35,058 nt of DNA from Bacteroidota bacterium. Lineage in GTDB: Bacteria > Bacteroidota > Ignavibacteria > Kryptoniales > JAKASW01. Below, piece after piece: positions 1-35,058 of the stretch; position 1 is the stretch's first letter; every line of letters starts with the position of its first letter. Position numbers and translations under genes: made by a program. The stretch covers positions 1-35,058 of the forward strand of contig JAJYRM010000040.1 in assembly GCA_021794075.1 (NCBI GenBank), read 5' to 3'. Below the pieces are notes generated by a model. That model worked only from the letters and a program-made list of their open reading frames with translations. It made no database searches and had not been told where the DNA came from.

Positions 1-867
1 CGCGACGCGCTTCTCCTTCGGGGTTTTCGAGAATATGAATTTCACTGCTTGCGCGACAGTGTATTCTTCGCTGAACGGCTCGCCCTTCTCGGTGATAAGC
101 ACAAGCCTGTCGACATCCGGATCGACGACAATCCCGAGGTCCGCTTTTTCGAGCCTTACCCGTTCCATGACGGCGCCGAGATTTTCCGGGATTGGTTCCG
201 GCTTTCTCGGAAATTCACCGGTCGGTTCGCAGTTCATCTTAACCAAACTGCAACCCAGCTCGTTAAGAAGCGCTGGCACCACAGTCGCCCCTCCAGCATT
301 CACGCAATCCACGACGACCTTGAAATGCCTCTTTCTGATTGCTTCGACGTCTATCGATTTTATGGCCAGGACTCGTCTTATATGATCGTGCAGAAAGAAA
401 TCATTGTGTTCAATTTTCCCAGTAGTGTCAAACGGGGCGTACTTCGGACTCATCTCGGCGTACTTCCAAAGCTCTTTGTTTTCAGCGGCGTCGAGGAAGA
501 CTCCCTTCTCGTTTATGAACTTGAGGCCGTTCCATTCCATCGGATTGTGGCTCGCGGTCACGGCAACTCCGCCCACCGCGTCCGAATGTTCCGCCGCCAG
601 CTGTACGGTCGGCGTAGGACATATTCCTATGTCGACCACGTCACAGCCGTTCGATGCCAGTGTGCCGATTAATATTTCCGCAAGCATCTCGCCATGGTAT
701 CTGCCGTCCCTTCCGACGACAATCTTCTTGCGGTCCGTGAACTTAGCAAACGCATTCGCGTACCTGATCACGGTTTCCGGAGTCAGAGAATCCCCTACGA
801 TTCCCCTCAGACCGGATATGCTGACGATTAAAGAAGAAACGTTACGAGTTCGCGTGGTCTTGCTCAT
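1..867 (-). CDS. Phosphomannomutase/phosphoglucomutase family protein (3' end cut by window)
   Basis: Alpha-D-phosphohexomutase that would interconvert hexose-6-phosphate and hexose-1-phosphate (mannose, glucose or glucosamine form) for sugar-nucleotide and envelope synthesis in the cytoplasm. The first 289 codons are present. Seen: an N-terminal 'SISGLRGIVGDSLTP' segment, the phosphoserine loop TASHNP at about residue 105, and the metal-binding DPDVDR loop near residue 250 (many relatives have DPDGDR). The open frame runs off base 1, so the sugar-specificity and C-terminal domains are outside the window. The ATG overlaps the stop of the acetyltransferase gene by four bases (ATGA, 864-867), so it is the last visible member of the birA-coaX-GNAT operon. 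The exact sugar cannot be told from this part; GlmM-like and ManB-like roles are both possible. Confidence 0.93.
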   Translation of the reverse strand, partial: MSKTTRTRNVSSLIVSISGLRGIVGDSLTPETVIRYANAFAKFTDRKKIVVGRDGRYHGEMLAEILIGTLASNGCDVVDIGICPTPTVQLAAEHSDAVGGVAVTASHNPMEWNGLKFINEKGVFLDAAENKELWKYAEMSPKYAPFDTTGKIEHNDFFLHDHIRRVLAIKSIDVEAIRKRHFKVVVDCVNAGGATVVPALLNELGCSLVKMNCEPTGEFPRKPEPIPENLGAVMERVRLEKADLGIVVDPDVDRLVLITEKGEPFSEEYTVAQAVKFIFSKTPKEKRVA

Positions 868-1349
868 CTTCTATCCTTCATGGTTATGATCTTTGAAAAC
901 TGGACTAATTTCCTGCTTGGAACGTAGCCTCGCACCCTTAGAAAAGTCCTCACCGTTTTATTATACGCGTAAACGCTCATTAGAATATACTCGACCTTTT
1001 CATCTTTCGCCAATCTCTCGACCTCCGCGAGAAGGGCTCCGCCAACACCATGTTTGCGCCATCCCTTTTTCGTGACCGCATAAGGTAGGTAGAAGTAGTT
1101 CTCGGACCTGTAGACCGTAACGAACCCAACCAACTCTTCCTTGCCGCGCTTCGTCCCGGGAACCACGGCAACAAGCATCATTGCGTCCCTCCCTCCGACA
1201 AAGTGGATGAAATCGTCGGCTCTCATTCTCTGTCCGGGATAGTTCTCGATTTCCCTCACCCCCCCGCTCATCTTCACTATATCGGAAAGATCTTCGCGCT
1301 TCGCCCTGCGAATTTTGAAGCTCGTTTGTTTCTCACTTTTCGATTTCAT
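864..1349 (-). CDS. GNAT-family N-acetyltransferase
   Basis: A 161-residue protein of usual GNAT length, expected to move an acetyl group from acetyl-CoA to an amine. Seen: an opening 'FKIRRAKREDLSDIVKM' strand-helix typical of the family, a central 'LVGFVTVYRSENYFYL' beta pair, and the CoA pyrophosphate-binding loop as KKGWRKHGVGGALL (R-x-x-G-x-G/A pattern), followed by 'LMSVYAYNKTVRTFLRVRGY' as the C-terminal motif. Its start abuts the coaX stop directly and its stop overlaps the next start, so it is translated within the operon. Substrate unknown; a ribosomal-protein or small-molecule target is equally possible. Family call firm, function open. Confidence 0.88.
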   Translation of the reverse strand: MKSKSEKQTSFKIRRAKREDLSDIVKMSGGVREIENYPGQRMRADDFIHFVGGRDAMMLVAVVPGTKRGKEELVGFVTVYRSENYFYLPYAVTKKGWRKHGVGGALLAEVERLAKDEKVEYILMSVYAYNKTVRTFLRVRGYVPSRKLVQFSKIITMKDRR

Positions 1350-2141
1350 CTAATGTCCCTTTCGTGACGGTTTTCTACCGCGGTTTCCTTCATAAATAAT
1401 CCGAACGCCTTCGAGCACGAGCGCCGGCTCCAGATGATTGATAATCTTACTGTGTCCCGACATTATCTTTCCATAACCGCCTGTGGCTATCACTGTCGCA
1501 TCCGTGCCGAGAGCTTCCTTTATCCTCCTCACGATTCCTTCCATGGCATCTACCGCGCCGAACATTATACCGCTCTGCATGCTCTTCACAGTAGTCTTGC
1601 CGATAACATTATCGGGGAAAAGGAGCTCGATCCTCGGAAGTTTGGCAGCCCTTCTCTGGAGGTCGGCCGCGGCGGTTTCCAGGCCTGGAGCAATTGCGCC
1701 GCCGAGATAGACGCCGTCGGCCGATACCACGTCATAAGTCGTCGCGGTGCCGAAGTCGAGTATGATAAGCGGACCACCGTACTTTTTATATCCTGCCACC
1801 GCGGCACATATTCGATCGCTCCCCACCGACAGCGGTTCATCGTAGCCAACCTTTATACCGAGTTCGAACTCCGGACTCACAACCATAGCGGCGCAACCGA
1901 AATATTTCTGAGACATTCGTTCCAGAATTCCGGTAAGATTCGGGACAACCGATGAAATGCCGACTCCCTCTACTTTCCCGGCTTTGACCCCGTCATGCTC
2001 AAGGAGAGAAAGTACTACGATGCCGATTTCATCCTCAGTCCGGACTACTTCGCTGGAAACGCGGTAATCGCTTTTTAGCTTCCCCTTGTCATACACGCCG
2101 AATTGAGTATGAGTGTTTCCGACATCTATGCAAAGCAACAT
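1350..2141 (-). CDS. coaX: Type III pantothenate kinase
   Basis: Phosphorylates pantothenate in the first step of coenzyme A synthesis in the cytoplasm. The 263 residues match the usual CoaX length. Seen: the N-terminal phosphate loop IDVGNTHTQFGVY at residues 5-17 (ASKHA fold), GSDR at 107-110 where relatives have GADR, the catalytic-region strand ILDFGTATTYD at 127-137, and 'GGAIAPGLETAAADLQ' at 147-162. The ATG shares one base with the birA stop (TAATG), indicating translational coupling. Pairing birA with coaX is common in bacteria and links the two cofactor activities (biotin loading and CoA supply) in one transcript. No sign of damage. Confidence 0.96.
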   Translation of the reverse strand: MLLCIDVGNTHTQFGVYDKGKLKSDYRVSSEVVRTEDEIGIVVLSLLEHDGVKAGKVEGVGISSVVPNLTGILERMSQKYFGCAAMVVSPEFELGIKVGYDEPLSVGSDRICAAVAGYKKYGGPLIILDFGTATTYDVVSADGVYLGGAIAPGLETAAADLQRRAAKLPRIELLFPDNVIGKTTVKSMQSGIMFGAVDAMEGIVRRIKEALGTDATVIATGGYGKIMSGHSKIINHLEPALVLEGVRIIYEGNRGRKPSRKGH

Positions 2142-2992
2142 TATGTTATCCCTCCTGCGCCAGGTCTGTTAAATTCTGAAATAGTCATTTCCCCCGCAGT
2201 GAACTTAAGCACTCCCGAAGAGGTCCGGACGGATACGGCCCCATCGTCTGTTACTTCCTCTAAAACACCTTCGATTTCCTTCCCTGCGACACTGAACTTT
2301 ATTCTCTTTCCGAACATGAGACATTTATCTCTCCACCTTTTCATAATCGAGTAAAAGTCTCTTTCCTTCAGAGATTCGTAAACCTCTTTGAACCGGAGAA
2401 GGATAGAAGAGAGTAACTCTTCACGGTCGAAACTGCGTCCGGCGGCCATCGAAAGCGAAACAGCTTTCGTCTTGATTTCATCGGGGAATACAGCTTGATT
2501 GACATTAAGTCCTATACCGATAACGACATAATTTAGCTTCTCCCCCTCGAAATCGGATTCGAGGAGGATTCCGCATGCTTTCCTGCCGTGGATGAGAACA
2601 TCGTTGGGCCATTTCAACTCAGTCTTCACGCCGGTGACAATTTCGATCGCTTCAGCCACTGCGACAGATGCCGAAAATGTCAAAATGAATACCTCGTCCC
2701 TGTTAAGAAAGACCGGCCTTAGCAAAATTGAAAACAGAAGACTCGAGAGGGGCTCCGCTTCCCATCTCCGTGCGAATCGCCCGCGTCCCGAGGTCTGTTC
2801 ATCAGCAACTGCCACCGTCCCCTCTGGGAATCCTTTATCCCCAAGCTCGAGAAGGTAGCTGTTTGTCGAGTCGATTTTTCCGAAACGGTATATATCGTAA
2901 TTCAAGGCAGTGCCAAAATTTAACCCCGACAGGGCTGAAAGCAAAGCACGTTCCACTAAACGACAAACGGGGCGGTGTGAGATATCCGTCAC
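2141..2992 (-). CDS. birA: Biotin--[acetyl-CoA-carboxylase] ligase
   Basis: Activates biotin as biotinyl-AMP and transfers it to a lysine of the biotin carboxyl carrier protein. 283 residues. Seen: entry 'YRFGKIDSTNSYL' at 35-47, the biotinyl-AMP loop TSGRGRFARRWEA at 67-79, the ELKWPNDVLI strand-loop with the conserved lysine, and a C-terminal SH3-like domain ending 'SGVLKFTAGEMTISEF'. No N-terminal helix-turn-helix precedes the catalytic domain, so this is a monofunctional group I enzyme, not a BirA-type repressor. The ATG at 2992 is used; about 30 residues precede the catalytic core, so a slightly later non-ATG start is possible. First gene of the operon; the upstream stretch is shared with a divergent outer-membrane gene. 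Confidence 0.95.
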   Translation of the reverse strand: MTDISHRPVCRLVERALLSALSGLNFGTALNYDIYRFGKIDSTNSYLLELGDKGFPEGTVAVADEQTSGRGRFARRWEAEPLSSLLFSILLRPVFLNRDEVFILTFSASVAVAEAIEIVTGVKTELKWPNDVLIHGRKACGILLESDFEGEKLNYVVIGIGLNVNQAVFPDEIKTKAVSLSMAAGRSFDREELLSSILLRFKEVYESLKERDFYSIMKRWRDKCLMFGKRIKFSVAGKEIEGVLEEVTDDGAVSVRTSSGVLKFTAGEMTISEFNRPGAGGIT

Positions 2993-3089
2993 AACAGATC
3001 CATGGCTTGTTGCATTTAAACTTCACCCATTCAATCTTTACTGAACCTTGCGAGTGCGGCTGATTTGAACCCAAAAGAAATTAATCTTG

Positions 3090-3110
3090 CTTCAACAGCG
3101 ATTGTTGAAG
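3090..3110. promoter_or_regulatory. Perfect 8+8 bp inverted repeat in divergent intergenic region
   Basis: Arms CTTCAACA (3090-3097) and TGTTGAAG (3103-3110) are exact inverted repeats around a five-base spacer. It lies in the 203-bp gap between the leftward birA operon and the rightward outer-membrane barrel gene, about 86 bp ahead of the barrel's ATG. This size and position fit a dimeric repressor operator. There is no T-run after the dyad, so a terminator is unlikely. The regulator is unknown, and BirA here has no DNA-binding domain. Confidence 0.4.
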
Positions 3111-3195
3111 TTAACCCATCCTCTACGTGGCAATTATGTGACATTAGGCATGCAAGCTATAGAAACCCAAACTAAAAAAATCAAAGGAGAGAATT

Positions 3196-3759
3196 ATGCT
3201 TCGCAAACTTTCTGCAGCACTACTCGCGTTGGCAGCACTTGCTTTCATCACTCCCAACGCCCAAGCCCAGGAATTTTGGGGCCAGGGGGCGAAGTCATGG
3301 GGAGCCGGCGTTCAATTGTCAATCCCCACGGGAAACCTAAGCGATTTCGGCGGGATTGGATTCGGAGCCTTCGGGAAATTCCAGTACGGTCTGACACAAG
3401 AGTGGATGCTGACCGGCTCGATTGGATATGACTTCTGGACAAGCAAAGATCAGGGATACGGTGTAAGTTCAAAGGCTAGCGCGGTTCCACTTCTTGTCGG
3501 GGCGAAGTATAATCTCGGAAAGCAGGTGACTCCAGGCTTCTACGGTTTCGCGGAAGTAGGGCTCTACTTCGCATCCTACACGGCGGCAGGTAATGTCTTC
3601 GGGATTCCCGTTTCGGCAACTACATCAGAAACTAAAGCGGTGCTTTGCCCGGGCGTAGGTTATCAGTTTCAGAATTTTGACGTTTCCGCGAAATATGTCA
3701 TAAACAGCGACATAAGCAACTTCGCCATTTCCGTGGCTTATCAGCTTCCTATCAAGTGA
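3196..3759 (+). CDS. Outer-membrane beta-barrel protein, small (hypothetical)
   Basis: A 187-residue exported protein. Seen: a signal peptide of about 25 residues ending in AQAQ (MLRKLSAALLALAALAF...), then alternating amphipathic strands rich in Gly and aromatic residues ('AGVQLSIPTG', 'GKFQYGLTQEWMLTGSIGYD', 'AKYVINSDISNFAISVAYQL'), ending in a strand typical of eight-stranded barrels. This matches the general outer-membrane-protein beta-barrel (OmpW/OprG-like size) class; no specific function is visible. The start is fixed by a good Shine-Dalgarno (AAAGGAGAG at 3183-3191) just before the ATG. It is a single-gene unit followed by an intrinsic terminator; the divergent upstream region contains an inverted repeat. 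Confidence 0.85.
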   Translation: MLRKLSAALLALAALAFITPNAQAQEFWGQGAKSWGAGVQLSIPTGNLSDFGGIGFGAFGKFQYGLTQEWMLTGSIGYDFWTSKDQGYGVSSKASAVPLLVGAKYNLGKQVTPGFYGFAEVGLYFASYTAAGNVFGIPVSATTSETKAVLCPGVGYQFQNFDVSAKYVINSDISNFAISVAYQLPIK

Positions 3760-3795
3760 ATCGAAATAAGTAAGCAAGACAGCGCAAATCTCATA

Positions 3796-3825
3796 GCCGC
3801 CCTCTTTTGTCGGGCGGCTTTTTTT
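3796..3825 (+). terminator. Intrinsic terminator after the beta-barrel gene
   Basis: Stem arms GCCGCCC (3796-3802) and GGGCGGC (3812-3818) around a nine-base loop, followed by seven Ts (3819-3825). It starts 37 bases after the barrel stop codon, on the same strand. Confidence 0.92.
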
Positions 3826-3952
3826 ATTAAGTGACATAAATCGATCACACACTTTCTCCCGTGCGGAGACGGGATGTAAGTTTCTCAGAAAAGTCTGATA
3901 TTGATTTCGAGCGTTAACCTTTAGGAATTCACAAATTGAGAATTGATTGCAG

Positions 3953-4852
3953 ATGATTTATTTGGCCATACTGATCATCGCTTTGCTGATCGTCTCACTC
4001 GTCCCGGTTTTGGTTATCATCGTCGGCCCAAAGATGCTGCTTATGCCAGACCGTAGGAAGTCCGAATATTACCTGCAGAAATTCGGTTTCAATCATCCTT
4101 CTCAAATGGGACTACGCCATGAAGAGGGCATCATTTCCACAAAGGAAGGGTTCAGCCTTTCTTATTGGGAAGTTGACGATCCGAACTGCAGGGGCACGAA
4201 GGGGGTTGTCGTTTTCCTTCATGGGATAACCGACCGCAAGGAAAGCGGGCTGAATTACGCGAAAGAGCTCGCAGAGCTTTGCCAGAAAATGTATCTGGTG
4301 GACATGCGCCGCCACGGGGATAGCGAGGGGAAATACTGCACGTACGGTTATTACGAGAAACATGACGTCGTAAAGCTGATAGACAAGATTAACTCGGAGA
4401 AACCTGGGCTTCCCATTACGCTGCTCGGGACTTCGATGGGCGCCGCCATCGCGATCCAGGTGGCCGCAATCGACCGCAGAGTTTCCCGCGTCATCGCCGT
4501 CGCTCCTTTCTACGATCTTTTCTCGATCGCTCTCGATCACGAGCACCGGCATCTCGGTATAAGGAATGAATTTTTGCTGCGCTCCGTTTTTCGGCGCGCG
4601 GAAAGGATAGCGGACTTTGACACCGCCGAGGTATCCCCCGCGAAAGACATGAACAAAATTCATGTTCCCATCTTAATAGTACATGGCGAATTGGACAAAA
4701 CGGTCAAGCACCAGTATCCTGAAAGGCTTGCGGAGCTGAACGACCGGGCTGAACTTCTTTCCATTAAGGGAGCGGGTCATGTCGATGTTTTGGAAAAGGG
4801 AGGAAAGGCCTTTGTCGAAAAAATTTCTGAGTTTTTAAGTTCTCCCGCATAA
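3953..4852 (+). CDS. Membrane-anchored alpha/beta hydrolase
   Basis: A 299-residue serine-hydrolase-fold protein. Seen: one hydrophobic segment at residues 2-31, then an alpha/beta hydrolase domain with the oxyanion region FLHGITD (88-94), the nucleophile elbow GTSMG (Ser161), Asp248 in HGELDKTVK, and His276 in GAGHVDVL, a complete Ser-Asp-His triad. The N-terminal helix suggests the catalytic domain sits at the inner membrane, on which face is not clear. The ATG at 3953 is used; an in-frame TTG two codons upstream is possible but adds nothing. No Shine-Dalgarno is obvious. Substrate unknown (ester, peptide or acyl group); similar proteins are usually annotated as lysophospholipase- or BAAT-like hydrolases. 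Confidence 0.87.
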   Translation: MIYLAILIIALLIVSLVPVLVIIVGPKMLLMPDRRKSEYYLQKFGFNHPSQMGLRHEEGIISTKEGFSLSYWEVDDPNCRGTKGVVVFLHGITDRKESGLNYAKELAELCQKMYLVDMRRHGDSEGKYCTYGYYEKHDVVKLIDKINSEKPGLPITLLGTSMGAAIAIQVAAIDRRVSRVIAVAPFYDLFSIALDHEHRHLGIRNEFLLRSVFRRAERIADFDTAEVSPAKDMNKIHVPILIVHGELDKTVKHQYPERLAELNDRAELLSIKGAGHVDVLEKGGKAFVEKISEFLSSPA

Positions 4853-4881
4853 AAAAGAAACCCGCCCTGAATCAGGGCGGG
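4851..4881 (-). terminator. Strong hairpin with U-tract reading leftward
   Basis: Arms CCCGCCCTGA (4861-4870) and TCAGGGCGGG (4872-4881) are perfect inverted repeats. The A-rich run is on the left (4851-4860), so the U-tract forms only on a leftward transcript; to the right there is GTAGAAGGAGG with no T-run. It therefore terminates minus-strand transcription well and plus-strand transcription poorly, although it directly follows a plus-strand gene and its tract begins inside that gene's stop codon. Confidence 0.7.
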
Positions 4882-5157
4882 TAGAAGGAGGCATTCTAGG
4901 TAGGTCCTTCTTTTGAGTGCTGGCTAATAATTAGACGGCCACTCTTCCGCTTTGTTACAGTATGAAGGAAAATTAATGTAACCGAGAAGTACGCAGAAAA
5001 TTCTCTTGCGCTGATGAGATACGCGCTAAACCTCCCTTCGGACACACCTGTCAAATCAATAAGTTCCCCTCGATGAAAGGTCAAGTTGGAACAAAAAACC
5101 GTCAATTGTCATTTATAGTGGGGAGAGGTAAATTCATAAAAAGGATTCTCAGTCAAA
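4882..5157. other. Intergenic stretch without a convincing gene
   Basis: With the preceding hairpin this makes a gap of 305 bases between the hydrolase and the site-2 protease genes. It is A/T-richer than its surroundings. A minus-strand frame of 69 codons exists but starts with TTG, has no Shine-Dalgarno and shows no recognisable domain. The right end must hold the promoter of the protease gene, but no clear -35/-10 pair stands out. The leftward terminator at its left end leaves open a small minus-strand RNA. Confidence 0.4.
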
Positions 5158-6231
5158 ATGCGATGGTCGCTTCCTGTCGGCAGGCTTTTCGGCATCCCGA
5201 TAAGAGTGCATCTTACATTTCTCCTGCTCCTTGCGTTTATTTGGTATGTGGAATCGTCCGTACAGGGACCTTACGCGGGATTCTACAGCCTTATGTTCTG
5301 GGTATTGATATTTTTCTGCGTCTTCTTACACGAGCTTGGACACAGCCTGGTAGCTCAATCCTACGGATTGAAAATCGCATCGATAATCCTTCTCCCGATC
5401 GGAGGAGTCTCTCAGATAACCGATATCCCTCGCGATCCCATAAAAGAAGTGGCGATAACGGTAGCAGGCCCGGCTGTGAACTTCCTGATTGCGGGAGTCC
5501 TGCTCTTATTCGGAAAGACTCTATTTCCGTCGCTTCAGTTTTCCGAGATTTCGCTTCAGAGCGGGAGTATTATCGTCGATCTTTTCTGGGCAAACGTTAT
5601 GCTAGGCCTCTTCAACATCGTTCCGGCCTACCCTATGGACGGAGGAAGGATACTCCGCGGACTGATCGCTATGAAGACAGAGTACGTCGAGGCGACGAGG
5701 CTCGCCGCAGGAGTGGGCAAATTATTCGCGATAGGCTTCATAATAATTGGTTTCTTCTACAACTGGTGGCTGATATTGATAGGCATTTTCGTATTCAGCA
5801 GCGCGAGTTCGGAAGCCGAGGCGACAGCGCTTTCATCCACACTTGAGAAATTAGAAGTTCGCGATCTCATGATCACGGATTTTAAGACAATATCTCCCGA
5901 TGAGCCACTGACCGCCGTGGTCGAGAAGTCTCTCCATACCTTCCAGCACGACTTTCCAGTTGTCGAGAACGGAAAGTTTGTTGGCATTCTCACACGAACT
6001 TCGGTGATCGAATCGCTTCACCACCGGCTCCACGAGACGCTTGTGAAGGACGTAGCGAAGAAGGACTTTCCTTCCATTCTCCCTGAGGCGAAAGCGACCG
6101 AGGCATTGACCGCCATGAGAACATCACATGTGACAGTAGCCCCCGTCGAACGGGACGGCACATTGTACGGAATAATCACAATTGAAAAGCTCCTTGAAGC
6201 ATCGGACGTGCTAAATGACAAAGATAAGTGA
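5158..6231 (+). CDS. Site-2 protease (M50) family membrane protease with tandem CBS domains
   Basis: An intramembrane zinc metalloprotease expected to cut transmembrane segments, such as anti-sigma factors. Of 357 residues, about 1-215 form the membrane part: HELGH at 58-62 gives the zinc-binding HExxH, and NIVPAYPMDGGR at 153-164 supplies the third ligand (Asp161). Several hydrophobic segments surround these. Residues about 228-350 hold two CBS motifs ('VRDLMITDFKTISPDEP' and 'VKDVAKKDFPSILPEA'), a nucleotide-sensing module often attached to this protease subclass. Both active-site motifs are intact. Its last 17 bases overlap the start of the GWxTD gene, so the two are coupled. Substrate unknown. 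Confidence 0.94.
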   Translation: MRWSLPVGRLFGIPIRVHLTFLLLLAFIWYVESSVQGPYAGFYSLMFWVLIFFCVFLHELGHSLVAQSYGLKIASIILLPIGGVSQITDIPRDPIKEVAITVAGPAVNFLIAGVLLLFGKTLFPSLQFSEISLQSGSIIVDLFWANVMLGLFNIVPAYPMDGGRILRGLIAMKTEYVEATRLAAGVGKLFAIGFIIIGFFYNWWLILIGIFVFSSASSEAEATALSSTLEKLEVRDLMITDFKTISPDEPLTAVVEKSLHTFQHDFPVVENGKFVGILTRTSVIESLHHRLHETLVKDVAKKDFPSILPEAKATEALTAMRTSHVTVAPVERDGTLYGIITIEKLLEASDVLNDKDK

Positions 6232-7501
6232 ACACATCAAGCGTGGGTGTATCGCCGCGCTTGCCATCGGCCTTTTCGGACTTACCGTGCTCGTATCGGG
6301 TTGCAGCCCAGCGATACATTCTTTCGCCGCGGATTTCAAGAACACATTATTCCCGCCGCGTTTCGGATTCTTCATCGTGAATTACCCGCTCATGAAGAGC
6401 GACTCCTCGGTAAGCGAACTTTACGCAAGGATCAGATATGACGACGTGGTCTTTGTCCACACGGATTCCGGGTTCTTCGCGCATTATCAATTCTCTGTAA
6501 ATGTGTTCGCCGACAAACAGCTCACCGACGTCGTTTATTCGAACATCTTCGACAAGAAGATAACCGTTCCACATTACGCAATGACTAATTCCGTCACGGC
6601 TTTCGATACAGTGAGGGACAGGGTAATTCTGAAGCCGGGAAAGTACTACATCATACTCAAGTTGTATGATTACAACACTGACCATACTTCCTCAAGGGAA
6701 ATAACGCATACCTTCAAGGATTTCCTGAAGAGTCCGCTGGCTATCAGCGACATTCTCCTCTATAACAACGAGGACACCAGCGGGATACCTATAGATATTC
6801 TGAGGAGCCGTGAAGACACGCTTCTCGCCGATTTCTACGTGACGATGAAGGACGCACCGGCAACCTTCTCGCTGCACGCCCTGGCGAAGTCCATTGAATC
6901 GCCTACTTCCATCGACACGACGATTGATATCACCCAGGCAAACAGAGTTCAAAAATACAAGCTGCCCATCGAGACGCAGATGCTTGCCGCCGGGACATAC
7001 CAGTTCAAGCTGACCGTGAAGAAGGGGAAAGCGGAGAGCAGCTCAGAGTCTGTCTTCAGGATACTCAGGAGCAGCATACCGGCAAATCCCGCGGAACTTG
7101 ACCAGGAGATCCGGCCGCTTATTTACATCACGACTCCAGAGGAGATCGCGCTGCTTAAGAAGGGGACATTTGAGGAAAGACGCCAGCGATTCCTGGACTT
7201 CTGGCTCACGCGCGCGGACGGCAACAAGGAGAAGGCATCCGCGATGAGAGCCGAGTTTTACAAGAGGGTCGACTACGCGAATCTTCACCTTGGAGGAGGT
7301 CTCGGACAAGGTTGGGAATCCGACCGCGGCAGGATCTATATTTTATATGGGCCACCCGATCAGGTCGAAACTCACGACGAAGATTTCACCACTCCGCCTT
7401 ACCAGATCTGGTATTATTACAACGTGAAACTTGAATTCGTTTTTCTGGACGAATTTGGGACGGGAGACTACAGGCTTGTGCAGACGAGCTCGTTAAGCTA
7501 G
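6215..7501 (+). CDS. GWxTD domain-containing lipoprotein
   Basis: A 428-residue exported protein. Seen: a hydrophobic signal segment ending in the lipobox LVSGC (Cys about residue 30), a long beta-rich middle, and near residues 360-415 the GWxTD domain as GWESDRGRIYILYGPPD followed by 'YQIWYYYNVKLEFVFLDEF'. The family is named for the G-W-x-T-D signature; here the Thr position is Ser. Its biochemical role is not established. The gene begins inside the last codons of the site-2 protease gene, a tight coupling that suggests a joint role at the envelope. It ends eight bases from the convergent def gene, with no terminator between. Confidence 0.88.
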   Translation: MTKISEHIKRGCIAALAIGLFGLTVLVSGCSPAIHSFAADFKNTLFPPRFGFFIVNYPLMKSDSSVSELYARIRYDDVVFVHTDSGFFAHYQFSVNVFADKQLTDVVYSNIFDKKITVPHYAMTNSVTAFDTVRDRVILKPGKYYIILKLYDYNTDHTSSREITHTFKDFLKSPLAISDILLYNNEDTSGIPIDILRSREDTLLADFYVTMKDAPATFSLHALAKSIESPTSIDTTIDITQANRVQKYKLPIETQMLAAGTYQFKLTVKKGKAESSSESVFRILRSSIPANPAELDQEIRPLIYITTPEEIALLKKGTFEERRQRFLDFWLTRADGNKEKASAMRAEFYKRVDYANLHLGGGLGQGWESDRGRIYILYGPPDQVETHDEDFTTPPYQIWYYYNVKLEFVFLDEFGTGDYRLVQTSSLS

Positions 7502-7509
7502 GGTTAACG

Positions 7510-8070
7510 CTACCTGGACTTCTTTTCTTCGATGGCTGAAAAGACCGGATACTTTGCCCTGACGTCATTCCTCTTGATCTTGGCGAGTTTAGGTTTGAGT
7601 ATCTGCCTCTTCACGCTTGAGAGCCTGTTAATGAAGAACTTCTGTTGGAGGTGGTCATATTCGTGCTGGAACACACGCGCCCACATCCCCGACAATTCCT
7701 TTTCAACGCGCTCGAAATTCCCGTCTGTAAATCTGACCCTTATCTCCTGCGCACGCGTCACCTCATCATGAATGCCGGGAATGCTTAGGCATCCCTCCTC
7801 CGCGGTTTGTTCACCGCTGCTTTCGAGGATCTCAGGATTAATGACAACCAGAGGATGCTCCGAAGCGTAATCATCCATGACCGAAATGTCGATCACGGCC
7901 AGCGAAAGCTGGAGGCCGACCTGATTCGCCGCAAGGCCGACTCCATCCGCGTTATGCATCGTTTCGAACATGTCGCGTATTAATCCCACGAGGTTATCGT
8001 CGAACTTCGTAACTTTTTTCGCGGGCGAATCCCACACTTTCGTCCCGTACATGTGAATCGGCATAATCAT
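7510..8070 (-). CDS. def: Peptide deformylase
   Basis: Removes the formyl group from the initiator methionine of new proteins in the cytoplasm. 186 residues, normal length. All three family motifs are present: GVGLAANQ (43-50), EEGCLSIPG with the metal-ligand Cys94, and QHEYDH with His136, Glu137 and His140. The C-terminal tail ('KRQILKPKLAKIKRNDVRAK') is basic. The ATG at 8070 has TGGAG about a dozen bases upstream; a second Met two codons later is possible. It is the last gene of the NlpC-UbiD-M1-like operon, seven bases after the membrane-protein gene. Confidence 0.97.
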   Translation of the reverse strand: MIMPIHMYGTKVWDSPAKKVTKFDDNLVGLIRDMFETMHNADGVGLAANQVGLQLSLAVIDISVMDDYASEHPLVVINPEILESSGEQTAEEGCLSIPGIHDEVTRAQEIRVRFTDGNFERVEKELSGMWARVFQHEYDHLQQKFFINRLSSVKRQILKPKLAKIKRNDVRAKYPVFSAIEEKKSR

Positions 8071-8077
8071 GGCAATA

Positions 8078-8950
8078 TTACTCCAGCATTTCCGGTTTAA
8101 CTTTAATTACTTCAATCTGGTTCTCTTTGTACAGAGCAGCTTCTCCGGCGTAAAAGATAAGCTTGGAGAAAATTCTAAGCAAAACAAATATCTGGCCGAC
8201 GACTATTTCCAGCACAACTCCATTTACGTCCAAAGCGCGGATAATGGAATCAAGATAGAACCAGCCGGCGATCACCGAGGCGCTAAAGACAACCGCGCCG
8301 CCATACACACCCATCGATGAAAGCGGATGCTTCATCACGAACGATAGACCTCGCATCACTTTACCGATAAAAGTCTCGTCATCGATCGCCACCGCCGCTC
8401 GTGCAAAATCAGACACAATGCTAACGAGAGAAAAAAATATCACGACCACGGCGTATCGCCAAAGCTCCGCATGCAATACCTGGTAGTCGGTGACGGCATT
8501 CCGCGCGGCTTCTCTGTTTGCGGCGGCCCAAACAGTATTCAGTTCGTACAAAAGGAAGAGGATCAACACTTCCGCGAGCGTTACAGCAAGAATCGGGAAA
8601 ACTTTTGAAGCGCAGTGAGAAACGAATGCCGTCAGCTTAGTCTTTCCTCCCGCAGCAAACGACGATAAGAATCCACCGGCAAGAAATGCCTCGACCAACA
8701 TGTAAAGAGCGAAGAGTAGTACGACCTGCGGAAAGAGCGAGCTGAAATATTTTCCGTTCGCATGCATGAATTCCACGTACCATCGATAACTGAAGCCTGA
8801 AAGGAGAGAGGTCCCCACAAGACTCTTCGACACGCTCCTCATGAAGATTACCACAAAAGGGAGAGCAAGAACCGCGGCGAAGAGAAAATTCAGCGCGTAA
8901 AAAATACCCCAAAGCCTCCAGTTCTTAAGCGATCTCCCAACTCCCAACAT
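8078..8950 (-). CDS. Multi-pass membrane protein of unknown function
   Basis: About 290 residues from the ATG at 8950. The open frame extends upstream to 9037, but that would overlap the preceding gene by more than 60 bases and adds a polar stretch ahead of the first membrane helix. Seen: about six hydrophobic segments ('IFYALNFLFAAVLALPFVVIF', 'LFALYMLVEAFLAGGFL', 'ILAVTLAEVLILFLLY', 'YAVVVIFFSLVSIVSDFA', 'GVYGGAVVFSASVIAGWFY', 'IVVGQIFVLLRIFSKLIFY') and a short charged C-terminus. No catalytic motif is recognised. It lies 23 bases after the M1-like gene and seven before def, so it is co-transcribed with envelope genes. The layout resembles generic inner-membrane proteins of the DUF4013 type, but I cannot assign it. 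Confidence 0.75.
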   Translation of the reverse strand: MLGVGRSLKNWRLWGIFYALNFLFAAVLALPFVVIFMRSVSKSLVGTSLLSGFSYRWYVEFMHANGKYFSSLFPQVVLLFALYMLVEAFLAGGFLSSFAAGGKTKLTAFVSHCASKVFPILAVTLAEVLILFLLYELNTVWAAANREAARNAVTDYQVLHAELWRYAVVVIFFSLVSIVSDFARAAVAIDDETFIGKVMRGLSFVMKHPLSSMGVYGGAVVFSASVIAGWFYLDSIIRALDVNGVVLEIVVGQIFVLLRIFSKLIFYAGEAALYKENQIEVIKVKPEMLE

Positions 8951-8973
8951 TAGTGCTCTAGGTGCGCCGATAT

Positions 8974-11010
8974 TCAAACCAACGTCCCCATGTTCAAAAG
9001 CATATTCTGGAAATAATTGAATATCCTCCCCGCCCATTTCAACACCGGCAAAAAGTACGAATGAAGTCGGAGACTGTTATTCGAGTAGTCTGTGTCGAGC
9101 GGAATCTTTCCGGCGGGATCCACCACGGCATAATCAGGAGGAGCGCTGGTCTTAAATCTAAACGATTGCCACCTGCTCTCTCCATTCCACAAAGTGTCTA
9201 CCGCAGTGCCGTCATCAAGCGCCAGGCGAACTTCGACCGGCATCTTAACCTCGCCGTTCCGGGCAACGACGACCGTAGTGTAATAGCTCGATGCACCCGT
9301 GCCGAGATCGGTTTCCTGAAAATAGTTGATCGACTTTACGGCAAAGTCTACAGTGCCTGTACCATCAACAAACTGATTGAAAAACCACGCGAGGTTCCTT
9401 CCTGACATCTGTTGACACTCATTCTCAAAATCCGCGGGAGTCGGGTGCCTGAATTTAAATTCGTTGAAGTAAGTCTTCAGTACAGTCGCCATCGTATCCT
9501 TCCCCAGAACGCCTTCTAGCATCCATAGGAGAAGATCAGGCTTTTCATACAACAGAGTGTTGCTCGCACTTCTGCCCGGACTTCGACGTCCGTAATCGGA
9601 AATGGCATTTGTCTTCGAGTTCCTCAAATAGCGGGAGAGCTTTTCATATGGTTCGCGGATCCACACCTTCCCAATAATCGACGCGACCGGGACCCCTAGT
9701 ACCGTCGCTATAGGTTGCATGTAAACAGGGTACACGCCTCCGAGTTTGAATATTGAAGCGCGAGGGCCATACGCTTTCTCCAAGACTCTCCCCGATGAAT
9801 ACAAATCCAATCCTTTGTCGAGCCAGGCGTTCTCGAAACCGCTGTTCGCGACAACACCGTACCAGTACTGGTATCCAAGCTCTCGTATCGTGGCCGCTTC
9901 CAGCGAGAGGGAGTTCTTAAGCGTGTAAACTGAAGCGCCGACGGCAATTAGGGTGGGGGACTCGAATTCGCTTCTGTTCTCGGCGAACGACCTCCCACCC
10001 CGCATCGTCCGTGGGAGATCGACGACAGTCAGCACAGGGTAAGGATAAGGCCCGTACCATAAGCCGAAGTACTTCATCGCCGTGTCTACCGCCGAGAGAT
10101 ATCTGCGCGCCATCGAGCGGTGATCGCGCTGAAGCAGGAGTAAAACCTTTGTGTCCGGAAGACCTGGGTACTTGAACTCGCGAGTGATACTCACGAAGTC
10201 AGGAGAGGCGGTCCAGGCGAAGTCGTGGACATCGTCGGTTGAGTAGTGAAACGTGAGGGTACCGTTCGAGTTCGGCGACATTCCGACTTCCTCACCGGTC
10301 GCGCCAACCTTGTATCCGCCCGGGACGGTAATCTTCACGTCATACGCGCCGAAATCCGCGAAAGAACCGCTCAAGGCGCGGACCTGACGACAATTCCAAG
10401 CCCCATTCCGAAATACACCAATTTTAGGGAACCACTTTGAGACGAGATAGAATTTCGAACCTGGCGCCCAGCCGCGCCCTAAAATCGCCTCCGGCAATTG
10501 CTCGTTAAAATCGATCGATATTGCGATCGAGTCTCCCGGGCCGACGGGTGAGGGCAGCTGTACCATCATAACAGTACTGTCACTCGTGTCACCGTCGTCT
10601 GGATGAACGTATTGGATCTGATCTGTCAGATCGGTGTTTGTCCGAAGGTCGGCGATGCCAATTATGTTTATCCATCCGCAGGCAGAAGCTGAAATGGTGC
10701 GTCCTCTTCCTGTCATATACGCGGTATTATCGCTCTTAAACGCGTTCGGATCTAGATGAAAAAACAGGCTTGCGGCGTTATGGCTCGTGGTGTTATGCCA
10801 CACGAGGACCTCGCGTCCGTCAATCGAATTTGCGCGGGGATTAAGTTGAACGTCGATAGAATAGTTAGCGATCCGTTTGCCCGAAAGTCTTGCTACGGCA
10901 ACGCAAGAGAAAAACAGAAGGAACGAGAAGACGACTGATGTGTGGAGAAGAAAGCGGCGGCGGTAGCTCCATCGCGACCCAATGAATTTACCTCCCAAAG
11001 GAGATCTCAT
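8974..11010 (-). CDS. M1 (aminopeptidase N-like) family protein lacking zinc ligands; probable pseudoenzyme
   Basis: A 678-residue exported protein with a signal segment near residues 20-41. The order is as in M1 peptidases: an N-terminal beta domain ('ANYSIDVQLNPRANSIDG', 'LFFHLDPNAF'), a catalytic-like domain, and a C-terminal helical part ending 'FFNQFVDGTG'. At the active site (about 9920-9840) the sequence is RELGYQYWYG, then 'FENAWLDKGLDLYSS'. Relatives read HEfgHQYWYG ... AWLDEG. Both zinc His (Arg and Tyr here) and the zinc Glu (Lys here) are replaced; only the HExxH Glu remains. The GAMEN region is also altered (MRGGRSFAENRSEF). The frame is intact, so this is a maintained but presumably non-hydrolytic protein. 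It overlaps the upstream lipoprotein gene by ATGA. Confidence 0.87.
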   Translation of the reverse strand: MRSPLGGKFIGSRWSYRRRFLLHTSVVFSFLLFFSCVAVARLSGKRIANYSIDVQLNPRANSIDGREVLVWHNTTSHNAASLFFHLDPNAFKSDNTAYMTGRGRTISASACGWINIIGIADLRTNTDLTDQIQYVHPDDGDTSDSTVMMVQLPSPVGPGDSIAISIDFNEQLPEAILGRGWAPGSKFYLVSKWFPKIGVFRNGAWNCRQVRALSGSFADFGAYDVKITVPGGYKVGATGEEVGMSPNSNGTLTFHYSTDDVHDFAWTASPDFVSITREFKYPGLPDTKVLLLLQRDHRSMARRYLSAVDTAMKYFGLWYGPYPYPVLTVVDLPRTMRGGRSFAENRSEFESPTLIAVGASVYTLKNSLSLEAATIRELGYQYWYGVVANSGFENAWLDKGLDLYSSGRVLEKAYGPRASIFKLGGVYPVYMQPIATVLGVPVASIIGKVWIREPYEKLSRYLRNSKTNAISDYGRRSPGRSASNTLLYEKPDLLLWMLEGVLGKDTMATVLKTYFNEFKFRHPTPADFENECQQMSGRNLAWFFNQFVDGTGTVDFAVKSINYFQETDLGTGASSYYTTVVVARNGEVKMPVEVRLALDDGTAVDTLWNGESRWQSFRFKTSAPPDYAVVDPAGKIPLDTDYSNNSLRLHSYFLPVLKWAGRIFNYFQNMLLNMGTLV

Positions 11011-11465
11011 TTCCTCAATATGCTGTCGATTTGTCCCTTGATAGTAAGGTATCCGCTGAAATCGGCATTCTCCTGGAGCATAATAGTCTGCGGATAGTCT
11101 GAGGGCACTTGATTCCCGCCGGCAATTTTGTACGGCGTCAACCCGCTCGTGACTCCGAGGGCTTGAACGGACCTTTTCCCGTACAGGTTGACGAGCGATG
11201 CGTGGATATCATCGCACAACGTATTGTAAGCAGCGTTTATCTGCGGATATCTTCCTGTCACGAGGTTTGCCGCGATAAATCCTGCATAGAGTTCCCTGGA
11301 ACCTTCTTTCTTTATTCCATCGGCAAAAAAGTCCTGAGCTTTAGCATAATCGCCGGCCACGTAAGCCTTCATACCCTCTTCCTGAAACTGCCGCGGATTT
11401 TTCGAGCACGACACAAGAAGAAGCGGTAGCGCTACTGTCAGCAAGAGGAAGAGATTCTTCGTCAT
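11007..11465 (-). CDS. Small lipoprotein with TPR-like segment
   Basis: About 152 residues from the ATG at 11465. Seen: MTKNLFLLLTVALPLLLVSC, a clean lipoprotein signal with lipobox LVSC, then one or two TPR-like helical pairs ('GMKAYVAGDYAKAQDFFADG', 'ELYAGFIAANLVTGRYP'), and a tail without recognised motifs. An earlier in-frame ATG at 11507 would add 14 residues encoded by an A/T-rich direct repeat and would spoil the signal peptide, so the later start is preferred. Its stop overlaps the start of the M1-like gene by four bases. It may be an accessory lipoprotein for that protein; function unknown. Confidence 0.78.
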   Translation of the reverse strand: MTKNLFLLLTVALPLLLVSCSKNPRQFQEEGMKAYVAGDYAKAQDFFADGIKKEGSRELYAGFIAANLVTGRYPQINAAYNTLCDDIHASLVNLYGKRSVQALGVTSGLTPYKIAGGNQVPSDYPQTIMLQENADFSGYLTIKGQIDSILRK

Positions 11466-11493
11466 TCCTCTGTGCTTCTTAATTCCAATTGAG

Positions 11494-11519
11494 AATTCAA
11501 AATTCATAATTCAAAATTC
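11494..11519. repeat. 12-bp tandem direct repeat between ubiD and the lipoprotein gene
   Basis: AATTCAAAATTC occurs at 11494-11505 and again at 11508-11519, two bases apart. It forms most of the short spacer after the ubiD stop and is much more A/T-rich than the flanks. No function is evident; it may be a simple-sequence spacer. Confidence 0.6.
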
Positions 11520-11523
11520 TGAT

Positions 11524-12975
11524 TTAAATTCCGTAAGACTTCCACTTCGAATCGACGAGCTTCTTTATCTCGTCCGTCATTGAAATTTTGTCGGGCCACG
11601 GCCTGGTGAAACCTTCGTCGGGCCATTTTCGCGTCCCGTCGATTCCCATCTTGCTTCCGAAGCTGAAGTGCTGCGCCGAATGATCGAGGACATCGGCAGG
11701 CCCTTTTGTGAAGACGACGTCTCTCTGCGGATCGATATTATTCAGCGCGTACCACCACGCTTCCTGTGTGTTTTGAACGTTGACATCCTTGTCCACGACC
11801 ACTATGACTTTCGCGAACATCATCTGACCCATTCCCCAGAGTCCGTTCATGACTTTAAATGCGTGACCGGGATACCGTTTGTCGATCGATACGAAGACGA
11901 GATTGTGAAATATACCTTCGAATGGCATATGGTAGTCGACGATTTCAGGAATGACAAGCTTGGCGAGCGGGAGGAAGATCCTTTCGGTGGCCAATCCCAT
12001 AAAATCGTCTTCCATTATCGGCTGACCTACCACTGTCGAGACAAAGACCGGCTTCTTGCGCGTCGTGATCGCGGTAACATGGAACGCCGGATAATAGTCG
12101 GCGAGAGAATAGAAACCGGTATGATCGCCGAAGGGCCCTTCGAGACGAAGCTCCTCCTCCGTGTCGACATAACCTTCCAGAACAATTTCGGATTCCGCCG
12201 GCACTTCGAGGTCGACATTCTTGCACTTCACAAGCTCGACTGGGTCCTTCCTGAGAAAACCCGCAAAGAGATATTCCTCGATACTCTCAGGAAGCGGCGC
12301 GCTCGTGCTGTACATAGTAGCGGGATCCGAGCCCACTACCACAGCGACTTCGAGCCGCTTCATACCTTTCTCCTTCGCCTTCCTGAAATGGGCCGCGCCG
12401 CCTTTGTGCCTCTGCCAGTGCATTGCCGTCGTGTTCTTGTCGAGGACCTGCAGGCGGTAGAGTCCCATGTTGCGGATACCGGTCTCCGGATCCTTCGTAA
12501 CCACCTGTCCGAAAAGGATATACTGCCCTCCGTCCTGCGGCCACGAGGTGGTTATGGGAAGCTGGTAAAGATCGACGTCCTTATCATCGATAACGACTTC
12601 CTGGCACGCTCCCTTCTTCACGATCTTCGGTGGGAACTTCGCCATCTCCATCAGCTTCGGCATCATTGCCATCTTCCCGAGAAGCGACTCCGGTACTTTC
12701 AGATTCAGCATATCGGAGAGCCTGTCTCCGATCTCGTCGAGATCCTCGACGCCGAGCGCCCATGCCATCCTCTGCTTCGTACCGAAAATATTTATTGCGA
12801 GCGGAATCTTGCTCCCCTTCACGCTCGTGAAGAGGAGAGCCGGACCACCCGACTTGACCACTCGGTCGACTATCTCGGTAATCTCGAGCTTGGGATCGAC
12901 TTCAGTGTCGATCACTTTCAGCTCGTGTTTCTTCTTCAGTAGTTGAATGAACTCGTTGAGATTATTAATTGCCAT
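11524..12975 (-). CDS. ubiD: UbiD-family prenylated-FMN decarboxylase
   Basis: A decarboxylase of the UbiD family, which needs prenyl-FMN made by a UbiX partner (not in this window). In this lineage the likely role is removal of an aromatic ring carboxyl group during menaquinone/ubiquinone-type synthesis. 483 residues from the ATG at 12975; an upstream in-frame start at 13014 would overlap the previous gene by 50 bases. Seen: RNMGLYRLQ (cofactor-binding region), MHWQRHKGGAAHF, and EGPFGDHTGFYS with the acidic active-site residues, in the usual order and spacing. The first 11 bases overlap the NlpC/P60 gene's end. The substrate is inferred from the family; a catabolic aromatic acid is the alternative. 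Confidence 0.92.
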   Translation of the reverse strand: MAINNLNEFIQLLKKKHELKVIDTEVDPKLEITEIVDRVVKSGGPALLFTSVKGSKIPLAINIFGTKQRMAWALGVEDLDEIGDRLSDMLNLKVPESLLGKMAMMPKLMEMAKFPPKIVKKGACQEVVIDDKDVDLYQLPITTSWPQDGGQYILFGQVVTKDPETGIRNMGLYRLQVLDKNTTAMHWQRHKGGAAHFRKAKEKGMKRLEVAVVVGSDPATMYSTSAPLPESIEEYLFAGFLRKDPVELVKCKNVDLEVPAESEIVLEGYVDTEEELRLEGPFGDHTGFYSLADYYPAFHVTAITTRKKPVFVSTVVGQPIMEDDFMGLATERIFLPLAKLVIPEIVDYHMPFEGIFHNLVFVSIDKRYPGHAFKVMNGLWGMGQMMFAKVIVVVDKDVNVQNTQEAWWYALNNIDPQRDVVFTKGPADVLDHSAQHFSFGSKMGIDGTRKWPDEGFTRPWPDKISMTDEIKKLVDSKWKSYGI

Positions 12976-13612
12976 TTGAAATGTCCGTTGTGTTAATCTT
13001 CGTAGCCCCCGCATAGCGGCGCTTATAGTAGCGGCTGTCGAGCGACGATATCGTCACGCCTTCCGACACACTTGCGTTCGCGAACAGATCGTCGCCGATG
13101 TATATGCCAACGTGACTAATTCTCCGTCCGACCGTGATGAAGAAGACAAGGTCGCCCGGCTTAAGATCATCCTTCGGGATCCTCTCGCCGAGCTCCGACT
13201 GCGCAAGCGCGTTATGAGGGAGCTGGATTCCGTACACGGAGTTGAAAACCTCCATCGTGAAACCGGAGCAATCGATGCCCGAGTGTGTGGTGCCGCCGAT
13301 TTGATATGGAGTACCCATATACGACATGATCGCGCTCATCAGCCGGCTTGTGGCCGCATTTGGCGATTGCCTTTCCATCCGCCCGATCTCTTCCCGCAGC
13401 GCGTTAGGACTTAAGGTCCGATCATCCTCAGCCTTCAGCTCTTTTGCTTCCACCTTCAGCTGTTCAGGGGTCTCGTCAAAAGTGAATCGGGGCTTGCTGC
13501 TCGATGTCCCGTTGTTTCCGAAAGTGAACCGAGGCGACGATCCTGAACATCCCATGATGAAAAGGCACGCGGCGGCGCTGACGGAAACAAAGAGTCTGTA
13601 AGTCTTTTTCAT
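12965..13612 (-). CDS. NlpC/P60-family lipoprotein (peptidoglycan endopeptidase)
   Basis: A 215-residue exported cysteine peptidase expected to cut peptide stems of peptidoglycan. Seen: a lipoprotein signal with lipobox FIMGC (Cys22), a linker with the pentapeptide PRFTF twice (28-32 and 41-45), then an NlpC/P60 domain from about residue 92: 'MSYMGTPYQIGGTTHSGIDC' with catalytic Cys115, 'LKPGDLVFF', and His167 in RISHVGIYIGD. The third polar position reads Asn179 (FANAS) where many relatives have His (FIHAS). First gene of the leftward operon; its end overlaps ubiD. A promoter is expected just right of 13612, but no confident box is seen. Confidence 0.94.
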   Translation of the reverse strand: MKKTYRLFVSVSAAACLFIMGCSGSSPRFTFGNNGTSSSKPRFTFDETPEQLKVEAKELKAEDDRTLSPNALREEIGRMERQSPNAATSRLMSAIMSYMGTPYQIGGTTHSGIDCSGFTMEVFNSVYGIQLPHNALAQSELGERIPKDDLKPGDLVFFITVGRRISHVGIYIGDDLFANASVSEGVTISSLDSRYYKRRYAGATKINTTDISNGN

Positions 13613-14133
13613 TTAAGAAGTTGCTTTGACAATATAAAAACGGCGGGATTGGAGTACAAGCAAAGGGCCATCGCCAACATGACGGGGGTAACGCGAATAG
13701 ATAAGCTACGCGCGTGCTGTACAATCTTGACATTCACTTTTGGCTGCTTTAAGTTCTTTGAAATCTGAGGACCGACGGCGACGCTCTGTTCGGTCCAACG
13801 GAATAATAGAATCAGGATTACTCCGGCTCAAGGAGGGGACAGAACGATATTGAGCCGGAATATTCGGTCCGCTCAGAAGAACGGGCTAAATCGGGCCGAA
13901 GAGTGATGCAGAAGCAAAAAGAGGTATCGAGATGGAAATGTTTTCGCGTAGCAGAAGAGGCGAATTACTTTTTTCTTGGGGGGAGGCCAATCGGGAGTTT
14001 TTCCACTCTTTGCCGGGCAGCGCCCGTCCAAGTTCCGCCTTTACTTTCTTTCAGTAGCATCGCGATTCCCGGTTTCTTCTACCCACTCGTGGGCCGCAAC
14101 GACAGAAGATTTGTGTCTTTGGGAAATTCAAAT
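13613..14133. other. 521-bp intergenic region between diverging transcription units
   Basis: This region separates the leftward NlpC operon from the rightward broken island. An open frame starts at 13903 in frame with the first propeller pseudogene, but it would put about 77 unlikely residues ahead of a good lipoprotein signal, so it is not called. The central third holds three consecutive inverted repeats (separate entry). A small CGGGC/GCCCG dyad lies at 14014-14026. No tRNA or small-protein gene is recognised. Confidence 0.5.
13769..13900 (+). promoter_or_regulatory. Candidate structured leader RNA: three consecutive hairpins with alternative pairing
   Basis: Three inverted repeats follow one another. 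First: GGACCGA (13769-13775) with TCGGTCC (13790-13796). Second: TCCGGCTCAA (13822-13831) with TTGAGCCGGA (13850-13859), ten exact pairs. Third: TTCGGTCCG (13863-13871) with CGGGCCGAA (13892-13900), with one G-U pair. TTCGGTCC is present in both the right arm of the first and the left arm of the third, so GGACCGA could pair with either, giving mutually exclusive folds. The set lies about 230 bp ahead of the propeller genes. It resembles a riboswitch-like or attenuator leader, but no known class is recognised. Confidence 0.35.
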
Positions 14134-15234
14134 ATGAAATACCAGGAGCTTTTGTTAGCTGTGTTGCTCTGTGCGAGTTTTTTCATTTCCTGTAACAAGA
14201 ACAGCAGTCTGGTCGGTCCAGGGAATCCTCCTGTATGGACGCAGTAACAATTACAAAGCTTGGAGGTCCGAGACGTTTGTGCGACGGGCAACGTCATTAT
14301 TGCAGGTGCCTACCGAGACTACACATCAAACGCATACTTCTTTCGCTCAACAGACAACGGGGTAACATGGGCGATGACAGATTCCTTCGGCGTAGATAAT
14401 ACTTCCCCTGGAGTGAATTTTGTTATTTATCCGTCTTTCACATTTCTTGTTGACGGCGCTGATATTTTTGCCAGTGTCGGGGGTGGAGTGAACAGGGGGG
14501 ATATATATCGTTCAACCGATGATGGGATAACATGGAGCGATAAGGGAATAAGCTGGCCTGAAAGTGGCACCGACCAGGCTGAAAACATCAGCGCCTTCTG
14601 CGCCGCGGGTCAGGATATCTTCGCTGCGACCTTTCACGGAGTTTTTCTTTCCACAGACCAAGGCAGGTATTGGAATCCGGCAAATAGCGGGTTCCCGACA
14701 ACTTATACTGGCTTTCCGCCTGTCGCTGGACACCTCTTAGCCACTGGCAACAGAGTCTTTGCAGGAACGGCAGACGGGATTTTCGAGTCTTCGGATGCTG
14801 GTGCAACCTGGAACTCGATAAGCCAGCGATTAAATGGCTCTCTCGCTGCAATCGGAACTGATATCTTTGTCGGCGTCTTTCAGTTTCCAGCGGATACCAA
14901 TGGTGGAGTATTTGTTTCCAAGGACAACGGCGCAAGTTGGAATCCTGTTAACAACGGACTGACTGAACACACAATAAATACTCTCATAACCGATGGAACG
15001 AATCTTTACGCTGGCACCAACTCTGGTGCATTCTTCTCAACGAATCAAGGCGCAAACTGGTCATTCATTTCTACAGGTTCACACACGGACTCAATGGTCG
15101 TTCTATGTCTTGCGGTAGGTAATTCAAGACTTGTGGAAGGAACGTTAAATGGCGTATCGCTTTACCCGCTTTCACAACTGTCAGGCACCGGAAGGAAGGC
15201 AACCCAAGTCCGTCGGAAGCAGAAAGGAGGATGA
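14134..15234 (+). pseudogene. Asp-box beta-propeller lipoprotein 1, interrupted by in-frame TAA
   Basis: The frame is continuous (367 codons) apart from a TAA at 14245-14247. The N-terminus MKYQELLLAVLLCASFFISC is a lipoprotein signal. After the stop the same frame continues with sialidase-type Asp-boxes (S-x-D-x-G-x-x-W): STDNGVTW, STDDGITW, STDQGRYW, SSDAGATW, SKDNGASW, STNQGANW, about one per propeller blade. Alignment with the next gene (WTQ-QLQ around the site) suggests CAA changed to TAA. Such propellers bind or cleave glycans or act as assembly factors (YCF48-like); no catalytic residues can be assigned. The broken start leaves no other good translation start with a signal peptide. First of three tandem paralogs. 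Confidence 0.82.
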
Positions 15235-15296
15235 CATGCTAATGTTCATATAACCATGGGGGACGTTCCAGCGCCCCCATAGCAGATAAGGCAAAT
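15223..15296 (+). repeat. Repeated intergenic unit, copy 1: SD, five-codon ORF, hairpin
   Basis: A strong Shine-Dalgarno AAAGGAGG (15223-15230) stands five bases before ATG CTA ATG TTC ATA TAA (15236-15253; MLMFI). This is followed by a hairpin with arms ATGGGGG (15256-15262) and CCCCCAT (15274-15280) and loop ACGTTCCAGCG. The unit overlaps the end of propeller gene 1 and precedes propeller gene 2. A close copy follows propeller gene 2. It could be a leader peptide with attenuation-type hairpin, or the remnant of a lost gene start copied during tandem duplication. Confidence 0.6.
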
Positions 15297-15336
15297 GATA
15301 GTTCATTTCCTTATACAAATGAGTTTAGGTGAAAAA

Positions 15337-16467
15337 TTGAAAACACATAAAATGTACACACAAGCTTTGTTGTCTCTGTTCTTGTGCTCAAGCATGTTCG
15401 CCTCCTGCAACAATACCAGTAATCTGGTTGGCCCTAGCACGGGTCCGGCATGGACTCAGCAGCTGCAGGGATCCGAGATTCCCTGTAGCTGTACCATTGG
15501 CAGTGTAGTCATCGTGGGCATCTCTGACGCTCCTTTATCGCGTGTTTATGTTGTACGGTCAACCGATGATGGTTCGGTGTGGCATGAGGTGGCCGAAATG
15601 CCCGTTGATAACCACTCTCCCGGTATCCACCTTTACCTGGATCCATCTGTGACATTCTTAACGGACGGCACGAGGGTACTCTTGGGGATTGGAGGCTGCA
15701 ATAGGGGTGGTATATATATTTCGGATGATAACGGAGTAAACTGGAGTGATAATGGAATACATTGGCCAGAGAGCGATTTCACTGCCGGGGCAGAAGACAT
15801 AAACAGCTTTGCACTACCGGGGGATATCATTTTTGCGGGAACGAACCATGGGGTATTTAGGTCGACAGACAACGGCGCAAACTGGAACGCGTTGAACTTC
15901 GGACTCTCGTATGGGAGTGTTGACGGTATTTATGGCCATGCACCTCAAGTAATGATGCTTGCAACGATGGGAAACGGTATATTTGCAGGTACCACGGGAG
16001 GCGGGGTCTTTCATTCTATTGATGATGGCGATAGTTGGATTCCGGTTAACAATGGCTTGGCGAGCCAGTCAATCTATGGTTTAGCCGGAATAGGGAACTA
16101 TATCTTCGCCGGCGCATTCCAATGGTCACGCAATTCTATTGGGGGTGTGTTTCTTTCAACTAATTATGGAGCAAGCTGGACGAGCGTCGACTCCGGCCTT
16201 ACGCAGCGGACGGTTAACGTGCTGGCTAGTCAAGGAAGGGACCTTTTTGCTGGCACAAATGACGGTGTTTCCGTTTCTACAAACTAAGGCACAAGTTGGG
16301 AGGACGTCTCTGCAGGGTCACCTCTAGACTCGCTCGTCGTCATCTCCCTGGCAGCAAATGCTTCATATCTTTTTGCCGGAACCAACGGAAGTGGAATCTG
16401 GCGTTACCCGCTCTGGGAGCTACCATCCGCGGGCAACGCAAGCGCAACCCAGAAATCATTCAAATGA
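15337..16467 (+). pseudogene. Asp-box beta-propeller lipoprotein 2, interrupted by in-frame TAA
   Basis: 377 codons in one frame, with a TAA at 16285-16287. The N-terminus MYTQALLSLFLCSSMFASC is a lipoprotein signal; the TTG at 15337 after AGGTGAAAAA matches the GTG start of the third paralog, with the ATG at 15352 as alternative. Asp-boxes: STDDGSVW, SDDNGVNW, STDNGANW, SIDDGDSW, STNYGASW. The stop falls exactly inside the last one (STN-stop-GTSW, where paralog 1 has STNQGANW), a CAA-to-TAA change. Past the stop the frame continues 60 codons to a normal blade end (AGTNGSGIWRYPLW). The truncated product would lack most of its final blade, so partial function is conceivable. Confidence 0.82.
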
Positions 16468-16542
16468 AAAGGAGGCTAAAATGCTGAAGTTCATTTGACT
16501 ATGGGAGACGTTCCAGCGCCCCCCACAGCAAGTAAGACAAAT
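16467..16542 (+). repeat. Repeated intergenic unit, copy 2: SD, five-codon ORF, hairpin
   Basis: AAAAGGAGG (16467-16475), a five-base spacer, then ATG CTG AAG TTC ATT TGA (16481-16498; MLKFI), then a weaker hairpin (GGGAG against CCCCC) with the same 11-base loop ACGTTCCAGCG at 16508-16518. Aligned with copy 1, the codon differences are CTA/CTG and ATA/ATT (silent), ATG/AAG (Met/Lys) and TAA/TGA (both stops). It precedes propeller gene 3. Confidence 0.6.
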
Positions 16543-16586
16543 ATAATCGACTGCATCTTGTCACGAAAACAAACTCAGGTGAAAAA

Positions 16587-17613
16587 GTGAATTACGGTTC
16601 GAAAGATAAATCAAGGTTGCTGGCATTAATCTTGTGTGTAAGTTTGTTTGCAGGCTGCAACGGGAACAGCACGATTGGCCCGAGCAACTCCCTATGGACA
16701 CGCTGCAGTGGCTTGCCAGACTTACCTGTCACTGGTTTCGCATCAGCGGGAAATGTCATTGTTGCAGGGAGTTATGATGCTCTTCTTTCGCAAGCTTACA
16801 TCTACATTTCCTTCGACAACGGTTCGAGCTGGTCGCTTGACACTACCTTTCAAACCGACAATCATGGATCAGGCACATCTTCTTATCTTGGCACGCCGGT
16901 CACTTTTCTTTCTGATGGCTTATATCTTTTCGCGGGGGTCGTGGGAGGAGACAGCGGCAACGTGTATGTTTCTATGAACGACGGTCTGACCTGGGTCGAA
17001 AGGGATCCGAGCTTCGTTGAGAATATTTACTGCCTCGCTGCGATGGGGAAAACCATTTGGGCCGGCACTGGTCACGGTGTGTTTGTCTCCACGGACCATG
17101 GTGTAAGTTGGACTTCTTTCAACAAGGGTATGCCACCCCCCCCTAGCAATCAGCGGTCTGGTTGCCACAGGAACATATATTTTCGCTGCCACGGAAGGGT
17201 TTGGGATATACCGTTCTGCAAATGGCGGTACAACTTGGGCCAAGGTCAATACAACAAAATTAGATTTCTACAGCCTTGTAACGATTAGGTCGGATATCTT
17301 TGCTGGGTATCCTGGGGGCTACTCCAACGGCGGTGTCCTCGTTTCCACGGATAACGGGATAACTTGGACCTCTGCAGATGTGGGACTGACAGATTCTTCT
17401 GTAAATGCTCTTTGTGTGGAGGGCTCGACCCTTTTCGCAGGCACAAATGCAGGTGTGTTCCTATCGAGAAATAGCGGAGGATATTGGTCGGATATTTCAA
17501 CGGGAACTTCGGTTGATTCAGTAGCCACAATCGCTCTTTTTTCTAATGCATCATTTTTACTCGCCGGCACAAACGGTAACGGTGCGTGGAGGTACCCCGT
17601 TTTCCTAAAATGA
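16587..17613 (+). pseudogene. Asp-box beta-propeller lipoprotein 3, frameshifted at a C8 tract
   Basis: The start is GTG with AGGTGAAAAA upstream; the signal ends in lipobox LFAGC. Asp-boxes in the first frame: SFDNGSSW, SMNDGLTW, STDHGVSW. At a run of eight Cs (17136-17143) the reading leaves the propeller frame and stops at 17288. In the frame one base over, the propeller continues at once (LAISGLVATGTYIFAATEGF) with SANGGTTW, STDNGITW and SRNSGGYW to a TGA at 17613. Seven Cs would restore one frame. A homopolymer slip may be a fixed lesion, a phase-variable switch or a sequencing error. Total length and blade pattern match paralogs 1 and 2. Confidence 0.82.
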
Positions 17614-17663
17614 GCTTGTAAACAACACACGCTTTAACTTAAAACCCTTAGGAGGAAGAACCT

Positions 17664-20600
17664 ATGAAAAAGATGGCACTAAGACATTGGCTTTCGATAG
17701 TCACATTCTTGTTGCTCCAAATTGGCACTGCCATGAGCGCCAAAGGACAACAATTAATCCACGGCACCGTCCCAGGTGATATCGCAAGGCTCGGACTAAG
17801 ACCAATAGCTCGTTTGGACAGCGCGAGGGAGTTGAACTTCGCTATTTGCCTTCCCTTGCGAGACAAGGCCGGACTTACCGACCTTCTACGGCAGTTATAT
17901 AATCCGGCAAGTCCTAACTACCACCGTTGGCTCACTGTCCAACAGTTTACGTCAGAATTCGGCCCGGCCCGACAAGATTATCAACGGGTAATTGACTTTG
18001 CAAGGACAAACGGCTTGGCTGTCATGAGTACTTCTCCAAACCGTATGATTGTCGATGTGCGCGGGACGGTAGCAAGCATTGAAAGGACATTGCACATAAA
18101 AATGTATCTTTACAAACATCCTGGGGAGACACGCACTTTCTACGCTCCGGGCAGCGATCCGTCCTTGACTTTAAGCGTTCCAATTTCGAGAATTAGCGGC
18201 TTGGACAATTTCTCTCGTCCACATCCTCTTTCTAATCCGACTCGAATTGTCAACGCCGCAACACCGGCACCTAATGCTGGATCAGGACCGAATGGCATGT
18301 ACTGGGGAACTGACTTCAGAGCAGCCTAAGTACCTGGCGTTTCACTTAATGGATCAGGTGAGAAATTGGGACTACTTCAATTTGACGGGTTCAACCAGAA
18401 TGACATCACGTACTACGAGAACTACAATTCACCGTCTCTCCCGAACGTCCCTTTAGATACCGTGCTCCTGGACAACTTTGACGGAAATCCGATCGGGAAT
18501 ACCGATTTCGATACTGAGGTTTGTCTTGACATCGAAATGGCAATATCGATGGCACCGGGATTGTCGGACATCGTCGTTTACGAAGCAGGCCCGTATGGCA
18601 ACTATGACGATATCATCACCCGCATGGCAACTGACAACACATGCAAACAACTGAGTTCCTCATGGTCCGTGAATGGCGATTCGAAGGATAGTTATGCTGA
18701 CCAGGTTTTCCAAGAAATGGCTGCTCAGGGTCAGTCATTTTTCCAGGCATCGGGAGATGACGATGCGATAATTGATTCCACTTGGATAAGCGGTGGCGAC
18801 ACAGTGTACTCCTATTTCGGTTTTCCCTGCGATGATCCGAACATCACCCAGTTGGGCGGGACTACGCTGACCACAAGTGGCGCTGGCGGCTCGTATGTTT
18901 CGGAAACCGTTTGGAATACCGACACGTACTACCCGTCACATCATGCATTCCTGGGAAGCTCTGGGGGTGTGAGCACATTATATTCCATCCCCACTTGGCA
19001 GCAAAACGCCAACCCATCCAATAGTCAGATGTCGTCGAGCGAGAGGTATGTTCCTGATGTGGCTCTCACTGCCGATAATGTTTATGTTCGGGCTGATAAT
19101 GCTGATTGGACAGATCAGGGTACAAGCTGTGCTGCACCCCTTTGGGCCGGATTCACCGCATTGGCCAACGAACAGTCCGCTCACAATGGTCAGAACCCAA
19201 TCGGTTTTCTCAATCCCTTGATTTACGCGATCGGTCAATCCGAGTTGTATTCCTCAGACTTCCACGACACACCTGCCGGGAGCAACAACGCATGGCCCGG
19301 AAGTTCTGGCCAGTATGCTGCAACATCCGGTTTTGATCTTGCTACTGGTTGGGGTACTCCAGATGGGCAGCATCTCATCAACGATCTTGCCTCCACCATT
19401 TGGAGCGGCGATACGGCTTTTTCTTCCAACTTCACTGTGAGTAGCGGACAGACGGTCGCGATTATGCCTGGCGCAAACATTACGTTTTCAAATGGTGCCG
19501 GCATAATCGTGCACGGAACCCTGAATGTCTACGGAACATCCTCCCAGCCAGTCACGATGACATCTTCATCGGGCACATGGGCAGGAATTACTTTCGCTGG
19601 CTCCAGCACAGGTAACCTTCAGGACTGCACAATCTCCTCTGCCAGTTCGCCGGTCATAATCGATACCGCCAATGTCACAATAAACGGCTGAACGATTAAC
19701 AACTCATCGTTCCAATCGAATATTTACGGCGGAACAGCAATTGACGTTCTGGACTCGGATCCGAACATCACGAACACAGCTATCGATGGCCAGTCCAACT
19801 CCTTCAATGGTATCACCTTTACCAGCGGAAGCATCGGGACGGTCAGCGGGTGTACCATGGAGAACCTTGGTGCCGGGACCGGGGTCGTTATAGAGGGGGG
19901 ATCGAGCCCGTCAATACTGTCGAGCAGAATGACTGGAAACGGCTACTACGGCATTATCGTTCAAAATAATGGCACGGGCAACCCGGTGGTCGAATCCGAC
20001 TACATCAACTCCAACGGCGGAGGTACAAATTACGCCGCGATAATATTCGACAACGCGAGCGGCCACGTTGACTTCGATACCCTGAGCAACAATTATGACG
20101 GAATTCATTGCTACGACTATGGCTCGCCGTATACATCCGGCCCGGCAGGCGGCCAGAATATCGTCATAGACAACAGCTACGGGATCTATGCGGACACGTA
20201 CAGTTCTCCCGTCTTCGGCCATGCAGTCGGAAATCCACCGGTCACATACGACGGCACTTGTAACCAGTTCTATAACAATTCCTCGGACAATCTGTATGCT
20301 GTAAATAACAGTTCCGTAATGGCAGAATATGACTGGTGGGGAAGCTATCCTCCGGGCGGCGGGTTCTATGCCGACGGAACTTCTTCATTGGATTATACAA
20401 ATGCGCTCACTTCTCCAGGCGCCTGCCCAAGCAGCGGGTCAGCAACGGTTGCTACGAACAGCACGACAAACACGGCTGCTACCCCCATTCAACAGGCTTA
20501 TGGGACGAAGCAGCCGGCCAATGGAAGCAGGCAGCGACCGAGTACGTTCGCGTCCTTAGAGATACTCTTTCGCTTGCAGAGAAGCGGTACGCACTCGAAC

Positions 20601-21280
20601 GGCTCTATCATGTATTGCAGGTATCGAAGGACACGACCATTATCGGCACGTTCAAGGCTCTGGGCGACTCGACGGGACCGCTTACATCAATGGCTCAGGA
20701 AATCCTTGCAGGCGCGTACGTTGCCGCCGGAAGGCTGTCTGATGCCGAGACGACGGCAAACAGCCTGATCGCTCAACATCCGGGTACAGGTACCGCGGAA
20801 AGAGCACTCATCCTTCTTGCGTCCCTGTACCAGTATAATCCTTCTTACAACCAGGTGTCGTCCTCCGCCCTTGCGGAGCTCGAAAAGAAGTGGCCTTCAG
20901 CTCTCGACCCCGGTTTGATATCCGCGCTTAATACAGGGATGGGTAGTGCATCTCCCACTTCACCGACGTCCCAGAACAGACCGGTGGCGGTAACGAATGA
21001 CAGCATCGACTCGGCACCGTTGAAGTTCGAGCTGGGAAATTACCCCAACCCGTTCAATCCGACAACGGTCATAAAATATGAGGTACCGAAGGAGACTCAC
21101 GTTACGATAACCGTTTACGACGTCCTGGGCCGCAAGGTTGAAACTCTCGTCGATGGCATCGAGACGGCCGGAATCCACGAAGTTACGTTCGACGGATCAC
21201 GTCTTGCCAGCGGAGTGTACTTCTACAGACCTACGACACCAACTTACTCGAAGGTAATGAAGATGTTGACGCTAAAATGA
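17664..21280 (+). pseudogene. S53 (sedolisin) protease with beta-helix and T9SS tail, three lesions
   Basis: The original product was about 1,205 residues. Signal peptide (ending SAKGQ), pro-kumamolisin activation domain (codons about 30-200), S53 catalytic domain with Glu285 and Asp289 (TEVCLDIE), oxyanion Asp in QASGDDD and Ser in GTSCAAP near codon 488, then right-handed beta-helix repeats, a helical TPR-like stretch, and a T9SS sorting domain (YPNPFNPTT ... SGVYFYRP ... MKMLTLK). Lesions: TAA at 18327-18329 where relatives have Tyr (DFRAA-YVPG); TGA at 19689-19691 where Cys or Trp fits (NG-stop-TINN); and a one-base loss near 20497 (frame moves at IQQA to LWDEAAGQW). Good Shine-Dalgarno AGGAGG before the ATG. 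Catalytic residues survive, so decay looks recent. Confidence 0.85.
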
Positions 21281-21282
21281 CA

Positions 21283-21341
21283 GGGGCATTTCGGCAGCCC
21301 CGATTCGAAAGAATCCATCGAATCGCGATCCCGCTTGCGGG
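21283..21341 (+). other. Series of short hairpins after the S53 pseudogene
   Basis: Three small dyads follow the stop codon: GGGGC (21283-21287) with GCCCC (21297-21301), GATTCG (21302-21307) with CGAATC (21319-21324), and CCCGC (21330-21334) with GCGGG (21337-21341). None has a T-run. They may stabilise the 3' end or belong to a terminator region together with the stronger hairpin further right. Confidence 0.35.
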
Positions 21342-21404
21342 AAAACCCCGCAAAGGAAGGGGGCTGGAGCTTAAGTGACTCAGACACTTGATTCGAGTAA
21401 TACA

Positions 21405-21427
21405 GCCGCCGCCACTTCGGCGGCGGC
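21405..21427. terminator. GC-rich hairpin between convergent genes
   Basis: Arms GCCGCCGCC (21405-21413) and GGCGGCGGC (21419-21427), nine exact pairs around ACTTC. It is followed rightward by CTTGCTTTACT, only a weak T-tract, and has no T-run leftward. It lies between the end of the rightward island and the end of the leftward NHL gene, so it may serve either direction. Confidence 0.55.
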
Positions 21428-21458
21428 CTTGCTTTACTATTTGCTCAGGGCAAATTCA

Positions 21459-22607
21459 CTATCTGAAGTCGGTCGACAACTCATATCGCAATACCCTATC
21501 GTGACCCGTATCGCTGATGTAGACGATCTTATTGAAATAAGTCACGCCGGATGGATTCAGGAGCGCGTTCCCGGATTTCACCGGCCCGAACGATTCGTGG
21601 AGCAGCTTGCCGGTCATGTCGAATTTCATCAGGCTGTCGAGCCCGCTGTCGACAACGTAGATATTGCTCCTGTCGTCAACCATCACCGCCTGTGGGGATA
21701 CAAAAATATTCGAAAGCATATCGGGCAGGATTCCGCTGGAATACTTCGTCTGGTCGAGACTCAGCCGCGAACTCCACGTCGGCGCCGCGAGCTCACTCCC
21801 CGGATTGAAGGTGAACCACTTCACTTTGAACGCGTTTGCCGGGTCGACCTGAGTCACGATGAAGTCGGTGCCGAATTGCTTCGTGTTGAATGTCGTAATG
21901 CCGCTGAGGTTGTTGATTGCCGCGAAACCGGATCCGGTCGGGAGAAGGCTCGGGACAAGGTCGATATAATCGCTCGAGTATTGCAGGTCATTCTTGCTGA
22001 AATGAAGGACCATGTTGTCCGGGTCGATGGGGCTGGAGTTGTTGTTGCCGTGACGCGTGACGTAATAGCTGTTGTCCGGAAGCACCGCCACTCCCGTGTA
22101 TTCTCTTCCGGAGACAAGTCCGCCGTTGCCGTCTCTGACTATCTGGTTCTGAACGTTCTCGTGATGGACGATTTCTACAGGAGCCGCCGATATGTCATGG
22201 TTATAATCGTAGAGCCTTATCTTAGCAATTGCGGCTACCGTCACCGGCCTCGAAGCCACGATCGTGTCATATTCACATGCGATTATGAGGTTGAACCTTC
22301 TGTCCTCGGTTATCGCGACAGGATCCTTCACATATTGGGAATGACCGACGTTGGCTCCGGAAAGCTCGACCATTTGCACACGATTGCTGTCCGGCTCGGT
22401 GACATACAGGATATAGTCGTAACCGACCTTAATTCCCTTCGGCGAGGAGAAGCCTGTCCAGACCGGCTGCATCTGGATGTAGCTGGTATCGCCGACTACC
22501 TGACCGCCGGAAGCCTTCGGAAGGGTTGCCGGGTCGACTATCTTAGATTTTTCGTTGCAGCCCGAAATTACGAGCGCCGCCAGGAATATGATCATCGTGT
22601 TTTTCAT
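21459..22607 (-). CDS. NHL/six-bladed beta-propeller lipoprotein
   Basis: A 382-residue protein with lipoprotein signal (MKNTMIIFLAALVISGC). The body shows repeating propeller-like strands ('SPKGIKVGYDYILYVTEPDS', 'GVAVLPDNSYYVTRHG', 'PQAVMVDDRSNIYVVDSGLD', 'PSGVTYFNKIVYISDTGHD') of the NHL/SMP-30 type, where 'N-IYV-D-G--' marks each blade. No catalytic site can be named; such proteins often bind ligands or scaffold outer-membrane complexes. It is last in the leftward exported-protein cluster, one base after the PorV-like gene, so it is likely made with the barrel and the TonB-dependent receptor. Intact, in contrast with the neighbouring propeller pseudogenes, to which it is not obviously related. 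Confidence 0.85.
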   Translation of the reverse strand: MKNTMIIFLAALVISGCNEKSKIVDPATLPKASGGQVVGDTSYIQMQPVWTGFSSPKGIKVGYDYILYVTEPDSNRVQMVELSGANVGHSQYVKDPVAITEDRRFNLIIACEYDTIVASRPVTVAAIAKIRLYDYNHDISAAPVEIVHHENVQNQIVRDGNGGLVSGREYTGVAVLPDNSYYVTRHGNNNSSPIDPDNMVLHFSKNDLQYSSDYIDLVPSLLPTGSGFAAINNLSGITTFNTKQFGTDFIVTQVDPANAFKVKWFTFNPGSELAAPTWSSRLSLDQTKYSSGILPDMLSNIFVSPQAVMVDDRSNIYVVDSGLDSLMKFDMTGKLLHESFGPVKSGNALLNPSGVTYFNKIVYISDTGHDRVLRYELSTDFR

Positions 22608-22608
22608 T

Positions 22609-23589
22609 TCAGAAACTCATCTCTATTGAGAATCTGTGAACATCGCCGAGACGCTGGTAGGGCGTGAAAGCATAGTCGAACTCGACCAGCGCGAACTTCA
22701 TGTCAGCCCGGACGCCCGCGCCGGCAGAGTAACTCTGCTCCGTAACGTTCACTTTATACCCTCCCCTTAGAAAGACTGTTGAGTTGTACGAATACTCTGC
22801 TCCGAAAGCGAGATTTTCTGAGTTGTCCGCGGGGTGATTTAGCTGCGCGGTAGCGGTGACAATGTTTTGCTTATCCTGGTACGGCTCGAACGCGAACCCT
22901 ATCCGGAATATCGTCGGCGGCGAAAAGCCCTGGAAACCGGACACGGTGCTCCCGTCGACGAGCTGAACGGAGCCGCTCGGAGACATCTGTCCGCCGAAGT
23001 TGCTGACGGACACAGCGAACCTGGTGGAACCTATACCGGTCCAGTAATATGTCCCGAGATCGACGAGCACACCATGCATTGAAAGGTCGGCGAGCGTCTC
23101 ATCTATGTATTTCACCGTTACGCCGAAGCTGAACCGGTCTGTCATTTTCCGGGCATACGTCGCACCAAACGCAAGGTCTCCGTATTTGAAATACGCTCCC
23201 GTGCCGTACGGCTGATATTCGGTGGTAACCGGCATGTCGTCGGTCTGAAGCGAGATTACCGACACGCCGATGGTATTCTGTCCATCGAGGTGGTAAACGC
23301 CGCCGATGAAATCGTGCTGTAGCCCTATGAACCATGTCGAATGCGAGACGGCAACCTGATTTTTGTCGAACTCCGCTATTCCGGCCGGATTGTAGAACAA
23401 TGCGTAAGCGTCGTTGGCAATCGCCGCGTAGCTCTCGGCCATCGCGTTCGCTCTCGCCCCGACGCCAATCTTCAAAAATTCCGCCGTCGTTATGCCGACA
23501 CGTTGGGCTCCAAGGTTCGGAAACAACTGAGCCCTGGCCAACCCCGATGTTAACAGAATTGTCAGAATAGTTAAGAGATTCTTTTTCAT
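22609..23589 (-). CDS. PorV/PorQ-family outer-membrane beta-barrel protein
   Basis: A 326-residue exported barrel. Seen: a signal peptide ending ARAQ, then the family opening 'AEFLKIGVGARANAMAESYA' and 'NDAYALFYNPAGIAEFDKNQ', which marks PorV/PorQ and related FadL-like barrels, followed by amphipathic strands to a C-terminal Phe. PorV works in type IX secretion as a shuttle that brings cargo to the surface attachment machinery; many lineages carry extra paralogs placed beside cargo genes. The neighbouring T9SS-tailed proteins and receptor fit that picture, so this may be a dedicated paralog for this cluster rather than the general PorV. Co-transcribed with the NHL lipoprotein gene. Confidence 0.88.
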   Translation of the reverse strand: MKKNLLTILTILLTSGLARAQLFPNLGAQRVGITTAEFLKIGVGARANAMAESYAAIANDAYALFYNPAGIAEFDKNQVAVSHSTWFIGLQHDFIGGVYHLDGQNTIGVSVISLQTDDMPVTTEYQPYGTGAYFKYGDLAFGATYARKMTDRFSFGVTVKYIDETLADLSMHGVLVDLGTYYWTGIGSTRFAVSVSNFGGQMSPSGSVQLVDGSTVSGFQGFSPPTIFRIGFAFEPYQDKQNIVTATAQLNHPADNSENLAFGAEYSYNSTVFLRGGYKVNVTEQSYSAGAGVRADMKFALVEFDYAFTPYQRLGDVHRFSIEMSF

Positions 23590-23699
23590 TCAGATCTTCT
23601 CAAAGTTCAAACACCGAAACGCTCCAAAAACAGAAACTCTCCCCGACCTCATTCCAGGTCCCTGCCTCAAGCTTCTTACATCATGCATCCCGCATCTTT

Positions 23700-26642
23700 T
23701 CAAAGCTTCACCGACAATCCGATCTTGATATTCCGGGGCGTAAGATATCTCGACTGGTCGAGTGGATACGGATCTATCGGCGCGTTGAGTTCAGGGTATA
23801 AAGGATTGTTCCAGCTCGGAGGCGTAATATCACCCAGTTGGTACGCACGGCCTGTCACAGGATTAATGATATCGGAATTCATATTGTTGAGGAGATTCTC
23901 CACCTCGACCATGAACGTCATGTCCATTCCGGCGAGGGTGAAATACTTCTCGAAATTGAAATCGACCCAGAACCAATTGGAGCCTATGGCGCTATACTGA
24001 TTGTTAGTCTCTGGGGCGTATAATGGCTCGCCGTTCGACGCAGACGTTCCCGTGAAATAGTAAGGCGTATATCTCTTTCCAGACTCGAAGAAGAGTCTGA
24101 AGTACGCGTCGAAGTCGTCGAGAACTCCCTTCCCAAGACCGAATATGCCGTTTTGTTTCTGGTTGTACAGCGACACATTTGCAGACAACTGTAGCGGTCT
24201 ATCCCATGAAAGGAAGCTCTCGTTCATCATCTCCTGGATGAGTCCCTGAACAGCGAGCACTCCCTGGTCCTCCGAACTCGATTTACCAGTCGCAACCGAA
24301 TAAGATCCGCTCACCACTCCGTTGAACCAGTTTCCGATTCTCTTCCTGTACTCGACTTCGATTCCCCTTGTCCTGGCGTAATCTGAATTGACGTACGTAA
24401 TGAAGTTCTGACCGATCAATCCGGCTGAATAGATCTGCGCCTGCTTCGTCTGGACATAATCGAAGATATCTTTGTAGTAGGCGGTGACCGTGAGGACATC
24501 ATCGTTGGTGAACTGGTTGCGCAGACCCAGCTCATAGCTGACCGTTGTCTCGGGATTCAAATTGGGATTGCCGAAGGCCTGGTAAGTCGACATCGCGGTA
24601 CTCGGCGCGAGCTTCGCGTAGACAAATTGAGGTCTCGGCCACTTTGAAAACTGCCCGTAGTTAAGAAACAGTGTCTGGTTGTCCGAAATCGGGTGTGAAA
24701 TTCCGAGGCGCGGACTGATCCTTCCCTTCCATCTTCTGCCGAAGAAGTTGTAAGTGTCCTGGTAATACTTGTCGCGTATCGCCTGCGGTATCGTGATCAC
24801 CTGCGGGTTCTTTACGGCGTCGTCGACATATTTTCCAGGGAACCAGTAGTCGAAGCGCAAGCCGAAATTGAGTATCATTCCGTTCGTCGTTATCGTTTCC
24901 TGAGAATAAGCGGAGCCGGTTGCAGGAAAGACTTTATAGATATCGTTGTTCAGCCCCATCACGCCGACCCACGGCTCGTAGATGTCAATGAGCTGCATCT
25001 CTTGGAAATTCATATCGAAGCCGGCTTTGAATTTGTTCTTTTCGGTGAAAAAGGAAGTGATGTCAAACTTGACTTCGCTGTTTATGAAATAGTGGTCGTG
25101 CCAAGTGTATGCGTTTCCGAAATCATAGAAACCATCGCCGGGAATGATGCCGAGCGTATCGCTCCCCGTGTTGTAATACGTCGGCGGAAGCGTGACGACA
25201 TCGATCGGCTGTTGATACTGATTCCAGTACAGCCCATTTGCGTCTGCCCGGAGCTGAGTAAAGAAGTGCGCGAACTTAAGGTCATAGTAAGTCTTGGTGC
25301 TGAGAGTCTGCGTGATGTCGACGGCGTTCATTATGGTGTTGTGAGTGTAGACATCGGCGCTCCCAAGTATGTTTTGAAATTGATACTGGTAGCCAGGACT
25401 CGGCTCAACGTACTCGAGGTTCGTCTGGAGCGATTGAGTGTTCTGATTTATGCTGACGCTCTGATTATACGAATAACTGATCTTGAAGGTTTGGGTCGGC
25501 TTATAGGTTACCTTTCCGAGCCCGTACCAATTATTCGCGAGCCGCGGCGCAAACCTCGTTCCATAAAATATCGACGAGTTCAGACCGGAGGGCGGATTGA
25601 TCCTGAAGGTCACTATCTGCCCGTTCTGGTACCTCTGAGCCCAGAGAACCTGTCCGTCCGTGAAGGCCGCAGCGAAACTTCCGAAGACCGATACCTCGCC
25701 AGGTACATCAACCCCCAGCGCCGGGAGGAGGTACTTCGTGATCGGCTCAGGCCCACCGATGGTTGCCTGGTAATCGTCAGAATTGAAATTTGAAGGGGAG
25801 TTCTTGTTCAGTCCCCAGTGATCTGTTTTGTACTGAACGAAGAGATCGTATTTCTCGCCTCCCTCTCTCGTCTTCACATTAACGATGCCGCTTGTCGCCT
25901 GACCGTACTCGGCATTGAAGCCGCCCGTTATGATCTCCATCTGGCTAAGCGAATTCGCGCTTAGCTGCAGACCGAACCCAGTGCCGGCGAGCGGATCCTG
26001 GATCGAGATTCCGTCGAGCAGATAAGCGTTTTCGTACGAACGGCCGCCGCGGATATGTATCTCGTTGTCGGAGGCGACCACGCCGACCTGCTGTGACACA
26101 ACCTCTTTGACGTTTTCTACCGCCGAGATTCTTATTTCTTCGGAAGAAATAGTTTTGGTACTCTGGGTCTCCGCAACATCCATCATCGGCTTTTGCCCGA
26201 CAACCACCACTTCCTGTCCAAGTGAAAGAGCTGTCTCTTCAAGCCTAACATTAATGGTGGTGGCGCTCCCCTCACTCACCTTCACGTCAGTGTGCTCGAC
26301 TTCTTTATAGCCGATCAGGCGGAATGTGAGAGTGTAAGTGCCTGGCGACATGTTCTTAATCTGATAATTCCCGTCAATGTCCGTTGTCGCGCCGTAGTAA
26401 GTGCCCTTTATGAGGACGTTTACTCCTACAAGTCCTTCTTTGGTGGCGGAGTCCGTCACCTTCCCGTTGATGACTCCCTTCTGTTGCGCGAGCGCGGCCA
26501 TGTCAAGAACCGGTATCATGGGAACTGACAATATCAACGTGACAATTAAAAGGAACGCGAACGACATACCGGCTTTCGGACCCATGTTTCCGATTCCGAA
26601 CATTCGTGGTAAGAGAGGATCTTGATGAATTAGACTTCTCAT
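23700..26642 (-). CDS. TonB-dependent receptor with carboxypeptidase-like regulatory domain
   Basis: A 980-residue outer-membrane transporter. Seen: a signal segment (about 25-53), a CarboxypepD_reg-like domain ('GKVTDSATKEGLVGVNVLIK', 'YGATTDIDGNYQIKNMSPG') at about 58-135, a plug domain with 'EIHIRGGRSYENAYLLDGIS' and 'AEYGQATSGIVNVKT' at about 150-265, and a long 22-strand-type barrel to the C-terminus (NIKIGLSVKL). TonB-ExbBD would energise uptake of a large substrate such as an oligomer, siderophore or peptide. No SusD partner lies next to it; instead there are a lipoprotein (one-base overlap, TAATG) and a PorV-like barrel. The ATG at 26642 gives a long N-terminus; an in-frame ATG near residue 14, 19 or 26 would give a more usual signal peptide. 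Confidence 0.94.
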   Translation of the reverse strand: MRSLIHQDPLLPRMFGIGNMGPKAGMSFAFLLIVTLILSVPMIPVLDMAALAQQKGVINGKVTDSATKEGLVGVNVLIKGTYYGATTDIDGNYQIKNMSPGTYTLTFRLIGYKEVEHTDVKVSEGSATTINVRLEETALSLGQEVVVVGQKPMMDVAETQSTKTISSEEIRISAVENVKEVVSQQVGVVASDNEIHIRGGRSYENAYLLDGISIQDPLAGTGFGLQLSANSLSQMEIITGGFNAEYGQATSGIVNVKTREGGEKYDLFVQYKTDHWGLNKNSPSNFNSDDYQATIGGPEPITKYLLPALGVDVPGEVSVFGSFAAAFTDGQVLWAQRYQNGQIVTFRINPPSGLNSSIFYGTRFAPRLANNWYGLGKVTYKPTQTFKISYSYNQSVSINQNTQSLQTNLEYVEPSPGYQYQFQNILGSADVYTHNTIMNAVDITQTLSTKTYYDLKFAHFFTQLRADANGLYWNQYQQPIDVVTLPPTYYNTGSDTLGIIPGDGFYDFGNAYTWHDHYFINSEVKFDITSFFTEKNKFKAGFDMNFQEMQLIDIYEPWVGVMGLNNDIYKVFPATGSAYSQETITTNGMILNFGLRFDYWFPGKYVDDAVKNPQVITIPQAIRDKYYQDTYNFFGRRWKGRISPRLGISHPISDNQTLFLNYGQFSKWPRPQFVYAKLAPSTAMSTYQAFGNPNLNPETTVSYELGLRNQFTNDDVLTVTAYYKDIFDYVQTKQAQIYSAGLIGQNFITYVNSDYARTRGIEVEYRKRIGNWFNGVVSGSYSVATGKSSSEDQGVLAVQGLIQEMMNESFLSWDRPLQLSANVSLYNQKQNGIFGLGKGVLDDFDAYFRLFFESGKRYTPYYFTGTSASNGEPLYAPETNNQYSAIGSNWFWVDFNFEKYFTLAGMDMTFMVEVENLLNNMNSDIINPVTGRAYQLGDITPPSWNNPLYPELNAPIDPYPLDQSRYLTPRNIKIGLSVKL

Positions 26643-28408
26643 TAGAACGCTCCGAAATCCTTAAAGATGCGGTAGATCAACTGACCCGCCCTCGTGTTGG
26701 GAGCCGTCGTCGAGTTCCCGTTGAACCTGTAGAGCGGTACGCCGAGTATGAAGGCGGATTTGTCACCGCTCATAACGCCTATCACCGATTGAACGCTATC
26801 GACTCCGAAGGGTTGAACTTTATAGACTGCCGCAGCTCCGGTTGATGGATAGAAGCCCCGTAGATATTGTACGGCGTGTCCACCGTCGCTCTTGTTCGAA
26901 AGGTAACTATCGCGAACTAGAATCGGGTATGCCGTCGAATCGAACGGTGGCACAGGTTGAAGCATAACGTCCGGCTGAACGAATCCCTTTGAAGTAATCG
27001 AACTTGTAAGTGTAGGTCCAGCAAGAAAAGTGCCGGTGAGGCTGTCGATCGCGCCGCTAAAGTCTCGCACCGCCTGGTTGATATCCGTGACAGAAACGTA
27101 TGTCGACGGCAAGGAGAATGTCATGAATATTTTTCCGCCGTTGTTCCTGAAGCTTCCGACCGCAAGTTGTGCCATGTCGAAGTCCCCGTCGTCATCGGCA
27201 TACCAGTAGACGTATTTGAATAGCTTGAGTGTCTCCTGGAAAGTCGGGATGATATACGGCTGCACGAGTGTTCCGCGTTGCGGGTAATGTGATCCGCTCT
27301 TTATGTCCCACAGGTCATACTTTCCGTGGAATACGCCGCCGGCGAGAGTATCGAAGATGTCGGTGTAGAACGACGTCGTGTTATCCCTCGTCCCATAATC
27401 ATCTACAATTAATAAATCGCCCTTCGGCTTCTTCACGAACCAGCCGTGGGTAGTGTCGGGCATACGCGCCGTAGGTCCGATCGCGCCGGCAACGTCCTCT
27501 GCCCTTATGTAAAGTATATTGTCGCGATTGAGCCTAAGATTAGGAAGAGTCGAAGTGTAAGGGGATTTTGAGAGGGCCGGATAAATATTCGGATAGATGT
27601 CACAGCTTACAGACGATGTGTCGTTGGTCGCTTCGGAAAGCCTCGCTTCAATTGTAATGAAACTATAGCGCGCGGGAAGTTTCACCCAGTCCTTCGGTGA
27701 TGACGTGTCGTTGAGGGCGATATAGTAACTCGTTATCGTACTGTTTCCGTCGATGTCGTTTCCCTGCCAGCCGAACGAGGCGACTGTGAACGTTGTTTCC
27801 GGAATGTCGCTCCTTGTCGAGAATTCGCCGCTGTTCATGAAGAAGCTGACGGTCGGCGGAGTGTTGGCAATCGGGAACTTTACCGAAGGCGGATCCGGAT
27901 CGACCGCATCGCCGAGTTCCGTGAACGCCTCCCCCTTGTCCCATCGGCCATTCCCGTTCTTGTCTACAAAGGCGACGGTATCACCCTCGTTCAGCTTTCC
28001 CTTAAACCCGTTGTCGATCGCAGCAACTGAGAAGACGTAATTCGTGTCTTTTGAAAAGAGCGAGAGCGCGAAGACGCTGTCGTTAGTGGTTGTATAAGTC
28101 CAAGTCTTCCTGTCGAACGTGATGATATACCCGGTCACCAGCCCGTCACCGTCCGTGGCCCACCATTTCACCTCGAGCCTGCTCGACTGCGGATTAAATT
28201 CACTAGCCTGCGTGGAATCGCGGTAAGGAAATGCCGCGACGTATGTCTTCGGCGGAAGATTGCCGTATCTGGTAGACGAGAAATGCTTCGTGCAACCGGA
28301 GAGGAGGAGAAGGAGAAGCATGCCCGGCAGCAATACTCTATAAGGAATGCGAACCTGAGAAGATCCCGAGTTCTGAGAGTTCGCGGAATGGTCCTGAAAA
28401 ATCGCCAT
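26642..28408 (-). CDS. Large lipoprotein with fibronectin-like domains, partner of the TonB receptor
   Basis: A 588-residue protein of unknown function. Seen: a hydrophobic stretch ending in lipobox LLSGC near residue 40, a fibronectin-type segment ('RLEVKWWATDGDGLVTGYII'), an EF-hand-like loop DKNGNGRWDKGE that probably binds calcium, a second Ig/FN3-like segment, and a C-terminal half with 'DLLIVDDYGTRDNTTSFYTD' and 'YVYWYADDDGDFDMAQLAVG', resembling a class I glutamine-amidotransferase-like or periplasmic binding fold. Its stop overlaps the receptor start by one base, so the two are made together, in the place a SusD-like lipoprotein would occupy. Its Shine-Dalgarno (GGAGGG) is supplied by the edge of the DUF559 hairpin repeat. 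Confidence 0.78.
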   Translation of the reverse strand: MAIFQDHSANSQNSGSSQVRIPYRVLLPGMLLLLLLSGCTKHFSSTRYGNLPPKTYVAAFPYRDSTQASEFNPQSSRLEVKWWATDGDGLVTGYIITFDRKTWTYTTTNDSVFALSLFSKDTNYVFSVAAIDNGFKGKLNEGDTVAFVDKNGNGRWDKGEAFTELGDAVDPDPPSVKFPIANTPPTVSFFMNSGEFSTRSDIPETTFTVASFGWQGNDIDGNSTITSYYIALNDTSSPKDWVKLPARYSFITIEARLSEATNDTSSVSCDIYPNIYPALSKSPYTSTLPNLRLNRDNILYIRAEDVAGAIGPTARMPDTTHGWFVKKPKGDLLIVDDYGTRDNTTSFYTDIFDTLAGGVFHGKYDLWDIKSGSHYPQRGTLVQPYIIPTFQETLKLFKYVYWYADDDGDFDMAQLAVGSFRNNGGKIFMTFSLPSTYVSVTDINQAVRDFSGAIDSLTGTFLAGPTLTSSITSKGFVQPDVMLQPVPPFDSTAYPILVRDSYLSNKSDGGHAVQYLRGFYPSTGAAAVYKVQPFGVDSVQSVIGVMSGDKSAFILGVPLYRFNGNSTTAPNTRAGQLIYRIFKDFGAF

Positions 28409-28414
28409 AGCTAT

Positions 28415-28822
28415 CTACTTACCCTCCGACCCCCTCTCTGCGCTCAGAGAGGGGTAGGAATGAAATTTTAAACTCATTTCAATCTTTAATGCCACGGCTT
28501 TCATATCGAGGAGCTCTTCATTCTTGATTCGAACGACGGTAAATCCGAGAAGCCGCAAAATTTTATCCCGTTCACTGTCTCGCTCCTGTTGAAACTCATG
28601 GACCTTTCCGTCCAGCTCGAGTACAAGCTTCATCCGGGCACAATAGAAATGAGCGATGAAGAACAATCTGTTGCCGGTGGCCTCGTACTCGATCGGATGC
28701 TGTCTGAGGAATTTCAGCCCGTGGAATTTCCTGTTGCGGAGAAAATCCAAAAGCTTAGCCTCCGCAGGCGTCTGATCCTTTCTTAGCTCCCGGGCTCTCT
28801 TCTTGATATAACCGTAATCCAT
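28415..28822 (-). CDS. DUF559 (Vsr/restriction-endonuclease-fold) protein, catalytic Asp replaced
   Basis: A 135-residue protein with full DUF559 architecture: 'ARELRKDQTPAEAKLLDFLR', then 'LKFLRQHPIEYE', 'FFIAHFYCARMKLVLELDG', 'ERDKILRLLGFTVVRIKNEE'. Family members have a PD-(D/E)xK-like nuclease core in which IADFYC supplies an Asp; here it is His (CAT for GAT), so nuclease activity is doubtful. The last 15 or so residues are encoded by a hairpin repeat (28431-28454) and a matching hairpin lies just upstream (28842-28866). The gene interrupts a cluster of exported-protein genes and has no link to their function, which suggests it came with the repeats as a small insertion. Confidence 0.85.
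   Translation of the reverse strand: MDYGYIKKRARELRKDQTPAEAKLLDFLRNRKFHGLKFLRQHPIEYEATGNRLFFIAHFYCARMKLVLELDGKVHEFQQERDSERDKILRLLGFTVVRIKNEELLDMKAVALKIEMSLKFHSYPSLSAERGSEGK
28431..28454. repeat. Flanking hairpin repeat, 3' side of the DUF559 gene
   Basis: Arms CCCCTCTCTG (28431-28440) and CAGAGAGGGG (28445-28454), ten exact pairs, loop CGCT. The right edge continues TAGGAATGA, which resembles the right edge of the other copy. It lies inside the DUF559 3' coding end, encoding its 'LSAERGSEG' tail. Confidence 0.75.
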
Positions 28823-28841
28823 GTCGCCTGGCCCACATCCT

Positions 28842-28866
28842 CCCCCTCTCTAGCATAGAGAGGGGG
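28842..28866. repeat. Flanking hairpin repeat, 5' side of the DUF559 gene
   Basis: Arms CCCCCTCTCTA (28842-28852) and TAGAGAGGGGG (28856-28866), eleven exact pairs, loop GCA, then TTAGGGGTTGA. The core CCCCTCTCT/AGAGAGGGG is shared with the copy at 28431-28454 and the right flanks align, so the two copies look like direct repeats bracketing the gene. Confidence 0.75.
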
Positions 28867-28885
28867 TTAGGGGTTGAGTCAATTC

Positions 28886-31087
28886 CTACTTCAGCAACAT
28901 CATCTTTTTCACCGAGCTGAAGCTCCCTGCCGTCAGCCGATAGAAGTACACGCCGCTCGCGAATCTCGATGCTTCGAAGTCGACTGTGTACGTTCCCGCG
29001 CCCTGCCGCTGGTTGACAAGTGTCGCCACCATCTGACCAAGGATGTTGTAGACCTTCAACGTCACTATGCTGGCCTTAGGTACCGAATATCTTATGGTGG
29101 TCGTCGGGTTGAATGGGTTCGGGAAATTCTGATCGAGCGAGAATGCGGCCGGAACTCGGGTCGGATCGCGTCTTATTCCCGTGACCGTTCCGAAGTCCGC
29201 ATTGGTCCGCGGCTCGAGCTTGTAGTTGCCGTTGGCGTACCTGAGTACTCCGGTAAGACTGGCTATGGATGCCCCTTTCTTCAAGATGTAGAAGCCATAG
29301 GTCGTATCGTGAGGATCGGGACTGTAAATATTGTTCCCATCGTCGTCGACGCGGCATTCGCCTGAGCCGTCGCTGACCGTGTATTCTCTGAAACTCCCGT
29401 TCGTGCTTGTTATACTGTAGCTCGCATCCGGATCGTTGTTGATGACAGTGATGGTGTCAAACTTAATCAGCACACTCTCCCACTGCTCGGCGGTGGAGTC
29501 ACCGCTCACTTTTCCTCCGACAGTTCCAGTCTTCACAACGACCGGCTGATATGTCGGTCTGCCTGACTGTATGATCTTCACCGAATCAACCGTAATCTCG
29601 GTCATGCCGGAATACTCCGAGACAATTCCGGTCACCGACACACTGTCGCCGCGATGCAACCCGTAGGCGACCGAGTCGAAGAGGACGATGCCGCTATACG
29701 GCTTTGCCCCGTCCTGCATATAAACGTATGGTGTCTTTGTGGCCTGGTTACGGTGGTCGATCTCAGGAGGGAAGTCGTTTGTGTCCGCCTGAACAATTCC
29801 GTTTACGGTGACTGACAAGTCGGTCACGCCGCTGTTTCCGTCCTTGAATGGCGTGTACTGTATATCTCTTATTTTGTAACCCGACGATTTCACGTAGTAG
29901 AAGAACGCCGTCTTTGAAGTGTCCGGTGTCAACGACATGAACGCAGCGGTGTCCTGCCAGGCAGTGAAGAAATATTTAACGAAGGAGCCGTCGCTCTGCG
30001 GCGGAATGGAAGCGAAGAAAGTGTGTGATGTGTCAGGAGTCATCTTAACTCTGGAGTAAGCTCCGTTGTTGACAGAATAATAGAGCGCTGCCGAGTCGAC
30101 CTTCACGCTTGTATCGGGATTAATCGACACTGCCGTTATTCTCACATTCACAGGATCGTTCGGGAGCGGGAACGCGGCGGAACGTCTCGTGGAAAAACCG
30201 GTGGCCGTAATGCTCGGCGTGAAAACGCCTATCTTCACGTCACCCGGGTAAATGGGAATAATCTCGAATCCAGTAGTCGAGAAAGTAGCGAGAATACCTT
30301 TGACATAATCAATCTTCGAACCGACAGGAGGCGGGACATATTTTGGTGTCACGCCGTATGACCTTCCTGTAAAATACATCGACGGATCGTAAAGGCTGAT
30401 TGTATTCCCAAGCGAGTCCTGGAGCGTAACCGTCCACATGCCCGTACTGCTGTTCTGCGTTCTCGTCTTGACGGTAAGATTTCGTACGATCACATATGAG
30501 TTCTTGTATTTCGCGCCGGTCGATAAGTGCAGCTGGCCGCCCGCAGATAGATCGCCGGTCACCAGATCGCTCACTTTGACTTCGGCGGGCGCCGGTCGCG
30601 GTCCTGATACCTGCATGATATTGACAGGAATCGGCTGCACCGTGGCGCTCCCTATAGGAATAAGTTCAAAGTTTCCCCAGACATCGGTCCCATATTTTGT
30701 GAGCCTGCCGGTAACCTGGATCACGGATCCGCTATCAATCGAACCGAAGCCCGCATTGAGGACATTCGCAGAAGTGTCATTCGTATAAATATTCATCCCG
30801 CCCCAATCGGCGCCATTCAAACTTTGTATGTAAAATGAAAAATGGCCACCCACGTTGCGAATGACCCTCGTATCTGTGGTCAAGACCCCAGTTACGGTGA
30901 TCGTGTCTCCCAGATAACGCGAATCTGTCAGACTCGCCCTCGGGGTGGCTCCGGTGGCCCGGATCGAATCCGCTACCCTCAATGAGTCGGCGGGGATGAA
31001 ATTCACGCTGTCCAGCGAAACTTCCTGATAAGTCTGGGCGAACGCAAACCCGGCAAATAGCATCACAAGTAATAACGACTTCCTCAT
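28886..31087 (-). CDS. T9SS-exported protein with OB-fold-like domains
   Basis: A 733-residue secreted protein. Seen: a signal peptide ending AFAQ; an OB-like domain at about 45-170 ('YLGDTITVTGVLTTDTRVI'), further beta domains, a second OB-like domain at about 455-560 ('SVTVNGIVQADTNDFP', 'GLHRGDSVSVTGIVSEYSG'), and a C-terminal T9SS type A sorting domain ('QNFPNPFNPTTTIRYSVPK', 'SGVYFYRLTAGSFSSVKKM'). The sorting domain sends it across the outer membrane for surface attachment or release. No catalytic motif is recognised; OB domains of this kind often accompany extracellular nucleases or lamin-tail proteins, but no nuclease domain is present. Start well supported by AAAGGAGG five bases before the ATG. 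Confidence 0.85.
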   Translation of the reverse strand: MRKSLLLVMLFAGFAFAQTYQEVSLDSVNFIPADSLRVADSIRATGATPRASLTDSRYLGDTITVTGVLTTDTRVIRNVGGHFSFYIQSLNGADWGGMNIYTNDTSANVLNAGFGSIDSGSVIQVTGRLTKYGTDVWGNFELIPIGSATVQPIPVNIMQVSGPRPAPAEVKVSDLVTGDLSAGGQLHLSTGAKYKNSYVIVRNLTVKTRTQNSSTGMWTVTLQDSLGNTISLYDPSMYFTGRSYGVTPKYVPPPVGSKIDYVKGILATFSTTGFEIIPIYPGDVKIGVFTPSITATGFSTRRSAAFPLPNDPVNVRITAVSINPDTSVKVDSAALYYSVNNGAYSRVKMTPDTSHTFFASIPPQSDGSFVKYFFTAWQDTAAFMSLTPDTSKTAFFYYVKSSGYKIRDIQYTPFKDGNSGVTDLSVTVNGIVQADTNDFPPEIDHRNQATKTPYVYMQDGAKPYSGIVLFDSVAYGLHRGDSVSVTGIVSEYSGMTEITVDSVKIIQSGRPTYQPVVVKTGTVGGKVSGDSTAEQWESVLIKFDTITVINNDPDASYSITSTNGSFREYTVSDGSGECRVDDDGNNIYSPDPHDTTYGFYILKKGASIASLTGVLRYANGNYKLEPRTNADFGTVTGIRRDPTRVPAAFSLDQNFPNPFNPTTTIRYSVPKASIVTLKVYNILGQMVATLVNQRQGAGTYTVDFEASRFASGVYFYRLTAGSFSSVKKMMLLK

Positions 31088-31131
31088 ATCAGCCTCCTTT
31101 TGTGGAGAAGCAGGTTGCCGGCGTTGGAGAA

Positions 31132-31196
31132 CCGGCCGCCCGGAAATTGAAAACAGGAACGATCAGGATAGACTGGGTGTGCTAATTTCCGGCCGG
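31132..31196 (-). promoter_or_regulatory. Long-range inverted repeat between two exported-protein genes
   Basis: AATTTCCGGCCGG (31184-31196) pairs with CCGGCCG (31132-31138) plus GAAATT (31143-31148), with a four-base bulge and a loop of about 35 bases. It sits in the 164-bp gap inside the leftward cluster, just ahead of the Shine-Dalgarno of the 733-residue gene. There is no T-run, so an RNA processing or attenuation element is more likely than a terminator. Confidence 0.4.
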
Positions 31197-31251
31197 AAGA
31201 CCGCGTCCCGGTTCCCTTATTCCGTGTTCCCTTTTCCCTTTCTCCATGTTC

Positions 31252-33318
31252 CTATTTAATTATTAAGAACTTCCCACGCTTTATAACGCCCGTATTCAAA
31301 TCTTTGACGGTAAAAAGATACAGCCCCGTCGCAATCGCCTGATCGGCGTCGGTAATCAGGTCCCACGCATGCAGCCCGCCCGGCATGACCTGAGTATTAT
31401 CCGATGCGTAATGTTGAAACCACTGTATGTTCGATCCTGTGTAGGTCGAGGCATCATGCTCAAGCGTCGCGACGATGTCCCCGGCCACAGTGTAGATTCT
31501 GATTTCGCAGCGGGCAGGAAGATTGTAGAAGTAGATCTTCTTTTCCCTTACACCCGGCCCGTCCCACACCGCCCTCGTGTAGTACGGGTTCGGGAAAACA
31601 CCGACGGCGCCCGAGTCGCCCACTGCAGCGGGCGTCCCGGGAAATACTTTTGCCAAAGCGCGCACCGACGGTTGACTGGGAGTGCCGAGCGCCGCGTTGC
31701 CTTTGTCGTACGCCTCAACGCCGAAAGCGTACTGCCAGCCGTTGAGCAGGTTTGTCACCTTGTACCTGTAAACGTACTGGTTCGGATCGCCCGCGAACAT
31801 TTTCGGCGGAATGATCCGGGCAGGCAAACCGGCATCGAGCCCGATCGAATCGACTAAATCGAAGTCGGCGATTTCCTGAAACGGCTCCTGCATACCTTTG
31901 AAGTCGTATCCAGGCTTCGACATGTATAACCGGTATCCTTCAAAATTTTTCCTGTTAAGAAAAGGATCGATAATATTTTCTGGCGCGTCGTCCCAATATA
32001 TGTTTGCCTCACCGTTTCCCGGCTCGACGTGAATATGAGGAGGCGGTAATATGTTCGGAAAGATATATCGCGTTATTTTGCCGTTGCCGTCGAGATCTTC
32101 ACCCGGGTCAAGTATTCCGTTGCCGTTCTTGTCCTCGCCGTTATAAGTACGCTGCGCCCAGCCCGCGTTATCGTACAGCGCCTGTCTAGACGCGACTCCG
32201 TTGGTCTGATAATCGGTTGGATTCGCCGTCTGGCTTTTGGGAGCGCAGACTATCGCATAGACCACCGTCACGCTCGAATCGGGAGCCAGAGTGAACGGTC
32301 CGACGGAGAGAAGCGTGTACCTGTTCCCCGCCTTGCCGAGATAACTCGGATTCGCGGGATTCATGTAATAGTCGCTTGGTATCGAGGTTTCCATCTTCTC
32401 GAACCTTAGCGCGTCATTGGAGGGCGAGAGAAGCTGTGCGTCTCCCGTGCCTAATCTGAACTGCCACGCTGAGAAATGCGTGTGGCTATTGAGCGAATCG
32501 AGGATCGCCGGTTGCGAGGCAACCACGGAAGAAAGTGGATCGACACCGAGAAGTTTTATCGATACATAATTGTCGGTCGGCATGTCGGAGGCGAGATGTT
32601 CCGCATCGAACGCGTAGGCAAGCCTGAGCGAATCCACGTAACCAGTCCCTGTACCACTATAGAATGGCGTTCCTTCGGTGGGAAGCCTGAAGTTAGTATT
32701 CCTTACGACGAAGTCATTGACGAAGCCAACAAACATTGAATCGACGGGAGTATTACCGGTATTTTTCACCTTGAAGCTGAGGATAACGAAGAAATTGGCG
32801 CTCGGATATTCCCAGGCGTAAGATTCCTGGTGTACGGAAACGTTTAGCGGAATATGCCCAACGAGTTCTTGATTTGTGGAAGGATCAACCGTGTTTGAAT
32901 CTGTGTAGTTGGAGACAAAATCCTGATGGCTTATTGCTGAAGGAGAGTAATACCGCGACTCGAGGAGTGAGCTTCGCTCGGTCAAGCCGCTGTCCAACGG
33001 CTGCGTGAACTCCGAAGGGCTGCTGTAGTAGTCCGTCGTTACGGTGCTGACAAAAGGTCCCTGCCCGTTCTTGTACCCGCCGATCCAAAGCCCGCCGCTG
33101 AAAAGGTGCTCTATCCTGGATCTTACAGGAGTGATCGGATATTCACACGACGGCTGCGTCGGCCAGAACGACTGATTGAAAGCATTGCCGATGCGACCGA
33201 AGCTCGTGATTGTGAGCCCGATGTTACCGATGCTGGTCGAGTTATTATCAGATACCTGACTTAGTGCTACTGCGTGTACACATAGTACGATAGTAGCAGC
33301 TCTCAAGAAATTGCGCAC
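31252..33318 (-). CDS. Large exported protein with T9SS-like C-terminal domain and calcium loop
   Basis: About 689 residues from a GTG at 33318 that begins a clean signal peptide (VRNFLRAATIVLCVHAVALSQ). The open frame reaches a TTG at 33399, but the extra residues precede the signal and would lie over the promoter. Seen: large beta-rich middle; an EF-hand/dockerin-like double loop (DKNGNGILDPGEDLDGNG); an FN3-like segment ('NGEANIYWDDAPENIID'); and a C-terminal domain starting 'GVFPNPYYTRAVWDG' and ending 'GLYLFTVKDLNTGVIKRGKF', a variant of the T9SS/FlgD-like tail. First gene of the leftward cluster. Related proteins are common in Ignavibacteria-type genomes beside receptors; function unknown. 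Confidence 0.82.
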   Translation of the reverse strand: MRNFLRAATIVLCVHAVALSQVSDNNSTSIGNIGLTITSFGRIGNAFNQSFWPTQPSCEYPITPVRSRIEHLFSGGLWIGGYKNGQGPFVSTVTTDYYSSPSEFTQPLDSGLTERSSLLESRYYSPSAISHQDFVSNYTDSNTVDPSTNQELVGHIPLNVSVHQESYAWEYPSANFFVILSFKVKNTGNTPVDSMFVGFVNDFVVRNTNFRLPTEGTPFYSGTGTGYVDSLRLAYAFDAEHLASDMPTDNYVSIKLLGVDPLSSVVASQPAILDSLNSHTHFSAWQFRLGTGDAQLLSPSNDALRFEKMETSIPSDYYMNPANPSYLGKAGNRYTLLSVGPFTLAPDSSVTVVYAIVCAPKSQTANPTDYQTNGVASRQALYDNAGWAQRTYNGEDKNGNGILDPGEDLDGNGKITRYIFPNILPPPHIHVEPGNGEANIYWDDAPENIIDPFLNRKNFEGYRLYMSKPGYDFKGMQEPFQEIADFDLVDSIGLDAGLPARIIPPKMFAGDPNQYVYRYKVTNLLNGWQYAFGVEAYDKGNAALGTPSQPSVRALAKVFPGTPAAVGDSGAVGVFPNPYYTRAVWDGPGVREKKIYFYNLPARCEIRIYTVAGDIVATLEHDASTYTGSNIQWFQHYASDNTQVMPGGLHAWDLITDADQAIATGLYLFTVKDLNTGVIKRGKFLIIK

Positions 33319-33462
33319 GACACGCCCTTTATGCCCTGATTGTATTGCTGGTCTAAAACTAACACGTAGAAAAAAGAATGTCAAGGAAACTTGTATCAAA
33401 ACATGGTTGTTAATTCATTAACTGCATTTAATCGGCGGCGACAAACAACAAATGGAGAACAA

Positions 33463-34023
33463 ATGAAAACTGTCGGAATAGTGGTATCCACACTGCTGGC
33501 GGAGTTAATATTGATGATCATTTTCGTCAGCTTAGGCCTGTACAACGTGTCTACGATGTCGCCGGACCCAGGCTTCCTGCGGTGGATATTCAGTCACACC
33601 AGCGACAACTCGGCCAAGCATTATTCTGCAGGGATTGCGATCCCCTCCCTGACCGATTCCACGATGATCATCAAAGGCTATCAGCGTTACCACGAATTGT
33701 GCCAGACATGTCATAGCGGACCGGGATTGACACCGACACCGGTCGAGAGAGGCTTGTATCCTCATCCACCTGATCTGATGCGGTCAGCAAAGCACATGGG
33801 TGCCAATCGTCTCTTCTGGGTCGCGAAAAATGGCATTAAGAGCACCGGAATGCCGGGATTCGGTTGGACTCATTCGGACAAGCAAATCTGGTCCATCGTG
33901 GCGTTTCTTGAGAAGATGAAGAACATGACGCCGCAGGAGTACGCTGCAATGGGACAGCTGCAAGCAAAAGCCAAGAATGTCGACATGAAAATGTCGGGCC
34001 GGAAAAATGAGCGAAGGCGCTGA
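33463..34023 (+). CDS. Membrane-anchored class I cytochrome c
   Basis: A 186-residue electron carrier. Seen: an uncleaved N-terminal membrane helix ('VGIVVSTLLAELILMIIFVS'), a periplasmic domain with one haem-binding CQTCH, and a distal Met ligand in TGMPGFG followed by 'DKQIWSIVAFLEKM', the usual C-terminal helix. The ATG at 33463 follows GGAGAA at a good distance; an upstream frame from 33391 is not needed. The domain resembles cytochromes that deliver electrons to terminal oxidases, but no partner gene is in view. It diverges from the exported-protein cluster across a 144-bp gap that must hold both promoters. A strong terminator closes it as a single-gene unit. Confidence 0.93.
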   Translation: MKTVGIVVSTLLAELILMIIFVSLGLYNVSTMSPDPGFLRWIFSHTSDNSAKHYSAGIAIPSLTDSTMIIKGYQRYHELCQTCHSGPGLTPTPVERGLYPHPPDLMRSAKHMGANRLFWVAKNGIKSTGMPGFGWTHSDKQIWSIVAFLEKMKNMTPQEYAAMGQLQAKAKNVDMKMSGRKNERRR

Positions 34024-34055
34024 CAAGATTTAGAGAGGAACAACGCGTAACACAA

Positions 34056-34091
34056 GCAGGCAGCGTAGAGAGGCGCTGCCTGCTTTTTTTT
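34056..34091 (+). terminator. Intrinsic terminator after the cytochrome gene
   Basis: Arms GCAGGCAGCG (34056-34065) and CGCTGCCTGC (34074-34083), ten exact pairs with an eight-base loop, followed by eight Ts (34084-34091). Confidence 0.95.
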
Positions 34092-34173
34092 GTGATTCGA
34101 ATCGCGGCTCATCACGCAGGTGAGGCGAGGCTGTTTTATATTCTACGGTGAACAAGCAAGTTGTGAGTGAAGA

Positions 34174-35058
34174 ATGTCGGACAAGTTCAGATTTGTAATA
34201 ATAGGCGGCGGCAATATCGGCGGCACTTACGCGAACGCTGTAAGCAGGATTTCGGATGCTGAGATATCGGGAGTCGTTTCGCGTCAGGGACGCGCGCCAA
34301 AGTGGGCAGACGGAAGCGTCGAAGTGGCATCGTCATTAGCCTCGATGAAGTCTCCTTATGACGCCGTTATAATATGCACACCGAACGCGCTCCATCACGA
34401 GGGAACTATTGAAGCGGCGAGCCTCGGCAAGCATGTGCTCTGTGAGAAACCCATAGATATTTCCCTCGCCGCGGCCGATTCCATGATCGGAGCGTGCAGA
34501 AAAGCGGGGGTGAAGCTCGGCGTCGCTTACCAACGGAGGATGAGTCCCGATATCAAAGTTGTCAGAGAGCTTCTCAAAAAAAACAAACTGGGGAGAGTGT
34601 TTGCAGCCGAGCTGACTGTGAACAATTACCGTGACGACGCTTATTATAACAGCGGCGAGTATAGAGGGACGAAGTCAGTTGACGGCGGCGGACCGTTCAT
34701 GCAGCAGGCCTCACATTATATAGACATATACGGCTGGTTTTTCGGCAAGCCTGTGCGGGTAGTCAGCATGCTCGGCACATTTGTCCACGCCATTGAAGTT
34801 GAGGACCATGGAGCCGCGCTCCTCAGGCATGAGAACGGAATGATCGGAGTCATCGTCGCTTCGACAGCGGCAAAACCCGGGTTCGATGGGCGGATCGAGA
34901 TCCACGGTGAAAAGGGGACGCTGATTCTGGAAAATGATGTGATCGTGAAATGGGCCATCGAAGGCGAACCCAATCCTTCGAAGCCGCGTGAGATGAAGAT
35001 AGTGAGCGGCGCGTCGAGCCACACTGTCGCTGATACGGCACTTCACGAAGCAATAATT
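34174..35058 (+). CDS. Gfo/Idh/MocA-family oxidoreductase (3' end cut by window)
   Basis: An NAD(P)-dependent sugar or inositol dehydrogenase-type enzyme; 295 codons are present and the frame is open at the window end. Seen: Rossmann loop VIIGGGNIGGTYA at residues 8-20, 'DAVIICTPNALHHEGTIEAA' (the family's CTPN-x-x-H motif), and the catalytic-lysine motif HVLCEKPI near residue 90, then 'GGGPFMQQASHYIDIYGWFF' with the conserved His of the second domain at about residue 182, and the beta-sheet domain beyond. ATG at 34174; the upstream GTGA/GAAG is a poor Shine-Dalgarno. Many relatives act in sugar-nucleotide modification (for example UDP-GlcNAc 3-dehydrogenase), but the substrate cannot be told here. 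Confidence 0.93.
   Translation, partial: MSDKFRFVIIGGGNIGGTYANAVSRISDAEISGVVSRQGRAPKWADGSVEVASSLASMKSPYDAVIICTPNALHHEGTIEAASLGKHVLCEKPIDISLAAADSMIGACRKAGVKLGVAYQRRMSPDIKVVRELLKKNKLGRVFAAELTVNNYRDDAYYNSGEYRGTKSVDGGGPFMQQASHYIDIYGWFFGKPVRVVSMLGTFVHAIEVEDHGAALLRHENGMIGVIVASTAAKPGFDGRIEIHGEKGTLILENDVIVKWAIEGEPNPSKPREMKIVSGASSHTVADTALHEAII

Follow-up and report, generated by a model that had tools for sequence, protein, structure and literature searches.

Why should four adjacent genes for exported proteins all be broken in a stretch of chromosome whose other genes are intact? They lie within the window, the whole 35,058-nucleotide stretch of DNA analyzed here, which is contig 54 of a draft Bacteroidota genome (4.53 Mb in 240 contigs); the lesions are known from assembled sequence. 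We think it roughly 80% probable that the block is an exported-protein cassette, situated at a variable site of the chromosome, that was inactivated recently, and that its loss is recurrent. Below, we set out the lesions, the history of the site, the likely age and cause of the inactivation, and a short intergenic element found within the block.

Six lesions in four adjacent genes

The block consists of three tandem genes for BNR-propeller lipoproteins (p1, p2, and p3) and a gene for an S53 protease, all on the plus strand. BNR/Asp-box repeats (PF02012) score at or above the cut-off in p1 (47.1 bits), in p2, and in the N-terminal part of p3, and the propeller lipoproteins have signal-like N termini ending in cysteine, as judged by eye. 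A preliminary description listed six lesions in these genes, and all were confirmed at or very near the positions it gave. The p1 gene (14134 to 15234) is stopped by a TAA at 14245 after 37 codons, p2 (15352 to 16467) by a TAA at 16285, and the S53 gene (17664 to 21280) by a TAA at 18327 and a TGA at 19689. All homologs aligned at these four nonsense sites (3 to 5 per alignment) carry sense codons there. The p3 gene (16587 to 17613) is frameshifted at a C8 tract (17136 to 17143); tblastn with the intact homolog from G002 places the change of frame at 17147/17149 (genomes of the genus carry G labels, the window's own being G000). The S53 gene is frameshifted as well, as described, but the position near 20497 had to be corrected: tblastn with intact relatives puts the shift between 20450 and 20483.

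The genes on either side were described as intact and oppositely oriented, and both statements hold. The remaining 19 genes of the window, which comprise 7,731 codons, are all open and carry no lesion, and the block runs opposite to its flanks on both sides. If lesions fell uniformly over coding codons, the probability of finding all six inside the island would be 1.4e-4. The left neighbor is an NlpC/P60 lipoprotein gene (12965 to 13612, minus strand; PF00877, E = 1.1e-30), and the right neighbor encodes an NHL-repeat protein (21459 to 22607, minus strand; PF01436, 24.1 bits against a cut-off of 20). A gene of the PorV/PorQ family, related to type IX secretion (T9SS), also adjoins the island (22612 to 23589) and is followed by a TonB-dependent receptor gene. 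There is no tRNA within the window, and a tRNA-associated island was dropped as a reading.

Elsewhere in the same genome, we scanned sampled stretches totaling 328 kb by a method that detects nonsense only, not frameshifts, and found one other convincing mid-gene nonsense, at L089:3372 in a T9SS cargo gene. A genome-wide problem of pseudogenes or errors was rejected on this result. Nearly all other T9SS cargo genes sampled in this genome are long frames with a signal-like start. At L089:3372 (contig 21), the in-frame TAA splits the cargo gene into frames of 186 and 934 codons. Separately, a gene in G009 (L175; G009:C51:14107-17382) has one in-frame TAG, whereas its ortholog in the window's genome, a T9SS gene of 1102 codons to which it is 96% identical, is open. 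A T9SS cargo protein of 1132 residues is matched at its two ends by a pair of overlapping frames, arranged alike in G000 (G000:C137:16268-17420) and G012 (G012:C26:34-1135); the pair is either a remnant of older, shared origin or represents two genuine genes.

The S53 gene is laid out as a pro-domain, a catalytic domain, a beta-helix, a TPR region, and a T9SS sorting tail. Its pro-kumamolisin activation domain matches PF09286 (90.5 bits, cut-off 23.5, E = 1.6e-25). The catalytic domain aligns to kumamolisin-As (E = 8e-29), including the EVxLD, GD, and GTS motifs (Glu, Asp, Asp, Ser), and the C-terminal sorting domain matches TIGR04183 (40.4 bits, cut-off 23) and PF18962 (36.6 bits, cut-off 27). 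The gene thus has the pro-kumamolisin domain and the S53 catalytic domain with its Glu/Asp/Asp/Ser motifs in common with kumamolisin-As and other S53 (sedolisin) peptidases; unlike them, it adds the beta-helix, the TPR region, and the T9SS sorting tail, and it is broken. A sorting domain above the curated cut-off would also place the product with type IX secretion cargo, but unlike in such cargo, a stop and a frameshift lie between the catalytic part and the tail and sever the two. The TAA at 18327 parts the pro-domain from the catalytic domain, and no single open frame remains, which makes this a broken member of S53; a full-length protease with a secretion tail can no longer be made from the window locus. 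The same beta-helix/TPR/T9SS tail is joined to another N-terminal part in G012 (L037:5753-9570) and in G009, and the joining of different N-terminal parts to one tail is, judging from the sequences, module swapping.

A variable site with mosaic contents

Is the island an old resident of this part of the chromosome? The flanking genes give a handle on the question. The NlpC/P60 gene, which forms the left border of the variable site, is present and intact in 12 of the 13 genus genomes, and the NHL-repeat gene, which forms the right border, was located in 12 of the 13. The preliminary description proposed comparing the locus in relatives. This comparison found the site nearly empty in five genomes (a gap of only 72 to 553 bp in G001, G002, G004, G010, and G011), differently filled in three (1.4 to 2.5 kb of other sequence in G003, G005, and G007), and separately broken in two sisters, G009 and G012. 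The gap is 7.6 to 7.9 kb in G012 and in the window's genome, and G009 has an island at the same site that spans a contig break. The island therefore characterizes the G000/G009/G012 lineage, and the site that it occupies is a variable one. In G007 (L114), the flanking genes enclose a 427-codon ORF for a serpin-like lipoprotein, named by eye. Homologous clusters, with propellers beside S53 genes, occur at other loci in G002, G004, G010, G006, and G011, and several of those in G002, G004, G010, and G006 have open full-length genes.

The lesions in the two sister islands have no position in common with those of the window. In G012, a propeller gene is truncated by a TAG (L037:3799), and a second gene, which carries the beta-helix/TPR/T9SS tail, has a TAG at 6983 and a frameshift near 9517; the FG-GAP T9SS gene of the island is intact. 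In G009, the FG-GAP gene is also intact, and the gene with the beta-helix/TPR/T9SS tail has a TAA (L107:8013) and a TAG (L108:1160). The beta-helix part shared by G012 and G009 is 95% identical with a dN/dS of 0.083, so these breaks look young. Other members of the family are broken too. In G011, p2 has a stop and the S53 gene on contig 75 has a TAG; in G004, the second S53 copy has a frameshift at a C run; and in G002, the frame of an S53 gene is shifted by a palindromic repeat (CCGCCGCAAGCGGCGGGG, twice) that has inserted into its N-terminal part (L030 ~8240-8320).

Similarity to relatives changes abruptly along the island. In comparison with G012, identity is 90% across the initial 259 bp of p1 and ~91% from 21033 onward, which covers the T9SS tail and the right flank; between these two segments, it is much lower. 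The p2 gene is 79.5% identical to p2 of G011 over 1,310 nt (dS ~0.65), whereas the flanking genes of these two genomes are at synonymous saturation, and this p2 block starts and finishes inside the two intergenic element copies described below. A comparable segment is found in G002 and G004, which are 94% identical over 682 nt (L030:5011-5690 and L033:1996-2677) beginning at approximately an element copy. This segment holds a 197-codon ORF between propeller genes, and the adjacent propellers are far less alike; going by these identities, it was likely exchanged recently. From the mosaic identities with G012, with G011 p2, and between G002 and G004, we infer cassette exchange by homologous recombination.

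These results bear on the earlier suggestion that the block is acquired DNA, which stands in part. Two findings favor acquisition: five members of the genus have almost nothing at the site, and p2 resembles its G011 counterpart far more closely than the flanking genes resemble theirs, which supports cassette exchange as the means of acquiring p2. Base composition, however, gives no support. The propeller genes had looked A/T-rich by eye, but their GC contents (0.489, 0.507, and 0.492) lie within one standard deviation of the genome mean (0.513 in 1-kb segments, s.d. 0.046), and the propellers of relatives are similar, so A/T-rich foreign DNA was rejected.

Age and cause of the inactivation

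The substitutions in these genes show how little has changed apart from the lesions. Values of dN/dS between the window and its relatives are ~0.1 to 0.24 where dS is measurable. In three-way comparisons, dN on the window branch is 0.063 for the S53 catalytic part (versus 0.140 for G002 and 0.218 for G010), 0.104 for the beta-helix (versus 0.123 for G012 and 0.069 for G010), and 0.062 for p2 (versus 0.076 for G011); these comparisons reveal no clear excess of amino-acid change on the window branch. Because this change is not accelerated, the inactivation is recent. The count of nonsense changes leads to the same place: four in 2,269 codons require just 0.016 to 0.019 neutral substitutions per site (95% interval, ~0.004 to 0.05). 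The two estimates agree that the loss is recent, and an assumption of readthrough is unnecessary. Together with the lesions that two sister species acquired independently at this site, the branch values uphold the view in the preliminary description that the damage looks recent. Coding constraint is still visible within the genes, so they may have been nonfunctional only briefly, or in just part of the population, and p2, which keeps most of its length, could retain partial function. Bacterial pseudogene clusters that arise from recent relaxed selection likewise consist of adjacent genes with nonsense and frameshift lesions and little other divergence; unlike in those clusters, here two sister species are independently broken in related genes at the same site.

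A plausible course of events can be outlined. Where intact, as in related species, the cluster is predicted to encode between one and three lipoproteins of the BNR-propeller type plus an S53 protease exported by the T9SS, and its domains suggest that this module probably acts at the surface, where it would bind external polypeptides and cleave them. The island would have been established between the NlpC/P60 and NHL-repeat genes in the G000/G009/G012 lineage and then partly replaced by recombination between conserved stretches, namely, the 5′ end of p1, the T9SS tail, and, in the case of p2, the intergenic elements. A relaxation of selection would have followed, with each gene acquiring its own disabling mutation or mutations, and the sister species would have lost related genes independently. 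The loss is most simply accounted for by a relaxed need for the genes once they had been acquired.

An unlikely but live alternative, compatible with recent inactivation of the cassette, is a balanced polymorphism. In this view the secreted protease serves as a public good, and alleles that do not produce it would arise repeatedly within each species and be retained alongside intact ones; a single genome would thus often show a fresh break, which would explain why losses recur. The independent young breaks in G000, G009, and G012, the further breaks in the family in G002, G004, and G011, and the low dN/dS of the beta-helix part shared by G009 and G012 all fit such a polymorphism. However, the comparison is of one genome per species, and cell-bound lipoproteins are broken as well as the secreted protease.

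It is tempting to ask whether the lesions are simply sequencing, assembly, or strain-mixing errors, given a draft genome in 240 contigs and frameshifts that both lie at or near C runs. This is improbable, since four of the six lesions are substitutions, the flanking codons and the 328-kb nonsense scans are nearly free of such defects (none and one, respectively), and the sister genomes carry other lesions in related genes at the site. The argument of the preliminary description, that the pattern is unlike sequencing error, is sound, and both the clean flanks and the FG-GAP gene that stays intact beside the broken genes of the sister islands add weight to it. Phase variation, in which slippage of C tracts would toggle the genes on and off, draws on the C8 tract in p3 and the C run at the frameshift of the second S53 copy in G004, but it leaves the four nonsense substitutions unexplained and finds a long tract only in p3, making it very improbable. 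Least credible is that the stops are read through or recoded to yield full proteins, a bypass raised in the preliminary description: similarity at the protein level does continue across each stop, but the window has TAA and TGA and the sisters TAG, no positions are common, homologs have sense codons at the sites, there are frameshifts besides, and other genes of the genome terminate at ordinary stops. An altered genetic code was rejected given the several stop types and the sense codons of relatives.

An intergenic element beside the propeller genes

Recent inactivation of an exported-protein cassette accounts for the broken genes; the spaces between them hold something else. An element of ~72 nt comprises a strong Shine-Dalgarno sequence near the end of a propeller gene, a five-codon ORF, its stop, and then a G/C hairpin. 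Copy 1 (15221 to 15292, plus strand), recognized by alignment, pair counts, and a covariance-model match (E = 3e-16), has the ORF MLMFI at 15236 to 15253 and the hairpin at 15256 to 15280. Copy 2 (16466 to 16539, plus strand; covariance-model match, E = 4e-15) has the ORF MLKFI at 16481 to 16498 and a hairpin with one stem mismatch. There are 18 copies, 2 in the window and 16 in relatives, and the element follows p1, p2, and most propellers of the family in the genus. The predicted ORF is kept in 15 of the 18 copies, with synonymous codons and all three stops in use; its consensus is M[LRV]KF[IT], and the variants are MLKFI, MLKFT, MRKFI, MVKFT, MLNFT, MLMFI, and others. In the helix, 91.1% of cells are paired and 7 are compensatory, and covariation was as high in 0 of 500 shuffles. 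T-rich stems were seen by eye downstream of the element in G005 and G006 only.

The element is closely tied to this gene family. All confident covariance-model matches in the 13 genomes adjoin propeller or S53 genes, and a class-wide search of 119 genomes gave just one weak match outside the genus. A search of Rfam returned no known RNA family at gathering thresholds. Control stretches contained no perfect-stem copies of the element's loop type, but this strict test also misses the window copies, so it is the covariance-model searches that provide the evidence against a common genomic repeat, which we rejected because their confident matches lie only beside propeller and S53 genes.

What might such an element do? 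Like leader-peptide attenuators, it has a five-codon ORF with a strong Shine-Dalgarno sequence just upstream of a covarying hairpin; unlike them, it sits between cistrons, after a propeller gene. It could act as a leader-type intercistronic control, in which the hairpin would abut a ribosome that is finishing the five-codon ORF. Tentatively, then, the element may be an undescribed leader-type regulatory RNA of the propeller/S53 surface system, with copies that double as recombination boundaries for interspecies cassette exchange, in a cluster that would be a fast-turning module with recurrent breaks. We regard this combined proposal as possible but doubtful.

Our search of the open-licence literature on S53 with T9SS, BNR lipoproteins with sedolisins, Bacteroidetes leader peptides, and T9SS cargo decay returned nothing on this case. 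Recent pseudogenization of this sort is a known kind of event; the intergenic element embedded in it here is of interest. Confirmation of the element would add a new family of RNAs, one that carries a leader peptide of five residues and is confined, or almost confined, to a single genus. The cluster itself shows cleanly how an uncultured Bacteroidota genus has recently and repeatedly lost a secreted-protease module, and relatives whose clusters are unbroken allow comparison. Such a system could help to establish whether the repeated loss of secreted public goods occurs in nature.
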